A stretch of DNA of 64,000 bases from Microbulbifer sp. Q7 (lineage in GTDB: Bacteria; Pseudomonadota; Gammaproteobacteria; Pseudomonadales; Cellvibrionaceae). This document shows, in pieces, positions 1 to 64,000 of the stretch; position 1 is the stretch's first letter, and each line of letters begins with the position of its first letter. Under the pieces are notes generated by a model. The model was not told the DNA's origin. It was given only the letters and a program-made list of their open reading frames with translations, and made no database searches. The stretch lies in the NCBI RefSeq assembly GCF_001639145.1, contig NZ_LROY01000002.1:2326501-2390500 (forward strand), given 5' to 3'. The position numbers were made by a program, and so were the translations under genes.

Positions 1-1
1 T

Positions 2-1066
2 GTGGCCTACACCCTGTTTCGGGAATACGACAAGCAGGGCAGCATTGATATACCGCGCTTTTACCGGCGCCGCCTGATGCGAATCATGCCACTGTTTTTA
101 CTTGCACTACTGATCTACCTGCCCACAGATAAAGATAATATCGAATTTGTACTCAGCAATCTGATATTCATGAGCAATTATATTTCGGGGCAGCGTACGG
201 TGATTCCGGTCGGCTGGTCCCTAGATGTGCAGATGCACTTCTATCTGTTGCTACCATTTCTACTTTTATTGATGTACAAACTGCCTTTCCGTATCGGTTT
301 TCTGGTGGGGCTGTTTGTGGCGAGCATCGCATGGCGGTATTTTATCGTCGCACGCAATCCCGAGATTTGGCAAACGCCCTTTTACCAGATTTTTTACGAC
401 AGCACCTTCGGCAGGTTGCTGGCGGACCAGCTCTACTACGATCTTGATGTACGTATCGGCTGCTTTTTCGCCGGCATGATTGTGGCGTATTTGCACTACT
501 ACCACGGCAAACAGATACAAGCATTTTTTGAACGGCATTTGCTTGTCAGCGCCCTGGTGGTAATTGCCGGAGCCGCAATGATTGTCGGGGCTTTGTATTT
601 CCCCATGGAAAATAAATATCATCCCTTCTACGAAAACTTCGATCCGAATTTCAACCTCTGGCACCTGGTACTCAGCCGCTATACCTATACCACCGGACTG
701 TGCTTTTTACTACTCTCCGCCCTCTGTCCCGCCGGGCTTGGGCGCGCGGTCAACTGGGTATTGTCATGGAAAGTCTGGCACCCGGTGGCGCAATTGATCT
801 TCCCGATTTACCTGTTTCACTTCCCGTTTATCGTGATTGGTGCACTACTTACTTTCTGGACCGTCGACCGAGACTCCATCGCTGTGGTCCACGTCTGGCA
901 GGTATTCTCCATCTTTTTCTGGGCGGTCCTGCTGACCATGGCCTTTTCCGTGTTGGCACACCTGTACGTGGAAAAGCCCTTCCTCAATATGCGCAAGGCT
1001 GACGGAGTCAAGGACCACAGCGCGATACCCAATACGGTAGATACGGCGATTGCCGAGAAGGCTTAA
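2..1066 (+). CDS. Acyltransferase 3 family membrane protein (5'-partial)
   Basis: This is an integral membrane O-acyltransferase of the OafA/YrhL type, which moves acetyl or other acyl groups onto surface polysaccharides or lipids. About ten hydrophobic segments are visible. The family block of an aromatic pair, then RRRLMRIMP, occurs near residue 20, and VEKPF occurs near the C-terminus. The frame is open to the first base of the window and the N-terminal catalytic His segment of the family is absent, so the gene almost certainly begins upstream and the GTG at base 2 is not its real start. The usual WSL-x-VEEQFY motif reads WSLDVQMHFY here, losing the acidic pair. The substrate cannot be told. 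It converges on greA with a strong terminator between. Confidence 0.8.
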   Translation: MAYTLFREYDKQGSIDIPRFYRRRLMRIMPLFLLALLIYLPTDKDNIEFVLSNLIFMSNYISGQRTVIPVGWSLDVQMHFYLLLPFLLLLMYKLPFRIGFLVGLFVASIAWRYFIVARNPEIWQTPFYQIFYDSTFGRLLADQLYYDLDVRIGCFFAGMIVAYLHYYHGKQIQAFFERHLLVSALVVIAGAAMIVGALYFPMENKYHPFYENFDPNFNLWHLVLSRYTYTTGLCFLLLSALCPAGLGRAVNWVLSWKVWHPVAQLIFPIYLFHFPFIVIGALLTFWTVDRDSIAVVHVWQVFSIFFWAVLLTMAFSVLAHLYVEKPFLNMRKADGVKDHSAIPNTVDTAIAEKA

Positions 1067-1081
1067 ACCAGAACACCCCGG

Positions 1082-1118
1082 AACGAAACAGGGCGGCCAA
1101 TGGCCGCCCTGTTTCGTT
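1082..1118. terminator. Bidirectional terminator between acyltransferase and greA
   Basis: A near-perfect inverted repeat of about 17-18 bp (1082-1098/99 against 1101/02-1118) with a tiny loop. It has a GC-rich core flanked by A-rich and T-rich ends, and it sits exactly between two convergent genes. Confidence 0.85.
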
Positions 1119-1136
1119 GTTCAAACGCGATCTTTT

Positions 1137-1613
1137 TTACAGATGCTCAACCGTATCAATCTCGTATTCCACCGATCCAGAAGGTGTGTTCACCACGACA
1201 ATGTCTCCCTCTTCTTTGCCGATCAGCGCTCGCGCAATGGGCGAATTCACAGAGATCTTTTTCTGTTTTACATCCGCCTCATCGTCACCCACAATTTTGT
1301 AGGTTACTTCCGAATCATTTTCCATGTGAATGATGGTCACGGTGGTGCCAAAAATCACCTTGCCGGAAGGCTCGATGGAATGAACATCAATGACCTGGGC
1401 CATCGACAACTTGGCTTCGATTTCCTGAATACGGCCTTCAATAAATCCCTGCTTTTCCCGCGCCGCGTGGTACTCGGCGTTTTCTTTCAGGTCACCGTGT
1501 TCACGGGCCTCGGCGATGGCCTGAACAACAGCCGGACGCTGTACTTTCTTCAGGTCGTCCAGCTCTGTGCGCAGAGCCTCTGCGCCCTCAACGGTCATGG
1601 GTACGCGGTTCAT
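1137..1613 (-). CDS. greA: Transcription elongation factor GreA
   Basis: GreA rescues backtracked RNA polymerase by stimulating cleavage of the nascent RNA through the secondary channel. The 158-residue product matches the family length. Residues 1-75 form the antiparallel coiled coil, with the acidic tip region around [17 protein letters not shown]. The rest is the FKBP-like domain, ending in [13 protein letters not shown]. The frame is open for 32 more codons upstream, but the ATG chosen follows a clear GGAGG, and the encoded MNRVPMT matches the usual GreA start. It is the last gene of the block that starts at dapB. A hairpin between carB and greA suggests it may also be transcribed separately. 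Confidence 0.97.
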
Positions 1614-1678
1614 GGGAACCTCCAGAATCTTCACATTTCGCAATGCGTTGCGATGCGTTTTTAGGTTAATTCTTAACG

Positions 1679-1706
1679 AAAAAGCTCCACCAGGCGGCGG
1701 AGCTTT
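1679..1706 (-). terminator. Hairpin with short U tract between carB and greA
   Basis: Arms 1681-1691 and 1696-1706 pair over 11 positions with one mismatch around a 4-nt loop. On the minus strand the stem runs into five T residues. It lies just after carB and before the greA ribosome-binding site, so it is probably a partial terminator that lowers carB to greA read-through. Confidence 0.5.
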
Positions 1707-1748
1707 CAAAAGCGGTGACCCTTGCGGGCCACCCGTATCAATGCTCGA

Positions 1749-4979
<3,231 letters not shown>

Positions 4980-5072
4980 CTTTCTTCCGTATCTAGCCGG
5001 CCGCGGCCGGTGGATAAAATTCTGGTCTTCGCTGATTTCGCTGCGAGAGTTTCGCTGCTACAGGAGAGGCGC

Positions 5073-6221
5073 CTAGCGGCGCGCTTCCATCATCTCGATA
5101 AACTGGTCAAACAGCGGTGCCACATCGTGCGGGCCGGGGCTCGCTTCCGGGTGCCCCTGGAAACTGAACGCCGGCTTGTCCTTGAGGCGAATGCCCTGCA
5201 AGGTGCCGTCGAACAGGGACTTGTGGGTGATTTCCACATTCTCCGGCAGGGAGTCCATGTCCACCGCAAAACCGTGGTTCTGCGCCGTAATCATCACCTT
5301 GGTGCTGTTCAGGTCCTGCACCGGGTGGTTACCCCCGTGATGGCCGAATTTCATTTTTGCGGTCTTGGCGCCAACCGCCAAGCCCAGCAACTGGTGCCCC
5401 AGGCAAATGCCGTAGGTGGGCAGGCCAGTGTCGAGGATTTCCCGAATCGCCTTGATCGCGTAATCGCAGGGCTCGGGGTCGCCGGGGCCGTTGGACAGGA
5501 AAACACCGTCCGGATTCATTGCCAGCACGTCAGAAGCCGGGGTTTCCGCCGGCACCACGGTGATGCTACAGCCGCGGTCCACCAGCATGCGCAGGATATT
5601 GCGCTTCACACCGAAGTCGTAGGCAACCACTTTGTAAGGCTGCGCCGCCGGTGCCGGCTTGTGGCCGGTACCGAGTTCCCAACTGCCCTCGTTGAAGTCG
5701 TACGGTTGCTTGGTGGAAACCACCTTGGCCAGGTCCATGCCCTTCAGGCCGGCAAACTCCTGAGCTTTTTTCAGGGCTTCCGCTTCGTCGATGCTCTCAC
5801 CTTCCGGAGCACCGGCGACGATGCAGCCGCTCTGTGCACCCTTGTCGCGCAGGATACGGGTCAGGCGGCGGGTATCGATGTCGGCGATGCCGACGATATT
5901 GCGCGCCTTGAGGTAGTCCTCCAGGGACTGCTCGCTGCGGAAACTGGAAGCCAGCAACGGCAGGTCGCGAATCACCAGGCCCGCTGACCAGATTTCAGCA
6001 CACTCTTCGTCTTCCGAGTTGGTGCCGGTGTTGCCGATATGCGGGTAGGTCAGGGTAACGATCTGGCGGGCGTAAGATGGATCCGTCAGGATTTCCTGAT
6101 AACCAGTCATGGAGGTGTTGAAAACCACCTCACCAACGGTTGAGCCTTCCGCGCCAATGGCACGACCGCGAAAGACACTGCCATCGGCAAGCACCAGCAG
6201 TGCCGGGGTAGTGCTGGGCAT
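5073..6221 (-). CDS. carA: Carbamoyl-phosphate synthase small subunit CarA
   Basis: CarA is the glutamine amidotransferase subunit that hydrolyses glutamine and passes ammonia to CarB. The N-terminal small domain carries [17 protein letters not shown] and [17 protein letters not shown]. The C-terminal class I GATase domain has the nucleophile Cys in TYGICLGHQ (about residue 270) and the His/Glu pair in [12 protein letters not shown]. Starting at this ATG gives 382 residues, the same as E. coli. Two in-frame TTG codons upstream (ending at 6254 and 6266) lie by a GGAG and could add 11 or 15 residues, so the start is not settled. A 430-base leader region lies upstream. Confidence 0.95.
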
Positions 6222-6705
6222 CAGGGATTCCGGCGTGGGAACGGCGTTGTTCAATTCAATCTCCAATCGTCAGAACAGCTTCCGGGCGGGGCGAGAGGGG
6301 GCACTTTATGCGCCTTGCCAGGTGAAGTTTCAGCTGCAACTTTTTACCCTGAGCCCTTTATAAAAAAGCGAGATGAAACGTCTGCTTCATCTCGCTTGGT
6401 TATAGAGTTCTTCTCGGGCGCTCACTGAGGCTTTCACCTGGGCTCTCACTGTGTGGCCGGCAACCAGTTTCGGTGGTTAAGTGGGCGGAAAAACCGCCAG
6501 CACCGGCGCAAATTTGGGGCAGGAAAGCCACGGGCTCTGCGACCTGCTCCATCGCTCTCTACTGAGAGCCGATAAAGCCATAATTTGGCGCGGGCGACTA
6601 CGGTGGGACCTTTCCAAGCCGGGCGCAGATTCTACGGGAAAACGCCGGCAACTGCCAGTACAAATTTACGCCAACCGGACAACCGTCGCCGCCAGGTCAG
6701 GCGGC
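6222..6705. other. Gene-free leader region upstream of carA
   Basis: About 480 bases without a convincing gene on either strand. It holds a strong minus-strand terminator-like hairpin (6362-6397) and, between it and carA, the presumed carA promoter, for which I could not identify a convincing -35/-10 pair. The 300 bases between the hairpin and the YfiR-like gene could be a long 3' UTR, a carA leader, or a small RNA ending at the hairpin. Nothing in it resembles an ArgR box clearly. Confidence 0.6.
6362..6397 (-). terminator. Intrinsic terminator upstream of carA
   Basis: A perfect 12-bp stem (6366-6377 with 6386-6397) and an 8-nt loop, followed on the minus strand by six T residues. It terminates transcription arriving from the YfiR-like/rimBK side, or acts as an attenuator within a long carA leader. 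Confidence 0.8.
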
Positions 6706-7293
6706 TTATTTGACCGTGCGGGTCAGCCGGAACACGCTATTGCCCATATCCAGGTCGGCGCGGTCGAGCCGGGTCTTGTTCAGGCGCAGTGCCATGTTGT
6801 TGCCTGTGCCAGCAAAGGCCACCATGCCACCGATATGGGTAAAGCGACTGACGTCACTGACGGTGAGCACCGGGAAGAATTCCAGGGCACCAACGGCTTC
6901 GGCCATATGGCCGGCCTCCAGACCGTCGCCCATCACCACAATCTGGCAGCGGCGTGCGCGCATGGTCTCTCCATCGTTGACCGTCTCCAGGGCAACCATT
7001 CGCCCCTGAATCCGGTGGCGGTGAAAACGGGCTGTAAGCGGAGCCACCAGTGCCTCCTCCCCCATCACGCAAATGCGAAACGGTGCACCGGAACCATTGA
7101 AGACCTCGATGGGCCACTGGAAGTGATGGGCGAAGTGGACGATGTAATCCACCATAACCTTGCGCCCGAGATCGGTATCCGAGAGGAGCTCCGCACGCGC
7201 CGGAGGGACGGCCACCGCCACCACCAGTAACAGCTGGCACAGCAGCCAATGGAATGGTCGCGGCGAGATGGCATGGAGCTTTGTCTGGGGCAT
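6706..7293 (-). CDS. YfiR-family (DUF4154) periplasmic protein
   Basis: A 195-residue exported protein. A signal peptide ends near residue 34 (PPARA), then the mature part shows the DUF4154/YfiR pattern: a FQWP segment, RICVMGE, two Cys-containing strands, PVLTVSD, a GGMVAF turn, and a C-terminal RLNKTRLDRADLDMGNSVFRL. In Pseudomonas, YfiR is the periplasmic brake on the diguanylate cyclase YfiN. No YfiN-like cyclase or YfiB lipoprotein lies here, so the partner is unknown. Many YfiR homologues act with unlinked sensor kinases or TonB receptors. It follows the rimBK gene on the same strand by 223 bases. The Shine-Dalgarno sequence is weak. Confidence 0.8.
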   Translation of the reverse strand: MPQTKLHAISPRPFHWLLCQLLLVVAVAVPPARAELLSDTDLGRKVMVDYIVHFAHHFQWPIEVFNGSGAPFRICVMGEEALVAPLTARFHRHRIQGRMVALETVNDGETMRARRCQIVVMGDGLEAGHMAEAVGALEFFPVLTVSDVSRFTHIGGMVAFAGTGNNMALRLNKTRLDRADLDMGNSVFRLTRTVK

Positions 7294-7516
7294 CGTTGGG
7301 GCACCGGGGCAATTAAACGCCCCGCATACGAACCGACCAGTCGCAGGGCACCCCTAAAGACTAGTCTCGGCAGCAGGCGCCCACCACGGGTGAAGCGCGA
7401 GCCGAGCGCCAAAAACCCGAACCCTCAGACTTTGAGGGAACAGGCTCTGAGGAAAGAGACGCTGGGGAGGCGGCACCGTCAAAACACGGCGCCTGCGAGG
7501 TTACTCGAGTGCCGGG

Positions 7517-8923
7517 TTAACCTTCATCCCCGGCATCAACCGGAGTGATGGCCGGGCGCCACTTCAGTGCTTTTTCAATGGCCAGAATCATGGAGCCAGC
7601 AACATCCTTGCGCGTGGCGCTTTCGATCCCCTCAAGGCCCGGCGAGGAGTTCACCTCCAGCAGCAGCGGCCCCTTTTTGGAGCGGATGATATCCACACCG
7701 GCCACTTTCAAGCCCAGGGTTTTGGCCGCCTTGATCGCCAGCTTGCGCTCCTCCGGCAGGATCTTCACCACGGAGGCCGTGCCCCCCTGATGGATGTTGG
7801 CGCGGAACTCACCCGGTGCAGCCTCCCGCTGAATGGCGGCGAACACCTTGCCATCCACCACGAACAGGCGCAGGTCTTTGCCCTGGGCCTCGCGGATAAA
7901 CTCCTGCACCAGCAGATTCACTTTCAGCGACTTGAAGGCATTGATCACCGACTCTGCCGCCTTGCGGGTTTCCGCCAGCACCACACCGCGCCCCTGAGTC
8001 CCCTCGAGCAACTTCACGATCAGCGGCGCGCCGCCGACCATATCAATCAGCTCGTTGGTATCCATGGGCGAGTGGGCGAACCCGGAAATCGGGATATTCA
8101 AGCCACCCTCCTGCAGCAACTGCAGTGAGTAAAGCTTGTCGCGGGACTGGCTGATTGCAGCCGCGCCATTGAGTGCGTACACCCCCATGCTCTCAAAGTG
8201 ACGGGTCAGGGCGCAGCCATAAAACGTCATACTGGGGCGAATGCGCGGAATAATCGCATCGAGGTTGTTGAGAATGCGCCCATCCCGGTAATGCACCTCC
8301 GGATCCGCCGAATCCAGTTTCATATAGCACTGGCGGATATTCAAAAAGGTCATGCGGTGGCCACGCTCGGCACCGGCTTCCATGATCCGCTGGTTACTGT
8401 ACAGGTCCGGGTTGGAGGCGAGCACGCCAATACGCAGGCCGGTGCCCGACATGTGGTGCTCGTCCCGGTAGTATTCTTCCAGCTGGCTGGGAGGCATCTC
8501 CCCCAGGCAGAAACTCTCGGACGGGTCTACCAGCATGCGCCCCATCATCGCCTCGCGGCCCAGCAACATGCGATAGCCCATGGAGTCGCGGTTGGTGAGG
8601 GTGAGCTCGATATCCCACACGCTTCCGCCGATACTCATACTGGTTCTGATCACCAGGCGCTTTTCCGAGTCGCCGGAGGAACTGCGCACCGTGCGCCGGT
8701 CGAGCACCCGCGCCTCACAACGTACCCGCGGCCGACGTTGGTTCTGCAGGGGGTGCGCCTCAAAGCTCACCCACGGCTCGCCGCCGCGATTGAATTGCTG
8801 AATGTTGTAGGCGTGCAGGCACGACGTTTTGGCACCGGAGTCTACCCGTGCCTTGATCGCGGGAATACCAAGCCCCGGAAAGGCACACCACTCTTCGCTG
8901 CCAACAATGATCTTCTTATCCAA
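7517..8923 (-). CDS. rimK: RimB-RimK fusion: aspartic protease-like domain plus ATP-grasp glutamate ligase
   Basis: A 468-residue fusion. Residues 1-150 form a retropepsin-like domain of the RimB/ATP-dependent zinc protease family (PF05618), with the catalytic-type motif VDSGAKTS around D28. Residues 160-460 form a RimK ATP-grasp ligase ([51 protein letters not shown]). RimK adds glutamates to the C-terminus of ribosomal protein S6. In Pseudomonas, RimB and RimK are separate parts of the RimABK system. Here modification and proteolysis may be linked in one chain. The start is TTG, supported by AGGAG six bases upstream. It follows dapB by 33 bases and is probably co-transcribed with it. Confidence 0.85.
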
Positions 8924-8956
8924 GTGTCGCTCCTTAAAAGCGTATTCTTTGCGGAG

Positions 8957-9934
<978 letters not shown>

Positions 9935-9960
9935 CTAACAGGTAGATTGGAGCGCCAAAT

Positions 9961-10401
9961 ATGTCTCGGGATTGCCACGCCCCGTTCTGGTCATCGCTTT
10001 CCGCTGCGATTTTCGCCTTGCTACTGGTTGCCGCCATCTCCACCGGCAAGGCGGCTGCAGGGGGGCTCGGCGACGACTTCTGGGAGAAGTACGACGACAT
10101 CACCGACTGGATCACGCTGCGACTGAAGCTGACCCCGGAACAGGAAGAAAAAGCCCTGCCGCTGATGCAGAAAAACTTTGAGCTAAAGCTTGCGATCCTG
10201 GAGGACTACGGTTTCGAGCGCGGCAAAATGCCGAAGCTTACCCGGGAACAGAAAGAAGAACTGGATGCGAAAATCGTTGCGGTGCGCGCCGCTACCCGCG
10301 TCGAAATGGTGAAAATTCTGAACGCGGAGCAACTGGAAGAACTGAAGAAAATCCAGCAGGAATACCACGATGAATTTCGGCGCAGACTGGCGGAGAACTG
10401 A
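9961..10401 (+). CDS. Secreted helical protein, Spy/CpxP-like
   Basis: A 146-residue protein with an N-terminal hydrophobic segment (about 12-33, ending KAAA) that looks like a signal peptide. The mature part is charged and helical. An LTPEQEEKALPLM segment followed by LTREQKEELDAKI resembles the LTxxQ repeats of periplasmic Spy/CpxP chaperones, but the match is short and the assignment is only suggestive. ATG is preceded by GGAG. It stands alone on the plus strand, divergent from dapB and convergent with the phosphomannomutase gene. A generic coiled-coil periplasmic protein is the alternative. Confidence 0.7.
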   Translation: MSRDCHAPFWSSLSAAIFALLLVAAISTGKAAAGGLGDDFWEKYDDITDWITLRLKLTPEQEEKALPLMQKNFELKLAILEDYGFERGKMPKLTREQKEELDAKIVAVRAATRVEMVKILNAEQLEELKKIQQEYHDEFRRRLAEN

Positions 10402-10465
10402 AAACCGTGCGGCACTACCGACCAGTGAATCCGACCGGTGAAGCAGGAAGCATTGAGAGAGAACA

Positions 10466-10485
10466 GGGAGCGCAGACGCGCTCCC
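10466..10485. terminator. Weak hairpin between convergent genes
   Basis: An 8-bp perfect GC-rich stem (10466-10473 with 10478-10485) around AGAC, located between the Spy-like gene and the end of the phosphomannomutase gene. There is no T tract on either side, so termination is only inferred from position. Confidence 0.35.
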
Positions 10486-10498
10486 CAAACAGCAACGG

Positions 10499-11848
10499 TT
10501 AGCCCCGAATCAGGCCAAGCAACTCTTCCGTCTTGGCCTTCATCAGCGCTTCATCCCCACGGGACTCCACATTCAGACGCACTACCGGCTCGGTATTGGA
10601 CATACGCAGGTTAAAGCGCCACTCGTCGAACGCAACGCTGAGCCCGTCGACGTGCTCAACGCTGTTGGCGCTCGCAGCGTACTTGTCTTCCGCGGCCTGC
10701 AGCAGGGCCTTGGGGTCTGCCACTTTGGAATTGATTTCGCCGCTGCAAGGGAACGCCGCCATGCGCTCGCCCACCAGCTTCGACAGCGGCTTGCCACTGC
10801 GACTTACCAGCTCGGCCACCAGCAGCCACGGGATCATGCCGCTGTCGCAGTAGGCAAAATCGCGGAAGTAATGGTGCGCGCTCATTTCACCACCGTAAAT
10901 GGCGTCTTCCTTACGCATGCGCTCCTTGATGAACGCATGCCCGGTTTTACTCTGCACCGGTTCACCGCCGGCCGCCTTGACAATGGCTTCCGTGTTCCAG
11001 GTGAGGCGCGGATCGTGCACCACGTTGGCGCCCGGGTGCTTGACAAGGAATGCCTCTGCCAGCAGGCCCACCACATAGTAGCCTTCGATGAATTCACCGT
11101 TTTCATCAAAGAAGAAACAGCGGTCGAAGTCACCATCCCATGCGATACCGAAATCAGCGCCGCTCTCACGCACGGCGGCCGCGGTGGATTCACGGTTTTC
11201 CGGCAGGATCGGGTTGGGGATACCGTTGGGGAAATTGCCATCGGGCTCGTGGTGCACGCGCACAAATTCAAACGGCAGGCTCGGCGCCAGCGCATCCACC
11301 ACGGAGCCGGCTCCGCCGTTACCGGCATTGACCACCAACTTCAGCGGCTTCAGCTCGGACACATCGACGTAACCCAGCAGGTGTTTCACAAAGTCATCGC
11401 GGTGGGCAAAGGTGTGCAGGTCACCACGCTTTTCCACTGCAGGAAAGTTGTTGACTTCCGCGAGCTTCTTGATATCCAGCAGGCCGGTATCGCCGCTGAT
11501 GGGGCGACTACCCGCACGCACAAACTTCATGCCGTTGTAGTCCATCGGGTTGTGGCTCGCGGTTACACAGATGCCACCGTCAAAATCCCCATGGAAGGTC
11601 GAGAAATAAATTTCTTCCGTGCCGCATTCCCCAATGTGAAACACGTCGGCACCGGCATCACGCAGACCATTGACCAGCGCATCGGTCAGCTCGGCACTGG
11701 TGAGGCGGATATCGTGCCCCACCACCACACGGCGGGCATCCAGAAACTGGGCAAACGCGCGTCCCACGCGATACGCCACGTCCGTGTTCAACTCATCCGG
11801 CACACGGCCACGCAAATCGTACGCTTTAAAACAGGTTAATTCTGACAT
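10499..11848 (-). CDS. algC: Phosphomannomutase/phosphoglucomutase
   Basis: An alpha-D-phosphohexomutase that interconverts hexose 6- and 1-phosphates, feeding GDP-mannose and UDP-glucose synthesis. The 449-residue product starts [14 protein letters not shown]. It has the phosphoserine loop TASHNP (Ser98), the metal loop WDGDFDR, the sugar loop [10 protein letters not shown] and the phosphate loop [14 protein letters not shown]. The frame is open upstream through the end of galU, but this ATG has AAGGG in front and matches the family start. It begins one base after the galU stop, so the two are translationally coupled. Homologues are named algC, manB or cpsG; which sugar is preferred cannot be told. 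Confidence 0.93.
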
Positions 11849-11849
11849 T

Positions 11850-12686
11850 TCAGCCCTTCTCCCCCGGCAAATAAATATTCTTGTAAACATAATTGGTGGC
11901 TTCGACAAAGCCATCGACGGAACCGCAATCAAAGCGGCGCCCCTTGAAGCGGTAGGCGAGCACGCAACCGCGCTTGGCCTGGGTGAGCAGAGCATCGGTG
12001 ATCTGCACTTCACCGTTCTTGCCCGGTGGCGTCTCGCGAATGAGATCGAAAATATCGGGCGTCAGGATATAGCGACCAATAATCGCCATATTGCTCGGCG
12101 CTTCCTCGGCCGCGGGCTTTTCCACCATGTCGGTCACCTGAAACAGGTCCGGCTTGATTTCATTGCCCGCAATCACACCAAACTTGTGGATCTGCTCTTT
12201 CGGCACTTCTTCCACCGCGACGATGCTGCAGCGAAACTGTTGATACAGCTGCACCATCTGCCCCAACACACCGAGCTCTTCATTCAGGCACAGGTCGTCG
12301 GCCAGCACCACGGCGAAGGCTTCATCGCCGATGAGCCGCTGCCCCTGCAGAATGGCATCACCCAGCCCGCGCATCTCCCCCTGGCGGGTGTAGGAAAAGC
12401 TGGCACTATCGATAACCTGGCGCACACAATCCAGGTAACGCTCTTTGCCTGTCCCGGCAATCTGCTGCTCCAGCTCAAAGTTGGTGTCGAAGTGATCCTC
12501 AATCGCGCGCTTGCCACGTCCGGTCACGAACCCGATCTCGGTCAGGCCGGCCTCTATGGCCTCCTCCACCCCATACTGAACCAGCGGCTTGTTGACCAGT
12601 GGCAACATTTCTTTGGGCATCGCCTTGGTTGCCGGCAGAAAGCGGGTTCCATACCCGGCCACAGGGAAAAGACATTTTTTGAGCAT
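11850..12686 (-). CDS. galU: UTP-glucose-1-phosphate uridylyltransferase GalU
   Basis: GalU makes UDP-glucose from UTP and glucose 1-phosphate for lipopolysaccharide, exopolysaccharide and osmoprotectant synthesis. The 278-residue product carries the nucleotidyltransferase signature [24 protein letters not shown] near the N-terminus, VLADD for metal binding, and VEKP around the middle. ATG is preceded by GAGGGGG. It is the first gene of a two-gene unit with the mutase that makes its glucose 1-phosphate substrate, and is divergent from fabA. Confidence 0.97.
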
Positions 12687-12879
12687 TACACCCCCTCGTT
12701 AGAATACGGCTTCGGCGCTCTCCTGCGACGAATTGCGGCAAGTTATCACAAAAATGTGGCAAGAATCAGTCCAGTCTGGCCGGTTACGCCAGCCAGTGAA
12801 AACCACCTGCTGACAAGCCCCGCAGACGGGTCAAGGGCAAATTGGGACAGTTCCGGTCACAAAAAGAGTTATGACCGAC

Positions 12880-12907
12880 TGGACAAGCTATCCTTAGCCC
12901 TTAGAAT
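12880..12907 (+). promoter_or_regulatory. Probable fabA promoter
   Basis: A -35 TGGACA and a -10 TAGAAT separated by 16 bases, 38 bases before the fabA ATG. An inverted repeat CGGTCA-N12-TGACCG (12854-12877) abuts the -35 and could be an operator for a fatty-acid regulator. The regulator is not identifiable from sequence. Confidence 0.6.
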
Positions 12908-12945
12908 GCCGGCTCGTGTAAGAAATACCCAGAATCGGGGACCCA

Positions 12946-13470
12946 ATGAGTAATTTTGTTCAAAAAAGCAGCTACACCCGTGAAGAACTTCTGGCTTGCA
13001 GCCAGGGAGAAATGTTCGGCCCCGGCAATGCACAGCTGCCTGCTCCCAACATGCTGATGCTGGATCGCATCACGCACATTGCCAAAGACGGCGGTGAATT
13101 CGGCAAAGGGGAGCTGATTGCCGAACTGGATATCACACCGGACCTGTGGTTCTTTGACTGCCATTTTCCCGGTGACCCGGTTATGCCTGGCTGCCTGGGC
13201 CTGGATGCCATGTGGCAGCTACTCGGCTACTTCCTCGCCTGGAAAGGCAACCCCGGCCGCGGCCGCGCACTGGGTTGCGGCGAGGTGAAATTCACCGGCC
13301 AGATCCTGCCCACCAACAAGAAAGTCACTTACCACATCCAGATGAGCCGCCTGGTAGAGCGCAAGCTGGTTATGGGCATTGGCAACGGTTCCGTTTCCGT
13401 CGACGGCCGTGAAATCTACACCGCCAAAGACCTGCGTGTTGGCCTGTTCACCCGCACCGACAATTTCTGA
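12946..13470 (+). CDS. fabA: 3-hydroxydecanoyl-ACP dehydratase/isomerase FabA
   Basis: FabA dehydrates 3-hydroxydecanoyl-ACP and isomerises the product to cis-3-decenoyl-ACP, the branch point to unsaturated fatty acids. The 174-residue hotdog-fold protein has the catalytic His73 and Asp87 in [19 protein letters not shown], matching E. coli His71 and Asp85. It is followed 92 bases later by fabB, its obligate partner; the pair is the classical anaerobic unsaturated fatty acid pathway unit. Confidence 0.98.
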
Positions 13471-13562
13471 GCGGTTTGCGTGACACGGTAGACTCTGTTA
13501 CATAAAAGCACTGTCACTTAGAACAATAACAATCCACTCTACAAGTTTTATTGGAGATCACT

Positions 13563-14786
13563 ATGCGCCGGGTAGTCATTACCGGAATGGGCATCACTTC
13601 CTGCATCGGTAACAACACGCAAGAAGTGCTGGCCTCCCTGAAAGCCGGCCGCAGCGGCATCCGCTCTATGGACGAGTACGCCGAACTGGGTCTGCGCAGC
13701 CAGATCGCCGGTGTGGTCGATATCGACTTCAAGGAACATATCGACCGCAAACATCTGCGGTTTATGGGCGACTCCGCTGCCTACGCCTACATTTCCATGG
13801 CCGAAGCCATCGCAATGTCTGGCCTGGAAGAATCGGATGTTTCCAACCCACGCACCGGCCTGGTGATGGGCTCTGGCGGCACCTCTACCGCCGCCATTAT
13901 CGAGTCCGCCAATATCCTGAAAACCAAGGGTGTGCGCCGCGTTGGCGCCTACCGCGTGCCCCAGGTGATGGGCAGCACCGTCTCCGCTTGCCTGGCCACG
14001 CCGTTCAAGATCAAGGGCGTGAACTACTCCATCTCCTCCGCCTGTGCCACTTCTGCGCACTGCATCGGCAACGGTGCAGAGCTGATCCAGATGGGCAAAC
14101 AGGATGTGGTATTTGCCGGTGGCGGCGAAGAGCTGGCCTGGAGCCTGACTCACCTGTTTGACGCCATGGGTGCGCTGTCTTCCAAGTACAACGACGCCCC
14201 GACCACCGCATCCCGCCCCTACGACGCCAATCGCGATGGCTTTGTTATCGCCGGTGGCGGCGGCTGCGTGGTGCTGGAGGAATACGAGCACGCCAAGGCG
14301 CGCGGTGCGAACATCATTGCCGAACTGGTGGGCTACGGTGCCACCTCCGACGGTTACGACATGGTGGCGCCGAGCGGTGAAGGTGCAGCACGCTGCATGC
14401 AGCAGGCACTGGCCGGTATGGATGGCAAGGGCCTGGAAGGTGGCGTCGACTACATCAATACCCACGGTACCTCTACTCCCGTGGGCGATGTGGCCGAGTT
14501 GCGCGCCATGAAGGAAGTGTTCGGTAACGCGGTGCCGGCATTCGCCTCCACCAAGTCCCTGACCGGTCACTCTCTGGGTGCCGCCGGTGTGCAGGAAGCC
14601 ATTTACAGTCTGCTGATGATGCAGAACAGCTTTATCGCCGCCTCCGCCAACGTGGAGACCGTGGATGAAGCGGCCGAGGGCCTGGATCTGGTGACCGAGC
14701 TGCGGGAGACCGAGGTGCGCCGTGCCCTCTCCAACAGCTTCGGCTTCGGTGGTACCAATGCCAGCCTGGTGTTCGACAAGGTCTGA
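13563..14786 (+). CDS. fabB: 3-oxoacyl-ACP synthase I FabB
   Basis: FabB condenses malonyl-ACP with acyl-ACP and elongates the cis-unsaturated intermediate made by FabA. The 407-residue thiolase-fold enzyme has Cys161 in [12 protein letters not shown] and the two active-site histidines in [11 protein letters not shown] and [12 protein letters not shown], giving the Cys-His-His triad. A TTG four codons upstream is open, but the ATG follows GGAG at proper spacing and gives the family N-terminus [11 protein letters not shown] strong terminator follows. Confidence 0.98.
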
Positions 14787-14816
14787 TCGACTTTATCAAC
14801 GCCGTCTGGCAGGCAC

Positions 14817-14853
14817 AAAAAAGGGCGAGTCGCACTGCGACTCGCCCTTTTTT
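14817..14853. terminator. Bidirectional terminator after fabB
   Basis: A perfect 17-bp inverted repeat (14817-14833 with 14837-14853) with a 3-nt loop. Six A residues lead in and six T residues lead out, serving both fabB (plus) and the SDR gene (minus). Confidence 0.95.
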
Positions 14854-14877
14854 ATGCACGGACTTCTGGTCTGAGCC

Positions 14878-15726
14878 TCAGGGCTCGGCTTTCTGCAAGC
14901 GCTCCAGCCATAACTCCACCTGGCGGGTAAGCCCCTGGCGCCAGCTGCGCTGCTGGATACCGAATACATCCCGCAGCCGCTCACATTCCAGCACGAAGGT
15001 GCGGTCCTCCTCGGCCGGCAGCAATGTGGTCAGCTCCGCGGCAAAGTCCTCACCGTAGAGGGATCGCACACGGTCAACCACTTCGCTGCCAAACGCCATC
15101 GCGGTACAGCTATCCGCCGAACCGTAGTGATACAGGCCCGAGCGCGGACCGCCACTGGCCAGCTGTTGCGCGATGGCAACCGTCACCCGCACAAGGTCTG
15201 ACACCGTCACCGGGTTGCCCTTGCTGTTATCGTCGAGAATCACCGGCTTGCCGTCCAGCAGGCTGCGCAGGATACGCCCGAGCAGCGCATCTTCGCTGCG
15301 ATCGACCTGCCACCCTAGGCGCAGAATACTCACGTTGTCAGCTGCGGACAGAGCCTCCTCGCAGGCGAGCCAGTCGCGACCTCGCCCCGTGGTCGGAGAC
15401 GGCTCCTCGTCCTCATCAATCTTTTTGCGCCGGGAACGGCCGTATACGCCGTAGGAGGAAAGGTGCAGCAGCGCGGTGTAGGGCAAACCCGGCAACGCTT
15501 CGCACACTGCGCGCGCCTCATCCATACGGGCGCCCCCACCGCAACTGGCGGCATTGATCACGATGGCGCCGGAACGAGCCGGGAAATGGTCCGCCTGCAA
15601 CTGCTCTCGGTTGAGCAGCTGCACACGAAACCCCACTTTCTGGAGCCCCTTCTGCAGGGCGCTGTCAATGGCGTTGCCGGCACCGATCAGCGCCACCGTA
15701 TCCGGCTGGTACCCCGTATGATGCAT
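14878..15726 (-). CDS. NAD(P)-binding SDR-fold protein (RmlD/epimerase-like) with altered active site
   Basis: A 282-residue Rossmann-fold protein of the extended SDR/RmlD type. It has a nucleotide loop VALIGAGNAIDSAL, the strand LLHLSSYGVYG, and a downstream NPVTVSDLVRVTVAIAQ segment typical of sugar-nucleotide epimerases and reductases. Where family members read YGRSKLAGE, this protein reads RGRDWLACE, so the catalytic Tyr and Lys both appear missing. It may bind rather than convert its ligand. An alternative GTG start 9 bases upstream sits too close to the GGGGAG. It follows ssb closely and is probably co-transcribed. Confidence 0.7.
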   Translation of the reverse strand: MHHTGYQPDTVALIGAGNAIDSALQKGLQKVGFRVQLLNREQLQADHFPARSGAIVINAASCGGGARMDEARAVCEALPGLPYTALLHLSSYGVYGRSRRKKIDEDEEPSPTTGRGRDWLACEEALSAADNVSILRLGWQVDRSEDALLGRILRSLLDGKPVILDDNSKGNPVTVSDLVRVTVAIAQQLASGGPRSGLYHYGSADSCTAMAFGSEVVDRVRSLYGEDFAAELTTLLPAEEDRTFVLECERLRDVFGIQQRSWRQGLTRQVELWLERLQKAEP

Positions 15727-15752
15727 GGCGCTCACGCTCCCCGCTCTGCTAC

Positions 15753-16337
15753 TTAGAAGGGAATATCGTCGTCAAAGCTGTTGTCGAATCCACCTGCCGG
15801 CGGCTGGTTGCCCGCTGGCTTGTTCGCCGGCTGCTGCGCGGGGGCCATGGGGGACGGTGCGGAGCGGCCCTGGGAGAACTCATCCTGATAACCGCCACCC
15901 TGCTGGCCACCCTGAGCAAAACCACCGCCTTGCTGACCCTGCGGAGCATAACCGCCGCCCTGGCCGCCCTGCTGGAAGCCACCGCCGCCCTGCTCACCGC
16001 GGCCATCCAGCATTTGCATTTCGCTGGCGACGATTTCAGTGGTGTAGCGATCCTGGCCAGACTGCTTGTCCTGCCACTTGCGTGTGCGCAGCGAGCCTTC
16101 GAGATAGACCTTGCTGCCTTTGCGCAGATACTCGCCGGCAATTTCGGCAAGGCGGTTGAAGAACACCACGCGGTGCCACTCGGTGCGCTCCTGTTGCTGG
16201 CCGGACTGCTTGTCTTTCCAGGTTTCCGAGGTCGCCAGGGTGACATTGGTCACCGCACCACCGCTGGGCATGTAGCGGGTTTCCGGGTCGCCGCCCAGGT
16301 TGCCAATCAGGATTACTTTGTTTACGCCCCTGGCCAT
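15753..16337 (-). CDS. ssb: Single-stranded DNA-binding protein SSB
   Basis: SSB coats single-stranded DNA during replication, repair and recombination and recruits partners through its tail. The 194-residue product has an N-terminal OB fold (residues 1-110, starting [21 protein letters not shown]), a Gly/Gln-rich disordered linker with repeated QGG(G) units, and the partner-binding tip DDDIPF. It lies near uvrA, with an MFS gene and manC between them, recalling the uvrA/ssb neighbourhood of Pseudomonas and E. coli. A LexA-like site lies upstream. Confidence 0.98.
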
Positions 16338-16412
16338 AAGCCTCTCCTCTCCGAAGGCCTCTCCCGGGTAAGGCGGAGGCCCGATCAGTCTTCAAAAGTT
16401 CAAAATTGGGAA

Positions 16413-16452
16413 GGCGGTGCTGGGCCAGCCTTGCGACCGGCCCAGCACCGCC
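16413..16452 (-). other. Long perfect hairpin between MFS gene and ssb
   Basis: A 14-bp perfect GC-rich stem (16413-16426 with 16439-16452) around a 12-nt loop. No U tract follows on the minus strand, so it is either an atypical terminator for the MFS gene or a structured 5' UTR of ssb. Confidence 0.6.
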
Positions 16453-16456
16453 AACA

Positions 16457-16472
16457 GTGTATTTATATCCAG
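16457..16472 (-). promoter_or_regulatory. LexA-box-like site upstream of ssb
   Basis: On the minus strand the site reads CTGGATATAAATACAC, 13 of 16 bases like the consensus CTG-(TA)5-CAG, but the final CAG is CAC. It contains a TATAAA that could serve as a -10. ssb is SOS-regulated in several relatives, so this may be a weak or decayed operator. Confidence 0.4.
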
Positions 16473-16541
16473 CAGCATACAACACTCACCCGGAGGCGTC
16501 ACCGCCACCAGGCGCGCTGGTTTCGGACCGGTGGTCCCGCC

Positions 16542-17714
16542 TCAGCTACCCGCCAGCGAAACCCGCTGCGCGCGCATCTGCCACCAGGCCAGTGACCAGA
16601 GGACCAGTACCCCCAGTGCCAGGGTGGCCACCGCACCGGCGCCGCCGAGCCCGAACACCAGCCCGCCGAGACTGCCGCCAACAAAGGCGCCGAGAAACTG
16701 CAGGGTTGCATACAGACCGGTGGCCGCGCCGCGGCATTCCGCCGGCGCAATGCGGGTCAACTGCGCCGGAAGCAGAGCCTCCAGCAAGTTGAAGGCAACA
16801 AAGAACATGCCCAGACACAGAACCGTCCAGCGCCCCTCGACCTGGGGCATCAACGCCACACCGCCAAACACCAGCCCCAGCAGCGCCAGGCGCATGGTCG
16901 CAGGCACCTTGTGACGCTTTTCGGCCAACCGCATCAGCGGCAGCATGATCACAAATGCCCCGAGCATCAGCGGGCCGTACAACTTCCAGTGCTGCTCACT
17001 GGCGAGGTGCAACTTGTCCACAAGCTGCAGTGGCAGCGGCACAAACAACATGGTCAGCAGCAGGTGCAGGAAAAACACCCCGCACACCAGTCGCCACACG
17101 TCGCCCTGGGCCAACAGGCGGGCAAAATCGCCCTTTTGCGGGGCGCGACGCGCGGACACCTGGGGGTTCGGCACCAGTCGCCACACCAGCACTATGCCGC
17201 AGAGCGCCAGCAGCGCGGTCAGCCAGAAAATTGCCGACAGACCGCCAAACCCCGCCACCAGTGGCCCAAGTACCACCGCGAGCACAAAGGCCACGCCGAT
17301 GGATGCACCAATCACGGCCATCGCTTTGCCGCGGTTCTCGTCCCGCGTCAGGTCTGCGGCCAGGGCCATGGTCGCCGCGGCGATGGCACCGGCCCCCTGC
17401 AGAATACGCCCGGCGATCAGCCCCCACACGGAATCGGTCAGCGCCGCCACCACCGAGCCCAGGGCAAAAATCCCAAGGCCGAGGAAGATCACCGGCTTGC
17501 GCCCCCAGCGGTCACTGAGCACCCCCAGGGGAATCTGCAGAATGGCCTGGCTCAGGCCGTAGGCGCCCAGTGCCAACCCCAGCAATGCCGGCGTACTCCC
17601 GCTGTATTCTGTGCCGTACAGGGACAGTACCGGCAGCACCATAAACAGGCCCAGCATGCGGAAGACGTACAGGGAGGCGAGGCCGGCGAGCGCGCGGCGT
17701 TCAGTGGGGTTCAT
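16542..17714 (-). CDS. Major facilitator superfamily transporter (YajR-like)
   Basis: A 390-residue inner-membrane transporter with twelve predicted helices. The MFS motif A appears between helices 2 and 3 as GVLSDRWGRKPVI. Motif-B-like RILQGAGAIAAA and the motif C region GASIGVAFVLAVVLGP follow. The chosen ATG gives MNPTERRALAGLASLYVFRML, the usual family start; the frame is open 28 codons further up without support. The combination of uvrA, this MFS gene and ssb recalls Pseudomonas, where the same neighbours occur. The substrate is unknown; drug-type proton antiport is the default expectation. Confidence 0.85.
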   Translation of the reverse strand: MNPTERRALAGLASLYVFRMLGLFMVLPVLSLYGTEYSGSTPALLGLALGAYGLSQAILQIPLGVLSDRWGRKPVIFLGLGIFALGSVVAALTDSVWGLIAGRILQGAGAIAAATMALAADLTRDENRGKAMAVIGASIGVAFVLAVVLGPLVAGFGGLSAIFWLTALLALCGIVLVWRLVPNPQVSARRAPQKGDFARLLAQGDVWRLVCGVFFLHLLLTMLFVPLPLQLVDKLHLASEQHWKLYGPLMLGAFVIMLPLMRLAEKRHKVPATMRLALLGLVFGGVALMPQVEGRWTVLCLGMFFVAFNLLEALLPAQLTRIAPAECRGAATGLYATLQFLGAFVGGSLGGLVFGLGGAGAVATLALGVLVLWSLAWWQMRAQRVSLAGS

Positions 17715-17827
17715 GCAAAATTCCGGACACGGCGAAAAAACGGGCCGCATTGTAACAGCGCAGGCAACGGAGGTTGATCCCCCATTGCCCGATCGCAAGA
17801 TAGTGCAAGGCTATGGCAGGTATCGCC

Positions 17828-19231
17828 TCAGTTGCGCCCGTACTGGTCCTCGAAGCGCACGATATCGTCTTCACCCAGATAACTGCCGGACTGCACCTCG
17901 ATCAACTCCAGGGGAATGGTGCCGGGGTTTTCCAGGCGGTGCACCACGCCCAGCGGGATAAAGGTGGACTCGTTCTCTGTCAGCAGAATCTGGTCGTCAC
18001 CACGCGTCACCTTGGCGGTACCCCGCACCACAATCCAGTGTTCGGCGCGGTGGTGGTGCATCTGCAGGGACAGCTGGCAACCCGGTTTGACCACAATGCG
18101 TTTCACCTGAAAGCGGGGGCCGCCATCGATGGAGTCATAGTAGCCCCAGGGGCGAAACACCTTGCGGTGGTTTTCCGCCTCGCTGCGCTTGCCCTGCTTG
18201 AGCCGCTGCACCAGTGTTTTCACTTCCTGCACGCGGCTTTTGTCTGCCACCATCAGCGCATCGTCGGTGTCGACGACCACCAGGTCCCGTACGCCGAGAA
18301 TACCCACAAGGCGATCGCCGCCGTGCACCAGGCAACCGGATGCGTCTTCGGCCAGTACATCGCCGCGCAGCAGGTTGTCACTCTCGTCCCGCTCTGCCAG
18401 CTCCCACAGGGCGGACCAGGAGCCCACATCGCTCCAGCCGGCCTGCATGGGTACCACCGCAGCGGACTCTGTCTTTTCCATCACCGCATAGTCCACAGAA
18501 TCCGCCGGACAGCGGCTGAAAGCATCACCATCGATGCGGGTGAAATCGAGATCCCGCACTGCGCCGGCAAAGGCCGCACGGCAGGCTTCAAGCATCTGCG
18601 GATGATGCTGGGCCAGCTCTTCCAGGTAGCGGGAGGCACGGAACAGGAACATGCCGCTGTTCCAGTTGTACTCGCCACTGGCCAGGTATTGTTCTGCAGT
18701 GGGCAGGTCCGGTTTTTCGACAAATTCTGCGACTTTCCACCCCTCGGCCACCGCGTCGCCGCTGCGGATATAGCCATAGCCTGTTTCCGGGCTGGTGGGC
18801 ACGATACCGAAGGTCACCAGGTGGCCATTCTCCGCCAGCGCCGTGGCCGCGGTTACCGCCTTGCGGAAGCCCTCGGCGTCGGCGACCACGTGGTCCGCCG
18901 GCAGCACCAGCAGCAAGGGATCGCCACCCTGTTCGGCCGCGGCCAGGGCCGCCAGGGCAATGGCGGGGGCGGTGTTGCGCGCGCAGGGCTCCAGCAGGAT
19001 TGACTGGGGCGTGCGATCCACTTCCAGCAGCTGCTCGGCGGCAGCAAAGCGGTGATTCTCGTTGCACACCAGTATCGGCGGCTGTACACCCGTCAGACCG
19101 TCCAGTCTTAGCGCAGTGGCCTGCAACATGGTCTGGTTGCCCGTCAGAGGCAGGAACTGTTTCGGGTAAGCTTCGCGGGACAGTGGCCACAGACGCGAGC
19201 CGGTACCACCGCAGAGAATGACAGGGATCAT
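17828..19231 (-). CDS. manC: Mannose-1-phosphate guanylyltransferase/mannose-6-phosphate isomerase
   Basis: A bifunctional type II enzyme that isomerises fructose 6-phosphate to mannose 6-phosphate and transfers GMP to mannose 1-phosphate, yielding GDP-mannose. The 467-residue product has an N-terminal nucleotidyltransferase domain ([19 protein letters not shown], residues 9-27; FVEKPD near 160) and a C-terminal cupin isomerase domain with RPWGYY and the metal-binding stretch [15 protein letters not shown] matches the AlgA start; a GTG five codons upstream is possible. The intervening mutase step is provided by the gene at 10499-11848. It is divergent from uvrA. Confidence 0.93.
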
Positions 19232-19302
19232 GATTTCCGTATCCACACAGGGTTATTCATTGGGGATTATTCCCTCGACAGGGCGCCCGGCATTTTCGCA
19301 CA

Positions 19303-19322
19303 CTGGCGCGCCAGATTATACT
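19303..19322 (+). promoter_or_regulatory. Palindrome and -10-like box upstream of uvrA
   Basis: A perfect 12-bp palindrome CTGGCGCGCCAG (19303-19314) is followed two bases later by TATACT (19317-19322), a plausible -10. No good -35 hexamer is seen, which fits a regulated promoter. No CTG-N10-CAG SOS box occurs in this gap. Confidence 0.4.
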
Positions 19323-19397
19323 TGACCGTTTTCCCCCGCCCGGTTCCATCCGGGCCTGGTTGGCAACACCGCAGCCAGCAACACAACAGGACGCCCA

Positions 19398-22223
<2,826 letters not shown>

Positions 22224-22274
22224 ACCCCAGACGCCGACGCTGATACCGAAGCGACACTACACCCGGGAACTTCA

Positions 22275-23501
22275 ATGAAAAAAATAAACCCTTCCCTCAG
22301 TATCGGCCCGGCGACCATGGTCGCCGCCGCGTTTATCGGGCCGGGCACGGTCATCACTGCCAGCCTGGCCGGTGCCCAGTACGGTTATGCGCTGCTGTGG
22401 GCGCTGCTGTTTGCCATTCTCGCGAGCATCATTTTGCAGGAAATGGCCGCGCGCCTCGGCGTGGTTACCGGCGCTGGGCTGGGGGAAAACATTCGCCAGT
22501 TTCTCCGCCACCCACTGCTGCGCTGGCCCGCCCTGGGCCTGGTGATTGGCGCGATCGTGATCGGCAACGCCGCGTACGAAGGCGGTAACCTGGCCGGCGC
22601 CAGCCTCGGCCTGAAGCTGCTCACCGATACTGAGCTGGCCGCGGGCACGACCTCCCTGTGGCCCATGGTGGTCGCCGCCCTCGCCGCCGCCCTGTTGTGG
22701 AGCGGCAACTACCGCCTTATCGAGCGCGTCCTCATCGTGCTGGTGGCGCTGATGAGCCTCGCGTTTCTGCTCACTTTTATCCTCACCCGCCCGGATCTGT
22801 CGGCGCTGTTTCGAGGCCTGCTGACCCCGTCCGTACCCAGTGGTGCGGCACTCACCGTCATCGCACTGATCGGCACCACGGTGGTGCCCTATAACCTGTT
22901 TTTACACAGCTCCAGTGCCAGTAAAAAATGGCACTCCGCCGACGACTTGCCGGCGGCGCGCCGGGATATCTTTTTCTCGATTCCCGTGGGCGGGTTGATT
23001 TCCATTGCCATTGTGTCCACCAGTGCCGCCGCATTTTTCAGCCACCAGCTGAGCATCGCCAGTGCCGGGGATATGGCACAGGCGCTGCAGCCGCTGTTTG
23101 GCAAATCCGCGGTGTACTGCATGGGCATTGGCCTGTTCGCCGCGGGCATTTCTTCTGCGCTGACCGCGCCGCTGGCATCGGCCTACGCACTGAGCGGCGT
23201 GCTGGGCAAACCGGCGGATCTCAACGCACTGCAGTTTCGCACCATCTGGCTCAGTATCATCGTGATCGGTGCCCTGCTGGCGACCCAGGACATCCGCCCC
23301 ATCCGTCTGATCTGGTTTGCGCAAATTGCCAACGGCCTGCTGCTGCCGATCGTCACTCTGTTTTTACTGTGGGCCATGAATACCCACGCACTGGGTGAGC
23401 ACCGCAACAACTGGTGGCAGAACCTGCTGGGGCTAGTGGTTCTAATGATTGCCGTTGCCCTGGGAGGGCGCAGCCTGGCTTCGGCATTTGGCTGGTTGTG
23501 A
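22275..23501 (+). CDS. Nramp-fold transporter lacking metal-site residues (YcsG-like), candidate 5-oxoproline importer
   Basis: A 408-residue inner-membrane protein with about eleven helices and clear Nramp-family architecture. In true Nramp metal carriers helix 1 carries DPGN and helix 6 carries MPH. Here helix 1 reads GPGT (residues 22-25) and helix 6 reads VPY (204-206), so every side chain that coordinates Mn/Fe appears replaced. The protein is therefore unlikely to be MntH. Immediately downstream are pxpA, pxpB and pxpC, and in Bacillus the Nramp-like YcsG also sits with these genes. I infer that it imports 5-oxoproline or a related small acid; this is not established. It starts 52 bases after uvrA. 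Confidence 0.75.
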   Translation: MKKINPSLSIGPATMVAAAFIGPGTVITASLAGAQYGYALLWALLFAILASIILQEMAARLGVVTGAGLGENIRQFLRHPLLRWPALGLVIGAIVIGNAAYEGGNLAGASLGLKLLTDTELAAGTTSLWPMVVAALAAALLWSGNYRLIERVLIVLVALMSLAFLLTFILTRPDLSALFRGLLTPSVPSGAALTVIALIGTTVVPYNLFLHSSSASKKWHSADDLPAARRDIFFSIPVGGLISIAIVSTSAAAFFSHQLSIASAGDMAQALQPLFGKSAVYCMGIGLFAAGISSALTAPLASAYALSGVLGKPADLNALQFRTIWLSIIVIGALLATQDIRPIRLIWFAQIANGLLLPIVTLFLLWAMNTHALGEHRNNWWQNLLGLVVLMIAVALGGRSLASAFGWL

Positions 23502-23544
23502 ACACTCGACAGAAACCCGCAAGAGAAACGCGCAAGAGAAAAGA

Positions 23545-24324
23545 ATGATGCATTCCGGCACAACCTCCCCCGCGGTCGCAATCGATATCAATTGCGACCT
23601 GGGCGAAGGCAATAACGAGGACGATTGCGCGCGTGACGCGCGACTGATGCGCTATATCTCCCGCTGCAATATCGCCTGCGGTGGCCATGCGGGTAATGCG
23701 ACAACCATGTCGCTGTCGTTGCAAAATGCGCGCAAAGCCGGCATTGCCGCCGGCGCACACCCGGGTTACCCGGATCGTGAGAACTTCGGCCGCTCAACCC
23801 TCGCGCTGCCCAGGGAGGAATTACTCCACTCTGTGTACGAACAAATACATGACCTGCAGGCAATTGCTGCAGTGGAGCAAGTGCCGCTCACCCATATCAA
23901 GCTGCACGGCGCTCTGTACAATGACGCGGAAGCCGATGATCGCCTCGCGGAAGATCTGGTGGGATTGATCGCGCAGGCCTTCCCCGGATTAACCATACTT
24001 GGGCTGGCCAACGGGGCCATGGAACGCGCGGCCAAAAAATACCGGCAACCGTTGTTGCGCGAAGGATTTATGGATCGCCGCTACCTCAACGACCACCAAC
24101 TTGCGCCCCGCAGCATGCCCGGTGCGGTTATCGAGGATTTTACCCAGTGCCTGAAGCAGGTTACGGCCCTCGCCACCGGCCAGCCCTTTACCGGCATCGA
24201 GGAGCACCCGCTTCAGTTCTCCGTGGACAGCCTCTGCCTGCATGGCGACAACCCCCAGGCGGAATCCATCGCACAAGCGCTACATCACGCATTGCTCAGA
24301 GCAGGTATCACCCTATGCCGCTAG
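23545..24324 (+). CDS. pxpA: 5-oxoprolinase subunit PxpA (LamB/YcsF family)
   Basis: PxpA works with PxpB and PxpC in ATP-dependent opening of 5-oxoproline (pyroglutamate) to glutamate, removing a spontaneous by-product of glutamine. The 259-residue product shows the family landmarks: IDINCDLGEG at the start, NIACGGHAGNA, AHPGYPDRENFGR, and KLHGALYN. The frame is open 32 codons upstream inside the transporter gene; the ATG chosen follows an AGAG-rich stretch and matches the family start. It overlaps pxpB by 10 bases. Confidence 0.92.
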   Translation: MMHSGTTSPAVAIDINCDLGEGNNEDDCARDARLMRYISRCNIACGGHAGNATTMSLSLQNARKAGIAAGAHPGYPDRENFGRSTLALPREELLHSVYEQIHDLQAIAAVEQVPLTHIKLHGALYNDAEADDRLAEDLVGLIAQAFPGLTILGLANGAMERAAKKYRQPLLREGFMDRRYLNDHQLAPRSMPGAVIEDFTQCLKQVTALATGQPFTGIEEHPLQFSVDSLCLHGDNPQAESIAQALHHALLRAGITLCR

Positions 24325-25085
24325 ACCCACGCTTTACCATTTCCGCAAATGGCGATGCCGCTCTGGATATTCGCTTTGCAGAGGAACCGGGTCAGCAACT
24401 GAGTGAATCCATCATCGCTCTCGCCGAATCCATCGAGGCCGCCGCATTGCCTGCGGTCACTGAGCTGGTGCCCGCCTATCAGTGTCTTACCGTGTGTTTC
24501 GATCCGTTGCAGCTGCCCGATTCCGGGACAGGGCGGCCGGACACATCGGAACTGGAGCAAGTGCTCGGAATGCTCGCACAGAGCCCGGCGGTCCAGCAGC
24601 CAACAGCGGAGCGCGAGCACTACCTGATTCAGATACCGGTGTGTTACGACGCGGCATTTGCGCTGGACATGCAAGCCCTGAGCGCACATTCCGGGCTCAC
24701 CCCGGACGATATTATTGCCCGGCATACCGCACCGCAGTACCTGGTGCATATGCTCGGATTTACCCCGGGGTTTCTCTACCTGGGCGGGCTCGACACCCGG
24801 CTGCATTGCCCGCGCAAGGCGCGTCCGGCACTCAGCGTACCCGCGGGATCGGTGGGCATCGGCGGAGCCCAGACCGGGATATATCCCCAGGCCACCCCCG
24901 GCGGTTGGCAGATCATCGGGCGCACGCCACTCGCCCTGTTTCAGCCGGAGCGGGACTTCCCGTTTGTCGCCCGGCCCCTGGACAGGATTCAATTTGTGGC
25001 CATCAGCGCGGAGGAATTCCAACACACGGAGCCTGATTGCGTTCCGCAAAAAATGCCCGTTGCAGACGTGGAGAAAAATCAATGA
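24315..25085 (+). CDS. pxpB: 5-oxoprolinase subunit PxpB (KipI family)
   Basis: The second subunit of prokaryotic 5-oxoprolinase, of the allophanate-hydrolase subunit 1 fold. The 256-residue product has YQCLTVCFDP in the first half and the family block MLGFTPGFLYLGGLD, then PRKARPALSVPAGSVGIGG and QTGIYP. In Bacillus the homologue KipI also inhibits the sporulation kinase KinA, but no such kinase exists here, so the oxoprolinase role is preferred. It overlaps pxpA upstream and pxpC downstream (ATGA), indicating translational coupling of all three. Confidence 0.92.
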   Translation: MPLDPRFTISANGDAALDIRFAEEPGQQLSESIIALAESIEAAALPAVTELVPAYQCLTVCFDPLQLPDSGTGRPDTSELEQVLGMLAQSPAVQQPTAEREHYLIQIPVCYDAAFALDMQALSAHSGLTPDDIIARHTAPQYLVHMLGFTPGFLYLGGLDTRLHCPRKARPALSVPAGSVGIGGAQTGIYPQATPGGWQIIGRTPLALFQPERDFPFVARPLDRIQFVAISAEEFQHTEPDCVPQKMPVADVEKNQ

Positions 25086-26014
25086 GCCTGCGTATCATCA
25101 AGCCAGGCCTGCAGACCACTATTCAGGACGGTGGACGGCCCGGCAACCTGCGCTGGGGGCTCTCCCGTGGCGGCGCCGGCGATACCTTCGCCATGGCTCT
25201 GGGCAACTTGCTGCTGGGCAATTCACCCAAGCATCCATGCCTCGAGGTCGCCATCACCGGCCCGGAAATCGAATTCTCCGCGGCGACCTCCGTCGCCGTT
25301 ACCGGCGCCCGTTTTGATCTGGCGCACAACGACAGGCCGGCGAACAACGACGAAGTACTGCAAATGCGACCAGGTGACCGGCTACGCTTCGGGCCCCTCA
25401 GGTCTGGCGCCCGCGCATATATCACGCTTGCCGCCGATTTCCAGTTGGCGCCCACCCTCGACAGTCTATCCACCCACGTGATCGCCGGTTTCGGCGGATG
25501 GCAGGGGCGGGCGCTCAAGGCCGGTGACCAGATCCCGTTGCAACACTGCCGCACCGTGCCAACCCGGGCGCTTCCCGCCCAGTACCGCCTCGACTACGGA
25601 TCACGGCCGCTGCTGCGGGTCGTGCCTGGGCTCGAGTCGCCCTACTTTACCGGTGATGCCAAGACGCGGTTCTATGCCGGTGGTTTCACGGTATCGCCCC
25701 AGAGCAACCGTATGGGTATCCGCCTGGCAGGAGAACCCTTGCCCACGGAAACACTCCCGCAACAGGTTTCCGCGGCACTCTGCCCCGGTACCGTACAGGT
25801 GCCACCCAACGGCCTGCCCATTATCAGTTTTGTGGAGGGGCAGACCATCGGCGGTTACCCGCGCATCGCCCATGTCATCAGTTCGGACCTCCATCGCCTC
25901 GCCCAACTGCCGGCCAGCGCACGACTGGATTTCGAGCAAGTCGAGCAGGCCACCGCCCACCAGATTCTGAGAGAAAAGTCGCGCCTGCTAGCGGACCTTC
26001 CCGGCTTGCTGTGA
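25082..26014 (+). CDS. pxpC: 5-oxoprolinase subunit PxpC (KipA family)
   Basis: The third subunit of 5-oxoprolinase, with the allophanate-hydrolase subunit 2 (biotin-dependent carboxyltransferase-like) fold. The 310-residue product starts IIKPGLQTTIQDGGRPG, continues with LSRGGAGDTFAMALGN, and carries SPQSNRMGIRLAGEPL and QVPPNGLPIISFVEGQTIGGYPRIAHV, all family hallmarks. It ends the transporter-pxpABC unit. No transcription factor gene accompanies the cluster. Confidence 0.93.
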   Translation: MSLRIIKPGLQTTIQDGGRPGNLRWGLSRGGAGDTFAMALGNLLLGNSPKHPCLEVAITGPEIEFSAATSVAVTGARFDLAHNDRPANNDEVLQMRPGDRLRFGPLRSGARAYITLAADFQLAPTLDSLSTHVIAGFGGWQGRALKAGDQIPLQHCRTVPTRALPAQYRLDYGSRPLLRVVPGLESPYFTGDAKTRFYAGGFTVSPQSNRMGIRLAGEPLPTETLPQQVSAALCPGTVQVPPNGLPIISFVEGQTIGGYPRIAHVISSDLHRLAQLPASARLDFEQVEQATAHQILREKSRLLADLPGLL

Positions 26015-26242
26015 ACGTTCCAGTGGCGACCACCGCCTCCCAATCTGCAAGCTCGCGTTAACGACGCCACCAGTTCACAGTTGGTCCGCGTCGATCAACG
26101 GCACCCGGTATTTGGCGCGCGGTCCCCTTCCCGAGCGCAACAGCTTTCGCTAACTTCTCACCCCGCAAATGACAACGCTGTCACCCTGTCAAGCAGTTGC
26201 ATTGGCGCACAACAAATAACAATAAATGAAATTGGAGAAGAC

Positions 26243-28291
26243 ATGTCTCATCAGTCATGGCCCGTCAGGGCCCATATGGAATCGCATCACCCCCGGGTCA
26301 ACCCCAGAAAGCCGCTCCAGAGGTCCCTGGGTGCCACCCTGTGCGCGTTGCTACTCTGGCCAGCCTTGGCACAGGCCAACCCTCCTGCCGCGCCCTACGA
26401 GGCCGGACAGAGCTATGCTGGCGGGAGTGAGGTCTGCTTCCAGCGGGACCTGTTCCGCGCACAGTGGTGGGCCGGGCCGAGCGACTCGCCAGAGGCCGCC
26501 TATACCGCCGCCAACAGTTGGGATAGCCCCTGGCTTCTTCAGGACCCAGGAGTCTGCGCGACAGACACCGGCAATCTGGCCCCGGTTGCCCGGGCCATTG
26601 CCAACCCGAAAGAGGTCACCGGTGCCGCCAGCATCGCACTCGACGGCAGCCTGTCCTCCGATCCGGAAGACGATCCCCTCACCTTCCAGTGGACTCAGAT
26701 TGCCCCGCCATCGCCACAGGCCAGTATCCTCAACCCCAATAGCAGCGGCACCCAGGTGGACCTGCCACCGGTGGAGGCCGATACCGGGTATGAATTCCGC
26801 CTGAGCGTCGCGGATGCCGAGCACACGGCCTACGCCACGGTTGCCGTGCTACAGCGCGCCGAGACAGATACCACGCCGCTGCCGACCATTGTGCTCACCG
26901 CCCCCACCAGCACCACTGCCTGCCCGGGCAGTATCACCCTCAGTGCGGCGGACTCCAGCTATCCCGACGGCGCGAGCTACGTGTTCCAATGGCGACAGCT
27001 GAGCGGCCCAAGCGCTGAGATCATCACACCGGATGCAGACACAACAGCGGTGAATCTCCCCGACATTGGCACTGGTGTTGCCTACGAATTCGCGTTCGAG
27101 GTGACGAATGGCGAGATCAGCATGAACGAGTCCGTGACCGTGCAACAAGAGTGCAGTAACGGTGGCTTCAGCATCCCACTCACTACACTGACAACTCGGG
27201 AAGCCGAACTGACGTCCAGTGCGCTATTCACCCAGGTAAAAGCTTCGATCGTCACGCTGGATAATCCGCAGGTGGAAGCGGTAGTGCCGGGCAGAATTCA
27301 AAACCCCGCCAATGTTCGCCGCGTGGAGTCGATCATCAGCGACGCGGACTGGAGTTTCCTGTTTCCGGTGCGCGCGGTGGAATACTCATACACCAATTTC
27401 CTGCGCGCGGTAGCAAAGTTCCCCGCTTTCTGCGGCAACTACAGCGACGGCCGCAACGCCGAAGCCATCTGTCGAAAATCGCTGGCGACGATGTTCGCCC
27501 ACTTCACCCAGGAAACCGGTGGGCATTCCCCGCACTGGGCAGAGCCTGAATGGCGCCAGGGGTTGTACTTCATTCGCGAGCAGGGATGGAGCGAGGGGAC
27601 GCCCAATGGCTACGGCGTGTGTGATCCGTCCACCTGGCAGGCGCAGCAATGGCCCTGTGCCACCTTTGCCGACGGCAGCTACAAAAGCTATTTCGGGCGC
27701 GGCGCAAAGCAGCTGAGTTACAACTACAACTACGGTCCCTTTTCTGCCGCTATGTTCGGCGATGTGGAGGTACTGCTTCAGGAGCCGAAGCTGGTGGCCG
27801 ACACCTGGCTGAACCTGGCCAGTGCGGTGTTTTTCTTTGTCTATCCACAGCCGCCCAAGCCCAGCATGCTCCACGTTATTGATGGCACCTGGCAGCCCAA
27901 TAGCCAGGACCTGAACAGTGGCCTGGTACCCGGGTTTGGCGTTACCACCATGATCATCAATGGCGGGATTGAATGCGGCGGCAGCAGCGAACACGCACAA
28001 TCGCAAAACCGCATTGACTATTACCGCAACTTCGCCGAATTCCTGAGTGTCCCGCTACCCGCCAACGAAGTACTGGGCTGTGCGAGTATGGGCCGGTTCG
28101 CAGTGGGTGGGGCCGGCGCCATGGAGATCTACTGGGAACAGGACTGGAGCTGGGACCCGCAATATCCCAATGGCGAAAGTTATGCCTGCAAACTGGTGGG
28201 CTACCAGACACGCTTTTCCGCCTTTATCGAAGGTGACTATGTCCGTTGTGTAGAACACTTTTTCGACGTGGACATTGACTACAACCGCTAG
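26243..28291 (+). CDS. Secreted GH19 chitinase with CBM5/12-like and PKD-like domains
   Basis: A 682-residue exported enzyme expected to hydrolyse chitin by the inverting GH19 mechanism. A long signal peptide ends near residue 45 (ALAQA). Next come a CBM5/12-like module (about 50-110, with RAQWW and SPWLL) and two PKD/Ig-like domains (about 118-215 and 225-310). The GH19 domain follows from about 325. Catalytic acid Glu424 lies in TQETGG and Glu446 in FIREQ, 22 residues apart as in barley Glu67/Glu89. The motif GRGAKQLSYNYNYG is also present. The last 60 residues are Trp/Tyr-rich with two Cys and unassigned. ATG follows GGAGAA; the open frame upstream of it is not supported. Confidence 0.9.
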   Translation: MSHQSWPVRAHMESHHPRVNPRKPLQRSLGATLCALLLWPALAQANPPAAPYEAGQSYAGGSEVCFQRDLFRAQWWAGPSDSPEAAYTAANSWDSPWLLQDPGVCATDTGNLAPVARAIANPKEVTGAASIALDGSLSSDPEDDPLTFQWTQIAPPSPQASILNPNSSGTQVDLPPVEADTGYEFRLSVADAEHTAYATVAVLQRAETDTTPLPTIVLTAPTSTTACPGSITLSAADSSYPDGASYVFQWRQLSGPSAEIITPDADTTAVNLPDIGTGVAYEFAFEVTNGEISMNESVTVQQECSNGGFSIPLTTLTTREAELTSSALFTQVKASIVTLDNPQVEAVVPGRIQNPANVRRVESIISDADWSFLFPVRAVEYSYTNFLRAVAKFPAFCGNYSDGRNAEAICRKSLATMFAHFTQETGGHSPHWAEPEWRQGLYFIREQGWSEGTPNGYGVCDPSTWQAQQWPCATFADGSYKSYFGRGAKQLSYNYNYGPFSAAMFGDVEVLLQEPKLVADTWLNLASAVFFFVYPQPPKPSMLHVIDGTWQPNSQDLNSGLVPGFGVTTMIINGGIECGGSSEHAQSQNRIDYYRNFAEFLSVPLPANEVLGCASMGRFAVGGAGAMEIYWEQDWSWDPQYPNGESYACKLVGYQTRFSAFIEGDYVRCVEHFFDVDIDYNR

Positions 28292-28307
28292 CCAGACTGG
28301 CGGTCAT

Positions 28308-28337
28308 AAAAAAGGCCGGAGATTTCCGGCCTTTTTT
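28308..28337. terminator. Bidirectional terminator after the chitinase gene
   Basis: A perfect 13-bp stem (28308-28320 with 28325-28337) around GATT, flanked by six A and six T residues, between two convergent genes. Confidence 0.95.
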
Positions 28338-28376
28338 ACTTGAGCACAAGATAAGTGCCCGGGAAAGCGGCGGCGA

Positions 28377-28634
28377 TCAGCCGTCGACCCAGGTAACGGC
28401 CTCGTCTTCGTGCTTGTCGGCACAGGGCGTTGCTTTTGGCGGTACGTAACCGACCCGCGACTCCGGCATCGCATTGCGCTGTTCCCAGTAGGCAACGGCT
28501 TCGCCACACAGCAACCGCTGCTGCTCGGTCAGTGCGACGCCGTTCGGCCACTTGCCCAGCTCGATGGCACGCTTCAGGCTGCCAACGATCTGTGGATTCA
28601 AGGCTTTTAACAAATCATCCAAAGAGTCAAACAT
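28377..28634 (-). CDS. DUF1315 family protein (YeaC-like)
   Basis: An 85-residue cytoplasmic protein of unknown function. The hallmark LGKWPNGVALTEQQ around residues 26-39 and the following CGEAVAYWEQR place it in DUF1315, whose E. coli member is YeaC. The C-terminus is charged and ends in TWVDG. The ATG start, with GAGG nine bases before it, is preferred over a GTG five codons upstream. It lies downstream of the alpha-operon terminator, so it depends on read-through or on a short private promoter that I could not identify. Confidence 0.8.
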   Translation of the reverse strand: MFDSLDDLLKALNPQIVGSLKRAIELGKWPNGVALTEQQRLLCGEAVAYWEQRNAMPESRVGYVPPKATPCADKHEDEAVTWVDG

Positions 28635-28684
28635 TACCAATGGCCTCACAGCGAAAGGGGCGAAAGTTAGGGACTAGAAACAAG

Positions 28685-28705
28685 AAAAGCCGGTCAGAGA
28701 CCGGC
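28685..28705 (-). terminator. Alpha-operon terminator after rplQ
   Basis: A 7-bp perfect GC stem (28689-28695 with 28699-28705), loop of three, followed on the minus strand by TTTTCTTGTTT. It lies 54 bases past the rplQ stop. Confidence 0.85.
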
Positions 28706-28758
28706 CTTCCTTTGCTCGAGACCCCGAAAGGTACCGAAATCACCTAAAGCGAGTTGCC

Positions 28759-29151
28759 TCAGGCTTCTGCAGCTTCTGCAGTCTCGTCCGCTACCGGACG
28801 ATCCACCAGCTCGACGTAGGCCATCGGCGCCTTGTCGCCAGCGCGGAAACCACATTTCAGAATGCGGATGTATCCGCCCGGACGGGCTTCGTAACGGGGA
28901 CCCAGTTCGTCGAACAGCTTGCGCACGGCATCCTTATCACGGATACGAGCGAAAGCCAGACGGCGGTTGGCAACACTGTCCTTCTTGGCCAGGGTGATCA
29001 GCGGCTCGGCAACGCGACGCAGCTCCTTGGCTTTCGGCAGTGTGGTTTTGATCAGTTCGTGCTCTACCAGAGAAGCGGTCATGTTCTTGAACATGGCTTT
29101 ACGGTGAGAGCTGGTACGACTGAATTTACGGCCACTATAACGATGACGCAT
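28759..29151 (-). CDS. rplQ: 50S ribosomal protein L17
   Basis: L17 sits on the solvent face near the polypeptide exit and contacts 23S rRNA. The 130-residue product begins [20 protein letters not shown], the conserved rRNA-contact arm, and ends with an acidic alanine-rich tail ([10 protein letters not shown]) as in many gammaproteobacteria. It is the last gene of the alpha operon, 125 bases after rpoA, with GAGGAA before the ATG. Confidence 0.98.
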
Positions 29152-29276
29152 AACTCAATTCCTCACGACTTCGATTGCTTTCTCAGCAAGTCGTCTGGGA
29201 GTGGCACTAGCGGGAAACGCGCACCACTCGGTTTTCTTCACGCGGGCGGGCAAAACACGCCCGCGCCACAAACGCT

Positions 29277-30281
29277 TTACAGGGAGCTCAGCTTGCTGTC
29301 GCCCTTGAGGCTGGCCGGCGGCCAGTTCTCGAGACGCATACCCAGGGAAAGACCACGGGAAGCCAGCACGTCCTTGATTTCAGTCAGGGACTTTTTACCC
29401 AGGTTCGGGGTCTTCAGCAGCTCTACTTCGGTGCGCTGAATAAGGTCACCGATGTAGTAGATGTTCTCTGCCTTCAGACAGTTCGCCGAACGCACGGTCA
29501 GCTCGAGGTCGTCCACCGGACGCAACAGCACCGGATCAACTTCCTCTTCCTTCGCTTCCGGCTGGGCATCCTTCTCGCCTTCCAGGTCCACAAACACTGC
29601 CAGCTGCTGCTGGAGGATTGTGGCGGCGCGACGAATCGCTTCTTCCGGGTCCAGAGTACCGTTGGTCTCCAGGTCCAGAACCAGCTTGTCCAGGTCGGTG
29701 CGCTGTTCTACACGCGCGGATTCCACGCTGTAGGAAACGCGACGAACCGGGCCAAAGGACGCATCCAGTTGCAGGCGACCGATTGAGCGGGTCTCTTCCT
29801 CATCTTCACGACGGGCATCGGCGGGCTGGTAGCCACGGCCGCGCGCGACGGTCAGACGCAGGTTGAGTTCCACGTCGCCGGTAATGTTGGCAATCACGTG
29901 CTCGGGGTTCACGATTTCGATGTCGTGGTCCACCTGGATATCGCCAGCGGTTACCGCACCTGGGCCTTTCTTGCTCAGGCTCAGCACTGCCTGGTCCTTG
30001 CCGTGCATCACCACCGCAATTTCCTTCAGGTTCAGCAGGATTTCAATTACGTCTTCCTGCACACCTTCAATTGCGCTGTACTCGTGCTCAACACCGTCGA
30101 TCTCAACTTCAGTGACGGCGCAGCCTGGCATGGAGGACAGCAGGATGCGGCGCAGTGCGTTGCCGAGAGTGTGGCCAAAGCCACGCTCCAGCGGTTCCAG
30201 AACCACTTTGGCGTGGTTCTGGTTGTACTCGGTGACGTCAATACGACGAGGTGTCAAAAACTCGTTGACAGCAGTCTGCAT
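29277..30281 (-). CDS. rpoA: RNA polymerase alpha subunit
   Basis: Alpha dimerises to nucleate RNA polymerase assembly and binds UP elements and activators with its C-terminal domain. The 334-residue product has the N-terminal assembly domain (to about 235, with [22 protein letters not shown]), an acidic linker (EAKEEEVDP), and a C-terminal domain with the helix-hairpin-helix region [29 protein letters not shown] second ATG two codons upstream touches the AGG, so the inner ATG (MQTAVNEF) is preferred. It lies between rpsD and rplQ as in other bacteria. Confidence 0.98.
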
Positions 30282-30326
30282 AGCCATACCTGTATTACAG
30301 TTTTATTCCTTAAATGGAACAGAGCC

Positions 30327-30947
30327 TTACTTGGAGTAGAGTTCCACGATAAGGTTTTCATTGATCTCTGCCGGCAGATCCACGCGATCGGGAACACGCT
30401 TGAAGGTACCTTCGAGCTTGGTCGCGTTCACGTCTACCCACTCTACGTCACCGCGCTGTGCAGCGAGGGAAACGGAGTTCTGGATACGCATCTGCTTCTT
30501 GGCTTTCTCACGGATAGAAATCACGTCACCTTCCTTAACCTGATAGGAAGGAATGTTGACGGCGCTACCGTTTACCAGGATCGCCTTGTGAGATACCAGC
30601 TGACGCGCTTCAGAGCGAGTAGAGCCGAAGCCCATGCGGTAAACCACGTTGTCGAGGCGTTTTTCCAGAAGTTTCAACAGGTTTTCACCGGTTGCACCTT
30701 TCAGACGCGCCGCTTCCTTATAGTAGTTACGGAACTGCTTTTCCAGCACACCGTAGATGCGGCGTACTTTTTGCTTTTCACGCAGCTGAACACCGTAGTC
30801 GGACAGACGACCGCGACCGGCGCCATGAACGCCAGGCTTGGTTTCCGCGCGACACTTGGATTCGTGCGGGCGAACGCCACTTTTCAGCTGAAGATCGGTA
30901 CCTTCCCGACGGGAAAGCTTACATTTTGGTCCAATATAACGTGCCAT
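30327..30947 (-). CDS. rpsD: 30S ribosomal protein S4
   Basis: S4 nucleates 30S assembly and in E. coli represses the alpha operon by binding its leader. The 206-residue product, the same length as in E. coli, has the S4 RNA-binding domain in the second half ([25 protein letters not shown]). Its presence as third gene after rpsM and rpsK suits autogenous control of this operon. Confidence 0.98.
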
Positions 30948-30962
30948 TTCGTCAACCCCCTC

Positions 30963-31352
30963 TTACACGCGACGTTTCTTGGGCGGACGACAACCGTTAT
31001 GCGGGATCGGCGTCACGTCGGTGATGTTGGTGATCTTGTAGCCGCAGTTGTTCAGGGCGCGAACGGCAGATTCGCGACCCGGGCCTGGGCCCTTTACTTC
31101 GACATCAAGGTTTTTCAGGCCATACTCCTGAGCGGCAGTACCTGCACGTTCAGCGGCAACCTGGGCTGCGAAAGGGGTGCTCTTACGAGAACCACGGAAA
31201 CCGGAGCCACCCGCGGTAGCCCAGCTCAGAGTGTTGCCCTGACGGTCAGTGATCGTCACGATCGTGTTGTTGAACGATGCGTGGATGTGGGCAACACCGT
31301 CGACAACGGTCTTTTTGACCTTTTTGCGAACAGTAGTTTTTGGCTTAGCCAT
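30963..31352 (-). CDS. rpsK: 30S ribosomal protein S11
   Basis: S11 lies on the 30S platform near the mRNA exit and the E site. The 129-residue product ends [10 protein letters not shown] and contains the conserved [17 protein letters not shown] and [14 protein letters not shown]. It is spaced 44 bases after rpsM and 15 bases before rpsD. Confidence 0.98.
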
Positions 31353-31396
31353 ACCTGTATCCTAAATCCTGTACTTGTGAAGACTTGCGCGATTGC

Positions 31397-31753
31397 TTAC
31401 TTGCGAATCGGCTTGCGCGGACCCTTACGGGTGCGGGCGTTAGTCTTGGTGCGCTGACCGCGAAGCGGCAGGCTGCGACGGTGACGCAGACCGCGGAAGC
31501 AACCCAGGTCCATCAGACGTTTGATGTTCATGGACACTTCACGACGCAGATCACCTTCAACGGTCAGTTTTGCAACTTCACCGCGGATGGTTTCGATCTG
31601 GTCTTCGGACAGATCACGAAGTTTGGTGGATTCAGCGATACCTACCGCTGCCAGAATAGACTTGGCCGTAGTGCGTCCGACACCATAGATATGGGTCAGG
31701 GAGATCACGGCGTGCTTGTGGTCTGGTACGTTTACACCAGCAATACGTGCCAT
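31397..31753 (-). CDS. rpsM: 30S ribosomal protein S13
   Basis: S13 is a head protein that contacts the 50S subunit and P-site tRNA. The 118-residue product starts [14 protein letters not shown] and has [15 protein letters not shown] and the basic tail [18 protein letters not shown] that reaches tRNA. The frame is open eleven codons upstream, but the GTGGAG stretch places initiation at this ATG. It is the first gene of the alpha operon. Confidence 0.98.
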
Positions 31754-32150
31754 AGAGGCGTACTCCACGTATTGAGAACCGCGCAACTTTGGTAATGGCG
31801 CAGCTCATTTCTCATTTCGGCGCTGACAGCGAATAAAAAGCCACCAGCACCACCAAAAAGGCGCGCAAGAATAGCTTTTCATACACCAAATTGCAATAGC
31901 CCGCCTTCCCAGAGCCTGAACCCAAGGTGAAACGGACGACAGTCAACGCCCCCTTTTGAAACTTCCAGCCACCTAAAAGGTGACGTTTCGGTTTCGCCGC
32001 ATGCATATCGCGCTGCGGTGCGCCTTTTTACACGGGGCGGTGCAAAGAGGCAAACAATTTCACAATCATTTGGTGACCAGCCAGATCCATGATTCGGTCA
32101 CCGGACCCACCGTCCCTGGTGAGTCGCGCTAATCGACGCCTGGGCGTCGA
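31754..32150. other. spc-alpha intergenic region with alpha leader
   Basis: About 400 bases with no gene on either strand. It holds a perfect 10-bp inverted repeat overlapping the rpmJ stop (32131-32152), an alpha-operon promoter (31868-31896) and a leader of roughly 108 bases that is the expected S4 target. No further convincing element was seen. Confidence 0.7.
31868..31896 (-). promoter_or_regulatory. Alpha-operon promoter
   Basis: Minus-strand -35 TTGCAA (31891-31896) and -10 TATTCT (31868-31873) with the ideal 17-base spacer, about 115 bases upstream of rpsM. Confidence 0.75.
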
Positions 32151-32152
32151 TT
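32131..32152 (-). terminator. Hairpin overlapping the rpmJ stop codon
   Basis: A perfect 10-bp inverted repeat (32131-32140 with 32143-32152). It lacks a U tract, so it may be a 3' stabiliser or a weak terminator of the spc operon. Confidence 0.45.
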
Positions 32153-32267
32153 AGCCCTGCCGCTGCTTGTGACGGGGCTCGGCGCTGCAGATAACCCGCA
32201 GAACACCTTTGCGACGTACGATTTTGCAGTTACGGCAGATCTTTTTAACAGAAGCGCGTACTTTCAT
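32151..32267 (-). CDS. rpmJ: 50S ribosomal protein L36
   Basis: A 38-residue zinc-ribbon protein of the large subunit. I translated it directly: [14 protein letters not shown] continues to a basic tail ending KQRQG. The zinc ligands are Cys11, Cys14, Cys27 and His33, so this is the zinc-binding (C+) paralogue type. It ends the spc operon, 39 bases after secY, as in E. coli. Confidence 0.96.
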
Positions 32268-32306
32268 GACCTTACCTCAATTCAATCCTGCTGCGACGGC
32301 TACCGA

Positions 32307-33653
32307 TCAACGGCGGCCGTAACCTTGCAGATTTGCCTTCTTCATCAACCCTTCGTACTGGTGGGACAGCAGGTGCGACTGCACTTGCGCCATGAAGTCC
32401 ATCACTACGACCACAACGATCAGCAGCGAGGTACCTCCCAGGTAGAAAGGAATGTTCAGCCCAACTACCAGGAACTGCGGCAGCAGGGATACCAATGCGA
32501 TGTAACAGGCACCCACCAGGGTCAGACGAGTCAGCACGCTGTCGATATATCGAGCGGTCTGTTCGCCGGGGCGAATACCGGGCACATAAGCACCGGATTT
32601 TTTCAGGTTATCTGCAACTTCATTCGGGTTGAACATCAACGCCGTATAGAAGAAGCAGAAGAAGCCAATCAACAGTGCGAACAAAATAATGTTCAGCGGC
32701 TGACCGGGACCCAGCTGGAGCGCCATCCACTGCAGGATCTGCGCACCGACACCTTCGCCGCCCTGACCGAACCACTGCGCCAGAGTCGCAGGGAACAGCA
32801 GGATACTGCTGGCAAAGATCACCGGAATAACACCGGCCATATTGACCTTCAGCGGCAGATGGCTGGACTGTGCAGCCGGCGCCTGCGAGTAACGACCCGC
32901 CTGGCGCCGAGCGTGATTGATGGTGATACGGCGTTGGCCGCGCTCCATAACCACCACGAAGTACACAACAGCTATCGCGACAAAACCGATCGCCAGCAGC
33001 ATCAGGATATGCAACTCACCCTGACGCGCCTGCTCAAAGGCCTGGCCAATAGCACTCGGCAGGCCGGCGACGATACCGGCGAAGATCAGCATGGAAATAC
33101 CATTGCCAACACCCCGCTCAGTGATCTGCTCACCCAGCCACATCATGAAGACAGCACCGGTTACCAGTGACACAACGGCCACGAAGTAGAAACCGAATGC
33201 CGGTTCAGCAGAGTACGCGAGATTCTGACCAGCGAGACCAAAGGTCATGCCGATCCCCTGAATAAGGGCCAGCACCACCGTCAAATAACGGGTGTACTGG
33301 TTGATCTTGCGGCGCCCTGCATCACCTTCCTTCTTCAACGCCTCCAGAGAAGGCGTCACCGCGGTCATCAACTGCATGATGATGGACGCGGAGATGTACG
33401 GCATGATACCGAGAGCCAGAATACTCATCCGCTCCAGTGCGCCACCAGAGAACATGTTGAACAGACCAAGGATGGTTCCCTGGTTCTGGTTAAACAGATT
33501 CGCCAGCTTTTCCGGATCAATACCGGGCACCGGAATATGAGTCCCTATGCGATATACGAGAATCGCGAGAAACAGAAAACGAAGGCGAGCCCAAAGCTCG
33601 CCTAATCCCTTGCCGTTACCCAGGGAGTTAACACCAGATCCTGGTCGTGCCAT
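32307..33653 (-). CDS. secY: Protein translocase subunit SecY
   Basis: SecY is the channel of the general secretion machinery, working with SecE (encoded at 59731-60099) and SecG. The 448-residue product (E. coli 443) shows ten hydrophobic segments, the plug region after helix 1, and the conserved [18 protein letters not shown] cytoplasmic loop. It lies between rplO and rpmJ in the spc operon. Confidence 0.98.
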
Positions 33654-33665
33654 TGGGGCCTCGAT

Positions 33666-34100
33666 TTAGTCTTCTACTTTTCCGCCAGCAGCTTCGATGG
33701 CCGCTTTAGCACCTTTGGTTACGCCAAGACCTTTCACGGTAACCGCTTTGGTCAGCTCACCTGAAAGGAACACTTTGGCGCGCTTAATGTGGCCGCCGAT
33801 AATATCGGCATTTTTCAGCGCTGCCAAATCAATCGTGTCACCTTCTACCTTCGCCAGCTCCGCCAGACGCACTTCCGCAACGAAGCGGCCAACGCGAGAG
33901 GTGAAACCGTACTTCGGCAGGCGCTTCTGCAAAGGCATCTGACCGCCTTCGAAGCCCGGACGAACGCTACCACCGGAACGGGCCTTTTGACCCTTGTGAC
34001 CGCGGCCAGCGGTTTTACCCAGGCCACTACCGATGCCGCGACCAACGCGCTTGGCGCTCTGCTTGTGACCCTCAGCGGGAGACAACTCGTTCAAACGCAT
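33666..34100 (-). CDS. rplO: 50S ribosomal protein L15
   Basis: L15 is a late-assembly protein whose long N-terminal arm penetrates 23S rRNA. The 144-residue product has the Gly/Arg/Lys-rich arm ([21 protein letters not shown]) and a globular C-terminal half with [17 protein letters not shown]. It starts one base after the rpmD stop, so the two are translationally coupled. Confidence 0.98.
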
Positions 34101-34101
34101 G

Positions 34102-34287
34102 TTACGCCTCCTCTACTTTTACGAGGTAGTTCACTTTGTTGATCATGCCGCGCACAGAGGGAGTGTCTTCCACTTCCACAGTGTGACCAATGCGGCGCAG
34201 ACCCAGACCAGCAACACACGCCTGATGATTTTTCAGGCGACCGTTGATGCTTTTGACCTGGGTTACTTTGATGGTCTTCTTAGCCAT
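34102..34287 (-). CDS. rpmD: 50S ribosomal protein L30
   Basis: A 61-residue protein of the short bacterial L30 type, with [20 protein letters not shown] and [26 protein letters not shown]. It sits between rpsE (66 bases upstream) and rplO. Confidence 0.97.
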
Positions 34288-34353
34288 GACTCATTCACTC
34301 AAAGCAAGTTCAGAGTGGGTCGCAACGATAGTACTGCCGCGACCCAAACCGAA

Positions 34354-34863
34354 TCAGTTCAGGATTTCTTCCACAGACTTGCCACGCTTGGCGGCTACGT
34401 CTTCCGGGCTACTCATTTTGCCCAGCGCACTGAAGGTAGCGCGAACGACATTTACCGGATTGGTAGAGCCGTAGCACTTGGCCAGTACGTTGTGGACGCC
34501 AGCCATTTCCAGGACGGAGCGCATAGCGCCGCCGGCAATTACGCCGGTACCCTGGGAAGCGGGCTGCATGTATACCTTGGAACCGCCGTGGCGACCGTTG
34601 GTAGCGTACTGAAGGGTGTCCCCGTTCAGGTCTACCTGGATCATGTTGCGACGCGCAGCTTCCATTGCCTTTTGAATGGCAACAGGTACTTCACGCGCTT
34701 TACCACGACCGAAGCCAACACGGCCATTGCCGTCGCCAACTACGGTCAGAGCGGTGAACGCGAAGATACGACCACCTTTTACGGTTTTGGCAACACGATT
34801 GACCTGGACCAGTTTTTCCTGGAGGCCTTCGTCGTTGCTCTTCTCGACTTTATCTCTAGCCAT
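34354..34863 (-). CDS. rpsE: 30S ribosomal protein S5
   Basis: S5 helps shape the decoding region and the mRNA entry pore. The 169-residue product has the dsRNA-binding-like N-terminal domain ([34 protein letters not shown]) and the C-terminal domain with [22 protein letters not shown]. The family hallmark [12 protein letters not shown] is intact. Confidence 0.98.
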
Positions 34864-34873
34864 AACTCAACCC

Positions 34874-35224
34874 TTAGAATTTCAGACCGGCTTCACGGGC
34901 AGCGTCTGCCAGGGCCTTAACACGGCCGTGGTATTTGAAGCCGCTACGATCGAAGGCTACCGCTTCAACGCCAGCGGCCTTAGCACGCTCAGCGATCAGG
35001 GTGCCAACAGCCTTAGCAGCGTCGACGTTACCGGTTTTGCTTTCACGCAGGTCCTTGTCCAGAGTAGAGGCAGTGGCCAATACCTTGTCGCCGTCGGCAG
35101 ACAGGATCTGTGCGTAAATGTGGCGGGGAGTGCGGTTCACTGTCAGGCGAACGGCGCCCAGCTCACGGAACTTGGCGCGGGCACGACGTGCACGACGCAA
35201 GCGAGATTGCTTTTTAACGTTCAT
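34874..35224 (-). CDS. rplR: 50S ribosomal protein L18
   Basis: L18 binds 5S rRNA and with L5 brings it into the central protuberance. The 116-residue product has the basic N-terminal tail ([15 protein letters not shown]) and the conserved [26 protein letters not shown] ending. Nine bases separate it from rplF. Confidence 0.98.
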
Positions 35225-35233
35225 ATCTATGCC

Positions 35234-35767
35234 TTACTTCTTCTTGGCCTCTTTGCGATACACGCGCTCATCGGCGTAACGGACACCCTTACCTTTGTAG
35301 GGCTCCGGCGGACGGAATGCGCGGATCTCTGCGGCCACTTGACCTAACAGCTGCTTGTCGCTGCTTTTCAGTACGATTTCAGTCTGGCTCGGGGTTTCAG
35401 CAGTCACACCTTCAGGCAGCGTGTAATCTACCGGATGAGAAAAACCCAGAGTCAGGTTAACGGTCTTACCAGATGCTTTCGCACGGTAACCTACACCGTT
35501 CAGCTGCAGTTTCTTTTCGAAACCCTGACTGACACCGACCACCATATTGTTTACCAGCGCGCGGGTAGTGCCGGCGAGGGCACGGGCCTGCTTGGAACCG
35601 TTGCGTGCAGCAAAGGTCAGCTGATTTTCTTCCTGCTTAACTTCAACGTCGGAATGCACGCTGAGGTTCAGGTTACCGTTACCACCTTTTACAGCAACAT
35701 CCTGACCTTTCAGGTCAATGGACACGCCTGCGGGGATACTTACGGGACTATTAGCTACTCGAGACAT
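35234..35767 (-). CDS. rplF: 50S ribosomal protein L6
   Basis: L6 lies near the factor-binding stalk base. The 177-residue product (same as E. coli) has two tandem L6 domains and ends in the signature [24 protein letters not shown]. Confidence 0.98.
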
Positions 35768-35779
35768 ATCAACCCCCGC

Positions 35780-36172
35780 TTAGAATACGGTGCAAAGCAC
35801 TTCGCCGCCGACACCAGCCTGACGGGCCGCACGATCAGTCATCACACCCCGAGAGGTGGAGACGATGGCGATACCCAGGCCGCCGCGAACGGATGGCAAC
35901 GCTTTCTTACCTGCGTAGTTACGCAGGCCCGGACGGGAAACCCGATCCAGCTCGGCGATTACCGGCTTGCCCTGGAAGTATTTCAGCTCGATAGTCAGCT
36001 CAGGCTTGGGGCCTTCGCTAACCGCGACACCAGTAACATAACCTTCGTCCTTGAGAACGTTGGCTACGGCGATTTTCAGTTTTGAAGAAGGCATAGAAAC
36101 GCTGCCCTTGCCGCGCGCCAAAGCGTTGCGGACTCGGGTCAGCATATCTGCCAACGGATCTTGCATACTCAT
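35780..36172 (-). CDS. rpsH: 30S ribosomal protein S8
   Basis: S8 binds the central domain of 16S rRNA and, in E. coli, represses the spc operon by binding the mRNA near rplE. The 130-residue product begins [17 protein letters not shown] and ends with [26 protein letters not shown], the conserved RNA-binding C-terminus. Confidence 0.98.
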
Positions 36173-36198
36173 TACTTAAGACTCCTCAAGTCTGCCTT

Positions 36199-36504
36199 TT
36201 ACCAGCTGGACTTAACCAGGCCGGGGACATCACCACGCATGGCTGCTTCACGCAGTTTGTTACGGCACAGGCCGAACTTACGGTAGACAGCGTGGGGGCG
36301 ACCAGTGATACGACAGCGACGTTGCTGACGTACCGGGCTTGCATCGCGCGGCAGTTGTTGCAGCTTGAGTTGAGCCTCCCAACGCTCCTCATCGGAAACG
36401 TTGGCACTGGCGATGATCGCCTTCAGCTCTTGACGCTTTTCGGCGTACTTAGCTGCGGTTCGAGCGCGCTTGTTCTCACGCGCAATCATGGATTTCTTCG
36501 CCAT
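36199..36504 (-). CDS. rpsN: 30S ribosomal protein S14
   Basis: S14 is a head protein needed late in 30S assembly. The 101-residue product is the long zinc-free (C-) form: the zinc ribbon of the short form is absent, while [28 protein letters not shown] is conserved. It lies between rplE and rpsH. Confidence 0.98.
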
Positions 36505-36513
36505 GGAATCCTC

Positions 36514-37053
36514 TTAACCCTTGAAAGGGAAGTTGAATGCTTTCAGCAGTGCACGACCTTGTTCGTCGTTAGCTGCTGTAGTAGTGATACAAATATCCAG
36601 ACCGCGGATCTTGTCTACTTTGTCGTAGTCAATTTCCGGGAAGATAATTTGTTCTGTTACACCCATCGAGAAGTTACCACGACCGTCGAACTGCTTCGGG
36701 CTGATGCCACGGAAGTCGCGGATACGCGGAATCGCGATACCTACCAGACGCTCCAGGAACTCATACATGCGCTCACCGCGCAGAGTTACCTTACAGCCGA
36801 TCGGCCAGTCCTCACGGATTTTGAAGCCCGCGATAGACTTACGCGCCTTGGTCACAATGGGTTTTTGACCAGTAATTGCAGTCATGTCACTGACTGCGTG
36901 TTCCAGTACCTTTTTATCACCAATGGCTTCACCGACACCCATGTTGACGGTGATTTTGGTGATGCGCGGCACGGACATTACGTTCTCAAGTCCCAGCTCT
37001 TCTTTCAGCTTGGACGCGAGTTCTTTGGTGTAGAGCTCTTTAAGCCTTGCCAT
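36514..37053 (-). CDS. rplE: 50S ribosomal protein L5
   Basis: L5 binds 5S rRNA and touches P-site tRNA. The 179-residue product, as in E. coli, carries [11 protein letters not shown] and the P-site loop [26 protein letters not shown] three codons upstream is open, but AGGTGG favours the ATG used here (MARLKELY). Confidence 0.98.
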
Positions 37054-37067
37054 TTTTTCCACCTGAC

Positions 37068-37385
37068 TTATGCGTCAACGGCTTCGCCGCTGGATTTGAA
37101 GACGCGGATCTTAGTGCCATCTTCCAGTACTTTGAAGCCTACCCGGTCAGCTTTCTGGGTATTCGGGTTGAAGATGGCAACGTTGGAAGCCTGGATAGCG
37201 GCTTCTTTCTCAACGATTCCACCGGCAACGCCCAGCTGGGGGTTCGGCTTCTGGTGTTTCTTGATCATCTGAACACCGGACACGATCAGGCGGCCATCGT
37301 TCAGCACCTTGCGTACGGTGCCTCGCTTGCCCTTATCGCGACCGGCGATAACGATCACTTCGTCGTCACGCTTGATCTTGCGCAT
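37068..37385 (-). CDS. rplX: 50S ribosomal protein L24
   Basis: L24 is an assembly initiator near the exit tunnel. The 105-residue product has the KOW motif near its N-terminus ([22 protein letters not shown]) and the conserved [14 protein letters not shown]. Confidence 0.98.
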
Positions 37386-37405
37386 TACTCTTCTCCGCTC
37401 GAGGC

Positions 37406-37774
37406 TTAGATAACTTCGGGAGCCAGTGAGATGATCTTCATGAACTTCTCACCGCGCAGCTCGCGAGTTACCGGGCCAAAAATACGGGTGCCAACCGGAG
37501 CATGGTTCTGGTTCAGCAACACCGCTGCGTTATCGTCAAACTTGATCAGGGAACCATCGGGGCGACGCACACCTTTTTTGGTGCGAACCACAACCGCGTT
37601 CATTACCTGACCCTTTTTCACTTTACCGCGAGGAATCGCTTCCTTAACGGTTACCTTGATAATGTCGCCAACGCCAGCGTAGCGACGGTGGGAGCCGCCC
37701 AGCACCTTGATGCACATGACACGGCGAGCCCCACTGTTATCGGCTACTTCTAAGTAGGATTCTGCTTGAATCAT
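37406..37774 (-). CDS. rplN: 50S ribosomal protein L14
   Basis: L14 lies at the subunit interface and forms bridges with 16S rRNA. The 122-residue product begins [28 protein letters not shown] and keeps the [14 protein letters not shown]-terminal block. It opens the spc group of genes, 49 bases after rpsQ. I see no separate promoter in that short gap, so S10 and spc genes may form one transcript. Confidence 0.98.
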
Positions 37775-37823
37775 TGTTCCTCTCCGAAAACCTGTTTAGG
37801 TCTTCACAGTCAATGGGCCAGGA

Positions 37824-38087
37824 TTAAACCTTCGCCGCTCGCTCAACAATTGTCTGCAAGGACCAGGACTTGCTCTTGGACAGCGGACGAGACTCTTCAA
37901 TGGTTACGACATCGCCGATGCCGCAATCATTGTTTTCGTCATGTGCCTTGAGCTTGGTGGACTTGCTCACGATTTTGCCGTAGATCGGGTGCTTAACACG
38001 GCGCTCGATCAAAACGGTGATGGTTTTATCCATCTTGTCACTCACGACCTTACCGGTCAGAGTACGCTTCAGTTTTGCTTCAGCCAT
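37824..38087 (-). CDS. rpsQ: 30S ribosomal protein S17
   Basis: S17 is an early-binding OB-fold protein of the 30S body. The 87-residue product has [29 protein letters not shown] and the ending [20 protein letters not shown]. Only two bases separate it from rpmC. Confidence 0.98.
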
Positions 38088-38089
38088 GA

Positions 38090-38281
38090 TTAATTACCTG
38101 CCTTCTCGGTCAACACAGTCTTAATGCGAGCAATGTCGCGACGAGTCTGCTTCAGCAGATGAGTCTGAGTCAGCTGACCAGTAGACTTTTGCATGCGCAG
38201 CTTGAATTGTGCTTCGAGCTGGCTCAACAGTTCCTGGTTCAACTCCTCAACTGACTTTGAGCGTAGATCTGCAGTCTTCAT
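38090..38281 (-). CDS. rpmC: 50S ribosomal protein L29
   Basis: A 63-residue helical protein at the tunnel exit, near the docking site for nascent-chain factors. It starts [19 protein letters not shown] and has the family block [19 protein letters not shown]. Its ATG overlaps the rplP stop in a TAATG arrangement. Confidence 0.98.
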
Positions 38282-38694
38282 TACATCACCGAACGCTTAA
38301 CGAAAGTTGTCTTTACAGGCAGCTTGGCTGCGGCGAGCTCGAAAGCTTCGCGAGCCAGTTCTTCGGATACGCCTTCCATTTCATAGAGGACTTTACCCGG
38401 CTGAATCTGAGCCACCCAATATTCTACGTTACCCTTACCTTTACCCATACGAACTTCGAGGGGCTTACTGGAAATGGGCTTGTCCGGAAACACACGAATC
38501 CAGATCTTACCGCCACGTTTAACGTGACGAGTCATTGCGCGACGAGCCGCTTCGATCTGACGCGCAGTAATGCGTCCACGACCGATGGCCTTAAGGCCGA
38601 ACTCGCCAAAGCTCACTTTAGAGCCGCGCTGGGAAAGACCGCGGTTGCGACCCTTCTGTACCTTGCGGAATTTTGTACGCTTCGGTTGTAGCAT
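38281..38694 (-). CDS. rplP: 50S ribosomal protein L16
   Basis: L16 organises the A-site region of the peptidyl-transferase centre. The 137-residue product has [19 protein letters not shown] and the conserved Arg-containing loop [23 protein letters not shown]. It is coupled to rpmC. Confidence 0.98.
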
Positions 38695-38705
38695 CTGCGC
38701 ACCCC

Positions 38706-39386
38706 TTATTTAGCAGCTTTTTTGCGAGTCTTCGCTGGCTTCTCTTCGGGGATTTCGTCACCGATGACTTCGCCTTTGAAGATCCAAACTTTCACACCGA
38801 TGATGCCGTACGTAGTACTGGCTTCATAAGTGCCGTAGTCGATGTTGGCACGCAGAGTGTGCAGCGGCACACGGCCTTCACGGTACCATTCGGTACGGGC
38901 AATCTCGGCACCGCCAAGACGACCACTTACCTGAATTTTGATACCTTCAGCGCCCTGGCGCATGGCGTTCTGTACGGCGCGCTTCATCGCGCGACGGAAC
39001 ATAACGCGACGCTCCAGCTGCTGAGCAACGTTCTGGGCTACCAGAGTGGCGTCCAGATCGGGCTTGCGTACTTCTTCGATGTCGATGTGCACGGGCACAC
39101 CCATCTGGGAAGTCAGCTCGTTGCGCAGACGCTCTACGTCTTCACCTTTTTTACCGATCACGATGCCCGGACGCGCAGTGTGAATGGTCACACGAGCGGT
39201 GTTGGCCGGACGTTCGATCTCGATGCGGCTCACGGAAGCGTGGGCCAGCTTCTTGCGAATGTACTCGCGAACTTTCAGATCCGTGTACAGCTTGTCTGCG
39301 TACTCGTCGCTGCCGGCATACCAAACAGAGGTATGCTTTTTAACGATACCCAGACGAATGCCGGTAGGATGTACTTTTTGTCCCAT
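38706..39386 (-). CDS. rpsC: 30S ribosomal protein S3
   Basis: S3 forms the mRNA entry with S4 and S5. The 226-residue product has the KH domain ([18 protein letters not shown]) and the C-terminal domain with [26 protein letters not shown]. The basic tail is a little shorter than in E. coli (233). Confidence 0.98.
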
Positions 39387-39405
39387 GGTTTTCTCGCCTG
39401 CTCTC

Positions 39406-39738
39406 TTATTTCTCGGCTACTTTCACAGTAATGTGACAAGTACGCTTAAGAATACGATCAGCACGACCTTTGGCACGCGGTTTAATGCGCTTCATGGTCA
39501 TACCCTCATCCACGAAGATTGTGGAAACCTTCAGCTCGTCGACGTCGGCACCTTCATTGTGCTCGGCATTGGCGATGGCAGATTCCAGAACCTTCTTAAC
39601 GATCGCAGCACCCTTCTTGTGGCTGAAAGCCAGGATATCCAGGGCTTCCTCGACACCTTTGCCGCGAATCTGATCAGCTACCAGACGCGCCTTTTGTGCC
39701 GACAGACGAGCACCGCGTAATTTTGCTTGTACTTCCAT
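39406..39738 (-). CDS. rplV: 50S ribosomal protein L22
   Basis: L22 lines the exit tunnel with a long beta hairpin at the constriction where macrolide resistance changes arise. The 110-residue product contains the hairpin region [28 protein letters not shown], with no visible deletion. Confidence 0.98.
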
Positions 39739-39753
39739 CTCTATAACCTCGGC

Positions 39754-40032
39754 TTAGCGCTTCTTCGCTTTCTTATCCGCAGCGTGACCGCGGTAAGTGC
39801 GGGTAGCCGCGAATTCGCCCAGCTTGTGACCAACCATTTCTTCGTTGACCAGCACGGGCACGTGTTGACGACCGTTGTGAACGGCAATCGTCAGTCCAAC
39901 CATTTCCGGCATAACCATGGAACGGCGGGACCAGGTTTTAATCGGTCGACGATCATTTTTCTCGATCGCCGCCTCCACCTTCTTGATCAGATGCAGATCA
40001 ATAAAGGGACCTTTCTTTAATGAGCGTGGCAC
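39754..40032 (-). CDS. rpsS: 30S ribosomal protein S19
   Basis: S19 forms a head complex with S13. The 92-residue product begins [20 protein letters not shown] and has the conserved [24 protein letters not shown] and [16 protein letters not shown]. Confidence 0.98.
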
Positions 40033-40085
40033 TTTAGATTCCTCTTTAGCTGCTCACACATCGCGCGACTATTCTCTACTGAGAA

Positions 40086-40910
40086 TTACTTGCCGCGACG
40101 ACGTACAATCATGTTGTCGGTGCGCTTGTTCTTACGCGTTTTCTTACCCTTGGTCGGCACACCCCAAGGCGTCACAGGGTGACGACCACCAGAGGTACGA
40201 CCTTCACCACCGCCGTGCGGGTGGTCTACCGGGTTCATCGCCACACCGCGAACGGTAGGACGAACACCGCGCCAGCGCTTGGCACCAGCTTTACCCAGCT
40301 TGCGCAGGCTGTGCTCAGAGTTGCTCACTTCACCCAGGGTGGCGCGACACTCGGTCAGAACTTTGCGCATTTCGCCAGAGCGCAGACGGATAGTCGCGTA
40401 CTGACCTTCACGGGCAACCAGCTGTACAGAGGCACCGGCGGAGCGGGCCAACTGAGCACCTTTACCAGGCTTCAGCTCAATACCGTGAATCACGGAACCA
40501 ACCGGAATGTTGCGCAGCGGCAGGGTGTTACCCACGCTGATCGGCGCAGCATCGCCAGACTGGATTTTTGCACCGGCTTTCAGGCCTTTCGGCGCAATGA
40601 TGTAACGACGCTCACCGTCGGCATAGCACACCAGTGCGATATGCGCGCTGCGGTTCGGATCGTATTCCAGGCGTTCAACGGTGGCCGGAATGCCATCTTT
40701 GTTACGCTTGAAATCCACCACGCGGTAGTGATGCTTATGTCCACCACCGATATGACGGGTGGTAATGCGACCGTTGTTGTTACGACCACCGGTCTTGGAC
40801 TTCTTCTCCAGCAGCGGCGCGTAAGGCGCACCTTTGTGCAGGTCGGAGTTAACAACCTTTACAAGGTGACGACGGCCGGCAGAGGTCGGTTTTGTTTTTA
40901 CAATAGCCAT
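40086..40910 (-). CDS. rplB: 50S ribosomal protein L2
   Basis: L2 is a primary 23S rRNA binder required for subunit joining and peptidyl-transferase activity. The 274-residue product has an OB-like N-terminal half, the SH3-like C-terminal half, and the catalytically important loop [19 protein letters not shown] containing the conserved His. The tail is strongly basic. Confidence 0.99.
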
Positions 40911-40927
40911 TGCAACTTTCCCCTAGC

Positions 40928-41233
40928 TTACGCCGTAACGTCGGCAGTTTCGAAGTTAATGTCGCTGCCTTCGGCCAGACGAACGTAGGCTTTTTTCCAA
41001 TCGTTGCGCACGCCCATGCCGTAGCGGGTGCGCTTGGTTTTGCCTTTAACGTTCACGGTGCGAACCTGCTCAACAGAAACATTGAACAGCTTTTCGACCG
41101 CGGCCTTGATTTCGGCTTTGGAAGCGTCGGTGGTCACCTTGAACACTACCTGGTTGGCGGCATCCGCCAGCACAGCAGCTTTCTCGGAAATTACCGGGCC
41201 CAGCAGTACTTTGTAGATTCGCTCTTGGTTCAT
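40928..41233 (-). CDS. rplW: 50S ribosomal protein L23
   Basis: L23 sits at the tunnel exit and docks trigger factor and SRP. The 101-residue product has [16 protein letters not shown], the trigger-factor Glu region in [20 protein letters not shown], and the extended loop that enters the tunnel. Its start overlaps the rplD stop by four bases. Confidence 0.98.
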
Positions 41234-41844
41234 CCCAGCACCTCATCAATTTTCTTCAGTGCAGAAACGGTAACCACGACCTTGTCAAAACGAATCAGGC
41301 TTACCGGATCGATAGCCTGGACGTCACGAACATCGATCTTGTGCAGGTTGCGCGCGGCCAGGTAGAGGTTTTCATTTACCTCTTCGGTCACGATCAACGC
41401 TTCGGACAAGTCGTACTGTGCCAGCTTGGTTACCAGCTGCTTGGTCTTCGGCGCTTCCACGTCGAAGGACTCAACTACAACCAGACGCTCCTGACGAGCC
41501 AGCTCGGAGAGAATGCAGCGCAGTGCAGCGCGGTACATTTTCTTGTTCAGCTTTACACTGTGATCACGCGGCTCAGCGGCGAAAGTTACACCACCAGAGC
41601 GCCACAGCGGGCTGCGGATGGTACCGGCGCGAGCACGGCCAGTACCTTTTTGGCGCCACGGCTTTTTGCCGCCGCCGGAAACCGCTGCGCGGTTTTTCTG
41701 AGCCTTGGTACCTTGGCGCGCGCCAGCCATGTAGGCGACGACTGCCTGGTGTACCAGGTCCTGATTGAATTCACGACCGAAAGCCACTTCAGAGACTGCA
41801 ACAGTGCCTTTAGCGCCTTCGGGAGTAGCGATATTCAGTTCCAT
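41230..41844 (-). CDS. rplD: 50S ribosomal protein L4
   Basis: L4 lines the tunnel constriction and, in E. coli, represses its own S10 operon. The 204-residue product contains the extended loop [26 protein letters not shown] and a C-terminal globular part. The leader before rpsJ is short here, so the E. coli form of L4 control may not be preserved. Confidence 0.98.
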
Positions 41845-41862
41845 ATCTATTTCCCCTCAGAC

Positions 41863-42498
41863 TTAGGCTTTAACGGCCGGACGAACGATAACGTTACCGC
41901 CGGGTGCACCAGGTACGGCGCCCTTGACCAGCAGCAAATTACGCTCAGCGTCCACACGAACGACTTCCAGGTTTTGCGTGGTAACACGCTCAGCACCCAT
42001 GTGACCGGCCATCTTCTTGCCTTTCCACACGCGACCAGGGGTCTGACACTGGCCGATAGAGCCAGGTGCGCGGTGAGACAGAGAGTTACCGTGGGTAGCG
42101 TCCTGCATACGGAAGTTCCAGCGTTTGATACCGCCCTGGAAACCTTTACCTTTGGAAGTGCCGGTTACGTCAATCTTCTGACCAGCTTCAAAGCTGGCAA
42201 CAGTGATCTCAGAACCGATTTCGAAGGACTCTTCAGAACCGTCAGTACGCAGTTCGAAAAGAGCAGAGCCAGCCTCAGTGTTGGCTTTGGCGAAGTGGCC
42301 CGCTTGGGGCTTGGAGACACGGGAAGCTTTACGAGCACCCACAGTTACTTGAACCGCGGAGTAGCCGTCAGTTTCCGGAGTTTTCACCTGAGTGACGCGA
42401 TTCGGAGCTACCTCGATAACAGTTACCGGGATAGACGCGCCATCTTCAGTGAAGATGCGAGTCATGCCGCTCTTGCGGCCGACAATACCTATAGTCAT
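41863..42498 (-). CDS. rplC: 50S ribosomal protein L3
   Basis: L3 starts 50S assembly and sends a loop to the peptidyl-transferase centre. The 211-residue product has [17 protein letters not shown] and the loop [30 protein letters not shown], whose Gln is the PrmB methylation site in E. coli. A 110-base gap containing a hairpin (42566-42586) separates it from rpsJ. Confidence 0.98.
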
Positions 42499-42608
42499 CT
42501 TTTCAACCTCTCAGTGCACGGGGCTTTAACCCACTGCGGCCGCCCAATTTCAGAGCGTTACACTACCCGAACCTTTTTCGTTCGGGATTCGGTAGTTAAT
42601 TTGAAGTG

Positions 42609-42920
42609 TTAGCCGAGACTAATCTGAACCTCAACACCGGCCGCCAGATCGAGCTTCATCAGCGCGTCAACGGTTTTCTCGGTGGGCTCAACAATGTCCA
42701 GCAAACGCTTGTGAGTACGGATTTCGTACTGGTCGCGCGCGTCTTTGTTGACGTGCGGAGAGATCAGTACGGTGTACTTCTCTTTGCGAGTCGGCAGCGG
42801 AATGGGACCGCGTACTTGGGCGCCAGTGCGCTTAGCCGTCTCTACGATCTCCTGGGTAGACGTGTCGATCAGTTTGTGATCGAACGCCTTCAGGCGAATT
42901 CGAATGCGTTGACCCTGCAT
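42609..42920 (-). CDS. rpsJ: 30S ribosomal protein S10 (NusE)
   Basis: S10 serves the 30S head and also acts as NusE, linking RNA polymerase via NusG to the leading ribosome. The 103-residue product begins [23 protein letters not shown] five codons upstream is open, but the GGAG is nine bases before this ATG. It is the first gene of the S10 operon, 66 bases from the predicted transcription start. Confidence 0.98.
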
Positions 42921-42992
42921 GGAATCAAACTCCAATTAAATCTAAAGAACGTCCTCTTACGCAGCCCCGAGGGCGGGCGAAAAGGAGCGCGA

Positions 42993-43021
42993 AGTCTACG
43001 GTCAGACCGGGTAGCTGTCAA
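42993..43021 (-). promoter_or_regulatory. S10 operon promoter
   Basis: Minus-strand -35 TTGACA (consensus, 43016-43021) and -10 TAGACT (42993-42998), 17-base spacer, with the GC-rich discriminator TCGCGC typical of stringently controlled promoters. Confidence 0.9.
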
Positions 43022-43086
43022 GGCAGACTGGCATTTTTTTAACCAGTTGCCGCAGCGGCCCCGCCGAGCCGGTAGAGCACGGAACT

Positions 43087-43109
43087 GACCGGACAACCAC
43101 TGTCCGGTC
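43087..43109 (-). other. Hairpin between tuf terminator and S10 promoter
   Basis: A perfect 9-bp stem (43087-43095 with 43101-43109) around a 5-nt loop, downstream of the tuf terminator and about 65 bases upstream of the S10 promoter. No T tract follows. The role is unknown. Confidence 0.4.
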
Positions 43110-43129
43110 GGTCAGCACCTGCGGCGCAC

Positions 43130-43164
43130 AAAAAAAGCCGCAACAGTGACTGCTGCGGCTTTTT
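43130..43164 (-). terminator. Terminator of the str operon after tuf
   Basis: A 15-bp stem with one GU pair (43132-43146 with 43150-43164), loop TCA on the minus strand, followed by seven T residues. It separates the str group from the S10 operon. Confidence 0.95.
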
Positions 43165-43207
43165 GGTGTCAGGTCGGGCACGAGGCCCGAACCGACGAGA
43201 CCAGCGA

Positions 43208-44431
43208 TTACTCGATGATCTTGGCTACAACGCCAGCACCAACGGTACGGCCACCTTCACGGATCGCGAAGCGCAGACCTTCTTCCATGGCGATCGGGCA
43301 GATCAGAGTCACAGACATCTGAATGTTGTCGCCCGGCATTACCATTTCAGTACCTTCCGGCAGCTCAACCGCACCAGTTACGTCGGTGGTACGGAAGTAG
43401 AACTGCGGACGGTAGCCCTTGAAGAACGGGGTGTGACGGCCACCTTCGTCCTTGGACAGGATGTACACCTCACCTTCGAACTTGGTGTGCGGGGTGATGG
43501 AGCCCGGCTTCGCCAGGACCTGACCACGCTCAACTTCGTCACGCTTGGTGCCACGCAGCAGCGCACCGATGTTCTCACCAGCACGGCCTTCGTCCAGCAG
43601 CTTGCGGAACATCTCAACACCGGTACAGGTGGTCTTGGTGGTGTCTTTGATACCAACGATTTCGATTTCGTCGCCAGTATTGATGATGCCACGCTCTACA
43701 CGACCGGTTACTACGGTACCGCGACCAGAGATGGAGAATACGTCTTCGATCGGCATCAGGAACGGCTGATCGATGGCACGCTCCGGCTCCGGGATGTACT
43801 CGTCCAGGGTCTCTACCAGCTTCTTAACTGCAGAGGTGCCCAGCTCGTTGTCGTCTTCGCCGTTCAGGGCCATCAGGGCAGAACCAGCGATGATCGGAGT
43901 GTCGTCACCCGGGAACTCGTACTGGTCGAGCAGCTCGCGCAGCTCCATTTCAACCAGTTCCAGCATCTCGGTGTATTCTTCAGAGCCTACGCCGCCGCAG
44001 TCTTCTGCCAGCAGGTCAGCCTTGTTCAGGAATACCACGATGTAAGGTACACCCACCTGACGAGACAGCAGGATGTGCTCGCGAGTCTGCGGCATAGGAC
44101 CGTCGGTCGCGCCACATACCAGGATAGCGCCGTCCATCTGAGCAGCACCGGTGATCATGTTCTTCACGTAGTCGGCGTGTCCCGGGCAGTCTACGTGCGC
44201 GTAGTGACGGGTCGGGGACTCGTATTCCACGTGAGAGGTGGCGATGGTGATACCACGCTCACGCTCTTCCGGAGCATTGTCGATACCGTCGAAGGCAACG
44301 GCAGCGCCGCCCCACACTTCGGAACATACGCGAGTCAGCGCAGCGGTCAGGGTGGTTTTACCGTGGTCAACGTGACCGATGGTGCCCACGTTTACGTGGG
44401 GCTTGGAACGTTCAAACTTTTCTTTTCCCAT
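43208..44431 (-). CDS. tuf: Elongation factor Tu, copy 1
   Basis: EF-Tu delivers aminoacyl-tRNA to the ribosomal A site as the GTP complex. The 407-residue product has GHVDHGKT (19-26), DCPGHAD and NKAD for GTP binding, and domains 2 and 3 in full. It is about 13 residues longer than E. coli EF-Tu because of an insertion after NKADLL ([15 protein letters not shown]). Residue 30 is Ala, the usual residue. A TTG two codons upstream is open, but GAGG spacing favours this ATG. It closes the rpsL-rpsG-fusA-tuf unit and is nearly identical to the copy at 60416-61639. Confidence 0.98.
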
Positions 44432-44465
44432 TTTCAATATCCTCTAGCTAAAAGAAATAAGGAAA

Positions 44466-46574
44466 TTAACCCTTGTTTTTCGCGATAATTTCGTCAGCGA
44501 CGTTTTTCGGCGCTTCGGCGTACTTCAGGAATTCCATGGTGTAGGTTGCACGGCCCTGGGTTGCAGAACGCAGGTCAGTAGCGTAACCAAACATTTCCGC
44601 CAGCGGCACCTCGGCATTAACGATTTTGCCTGAGGCGCTGTCGTCCATACCCTGGATCAGACCGCGACGACGGTTCAGGTCGCCAACCACGTCACCCATG
44701 TTCTCTTCCGGGGTAACCACTTCCACTTTCATCATCGGCTCGAGCAGTACTGCACCGCCAACATCTGCCAGCTTCTTGGTCGCCATGGAGCCAGCGATCT
44801 TGAATGCCATTTCGTTGGAGTCCACATCGTGGAAGGAGCCGTCGTACAGGGTAGCCTTCAGGCCCAGCAGCGGGTAGCCAGCCAGAACACCGTTCTGCAT
44901 CTGCTCCTCGATACCTTTCTGTACCGCCGGGATGTATTCCTTCGGAACCACACCACCCACGATCGCGTTTTCGAAGACCAGGCCTTCACCAGACTCGTCT
45001 TCCGCCGGCTCGAACTTGACCCATACGTGACCGTACTGACCGCGACCACCGGACTGACGAACGAACTTGCCTTCGATCTCAGAGGTGTTACGGATAGTTT
45101 CACGATAGGCCACCTGCGGCTTACCGATGTTGGCTTCAACGTTGAATTCACGACGCATACGGTCAACGATGATGTCCAGGTGCAGCTCACCCATACCGGA
45201 GATGATGGTCTGGCCGGTCTCTTCGTCGGTCTTCACACGGAAAGACGGGTCTTCCTGAGCCAGCTTGCCCAGAGCGATACCCATTTTTTCCTGGTCCGGC
45301 TTGGACTTCGGCTCAACCGCTACGGAGATTACCGGCTCAGGGAATTCCATGCGCTCGAGAACGATTTTCGCGTCTTCAGCACACAGGGTGTCACCAGTGG
45401 TCACATCTTTCAGGCCAATCGCGGCCGCGATATCACCCGCCAGTACTTCCTTGATCTCTTTACGATCATTGGAGTGCATCTGCACCATACGGCCGACACG
45501 CTCTTTCTTCTCCTTCACGGAGTTGTACACCGCAGTGCCGCTTTCCAGCTTACCGGAGTACACACGGAAGAAGGTCAGGGTACCAACGAAGGGGTCGGTT
45601 GCGATCTTGAACGCCAGCGCAGCAAACGGCGCGTTGTCGTCCGCTTCACGGGTCTCAACGGTCTCAGCCTTGTCCAGCAGAGTACCTTCGATCGCTTTAA
45701 CTTCGGTCGGCGCCGGCAGGTATTCGATGACCGCGTCCAGCATGGCCTGTACGCCCTTGTTCTTGAACGCAGAGCCGCCCAGAACCGGTACGATTTCGTT
45801 GGCCAGAGTACGCTGACGAATGGCTGACTTGATCTCTTCTTCGGTCAGCTCACCTTCTTCAAGGTATTTTTCCATCAGCTCTTCGGTCGCTTCCGCCGCA
45901 GCTTCCACCAGGAACTCGCGCATTTCTTCGCACTCGTCCTGCATGTCAGCCGGGATGTCGGCGTAGTCGAAGGTCATACCCATGTCTTCTTCGTTCCACA
46001 GGATGGCCTTCATCTTGACCAGGTCGACCACACCCTTGAACTCGTCTTCGGAGCCAATGGTCATCTGCAGCGGAACAGCGTTCGCATTCAGACGGGTCTT
46101 CAGCTGGCCGACTACCTTGCGGAAGTCTGCACCGGCGCGGTCCATTTTGTTGACGAATACCATGCGCGGCACTTCGTACTTGTTGGCCTGACGCCATACA
46201 GTTTCGGTCTGCGGCTGCACACCGGAAGAGCCACACAGAACGACGACGGCGCCGTCCAGTACACGCAGGGAACGCTCTACTTCAATGGTGAAGTCAACGT
46301 GTCCGGGAGTGTCGATAATGTTTACGCGGTGCTGCGGGAACTGCTGCTGCATACCAGCCCAGAAACAGGTGGTTGCTGCGGAAGTGATGGTAATACCACG
46401 CTCCTGCTCCTGCTCCATCCAGTCCATGGTGGCTGCGCCTTCGTGCACCTCACCAATTTTGTGGGACAGACCGGTGTAGAAGAGTACGCGCTCGGTAGTC
46501 GTGGTTTTACCGGCGTCTACGTGGGCGCAGATACCGATATTGCGATAGCGTTCGATAGGCGTTTTACGTGCCAC
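44466..46574 (-). CDS. fusA: Elongation factor G
   Basis: EF-G drives tRNA-mRNA translocation and, with RRF, ribosome recycling. The 702-residue product (E. coli 704) has the GTP-binding loop AHVDAGKT (17-24), DTPGHVDF and NKMDRAG, followed by domains II to [14 protein letters not shown] marks domain IV. Its place after rpsG and before tuf is the canonical str-operon site, which identifies it as the main EF-G rather than an accessory paralogue. Confidence 0.98.
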
Positions 46575-46686
46575 TGTTGTATCCTCGATATAACGGCAAA
46601 AGGCAGCGCGGAGTTTTACCTTCCTTGCTGCCTTTCGATTTTATTTTCCGATGGAAATAATCATCAGACTTAGAAGCGTCACTATC

Positions 46687-47157
46687 TTAGAAACGATAGT
46701 GAGAGAACGCTTTGTTGGCTTCCGCCATACGGTGCACGTCTTCACGCTTCTTGACCGCGCCGCCCTTGTTCTGGGACGCATCGATCATTTCATTGGCCAG
46801 GCGCTGGGCCATGGACTTCTCACCGCGCTTACGGGAGAAATCTACCAGCCAGCGCATTGCCAGCGCGGTACGACGTGCGGGACGCACTTCTACCGGCACC
46901 TGGTAAGTAGCACCACCAACACGACGGGATTTTACTTCCACCATCGGGGCGATGTTTTCCAGGGACTCTTCAAAAACCTCAATCGGATCTTTGTTCAGCT
47001 TTTCTGAAACCAGATCCAGTGCACCATATACGATGCTCTCTGCCACGGACTTCTTACCAGAGATCATGACATGGTTCATGAACTTGGCCAGAGTCACGTT
47101 CCCGAACTTGGGATCGGGCAGCACTTCGCGCTTGGCGACTACTCGTCTTCTTGGCAT
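46687..47157 (-). CDS. rpsG: 30S ribosomal protein S7
   Basis: S7 nucleates the 30S head and contacts E-site tRNA; in E. coli it represses the str operon between rpsL and rpsG. The 156-residue product starts [20 protein letters not shown] and has [23 protein letters not shown] sequence in the middle ([19 protein letters not shown]). A 117-base gap to rpsL leaves room for such a control site. Confidence 0.98.
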
Positions 47158-47274
47158 GGGATTGCCTCTCTTCAGGGTTACTCCGAGACGCCGCCGTAAA
47201 CAAATACAACTCGGCGAGCTCAGCCTTACTCCGGTTATTCGTTAAACCGAAACGCAATGTTGTCTTAAGAGCTA

Positions 47275-47649
47275 TTAGGCCTTAGGACGCTTGGCGCCGT
47301 ACTTGGAACGGCCCTGCTTGCGATCGTTTACGCCGGCACAGTCAAGTGCACCGCGCACAGTGTGATAGCGCACACCCGGCAGGTCTTTTACACGACCGCC
47401 GCGAATCAGCACCACGCTGTGCTCCTGCAGGTTGTGGCCTTCACCGCCGATGTACGAAGTTACTTCGTAGCCGTTGGTCAGGCGCACACGACAAACTTTA
47501 CGCAGTGCAGAGTTCGGCTTCTTCGGTGTAGTGGTATACACACGAGTACAAACTCCACGACGCTGCGGGCTAGCTTGCAGTGCAGGCACGTCGCTTTTTT
47601 CAACTTTGCGTTTTCTCGGCTTACGAACCAACTGGTTGATCGTTGCCAT
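47275..47649 (-). CDS. rpsL: 30S ribosomal protein S12
   Basis: S12 sits at the decoding centre and monitors codon-anticodon pairing. The 124-residue product has wild-type residues at the streptomycin-resistance positions: Lys43 in TPKKPNSA and Lys88 in [12 protein letters not shown], with Asp89 the methylthiolation site. It is the first gene of the str operon and follows a leader with a terminator-like hairpin. Confidence 0.98.
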
Positions 47650-47662
47650 TAAAAATCACTCC

Positions 47663-47699
47663 AAAAATAAAACGCCCCCACCTTGACAGCAGTGAGGGC
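47663..47699 (-). terminator. Attenuator-like hairpin directly upstream of rpsL
   Basis: An 8-bp stem with one GU pair (47674-47681 with 47692-47699) and a 10-nt loop, followed on the minus strand by GTTTTATTTTT. It lies in the rpsL leader between promoter and start codon, so it could terminate transcription early. Confidence 0.6.
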
Positions 47700-47770
47700 C
47701 TATCGTCAGTGCGCGACATCCACCCAATCCGAGGATCAGCGGACAATCGCACCCCATTAGCGGGGGCCGC

Positions 47771-47799
47771 ATTCTATAAGCGCGGCAACCCCGAGTCAA
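47771..47799 (-). promoter_or_regulatory. str operon promoter
   Basis: Minus-strand -35 TTGACT (47794-47799), -10 TAGAAT (47771-47776), 17-base spacer and GC-rich discriminator GCGGCC. About 120 bases upstream of rpsL. Confidence 0.9.
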
Positions 47800-47802
47800 T
47801 CA

Positions 47803-47832
47803 CCTGCCGAAGTAAATACTCACCTCGACAGG
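47803..47832 (-). other. Extended stem downstream of rpoC
   Basis: Bases 47803-47817 pair with 47818-47832 over 15 positions only as minus-strand RNA, where four positions become GU wobbles that would be mismatches on the other strand. It sits just upstream of the str -35 box and after rpoC, with no U tract. It could be an mRNA 3' stabiliser or processing site. Confidence 0.4.
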
Positions 47833-47911
47833 CAATTGCGATGCGGAACAGACCAAAGACCCCTCTTTCACGAGCAGAAACCTCTGGTCAGACTACTCCG
47901 TCGCTTCGACC

Positions 47912-50900
47912 TCAGTCCCCGGAAGATTTCAGGGCTTCGGTCAGCGCCGCTTCCACCTCTTCTGCAGAAGGACCTTCGGCATAGCCTTGGGTCAACTGCT
48001 GGGTGCGTCTGCGCTTGCGCTCGGCATGGTAGGCCAGACCGGTACCGGCCGGGATCAGGCGGCCAACGACCACGTTTTCCTTCAGGCCGCGCAGGCTGTC
48101 TTCCTTGCCGGTTACCGCCGCTTCGGTCAGTACACGGGTGGTCTCCTGGAAGGAGGCCGCGGACAGGAAGGACTCGGTCGCCAGAGACGCCTTGGTGATA
48201 CCCAGCAGCAGACGCTCGAACTGAGCCGGCTGCTTGCCTTCGGCACGCAGGCGCTCGTTCTCTTCCACGACGCGCTGGTATTCCACCTGGTCACCCTTGA
48301 TGAACTCAGAGTCACCCATCTCCAGGATTTCAACTTTACGCAGCATCTGACGCACGATGGTCTCGATGTGCTTATCGTTGATGCCTACACCCTGGAGGCG
48401 GTAAACCTCCTGGATCTCGTTGGTGATGTAGCGCGCCAACTCTTCCACGCCTTTCAGACGCAGGATGTCGTGCGGGTTGGACGGCCCGTCGGAGATGACC
48501 TCACCCTTCTCTACGGTTTCCCCTTCGAACACGGTCAGCTGGCGGTGTTTCGGAATCAGTACTTCGTAATGATCCTTGCCATTGGCCAGCGGCTTGCCGT
48601 CTTTCGGGGTGATCTGCAGGCGCACCTTGCCTTTGGTCTCTTTACCGAAGGAAACGGTACCGGAGATCTCCGCCAGGATGGACGGCTCTTTCGGCTTACG
48701 CGCTTCAAACAGGTCGGCAACACGCGGCAGACCACCGGTGATGTCCTTGGTACCGCCGGATTCCTGCGGAATACGTGCAACGATGTCACCCACGTTCACC
48801 TTGTCGCCATCCTTCAGGCTGAGGATCGCGCGCGGCGGCAGCGCGTAGTGCGCCGGTGCGTTGGAGTTGACCAGGGTCAGCTCTTCACCATTTTCATCCA
48901 CCAGGGTCACCGCCGGACGCAGGTCTTTACCCGCCGCCGGACGCTCAGCCGGATCGATTACTTCGATGGAAGACAGACCGGTGATTTCGTCGGTCTGCTT
49001 GCGAATGGACAGGCCATCTTCCATACCGGACAGTTTCACCCAACCGGCCACCTCGGTAATGATCGGGTGGGTGTGCGGATCCCACTTGGCCACGATCTGG
49101 CCGCCGTCGATGGTCGAACCTTCATCGACGGTAATCACCGCACCGTAAGGCAGCTTGTAGCGCTCGCGCTCGCGGCCCGCGGGGTCGGCTACCGCCAGCT
49201 CACCGGAACGGGACACCGCTACCAGGTTGCCGCCCTCGGTTTTAACTGTCTTCAGGTTGTGCAGTCGTACAGTACCCGGCTGTTTCACCTGGATGCTGTC
49301 CGCGGCAGAAGCACGACTCGCCGCACCACCGATGTGGAAGGTACGCATGGTCAGCTGAGTGCCCGGCTCACCAATGGACTGTGCCGCCACAACACCCACG
49401 GACTCACCGGGGTTGGCGCGGTGGCCGCGGGCCAGGTCACGGCCGTAACACTGGGCACAGATACCGTGCGCCGTTTCACAGGAGATCGGCGAGCGTACGA
49501 TCACTTCGTCGATACCCATGCCTTCGATGCGCTCTACCCAGGCTTCGTCGATCATGGTGCCTGCGGGAACGGCGATTTCGTCGCTGCCAGGCTTGATGAC
49601 GTCACGGGCCACTACACGACCCAGGATACGGTCACCCAGGGACTCGATCACGTCACCACCCTCGATCACCGGCGCCATGGTCAGGCCGTCGTCGGTGCCA
49701 CAGTCGATTTCTGTGATCACCACGTCCTGCGCCACGTCTACCAGACGACGGGTCAGGTAACCGGAGTTAGCGGTTTTCAGTGCGGTATCCGCCAGACCTT
49801 TACGTGCACCGTGGGTCGAGATGAAGTACTGCAGTACGCTCAGACCTTCACGGAAGTTCGCGGTAATGGCGTTTTCGATAATGGAGCCATCCGGACGCGC
49901 CATCAGGCCACGCATACCGGCCAGCTGACGAATCTGCGCCTCAGAACCACGAGCACCGGAATCCGCGTACATGTAGACGGAGTTGAAGGAGTCCTGTTCG
50001 GTCTCTTTACCGTCACGATCGATGACCGGCTCTTTCTTGATGCCCGCCATCATCGCCTGGGTCACCTTATCGTTGGTACGAGACCAAACGTCGATGACCT
50101 TGTTGTATTTCTCGCCCGCGGTCACCAGACCGGAGGCAAACTGGGTCTCGATCTCTTTCACTTCCTCTTCCGCGGAAGCGATCAGGTCAGCCTTGGCCGC
50201 CGGGATCTCGAAGTCGTTCACACCAATCGAAGAACCGGACTTGGTGGAGAAATCGAAACCGGTGTACATCAGCTGGTCCGCGAAGATCACGGTCGCCTTC
50301 AGACCCACCTTGCGGTAGCACTCGTTCAGCACACGAGAAATCGACTTCTTCTTCATCGGCTGGTTCACGTACTCGAAGGGCAGGCCTTCAGGCACGATGT
50401 TCCACAGCAGCGCACGACCGACGGTGGTGTCGTAGATGGTGCGAGTCACCTGCTTCTCGCCATCTTCACCGACGGACACTTCGTCGATACGCACCTTGAT
50501 CTTCGCCTGCAGACCCACCTGCTTGGCGTAGAAGGCACGGCTCACTTCCTTGATATCGGAGAAGAACATGCCTTCGCCTTTATCGTTCACACGCTCACGG
50601 GTCATCCAGTACAGACCCAGTACCACGTCCTGGGAAGGTACGATGATCGGCTCACCGTTGGCGGGAGACAGGATGTTGTTGGTGGACATCATCAGCGCGC
50701 GGGATTCCAGCTGCGCTTCAATGGTCAGCGGTACGTGTACCGCCATCTGGTCACCGTCGAAGTCGGCGTTGTACGCCGCACACACCAGCGGGTGCAGCTG
50801 GATGGCCTTACCTTCAATCAGCACCGGCTCAAACGCCTGGATACCCAGACGGTGCAGGGTCGGGGCGCGGTTCAGCAGTACCGGGTGCTCGCGAATCACT

Positions 50901-52141
50901 TCGTCGAGGATGTCCCACACCACCGCTTCTTCACGCTCAACCATCTTCTTGGCGGCTTTGATGGTGGTGGCCAGGCCACGGGCTTCCAGCTTGCCGAAAA
51001 TGAACGGCTTGAACAGCTCGAGGGCCATTTTCTTGGGCAGACCACACTGGTGCAGACGCAGGGTCGGACCAACCACGATCACGGAACGACCGGAGTAATC
51101 GACACGCTTACCCAGCAGGTTCTGACGGAAACGACCCTGCTTACCCTTGATCATGTCTGCCAGGGATTTCAGCGGGCGCTTGTTGGAACCGGTGATGGCA
51201 CGGCCGCGACGGCCGTTATCCAGCAGTGCATCCACAGATTCCTGCAGCATGCGCTTTTCGTTGCGCACAATGATGTCCGGCGCGTTCAGCTCGAGCAGGC
51301 GCTTCAGACGGTTGTTACGGTTGATCACCCGGCGGTACAGATCGTTCAGATCGGAAGTCGCAAAGCGGCCACCGTCCAGCGGTACCAGCGGACGCAGATC
51401 CGGCGGCAGAACCGGCAGTGCCTGCATGATCATCCACTCCGGCTTGTTGCCGGACTTGTAGAAGGCTTCCAGCAACTTCAGGCGCTTGGACAGCTTCTTG
51501 ATCTTGGTCTCGGAATTGGTCGCCGGAATCTCTTCGCGCAGGCGCTGGATTTCGGACGGCAGCTCGATGTCGTTCATCAGCTCCTGGATGGCTTCGGCAC
51601 CCATCTTGGCTTCGAACTCGTCGGCGAACTCTTCCATCGCTTCAAAGTACTGCTCATCGTTCAGCAGCTGGCCGCGCTCCAGGGTCGTCATACCCGGATC
51701 GGTTACCACGTAGGATTCGAAGTAGAGCACGCGCTCGATATCACGCAGGGTCATGTCCAGCAGCAGGCCGATACGGGACGGCAGGGACTTCAGGAACCAG
51801 ATATGCGCGACCGGGCTCGCCAGTTCGATGTGGCCCATGCGCTCACGACGCACCTTGGCCTTGGTCACTTCTACGCCGCACTTTTCACAGATGATGCCGC
51901 GGTGCTTCATGCGCTTGTACTTACCGCACAGGCACTCGTAGTCCTTCACCGGGCCAAAAATCTTGGCACAGAACAGGCCTTCGCGCTCCGGCTTGAAGGT
52001 ACGGTAGTTGATGGTCTCCGGCTTTTTCACTTCGCCGTAGGACCAGGAACGAATCATCTCCGGCGATGCCAGACCGATACGGATAGCGTCAAATTCTTCC
52101 AGCTGATCCTGGGCTTTCACCAGGTTTAACAAATCTTTCAA
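47912..52141 (-). CDS. rpoC: RNA polymerase beta' subunit
   Basis: Beta' carries the catalytic Mg site of RNA polymerase. The 1409-residue product (E. coli 1407) has the N-terminal zinc ribbon [19 protein letters not shown] (starting about residue 70), the active-site motif NADFDGDQ (about 458-466) and the trigger loop/bridge helix region ([19 protein letters not shown]). The second zinc site is visible as [13 protein letters not shown]. It follows rpoB by 126 bases. Confidence 0.99.
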
Positions 52142-52169
52142 GGCCTTTCCTCCACTAGGGGGTAGTCAA

Positions 52170-52235
52170 CCCGGCCAACTGCCTTTCGGGGCCGGGAGCG
52201 CCGGTGGCATGCGATTTCTGAATCGACACCACCGG
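52170..52235 (-). other. rpoB-rpoC intergenic hairpins
   Basis: Two stems lie in the gap. The first has arms 52201-52207 and 52229-52235 (7 bp) with an inner 5-bp stem (52212-52216 with 52221-52225). The second has arms 52170-52176 and 52190-52196 (7 bp). Neither has a U tract. They resemble mRNA processing or stabilising structures rather than terminators. Confidence 0.5.
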
Positions 52236-52267
52236 TCTCTGTCTACTAAATCCGATTGTTACCAGTC

Positions 52268-55200
52268 TTATTCGTTTTCCAGCTCGAAGTTCATACCCAG
52301 CGAGCGGATTTCCTTGACCAGTACGTTGAAGGATTCGGGCATGCCCGGCTCCATGCGGTGGTCGCCATCCACGATGTTTTTGTACATCTTGGTACGACCT
52401 TCCACGTCATCGGATTTGACCGTGAGCATTTCCTGCAGGGTGTAGGCGGCACCGTATGCTTCCAGTGCCCACACCTCCATCTCACCGAACCGCTGACCAC
52501 CGAACTGCGCCTTACCACCCAGCGGCTGCTGGGTAACCAGGCTGTAGGAACCGGTAGAACGCGCGTGCATCTTGTCGTCTACCAGGTGGTTCAGCTTCAG
52601 CATGTACATGTAGCCCACGGTGACCGGACGCTCGAAGGAGTCACCGGTACGGCCGTCGAACAGGGTGATCTGGCCGGAATCCGGAATGTCCGCCAGACGC
52701 AGCAGCTTCTTGATCTCGGGCTCTGCGGCACCGTCGAAGACCGGCGTTGCCATGGGGACACCACGACGCAGGTTTTCGGACATGGCCAGAACTTCCTCGT
52801 CGGACAGCTCGTCCAGCTCTTCCTTGCGACCGCCAGTGGAGTTGTAGACTTCTTCCAGGAAACCACGAACCTTCGCTGCTTCCTGTTTCTCCTTGATCAT
52901 GCGATCGATTTTGACACCGAGGCCTTTCGCCGCCATACCCAGGTGCATTTCCAGCACCTGACCGACGTTCATACGGGACGGTACACCCAGCGGGTTAAGC
53001 ACCACATCTACCGGCTCACCGTTTTCGTCGTACGGCATGTCTTCCACCGGCTTGATCACGGAGATAACACCTTTGTTACCGTGACGGCCGGCCATTTTGT
53101 CACCCGGCTGGATGCGACGTTTGATCGCCAGGTATACCTTGACGATTTTCAGCACGCCCGGTGCCAGGTCGTCGCCGGACTCCAGCTTTTTCTTCTTGTC
53201 TTCAAACTGCTCGTCGAGCAGTTTGCGACGCTCTTTCAGCTGGGCTTCGGCTTTTTCCAGCTGCTCGTTCAGGCTCTCTTCGGCCATGCGCAGCTTGAAC
53301 CAGTCTTCGCGCGGCAGGCCGGCGAGGACTTCAGCGTTCAGTACGTCGCCTTTCTTCACGCCCTTGCCACCGGCAACCTTCTGGCCGTCCAGTGCCGCCG
53401 CCAGACGCTCAAAGGTCGCGCCTTCAACAATGCGGTACTCTTCGTTCAGGTCCTTGCGCACTTCGTCCAGCTGGGCTTTCTCGATAGCGAGAGAGCGCTG
53501 GTCTTTCTGCAGACCGTCGCGGGTGAACACCTGTACGTCGATCACGGTACCGCGGGTGCCGGATGGCGCGCGCAGGGAGGTGTCTTTAACGTCGGAGGCC
53601 TTCTCACCGAAGATTGCGCGCAGCAGTTTTTCTTCCGGTGTCAGCTGGGCTTCGCCTTTCGGAGTCACCTTGCCCACCAGAATGTCGCCAGCACCTACTT
53701 CCGCACCGATGTACACGATGCCGGACTCATCCAGTTTGTTCAGCGCAGACTCACCCACGTTGGGGATATCCGCGGTGATTTCCTCACTGCCCAGTTTGGT
53801 ATCACGGGCAATACAGGTCAGTTCCTGAATGTGGATGGTGGTGAAGCGGTCTTCCTGTACCACGCGCTCGGAGACGAGGATGGAGTCCTCGAAGTTGTAA
53901 CCGTTCCAGGGCATGAACGCGATGCGCATGTTCTGGCCCAGCGCCAGCTCACCCAGGTCCACAGACGGGCCGTCAGCGAGGATATCGCCGCGCGCAACCA
54001 CGTCTCCGGTCTTCACGATCGGGCGCTGGTTGATGCAGGTGTTCTGGTTGGAGCGGGTGTACTTGGTGAGACCATACAGATCCACACCCGCATCACCGGC
54101 CTCTACTTCGTCATCGTGCACACGCACAACCACACGGCTGGCATCCACACGCTCGATTACACCGCCACGCTTGGCCACGATACACACACCGGAGTCGCGC
54201 GCTACGGTGCGCTCCATGCCGGTACCCACCAGCGGCTTCTCAGCGCGCAGGGTTGGAACCGCCTGACGCTGCATGTTCGATCCCATGAGTGCGCGGTTGG
54301 CGTCATCGTGTTCCAGGAACGGAATCATTGCCGCAGCCACAGACACCACCTGACGGGCGGACACGTCCATGTACTGGATTTCATCCGGGGTCTTCAGAGT
54401 GAATTCGTACTGGTAGCGCACGCTGACCAGGTCATCGGTAAAGCGACCGTTTTCATCCACCGCGGCGGACGCCTGTGCAACCACGTAGTTGGCTTCGTTG
54501 ATTGCAGACAGGTATTCGATCTGATCGGTCAGCTGACCGTCAATCACCTTCCGATACGGGCTTTCGAGGAAGCCGTAGTGGTTGGCGCGGGCATAGGTGG
54601 CCAGGGAGTTGATCAGACCAATGTTCGGACCTTCCGGGGTTTCAATCGGACACACACGGCCGTAGTGGGTCGGGTGTACGTCTCGCACCTCAAAGCCGGC
54701 ACGCTCACGGGTCAGACCACCCGGGCCCAACGCGGATACGCGGCGCTTGTGGGTCACTTCCGACAGCGGGTTGTTCTGGTCCATAAACTGGGACAGCTGG
54801 GAGGAACCAAAGAATTCCTTCACCGCCGCGGCCACCGGCTTGGCATTGATCAGGTCCTGCGGCATCAGGCCTTCGGACTCTGCCATGGACAGACGCTCTT
54901 TCACTGCACGCTCGACGCGCACCAGGCCCACACGGAACTGGTTCTCGGCCATTTCGCCCACGGAACGCACACGACGGTTACCCAGGTGGTCGATATCGTC
55001 CACCATGCCGCGGCCGTTACGAATCTCGATCAGGGTCTTGAGCACGTCGACGATGTCGTCCTTGCTCAGGGTGCCCTGTCCGGTCTCGTCTTCACGGCCC
55101 AGACGGCGGTTGAACTTCATGCGGCCAACCGCAGACAGGTCGTAGCGCTCGTCGGAGAAGAACAGGTTCTCGAACAGAGACTCTGCTGATTCCTTGGTGG

Positions 55201-56341
55201 GCGGCTCGCCCGGGCGCATCATGCGGTAGATTTCTACCAGAGCTTCCAGCTGGGTGCGAGACGGATCCGCACGCAGGGTGTCGGAAATAAACGGACCACA
55301 ATCCAGGTCGTTGGTGTACAACGTGTGGATGGTCTTGACGTTCAGGAGGCGCAGCTTGGCTACAACTTCATCGGTGATTTCGGTGTTACATTCCACCGCC
55401 ACTTCACCGGTGGTCTCGTCAATGATGTCGTGCGCCAGCACTCGGCCGTTGAGGTAATTCAGCGGCGCTTCCAGATTCTCCACGCCGGCTTTTTCCAGCT
55501 GGCGAATGTGGCGCGGGGTAATGCGGCGACCTTCTTCAACGATCACCTTGCCCTTGCCGTCCTTGATGTCGAAGAAGGCAACGTCACCACGCAGGCGCGA
55601 CGGAATCAGCTCCAGGCTGACGGTATCGTCTTCGAGGGTGAACGTGCTGGTTTCGAAGAACATGTCCAGCATTTCCTGGGAGGTGAAACCCAGGGCGCGC
55701 AGCAGGATGGTCGCTGGCAACTTACGACGACGGTCGATACGCACGTACACGAGGTCTTTCGGGTCGAACTCGAAGTCCAGCCAGGATCCGCGGTAGGGAA
55801 TCACCCGCGCGGCGTACAACAGCTTACCGGAGGAGTGGGTCTTGCCTTTGTCGTGATCGAAGAATACACCCGGGGAGCGGTGCAACTGAGACACGATAAC
55901 ACGCTCGGTACCGTTAATAACGAAGGTACCGTTCTCGGTCATGAGCGGGATTTCGCCCATGTACACTTCCTGTTCCTTGATGTCCTTGATGGACTTATTC
56001 GCTGATTCCTTATCGTAAATAATCAGGCGAACACGCACCCGCAGCGGGCATGCGTAAGTCACGCCGCGCAGAGTACACTCCTTGACATCGAACGCAGGTT
56101 TGCCGAGGGTGTAGCTCACGTACTCCAGAGCGGCGTTGCCAGAGTAACTGACAATCGGAAATACAGACTTGAACGCCGCCTGCAGGCCAATATCCAGGCG
56201 CTCATCCGGGCGCGTGTCGGCCTGAGTAAATTTGCGATACGAGTCCAGCTGTATCGCAAGCAGGAAAGGCACGTCCATGACCTTAGGCAGTTTGCCAAAA
56301 TCCTTGCGGATACGTTTTTTCTCAGTGTATGAGTAAGCCAT
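52268..56341 (-). CDS. rpoB: RNA polymerase beta subunit
   Basis: Beta forms one pincer of RNA polymerase and the rifampicin pocket. The 1357-residue product (E. coli 1342) has the rifampicin region [21 protein letters not shown] with no resistance-type substitution visible in that stretch. It also has [12 protein letters not shown], and the C-terminal [16 protein letters not shown] that contacts beta'. It follows rplL after a 308-base gap holding terminator-like structures that would set the ratio of polymerase to ribosomal protein. Confidence 0.99.
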
Positions 56342-56566
56342 TCATATTCCCCAGCTTGATCGGTGACAAGACTTCATCAGAGCTGCGGTCAGTTTTCTGA
56401 CGATACGCAGCCCATTCGGGCGAGAAGTCTCTGCACATTGCGCTACGCTTAAAACAGGTGGTTAAAAACTGCACCGCCCTGTGCGCAAACCTCTCGATTT
56501 CGGTGTCGACTACGGCCTGTAACTTTCTTCGCCTTTGGCGTAAAAAAGCCCCATGCCGCAAACGGC

Positions 56567-56599
56567 AAAAAGGCCGGCGGACACATGTCCACCAGCCTT
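56567..56599 (-). terminator. Partial terminator/attenuator between rplL and rpoB
   Basis: A 14-bp stem with two GU pairs (56570-56583 with 56586-56599) and a minimal loop, followed on the minus strand by TTTTT. In E. coli the same gap holds a partial terminator. Confidence 0.8.
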
Positions 56600-56600
56600 G

Positions 56601-56632
56601 CCGTCAGTGGTTGATTACGCAGCCACTGACGG
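56601..56632 (-). other. Perfect stem after rplL, possible RNase III site
   Basis: A 10-bp perfect stem with a 12-nt loop just after the rplL stop, placed like the RNase III processing structure known from E. coli. Cleavage is inferred, not shown. Confidence 0.45.
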
Positions 56633-56649
56633 TGGTGTGTAGATCCGAA

Positions 56650-57021
56650 TTACTTCAGTTCTACGGAAGCGCCAGCTTCTTCCAGCTCTTTCTTCGCTGC
56701 TTCGGCTTCGTCCTTGGACACGCCTTCTTTCAGCGGGCTCGGAGCGCCGTCTACCAGAGCTTTGGCTTCTTTCAGGCCCAGACCGGTGAGACCGCGAACA
56801 GCTTTGATCACGTTCACTTTCTTGTCGCCAGCAGAGGTCAGAATTACGTCGAATTCGTCTTTTGCTTCTGCAGCAGCTTCGCCACCAGCAGCACCGCCAG
56901 CAACAACAGCAGCAGCCGCAGTTACGCCGAACTTCTCTTCCATAGCTTCGATCAGCTCAACAACGTCCTTAACGGACATTTCAGCGATCGCATTGATGAT
57001 ATCTTCTTTAGTCAGAGACAT
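56650..57021 (-). CDS. rplL: 50S ribosomal protein L7/L12
   Basis: L7/L12 dimers form the flexible stalk that recruits translational GTPases. The 123-residue product has the N-terminal dimer domain (to about 35), an Ala/Gly-rich hinge ([19 protein letters not shown]), and the C-terminal domain with [24 protein letters not shown]. It follows rplJ by 97 bases. Confidence 0.98.
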
Positions 57022-57118
57022 GAGTTAGTACCTGATTTCGTGTGAGCAGAAAACTGCCCATAAATTCATATGTAAAAAAGAGTTAAATGAAAACTGTCGT
57101 TTCGCTCTCGCGAAATAA

Positions 57119-57613
57119 TTACGCAGCTTCCTGCTCTTTTTGGTCGCGAACGGCCGCAATAGTGCGAACCAGTTTGCCAGCAGAGGCTTCTTTCATAACG
57201 CTCATCAGCTTGGCGATAGCTTCGTCGTAAGTCGGCAGGCTTGCCAACAGTGCAACGTCAGTCGCTACGCCTTCGAAGGCGGCACCTTTCAGCTCCAGCT
57301 TGTCATTGCCCTTGGCGAACTCTTTCAGGATACGCGCGCCGGCACCCGGATGTTCGTTGGAAAAGGCAATAATGCTGGGACCGACGAATTTCTCAATGAG
57401 ACATTCGAATTCGGTACCGGCCAGAGCGCGACGCGCCAGAGTATTGCGGACGACTTTCAACCAAACGCCGTTCTCGCGAGCCTCTTTGCGCAGAGTGGTC
57501 ATGTCATTCACGGTTACGCCACGGGAATCCGCAACAACCGCAGACAGAGCACCCTCAGCAGCCTGCTGGACTTCCGCGACAATCGCTTTCTTGTCTACGA
57601 GTCCAATAGCCAT
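57119..57613 (-). CDS. rplJ: 50S ribosomal protein L10
   Basis: L10 anchors the L7/L12 stalk to 23S rRNA and, in complex with L7/L12, represses its own mRNA leader. The 164-residue product starts [16 protein letters not shown]. The frame is open 13 codons upstream, through the attenuator hairpin, but AGGAG seven bases before this ATG decides the start. The C-terminal helix ([22 protein letters not shown]) binds L7/L12. Confidence 0.98.
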
Positions 57614-57889
57614 AGTGTCACTCCTGGATTTGAAAAAAGATCGGGACATCATGAACCCGATCCGTTCCGGTGCTTAAAGCTCAAATCCAGTAAAAATACT
57701 GGTTTGGGCACACCGTCTGCGTAGGCTCACTCTCTTTAACGGCCGGCCTGGCCAGAGAGTGGATTAAGCGGGGTGCATTTAAACCTCAAAAACACACCGC
57801 ACCTACGGTCTTTGACGACCCGCCACCCTGCAAGCAAAGTGGCGAACCCCAAAGTTCTTTTTACTGAACGCGGTAACTTTCCGGGAAAG
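57614..57889 (-). promoter_or_regulatory. rplJ leader region (expected L10 target)
   Basis: 276 bases between rplA and rplJ. It contains a stem of 9 bp at the rplA end (57873-57881 with 57885-57893), a CCAGTA...TACTGG hairpin (about 57687-57703), and the attenuator hairpin next to rplJ. I see no clear promoter, so rplJL is probably read from upstream. Confidence 0.5.
57633..57662 (-). terminator. Attenuator-like intrinsic terminator just upstream of rplJ
   Basis: A 7-bp perfect stem (57639-57645 with 57656-57662), 10-nt loop, then six T residues on the minus strand. It ends only about 20 bases before the rplJ start codon and 9 before its AGGAG. Confidence 0.75.
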
Positions 57890-58588
57890 TTACTTAACGT
57901 CCAGAGAGGCCTGGTCGATGGTCAGACCCGGGCCCATGGTAGTGCTCAGGGTGATCTTCTTCAGATACACGCCTTTCGCGGAAGCCGGCTTGGCCTTTTT
58001 CAGGTCAGCAACCAGTGCTTCCAGGTTTTCTTTCAGCAGGTTTGCGTCGAAGGCAACCTTGCCGATACCGCCGTGAATGATGCCGCCTTTGTCAGCGCGG
58101 AAACGCACCTGACCGGCCTTGGCATTCTTAACCGCAGTCGCAACATCAGGAGTTACGGTGCCGGTTTTCGGGTTCGGCATCAGGCCGCGCGGGCCCAGGA
58201 TCTGGCCCAGCTGGCCAACAACGCGCATGGCGTCCGGGGAAGCCACAACCACGTCGAAATCCATTTTGCCGGCTTTCACTTCAGCGGCCAGTTCGTCCAT
58301 ACCCACCAGGTCGGCGCCTGCTTCTTTAGCGGCGTCGGCGTTAGCACCCTGGGTAAATACGGCAACGCGTACTTCTTTACCGGTGCCGTGTGGCAGGGTG
58401 GTCGCACCACGTACAGCTTGGTCAGATTTGCGCGGGTCAATGCCCAGGTTGATGGCAGCATCAACAGTTTCCGCAAACTTGACGTTGGAGAATTCCTTCA
58501 GCAGAGCAACAGCTTCATCGATGCCGTATGCCTTGCCAGCTTCAATTTTTTCAGCGATCGCGCGCTGACGCTTGGTCAATTTAGCCAC
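57890..58588 (-). CDS. rplA: 50S ribosomal protein L1
   Basis: L1 forms the mobile stalk at the E site and in E. coli represses the L11 operon by binding its mRNA. The 232-residue product has [30 protein letters not shown] and the domain II block [18 protein letters not shown]. It begins directly after the rplK stop. Confidence 0.98.
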
Positions 58589-59020
58589 TTACACGCCCTC
58601 CACTTCGATACCGGCACTGCGCGCGGAACCAGCGATAGTGCGTACAGCTGCATCCATATCCGATGCAGTCAGGTCTGCCTTTTTCATTTCCACGATCTCT
58701 TCGATCTGAGCACGGGTCACTTTACCGACCTTCTCAGTGTTCGGACGGCCGGAACCGCTCTTGATCTTGGCAGCCTTGCGCAGCAGAACCGCGGCGGGCG
58801 GAGACTTCATGATGAAGGTGAACGAGCGATCGCTGTATACAGAGATCACAACCGGCACCGGCAGACCCGGCTCCAGATTCTGGGTCTGTGCGTTGAACGC
58901 CTTACAGAACTCCATGATGTTCACGCCGTGCTGACCCAGTGCAGGACCAACGGGAGGGCTCGGGTTGGCCTGACCGGCCTTTACTTGCAGCTTGATGTAA
59001 GCTTCGATTTTCTTAGCCAT
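58589..59020 (-). CDS. rplK: 50S ribosomal protein L11
   Basis: L11 binds the GTPase-associated rRNA and is needed for RelA activation. The 143-residue product has the Pro-rich N-terminal domain ([30 protein letters not shown]) and the rRNA-binding C-terminal domain ([25 protein letters not shown]). A 12-bp stem with wobbles (59138-59149 with 59155-59166) lies between nusG and this gene. Confidence 0.98.
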
Positions 59021-59186
59021 TACAGCTTCCTCTTTAACTGGGTTCTAACGCCTGCGCTGTACACTCATACAAACGTGCAACGCTCAGCTCCCCTGTTTGC
59101 CCGAAAAACACACAACTTGGTTTTCAGGGACGCGAAAGCCCCCTTCCACAAACAGTGAAAGAGGGCCGAATCCTTTCAGCTCGAAC

Positions 59187-59720
59187 TCAGCTCTTTTCTA
59201 CCTGGCCGAATTCCAGCTCTACCGGTGTAGAACGACCGAAGATCAACACCGCCACACGCAGACGGCTCTTTTCGTAGTTGACCTCTTCGACCACACCGTT
59301 GAAATCATTAAACGGACCGTCGATAACACGCACCATCTCACCCGGCTCGAACAGCGTCTTGGGTTTGGGCTTATCGACAGAGTCATCGATGCGATTCAGG
59401 ATAGCCTGAGCTTCGCGATCGGTAATCGGCGCCGGCTTGTCTGCCTTGCCACCGATAAAGCCCAGCACACGCGGGGTCTCTTTCACCAGGTGCCAGGTGT
59501 CATCGTTCAGCTCCATCTCCACCAGCACATAGCCAGGGAAGAACTTGCGCTCACTCTTACGCTTCTGGCCGGCACGCATTTCCACCACTTCTTCGGTGGG
59601 AACCAACACCTCACCAAAGAGGTGGTCCATTTCGTGCAGCTCAATGCGCTCCTTGAGAGTGTTTTTCACACGCTTCTCATAGCCGGAGTAAGCCTGAACT
59701 ACATACCAATGCTTTGCCAT
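59187..59720 (-). CDS. nusG: Transcription termination/antitermination protein NusG
   Basis: NusG binds RNA polymerase and couples it to Rho or to the ribosome through S10. The 177-residue product has the NGN domain ([23 protein letters not shown]) and a C-terminal KOW domain ([24 protein letters not shown]). It follows secE by ten bases. Confidence 0.98.
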
Positions 59721-59730
59721 GGTTTAACCT

Positions 59731-60099
59731 TTAGCCAATGATCTTGGAGGCGACCCAACCGAGACCGGAGTCCAGCGCCCAGAGAATGACTGCCATCAGC
59801 AGCACAAACACCACCACGATCAAAGTGGTCTGGGTTGCCTCCTGACGGGTCGGCCACACCACCCGGCGCACTTCATTTTGCGCTTCCCGCACCAGAGTCC
59901 AGAGCGCATTGCCCTTCTCGGTCTGGACCGCAACAAACACCGCCGCCAGGCAGAGCACAACGATTGCCAGCACACGATACAGCAGGGGGAATTCGGCGTA
60001 GTAGGAATTGCCGGCAACGGCAGCGCCAACCAATAGCACTACCAGCAGCCACTTGAGGCCATCAAGACGAAAGGTTTTCGCCTCTACTTTAGCGTTCAT
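59731..60099 (-). CDS. secE: Protein translocase subunit SecE
   Basis: SecE clamps the SecY channel. The 122-residue product is the three-helix gammaproteobacterial form, with two N-terminal hydrophobic segments (about 17-32 and 42-58), then the conserved amphipathic EAQNEVRRVVWPTRQEATQTT and the final helix. It pairs with the SecY gene at 32307-33653. Confidence 0.98.
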   Translation of the reverse strand: MNAKVEAKTFRLDGLKWLLVVLLVGAAVAGNSYYAEFPLLYRVLAIVVLCLAAVFVAVQTEKGNALWTLVREAQNEVRRVVWPTRQEATQTTLIVVVFVLLMAVILWALDSGLGWVASKIIG

Positions 60100-60214
60100 A
60101 CAAAGAAGCCTTTAGCGCGCCAAAACTGCGAGGCGCCTTTATTGCCAACGACCACAAAGAGCGACAGCAGTACAGGATAGCCCAACTGCAGGCCCCTTGC
60201 GGGCATCTGAAAGT

Positions 60215-60290
60215 TGGCAGGCCAGGAGGGACTCGAACCCCCAACAGCCGGTTTTGGAGACCGGTGCTCTACCAATTGAACTACTGGCCT
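60215..60290 (-). tRNA. trpT: tRNA-Trp (anticodon CCA)
   Basis: A 76-nt cloverleaf with an encoded CCA end. The anticodon loop reads CTCCAAA within a CCGGT/ACCGG stem, giving CCA for UGG codons. It lies between tuf copy 2 and secE, with its own promoter. Confidence 0.97.
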
Positions 60291-60343
60291 GAAACACCCG
60301 GATACATGACACACATGTCAGTACCGGAAAAAACGAGGGGCGG

Positions 60344-60371
60344 ATCATACCACCAACCCCAACGTTTGCAA
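60344..60371 (-). promoter_or_regulatory. tRNA-Trp promoter
   Basis: Minus-strand -35 TTGCAA (60366-60371) and -10 TATGAT (60344-60349), 16-base spacer, about 54 bases before the tRNA; it may also serve secE-nusG. Confidence 0.75.
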
Positions 60372-60415
60372 GCGTGACCACCAATTCGCACTGGCGGCCA
60401 CCCTTGATACAACGA

Positions 60416-61639
60416 TTACTCGATGATCTTGGCTACAACGCCAGCACCAACGGTACGGCCACCTTCACGGATCGCGAAGCGCAGACCTTCTTCCATGGCG
60501 ATCGGGCAGATCAGAGTCACAGACATCTGAATGTTGTCGCCCGGCATTACCATTTCAGTACCTTCCGGCAGCTCAACCGCACCAGTTACGTCGGTGGTAC
60601 GGAAGTAGAACTGCGGACGGTAGCCTTTGAAGAACGGGGTGTGACGACCACCTTCGTCCTTGGACAGGATGTACACCTCACCTTCGAACTTGGTGTGCGG
60701 GGTGATGGAGCCCGGCTTCGCCAGGACCTGACCACGCTCAACTTCGTCACGCTTGGTGCCACGCAGCAGCGCACCGATGTTCTCACCAGCACGGCCTTCG
60801 TCCAGCAGCTTGCGGAACATCTCAACACCGGTACAGGTGGTCTTGGTGGTGTCTTTGATACCAACGATTTCGATTTCGTCGCCAGTATTGATGATGCCAC
60901 GCTCTACACGACCGGTTACTACGGTACCGCGACCAGAGATGGAGAATACGTCTTCGATCGGCATCAGGAACGGCTGATCGATGGCACGCTCCGGCTCCGG
61001 GATGTACTCGTCCAGGGTCTCTACCAGCTTCTTAACTGCAGAGGTGCCCAGCTCGTTGTCGTCTTCGCCGTTCAGGGCCATCAGGGCAGAACCAGCGATG
61101 ATCGGAGTGTCGTCACCCGGGAACTCGTACTGGTCGAGCAGCTCGCGCAGCTCCATTTCAACCAGTTCCAGCATCTCGGTGTATTCTTCAGAGCCTACGC
61201 CGCCGCAGTCTTCTGCCAGCAGGTCAGCCTTGTTCAGGAATACCACGATGTAAGGTACACCCACCTGACGAGACAGCAGGATGTGCTCGCGAGTCTGCGG
61301 CATAGGACCGTCGGTCGCGCCACATACCAGGATAGCGCCGTCCATCTGAGCAGCACCGGTGATCATGTTCTTCACGTAGTCGGCGTGTCCCGGGCAGTCT
61401 ACGTGCGCGTAGTGACGGGTCGGGGACTCGTATTCCACGTGAGAGGTGGCGATGGTGATACCACGCTCACGCTCTTCCGGAGCATTGTCGATACCGTCGA
61501 AGGCAACGGCAGCGCCGCCCCACACTTCGGAACATACGCGAGTCAGCGCACCGGTCAGGGTGGTTTTACCGTGGTCAACGTGACCGATGGTGCCCACGTT
61601 TACGTGGGGCTTGGAACGTTCAAACTTTTCTTTTCCCAT
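60416..61639 (-). CDS. tuf: Elongation factor Tu, copy 2
   Basis: The second EF-Tu gene, encoding 407 residues. I see one amino-acid difference from copy 1: residue 30, just after the [11 protein letters not shown] loop, is Gly instead of Ala. Two silent changes lie near 60626 and 60649. Flanking sequence diverges at once, so homogeneity is confined to the gene, as expected from gene conversion. The ATG follows GGGAGG at six bases; the frame runs 97 codons further up through the tRNA-Thr gene, which cannot be coding. It is the last gene of the tRNA-tuf transcript. Confidence 0.98.
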
Positions 61640-61800
61640 TGCGGGCCTCCCAATATAAGCGTGAGCCGAACTAGCGACTTTACCCAAGAACAGCTCCCGC
61701 CAGGAACCTGCCCGGGAACCAATGCACCCAGACCCGCCCAAAGGCAAAAAAGCCGGATACAAATAACCGCGGAGACACAGGTCACCGCGGCTACGAATAA

Positions 61801-61876
61801 TGGAGCTCATGGGCGGATTTGAACCGCCGACCTCACCCTTACCAAGGGTGTGCTCTACCCCTGAGCTACATGAGCT
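61801..61876 (-). tRNA. thrT: tRNA-Thr (anticodon GGT)
   Basis: A 76-nt tRNA with encoded CCA; the anticodon loop TTGGTAA gives GGT, reading ACC/ACU. It is the tRNA nearest tuf, the same order as E. coli thrU-tyrU-glyT-thrT-tufB. Confidence 0.97.
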
Positions 61877-61985
61877 TACTCCAGTGCCAGCAGCTTGCTG
61901 CCGACGCAGGCGGGGCCGCCTGCTTTGCACTCAACCCAGGGCCGAATGACTTCCTACCAAACTAACCGGGCTCCACACATGCGAA

Positions 61986-62059
<74 letters not shown>

Positions 62060-62140
62060 GAACCGCGTGCGAAAACCTCCACGATAGAAGACCAAACAAC
62101 TTCTTCTACCTTCGATGCCAGCACACAGGCATCTGAATAA

Positions 62141-62224
62141 TGGTGCAGGGGGGTGGATTCGAACCACCGAAGCTTGCGCGTCAGATTTACAGTCTGATCC
62201 CTTTGGCCACTCGGGAACCCCTGC
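62141..62224 (-). tRNA. tyrU: tRNA-Tyr (anticodon GTA)
   Basis: An 84-nt class II tRNA with a long variable arm and encoded CCA. The anticodon loop CTGTAAA gives GTA. Confidence 0.97.
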
Positions 62225-62333
62225 TCGAAAGCGGTGCGTATTTTCTACAGCAACCTCTTCGATGTCAACATTTTTTCTTTCAAATTCACATACTTACCTG
62301 AAATTCTTCAAAAGCACATGAAGCGAGAAAGAA

Positions 62334-62409
62334 TGGAGCTGGCGAGAGGAGTCGAACCCCCGACCGGCTGATTACAAGTCAGCTGCTCTACCAACTGAGC
62401 TACGCCAGC
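62334..62409 (-). tRNA. thrU: tRNA-Thr (anticodon TGT)
   Basis: A 76-nt tRNA with encoded CCA; anticodon TGT in the loop CTTGTAA, reading ACA/ACG. It is the first gene of the tRNA-tuf transcript. Confidence 0.97.
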
Positions 62410-62481
62410 GCCCCATATTGCCGCCCGTTAAGACAGCAAGACCACCCGGGGTTGTTGACCTCCCCCTTAAGTGGAGGCGGG

Positions 62482-62510
62482 ATTCTAGGGGAAGTGTCCG
62501 CGACACGCAA
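62482..62510 (-). promoter_or_regulatory. Promoter of the tRNA-tuf operon
   Basis: Minus-strand -35 TTGCGT (62505-62510), -10 TAGAAT (62482-62487), 17-base spacer and discriminator CCCGCC, as expected for a growth-rate controlled stable-RNA promoter. It lies 73 bases before tRNA-Thr(TGT). Confidence 0.85.
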
Positions 62511-62556
62511 CAGGGGATTGTCGCTTTTCTTCACCCCGATGAATCCGGCCGTTAAA

Positions 62557-63294
62557 TTACTCCTCGGAACCGCGACGAATCTCGCTACACAGGTTCTGGC
62601 GGCGCTCGACATCCGGGTAGTCGCGCTGTAGCTGATCCCAGAAACCCTCGGCGACAACATCCTCCAGACGCCCGCCATCCGAGACACCGAGAACCACCCA
62701 GCGCTCGAGATAGGTCTGCGGCTCTTCGCGAAACTCGGCGGCGAATCCGCGCTCATTCAACTCTTCCTTGAGCGCCTCGGCACGCTCGATCTCGGAAAAG
62801 ATGCCAAAGGATATCCCATTCTCCAGAGAACCCTTGGGTATGACGTAGCTATCGATGCCGGCGGCCTGCAACTCCCTCAACTTGCGAAACGCCTCCTGCG
62901 AAGAGTTTAGCGGCGCGAGAAAAACCCAGTAGCGCATCTGGCCCTGCATTTCTATTTCTTCGAGGGAAGCCTCCAGCTGCAGCGCCTTCAGGCGCTGCGC
63001 CACGTCTTCTCCCTGGTAGGCGAGCTCAAAGGGGCCCACCAGCGTACACAACCCGCCGGAAGCGGAAGCCGTTTGATCGGAGGAAGGGGGCGGCTCGGAA
63101 ACTTTCGGAGACGTCGGCGCCTCGTCGGCGTCAACCAGCGATGCGGGGTCCGCTTCGCTTAGCAATGTGATACTGGCGGCACGCTCGTCCTGAGCGGCGG
63201 GGGCAACCCGCACCGGAGCAGGGTCGCCACTCGACATAAACCAGGCCAGGAGCCCGATGTTAGCCAGTACCAATAGAATAAAAATCCAACGCAT
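62557..63294 (-). CDS. SPOR-domain membrane protein
   Basis: A 245-residue bitopic inner-membrane protein. One N-terminal helix (about 2-20, RWIFILLVLANIGLLAWF) anchors it. A Pro/Ser/Asp-rich periplasmic linker follows (about 25-80), then a SPOR-type peptidoglycan-binding fold (about 82-205: LCTLVGPFEL, MRYWVFLAP, and the second half GISFGIFSEIERAEALKEEL). The last 40 residues are charged. The frame is open 17 codons upstream; the inner ATG directly precedes the anchor. The order coaX, SPOR protein, tRNAs, tuf matches Pseudomonas. A role in division-site or wall binding is inferred. Confidence 0.82.
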   Translation of the reverse strand: MRWIFILLVLANIGLLAWFMSSGDPAPVRVAPAAQDERAASITLLSEADPASLVDADEAPTSPKVSEPPPSSDQTASASGGLCTLVGPFELAYQGEDVAQRLKALQLEASLEEIEMQGQMRYWVFLAPLNSSQEAFRKLRELQAAGIDSYVIPKGSLENGISFGIFSEIERAEALKEELNERGFAAEFREEPQTYLERWVVLGVSDGGRLEDVVAEGFWDQLQRDYPDVERRQNLCSEIRRGSEE

Positions 63295-63480
63295 AATTTC
63301 TCTGAGCCACTGAAACAAACAGTTAATAGGGGCGCGACATCGCACCCCTCGGCAAAATAACGGGCATTCTAGCCAACCGCCGCCATTCCCTGACGGCTAC
63401 TGGCGCACACCACAGGCAAAAACACCGGTAACCGGGGTAGTGGTGTTCACCTAACACAGCCACGGGCGAAGGTGACGATG

Positions 63481-63573
63481 CCGGGTGCGGTCTTGCGGGA
63501 CCTTCACCGCCATGGATGGCGGTGCAGAGCCCCATGGATGGGTTTACCGCGTGTCTCGCAAGACCGCACCCGG
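63481..63573. repeat. Palindromic intergenic element with two ATGGAT-loop hairpins
   Basis: A 21-bp inverted repeat (63481-63501 with 63553-63573; 17 bp perfect at the ends, then one wobble) encloses two smaller hairpins. These have arms CACCGCC/GGCGGTG and CCC/GGG and share the loop ATGGAT. The predicted fold is a three-way junction. It lies between coaX and the SPOR gene and has no coding potential. It looks like a dispersed repeat or MITE-like unit, but only one copy is in this window. Confidence 0.7.
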
Positions 63574-63635
63574 TAGCGGCAACGCCACCAAAAGGCTCGA
63601 CTGAACACCATTGCGGCAGCCGGGGAGCATTATCG

Positions 63636-64000
63636 CTACGGGTTGGTAAGCGCCAACCCCTCCATCACCAGGTCTTCAATCACTACATTCGGGCGATCGC
63701 ACCAGCGGGCAAGCACAGCCCCATCGCCCCCGCAGAACAGCAGGCGCGGCGCAGAATGCCCCTCCACCGCACAGCGGTGGACAAGGCCGTCGTAGGCGCG
63801 CTCCACGGCCCCCAGTACCATTAACGGCAGGCCGTGGTTAACCGCCTCGGCCGTGTCACACCCCGGCGCCAGTGAACTAATCGCACTCGCCGGAGGTGCT
63901 ACTTTCACCGCGTCGGTATCGGCGTACAGCGCCCGCCGCATCAAACCCAGCCCCGGGACTATGTAGCCCCCCAGGTGTTCGCCACCGGCACCCAACAGAT
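63636..64000 (-). CDS. coaX: Type III pantothenate kinase CoaX (5'-partial)
   Basis: CoaX phosphorylates pantothenate, the first step of coenzyme A synthesis. Only the C-terminal 120 or so residues are present; the gene runs off the right edge. Visible are GGEHLGGYIVPGLGLMRRAL, the acetate-kinase-fold block with PPASAISSLAPGCDTAEAVNHG, and LLFCGGDGAVLARW. The frame stays open to the last base, so no start can be assigned. Confidence 0.9.
   Translation of the reverse strand, partial: LLGAGGEHLGGYIVPGLGLMRRALYADTDAVKVAPPASAISSLAPGCDTAEAVNHGLPLMVLGAVERAYDGLVHRCAVEGHSAPRLLFCGGDGAVLARWCDRPNVVIEDLVMEGLALTNP

Follow-up and report, generated by a model that had tools for sequence, protein, structure and literature searches.

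An Nramp-fold protein without metal ligands, encoded with pxpABC in Microbulbifer, is a candidate 5-oxoproline importer

A candidate carrier for 5-oxoproline

The stretch of Microbulbifer sp. Q7 DNA analysed here (64,000 nucleotides, hereafter the window) encodes, ahead of three 5-oxoprolinase genes, a protein of the Nramp superfamily. It is probably a secondary carrier with the LeuT fold whose cation site has been lost and whose substrate, taken up into the cell, is 5-oxoproline (pyroglutamate). That the substrate would be 5-oxoproline or another small acid rather than a divalent metal was the original prediction, and both the lost metal ligands and a clade-wide linkage to 5-oxoprolinase genes now support it. 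The requirement of such a carrier for 5-oxoproline use is already in print for another branch of the family; the clade described here, B1, is separate from that branch, and we found no characterised B1 member in the literature.

In the proposed mechanism the carrier would import 5-oxoproline into the cytoplasm, where PxpABC and ATP would open it to glutamate. APC amino-acid carriers bind the substrate carboxylate through helix-1 backbone amides, and the helix-1 GPG turn may do likewise here, with N105, Y206, Q350 and N353, all invariant in B1, lining the putative substrate site. Uptake would be driven by an ion gradient, perhaps of Na+ given that the named B1 hosts are, as we understand them, mostly marine or halophilic. 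If this is true, B1 provides an extra 5-oxoproline uptake route in the Gammaproteobacteria, Alphaproteobacteria, Bacteroidota and haloarchaea.

Operon layout and family assignment

The carrier gene (22275..23501, forward strand, as are all genes of the window described here) encodes 408 amino acids whose sole family match is PF01566 (Nramp; 306.9 bits against a cut-off of 29.8) and for which a LeuT-type Nramp fold is predicted. The GPGT and VPY motifs previously read in helices 1 and 6 are indeed there, as residues 22-25 and 204-206. Its stop codon is separated by a 43-nt gap, with no overlap, from pxpA (5-oxoprolinase subunit A, LamB/YcsF; 23545..24324, starting at ATG 23545 or alternatively 23548; PF03746, 261.5 bits), which is followed by pxpB (subunit B; 24315..25085, ATG at 24315; PF02682, 228.5 bits) and pxpC (subunit C; 25082..26014, ATG at 25082; PF02626, 260.7 bits). 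The three downstream genes overlap one another as had been described, by 10 nt between pxpA and pxpB and 4 nt between pxpB and pxpC. Upstream, an intergenic gap of 51 nt (22224..22274) follows a 941-aa ORF (19398..22223) that, judged by its sequence, is probably uvrA. No sigma-70-like site was detected in this gap by consensus scan, and the operon gave no Rfam match, including to a Mn riboswitch. Since the order carrier-pxpA-pxpB-pxpC and both motifs recur across the Pseudomonadota, Balneolota and Bacteroidota, the arrangement is more than chance.

All three enzyme subunits exceeded the cut-off of at least one model: PxpA those of NF003814 (a subfamily model; 236.6 bits versus 226) and NF003816 (214.6 versus 213), PxpB that of TIGR00370 (188.1 versus 145.55), and PxpC that of the domain-level TIGR00724 (234.7 versus 230.2). 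Scores fell below the cut-offs of the stricter PxpA equivalog models NF003812, NF003813 and NF003815 and of the PxpC equivalog NF045499 (236.1 versus 500). The carrier itself scored well short of the canonical MntH models NF001923 (172 versus 430 bits) and TIGR01197 (109.9 versus 272.5 bits). It did exceed the cut-off of NF037982 (96.6 versus 50 bits), a broad model named for Nramp family divalent metal transporters, which counts against the 5-oxoproline reading, and the annotated records that we opened label these carrier genes divalent metal transporters.

The nearest relatives of the carrier are from Microbulbifer (88-90% identity). In one congener (G121), pxpABC lies at the corresponding place with an ORF upstream that has the same length and first residues as the 941-aa neighbour, yet no PF01566 match was found in that genome, which must therefore obtain its Mn without an Nramp. 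On this ground, and because no Mn riboswitch was matched, we reject the idea that the genus depends on the carrier for Mn import.

Loss of the metal site in clade B1

The carrier belongs to clade B1 (support 100/99), represented here by 125 proteins: the window protein, sets of 80, 10, 21 and 9, and 4 from a plasmid collection. Membership was assigned from GPGT, such that the helix-1 G and T are shared by definition. At the positions equivalent to DraNramp E134, M230 and H232, all 125 proteins carry N, V and Y, respectively; in three haloarchaeal proteins (L298-L300) VGY replaces VPY. The replacement of the helix-3 Glu by Asn throughout B1 extends the loss beyond the two helices noted originally, and this acid is kept by most acidic Nramp groups. 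Where canonical MntH proteins and DraNramp have DPGN, MPH and a helix-3 Glu, the clade thus has GPGT, VPY and Asn; M and H occupy the helix-6 sites in 68 of 68 MntH rows, themselves defined by DPGN. The published motif of canonical metal-transporting Nramps is DxxN in helix 1 and A/CxxM in helix 6, and that of the NRMTs is DxxG and TxxA/T (PMC8806188); the carrier, with GPGT and TxxV and a Tyr replacing His, departs from both. Compared with the Mg2+ transporter NRMT (7qia), B1 lacks either acid, whereas the helix-3 Glu is present in all 17 NRMT-like rows (a label for the 17 rows with helix-1 DAGx, which do not form one clade on our trees).

These changes bear directly on whether the protein might still import a divalent metal (Mn2+ or Mg2+), supplying 5-oxoprolinase or nitrogen metabolism. 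The Nramp fold and the NF037982 score speak for a metal, as do Mn phenotypes reported for the related proteins MumT and YcsG (PMC5050338, PMC10448178). We nevertheless regard metal import as very improbable, as the metal-site positions, including the helix-3 acid, are changed throughout B1, the MumT and YcsG data come from a different branch, about 20-26% identical, and the congener G121 manages with no PF01566 match at all.

Linkage of B1 genes to 5-oxoprolinase genes

The original prediction had proposed asking whether GPGT/VPY proteins are consistently linked to pxpABC. In a survey covering 299 genomes of Pseudomonadota and 198 of Bacteroidota, not chosen by linkage, with a link defined as a 5-oxoprolinase gene within 4 kb by profiles built from proteins of the window and of locus L044, 22 of the 31 B1 genes with long flanks were linked, 18 to pxpABC and 4 to HyuA/HyuB-type oxoprolinase genes (window not counted). 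The corresponding figure for other Nramp-family genes with long flanks was 1 of 89 (Fisher p 7e-16, relatedness ignored), two proteins being counted twice among these non-B1 rows owing to the overlap of L139 and L181. All nine unlinked B1 genes sit in genomes with pxpA elsewhere. For Pseudomonadota, the lower-scoring rows comprised all 72 listed besides that of the window, among matches of at least 186 bits; 38 of the 77 listed canonical-scoring rows were examined, of which 30 had flanks of approximately 1.5 kb and stand outside the Fisher test. For Bacteroidota, 40 lower-scoring rows among the matches listed were picked by score before the places of pxpA were known. Nine further Bacteroidota loci (L279-L287), fetched for an adjacent pxpA, are within the 125 proteins and outside the survey test.

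A similar picture emerged from genome-contig relatives retrieved with peptide patterns taken from the carrier: of the best 80 of 164, 59 show the carrier-pxpA-pxpB-pxpC order, 2 more have pxpA and then the contig end, and 6 adjoin a HyuA-HyuB protein. Overall, 24 of the 125 B1 genes have no adjacent oxoprolinase gene, and among the 21 of their genomes that were checked, 17 have pxpA and 1 a fused HyuAB frame elsewhere, with the genomes of L047, L063 and L075 containing no detected pxpA and only a split or partial HyuB. Inspection by eye of the neighbours of ten unlinked B1 genes recognised none as 5-oxoproline-related; some are conserved within a family. The converse association is much looser: pxpA occurs in 124 of the 299 Pseudomonadota genomes and B1 in at least 11, which means that the majority of pxpABC operons have no B1 partner.

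Because 5-oxoproline arises spontaneously inside cells (PMC13274462), efflux is conceivable, and the carrier could be an exporter of excess 5-oxoproline or glutamate, or an exchanger. We consider this barely credible, since export would not require linkage to enzymes that break the substrate down, and PxpT of the other branch is required for growth on external 5-oxoproline (PMC13274462).

Two kinds of 5-oxoprolinase beside one carrier

PxpABC and the HyuA/HyuB enzymes have no Pfam family in common. Genes for the latter adjoin 12 of the 125 B1 genes, 10 of them fused (one cut by a contig end) and 2 split (haloarchaea); both gene orders occur, and in 6 of the 12 the B1 and HyuA/HyuB genes overlap by 4 nt. 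Parsimony on a quick B1 tree requires at least four switches between the two enzyme kinds, and two close pairs (L061/L079 and L151/L153) differ in enzyme kind with the carrier kept. Of the B1 genomes found in the Pseudomonadota sample, eight have pxpA; the remaining three, in which fused HyuAB adjoins the carrier, were absent from the pxpA matches. 5-oxoproline is a substrate common to pxpABC and the eukaryotic-type (HyuAB) enzymes (PMC13274462), and this common substrate would be the best explanation for linkage of the carrier to either enzyme.

A related small molecule might be carried instead, such as a hydantoin-like lactam, 5-oxo-D-proline or a short pyroglutamyl compound later opened by enzymes. 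Hydantoinases and caprolactamase belong to the HyuA/HyuB families as well. The HyuAB neighbours, of which those of L024, L030, L044, L079 and the L298 pair were compared with Pfam, might use hydantoins or other lactams as substrates; four that were scanned matched no NCBIfam 5-oxoprolinase model, with caprolactamase also scoring below its cut-off. An Asp/Glu racemase family gene follows HyuB at one haloarchaeal B1 locus and would fit a D-form. Against this, close relatives switch between both kinds of enzyme, for which 5-oxoproline is the shared substrate (PMC13274462), and we therefore judge a related molecule unlikely, if less so than a metal.

An unrelated uptake system shows a comparable association. 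The TRAP-type receptors DctP6 and DctP7 of Bordetella pertussis serve 5-oxoproline uptake and are encoded near a eukaryotic-type 5-oxoprolinase gene (PMC13274462); like the carrier they constitute an uptake system near a 5-oxoprolinase gene, but of an unrelated transporter class. Our literature search, which reached few subscription journals, found no link of a PF01566 carrier to HyuAB/OPLAH-type genes.

A second ligand-less branch and its implications

YcsG had been offered as a parallel for the carrier, and the comparison holds in that YcsG lies beside the same genes; orthology does not. PDB 9a52_A bears the title YCSG-FABL, which we read as B. subtilis YcsG; it shares 19-20% identity with the carrier, whereas 60 B1 members aligned with the carrier share 46-90%. 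B1 and the second ligand-less branch, B2, are separate clades (support 100/99 and 100/100). TIGR01197 matches the carrier at between 1e-28 and 1e-31 but L288, a B2 protein, at no better than 3e-4, while in C. glutamicum PF01566 is matched and TIGR01197 is silent at 1e-8. The identity, the silence of TIGR01197 and the separate clades rule out the carrier as a YcsG/PxpT orthologue. According to PMC13274462, C. glutamicum PxpT, a PF01566-family carrier whose gene accompanies pxpABC, is needed for the bacterium to grow on 5-oxoproline; YcsG (MntG), likewise a PF01566-family carrier beside these genes, is cited there as needed for 5-oxoproline growth, and the two are 50% identical and so go together. 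Both thus resemble the carrier in family and gene context and differ in lying outside B1; they probably belong to B2, a placement reached indirectly, and neither L316 nor L318, both B2 proteins, retrieved a YcsG entry when searched against PDB sequences. MumT of A. baumannii, published as a Mn importer (PMC5050338), is likewise a ligand-less PF01566 protein beside pxpA, but belongs to B2, with 24% identity, GPGF in helix 1 and GGY in helix 6. For YcsG, PMC10448178 argues for Mn, and the preprint PMC12873925 places MntG in 'G-motif 3' and calls Nramp-related groups besides that and the NRMT-like proteins entirely uncharacterized.

If the 5-oxoproline reading holds, B1, which switches between two kinds of 5-oxoprolinase, would be the cleanest clade in which to test this published conflict between Mn and 5-oxoproline (YcsG/MntG, MumT). 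A wider reading, to which we give an even chance, is that PF01566 has one organic-substrate limb (node support 96/93 in our careful tree) in which the helix-1 acid was lost once, with two of its deep branches, B1 and B2, both serving 5-oxoproline. If so, this whole Nramp limb would carry a small organic acid, B1 spanning bacteria and haloarchaea and pairing with either 5-oxoprolinase kind, and the metal site and an amino-acid-like site of the LeuT fold would be interchangeable. On this view the metabolism of 5-oxoproline and glutamate would account indirectly for the Mn phenotypes of MntG and MumT, and the mum operon of A. baumannii would concern 5-oxoproline and D-glutamate, not urea and Mn. 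The MumT operon encodes PxpA, a D-glutamate cyclase, a fused PxpBC and a biotin carboxylase.

Genomic context of the window carrier

The carrier encoded at 22275-23501 (+ strand) is a protein of 408 residues whose sole Pfam match is the Nramp family PF01566 (306.9 bits), and its gene starts 51 nt past the stop of a 941-aa ORF that we take to be uvrA. The original prediction of an Nramp-fold carrier reading GPGT in helix 1 and VPY in helix 6 at the head of a pxpABC operon is confirmed. The added statement that the pxp genes follow directly and overlap one another needs one adjustment: pxpA/pxpB and pxpB/pxpC do overlap, by 10 and 4 nt respectively, and a gap of 43 nt separates the carrier from pxpA. 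PxpA, PxpB and PxpC each score above the cut-off of a 5-oxoprolinase model (a domain-level one for PxpC), with PxpA and PxpC below the cut-offs of stricter equivalog models. PF01566 and PF03746 each find a single match in this genome, both at the carrier operon. The carrier also lies above the cut-off of the NCBI metal-transporter model NF037982, which counts against its reading as a 5-oxoproline carrier. The downstream neighbour (26081-28291) encodes a GH19 chitinase-like protein with PKD-type domains, and five tRNA genes are clustered at 60218-62409 (- strand).

In a careful tree of 68 sequences, from which three long ones were omitted, the GPGT clade of the window carrier (B1) forms one side of a branch supported at 100/99, and a second ligand-less branch (B2) is supported at 100/100. 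Sequences in which Gly occupies the position of the helix-1 Asp unite at 96/93, implying one state change; a quick tree including the three long sequences gave 92 for this branch.

Linkage of B1 to two 5-oxoprolinases

Peptide patterns of the window protein retrieved 164 relatives, and all of the best 80 carry GPGT/VPY, the closest being from Microbulbifer (88-90% identity). Among these best 80, the carrier is followed directly by pxpA, pxpB and pxpC in 59 and by pxpA and then the contig end in 2, while 19 have none of the three pxp genes. Since these loci were picked by patterns of the query itself, a separate PF01566 survey was run across 299 Pseudomonadota and 198 Bacteroidota genomes, with stretches fetched around lower-scoring matches (72 and 40, respectively). 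The survey addressed whether GPGT/VPY members are linked to pxpABC: of 31 such genes (window excluded), 18 lie beside pxpABC, 4 beside a HyuA-HyuB gene and 9 beside neither, as against 1 of 89 other Nramp-family genes with long flanks beside either enzyme (Fisher p 7e-16, kinship ignored). Among 62 others with short flanks, none lies beside either. All 9 unlinked genes have pxpA elsewhere in the genome. Over all 125 B1 proteins, 89 have a pxp neighbour, 12 have HyuA/B and 24 have neither; these 24 count against the 5-oxoproline reading, and in the genomes of three of the unlinked (L047, L063 and L075) a search for pxpA or a whole fused HyuAB found neither.

It also counts against this reading that most pxpABC operons lack B1, pxpA occurring in 124 of the 299 Pseudomonadota genomes and B1 in at least 11. 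A congener, G121, has the 941-aa ORF and pxpABC too, and between them, at the carrier's place, lies a 200-residue ORF matching no Pfam family (L278:8248-11369); PF01566 finds no match in that genome, and the enzyme is therefore not dependent on the carrier.

HyuAB, the other oxoprolinase-type enzyme, adjoins the carrier in 6 of the 19 unlinked loci among the best 80. The HyuA-HyuB proteins beside B1 have about 1,200 residues where whole, and the four scanned contain PF05378, PF01968 and PF02538; PF05378-PF01968-PF02538 is the domain order of the eukaryotic-type 5-oxoprolinase. Their nearest PDB chain (1,288 residues) was named N-methylhydantoinase by its depositors, and HyuAB may act on other lactams, a point against the 5-oxoproline reading. 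Among the matches listed, 70 of 299 genomes have PF02538 in a reading frame of at least 1,150 residues. Three Pseudomonadota B1 genomes (G087, G255 and G269) have fused HyuAB next to the carrier, and none of them belongs to the 124 in which pxpA occurs; the eight other B1 genomes, the window's included, all do. Depending on the locus, the HyuA/B gene precedes or follows the carrier, overlapping it by 4 nt in 6 of 12; in Haloferax mediterranei and Haladaptatus split HyuA and HyuB directly follow a GPGT, VGY carrier. A quick B1 tree of 72 sequences requires at least four pxp/HyuAB switches: a Parvularculaceae HyuAB locus (L079) groups with a pxp locus (L061) at full support, and L153 (HyuAB) groups with L151 (pxp). 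Because the carrier is kept while the enzyme type changes, a shared substrate of both enzymes is the simplest reason. The prediction that this Nramp-fold branch carries 5-oxoproline or another small acid rather than metal is thus supported by B1 linkage to two interchanged enzyme types, and on this genomic evidence the window carrier is a supported candidate for a 5-oxoproline importer.

Branch B2 and the mum operon

The pxpA locus L288, fetched as a contrast, encodes a PF01566 protein of branch B2 that has diverged strongly, with GPGF in helix 1 and GGY in helix 6. Ten of the 299 Pseudomonadota genomes carry this type (three weak matches, identified as the B1 genes in G000, G224 and G234, are not counted), and in seven of these ten pxpA is no more than 3 kb away. 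The L288 protein matches 168 plasmid records, 93 of them Klebsiella. In Acinetobacter baumannii (L316:6959-13163) the order is a LysR-like ORF (by eye), carrier, PxpA, PF07286 D-glutamate cyclase, fused PxpB-PxpC and biotin carboxylase, which agrees with the published mumR and mumT-L-U-H-C (PMC5050338); MumT lacks all Nramp metal ligands. Similar gene sets are found on one plasmid from Klebsiella and one from L. plantarum; in the two plasmid loci inspected (L317 and L318), the B2 carrier has pxpA and a homologue of D-glutamate cyclase as neighbours. The cyclase is found in 4 of 6 B2 loci inspected (one being the query itself) versus 0 of 124 B1 loci, and the operon types therefore differ.

Since D-glutamate cyclase yields 5-oxo-D-proline, the mum operon, published for Mn import and urea use, would read as a 5-oxoproline operon, and its gene content suggests a 5-oxoproline/D-glutamate operon. 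The data of PMC5050338 (2016) speak against such a reading: cellular Mn is lowered in a mumT deletion, and urea as a nitrogen source needs mumC. These Mn phenotypes are real data, and under the 5-oxoproline reading an indirect effect must account for them.

Relation to characterised carriers

Ligand-less Nramp-fold carriers for 5-oxoproline are already known as a kind; new here is a clade, B1, that pairs freely with two kinds of 5-oxoprolinase, and we found no characterised B1 member in the literature. Growth of Corynebacterium glutamicum on 5-oxoproline requires PxpT, closest to the NRAMP family (PMC13274462, 2026); growth rather than uptake is the readout in the available portion of that study, whose authors state that metal transport cannot be excluded. 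Bacillus subtilis YcsG is argued in PMC10448178 (2023) to be the Mn importer MntG, its 5-oxoproline effect being possibly polar. In the preprint PMC12873925, MntG is assigned to the group 'G-motif 3', and the Nramp-related groups besides this and the NRMT-like one are termed entirely uncharacterized.

PxpT, YcsG and MumT were rejected as orthologues of the window protein: the PDB entry YCSG-FABL (9a52_A) is only 19-20% identical to it, compared with 46-90% for 60 aligned B1 proteins, and C. glutamicum, which has a PF01566 match, gives no TIGR01197 match at 1e-8; against this model the window protein reaches 1e-31 and the L288 protein only 3e-4. The parallel drawn earlier with YcsG holds in that YcsG is carried beside pxp genes, but it belongs to a different branch; from the 9a52_A identity, the TIGR01197 silence and gene order we infer that YcsG and PxpT belong in B2.

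B1 aside, DPSG/SPY is the most numerous non-canonical class surveyed (45 sequences including variants), and none of its members lies beside either 5-oxoprolinase. Three further ligand-less PF01566 proteins (L162, L169 and L276) have GPGA/GPGS in helix 1 and Asn in helix 3. An EVGS/SPY-type relative in genome G122 (L172:8932-10152) lies less than 4 kb from a HyuA/HyuB-type gene, and its contig also carries pxpA at distances of about 11 kb and about 23 kb.
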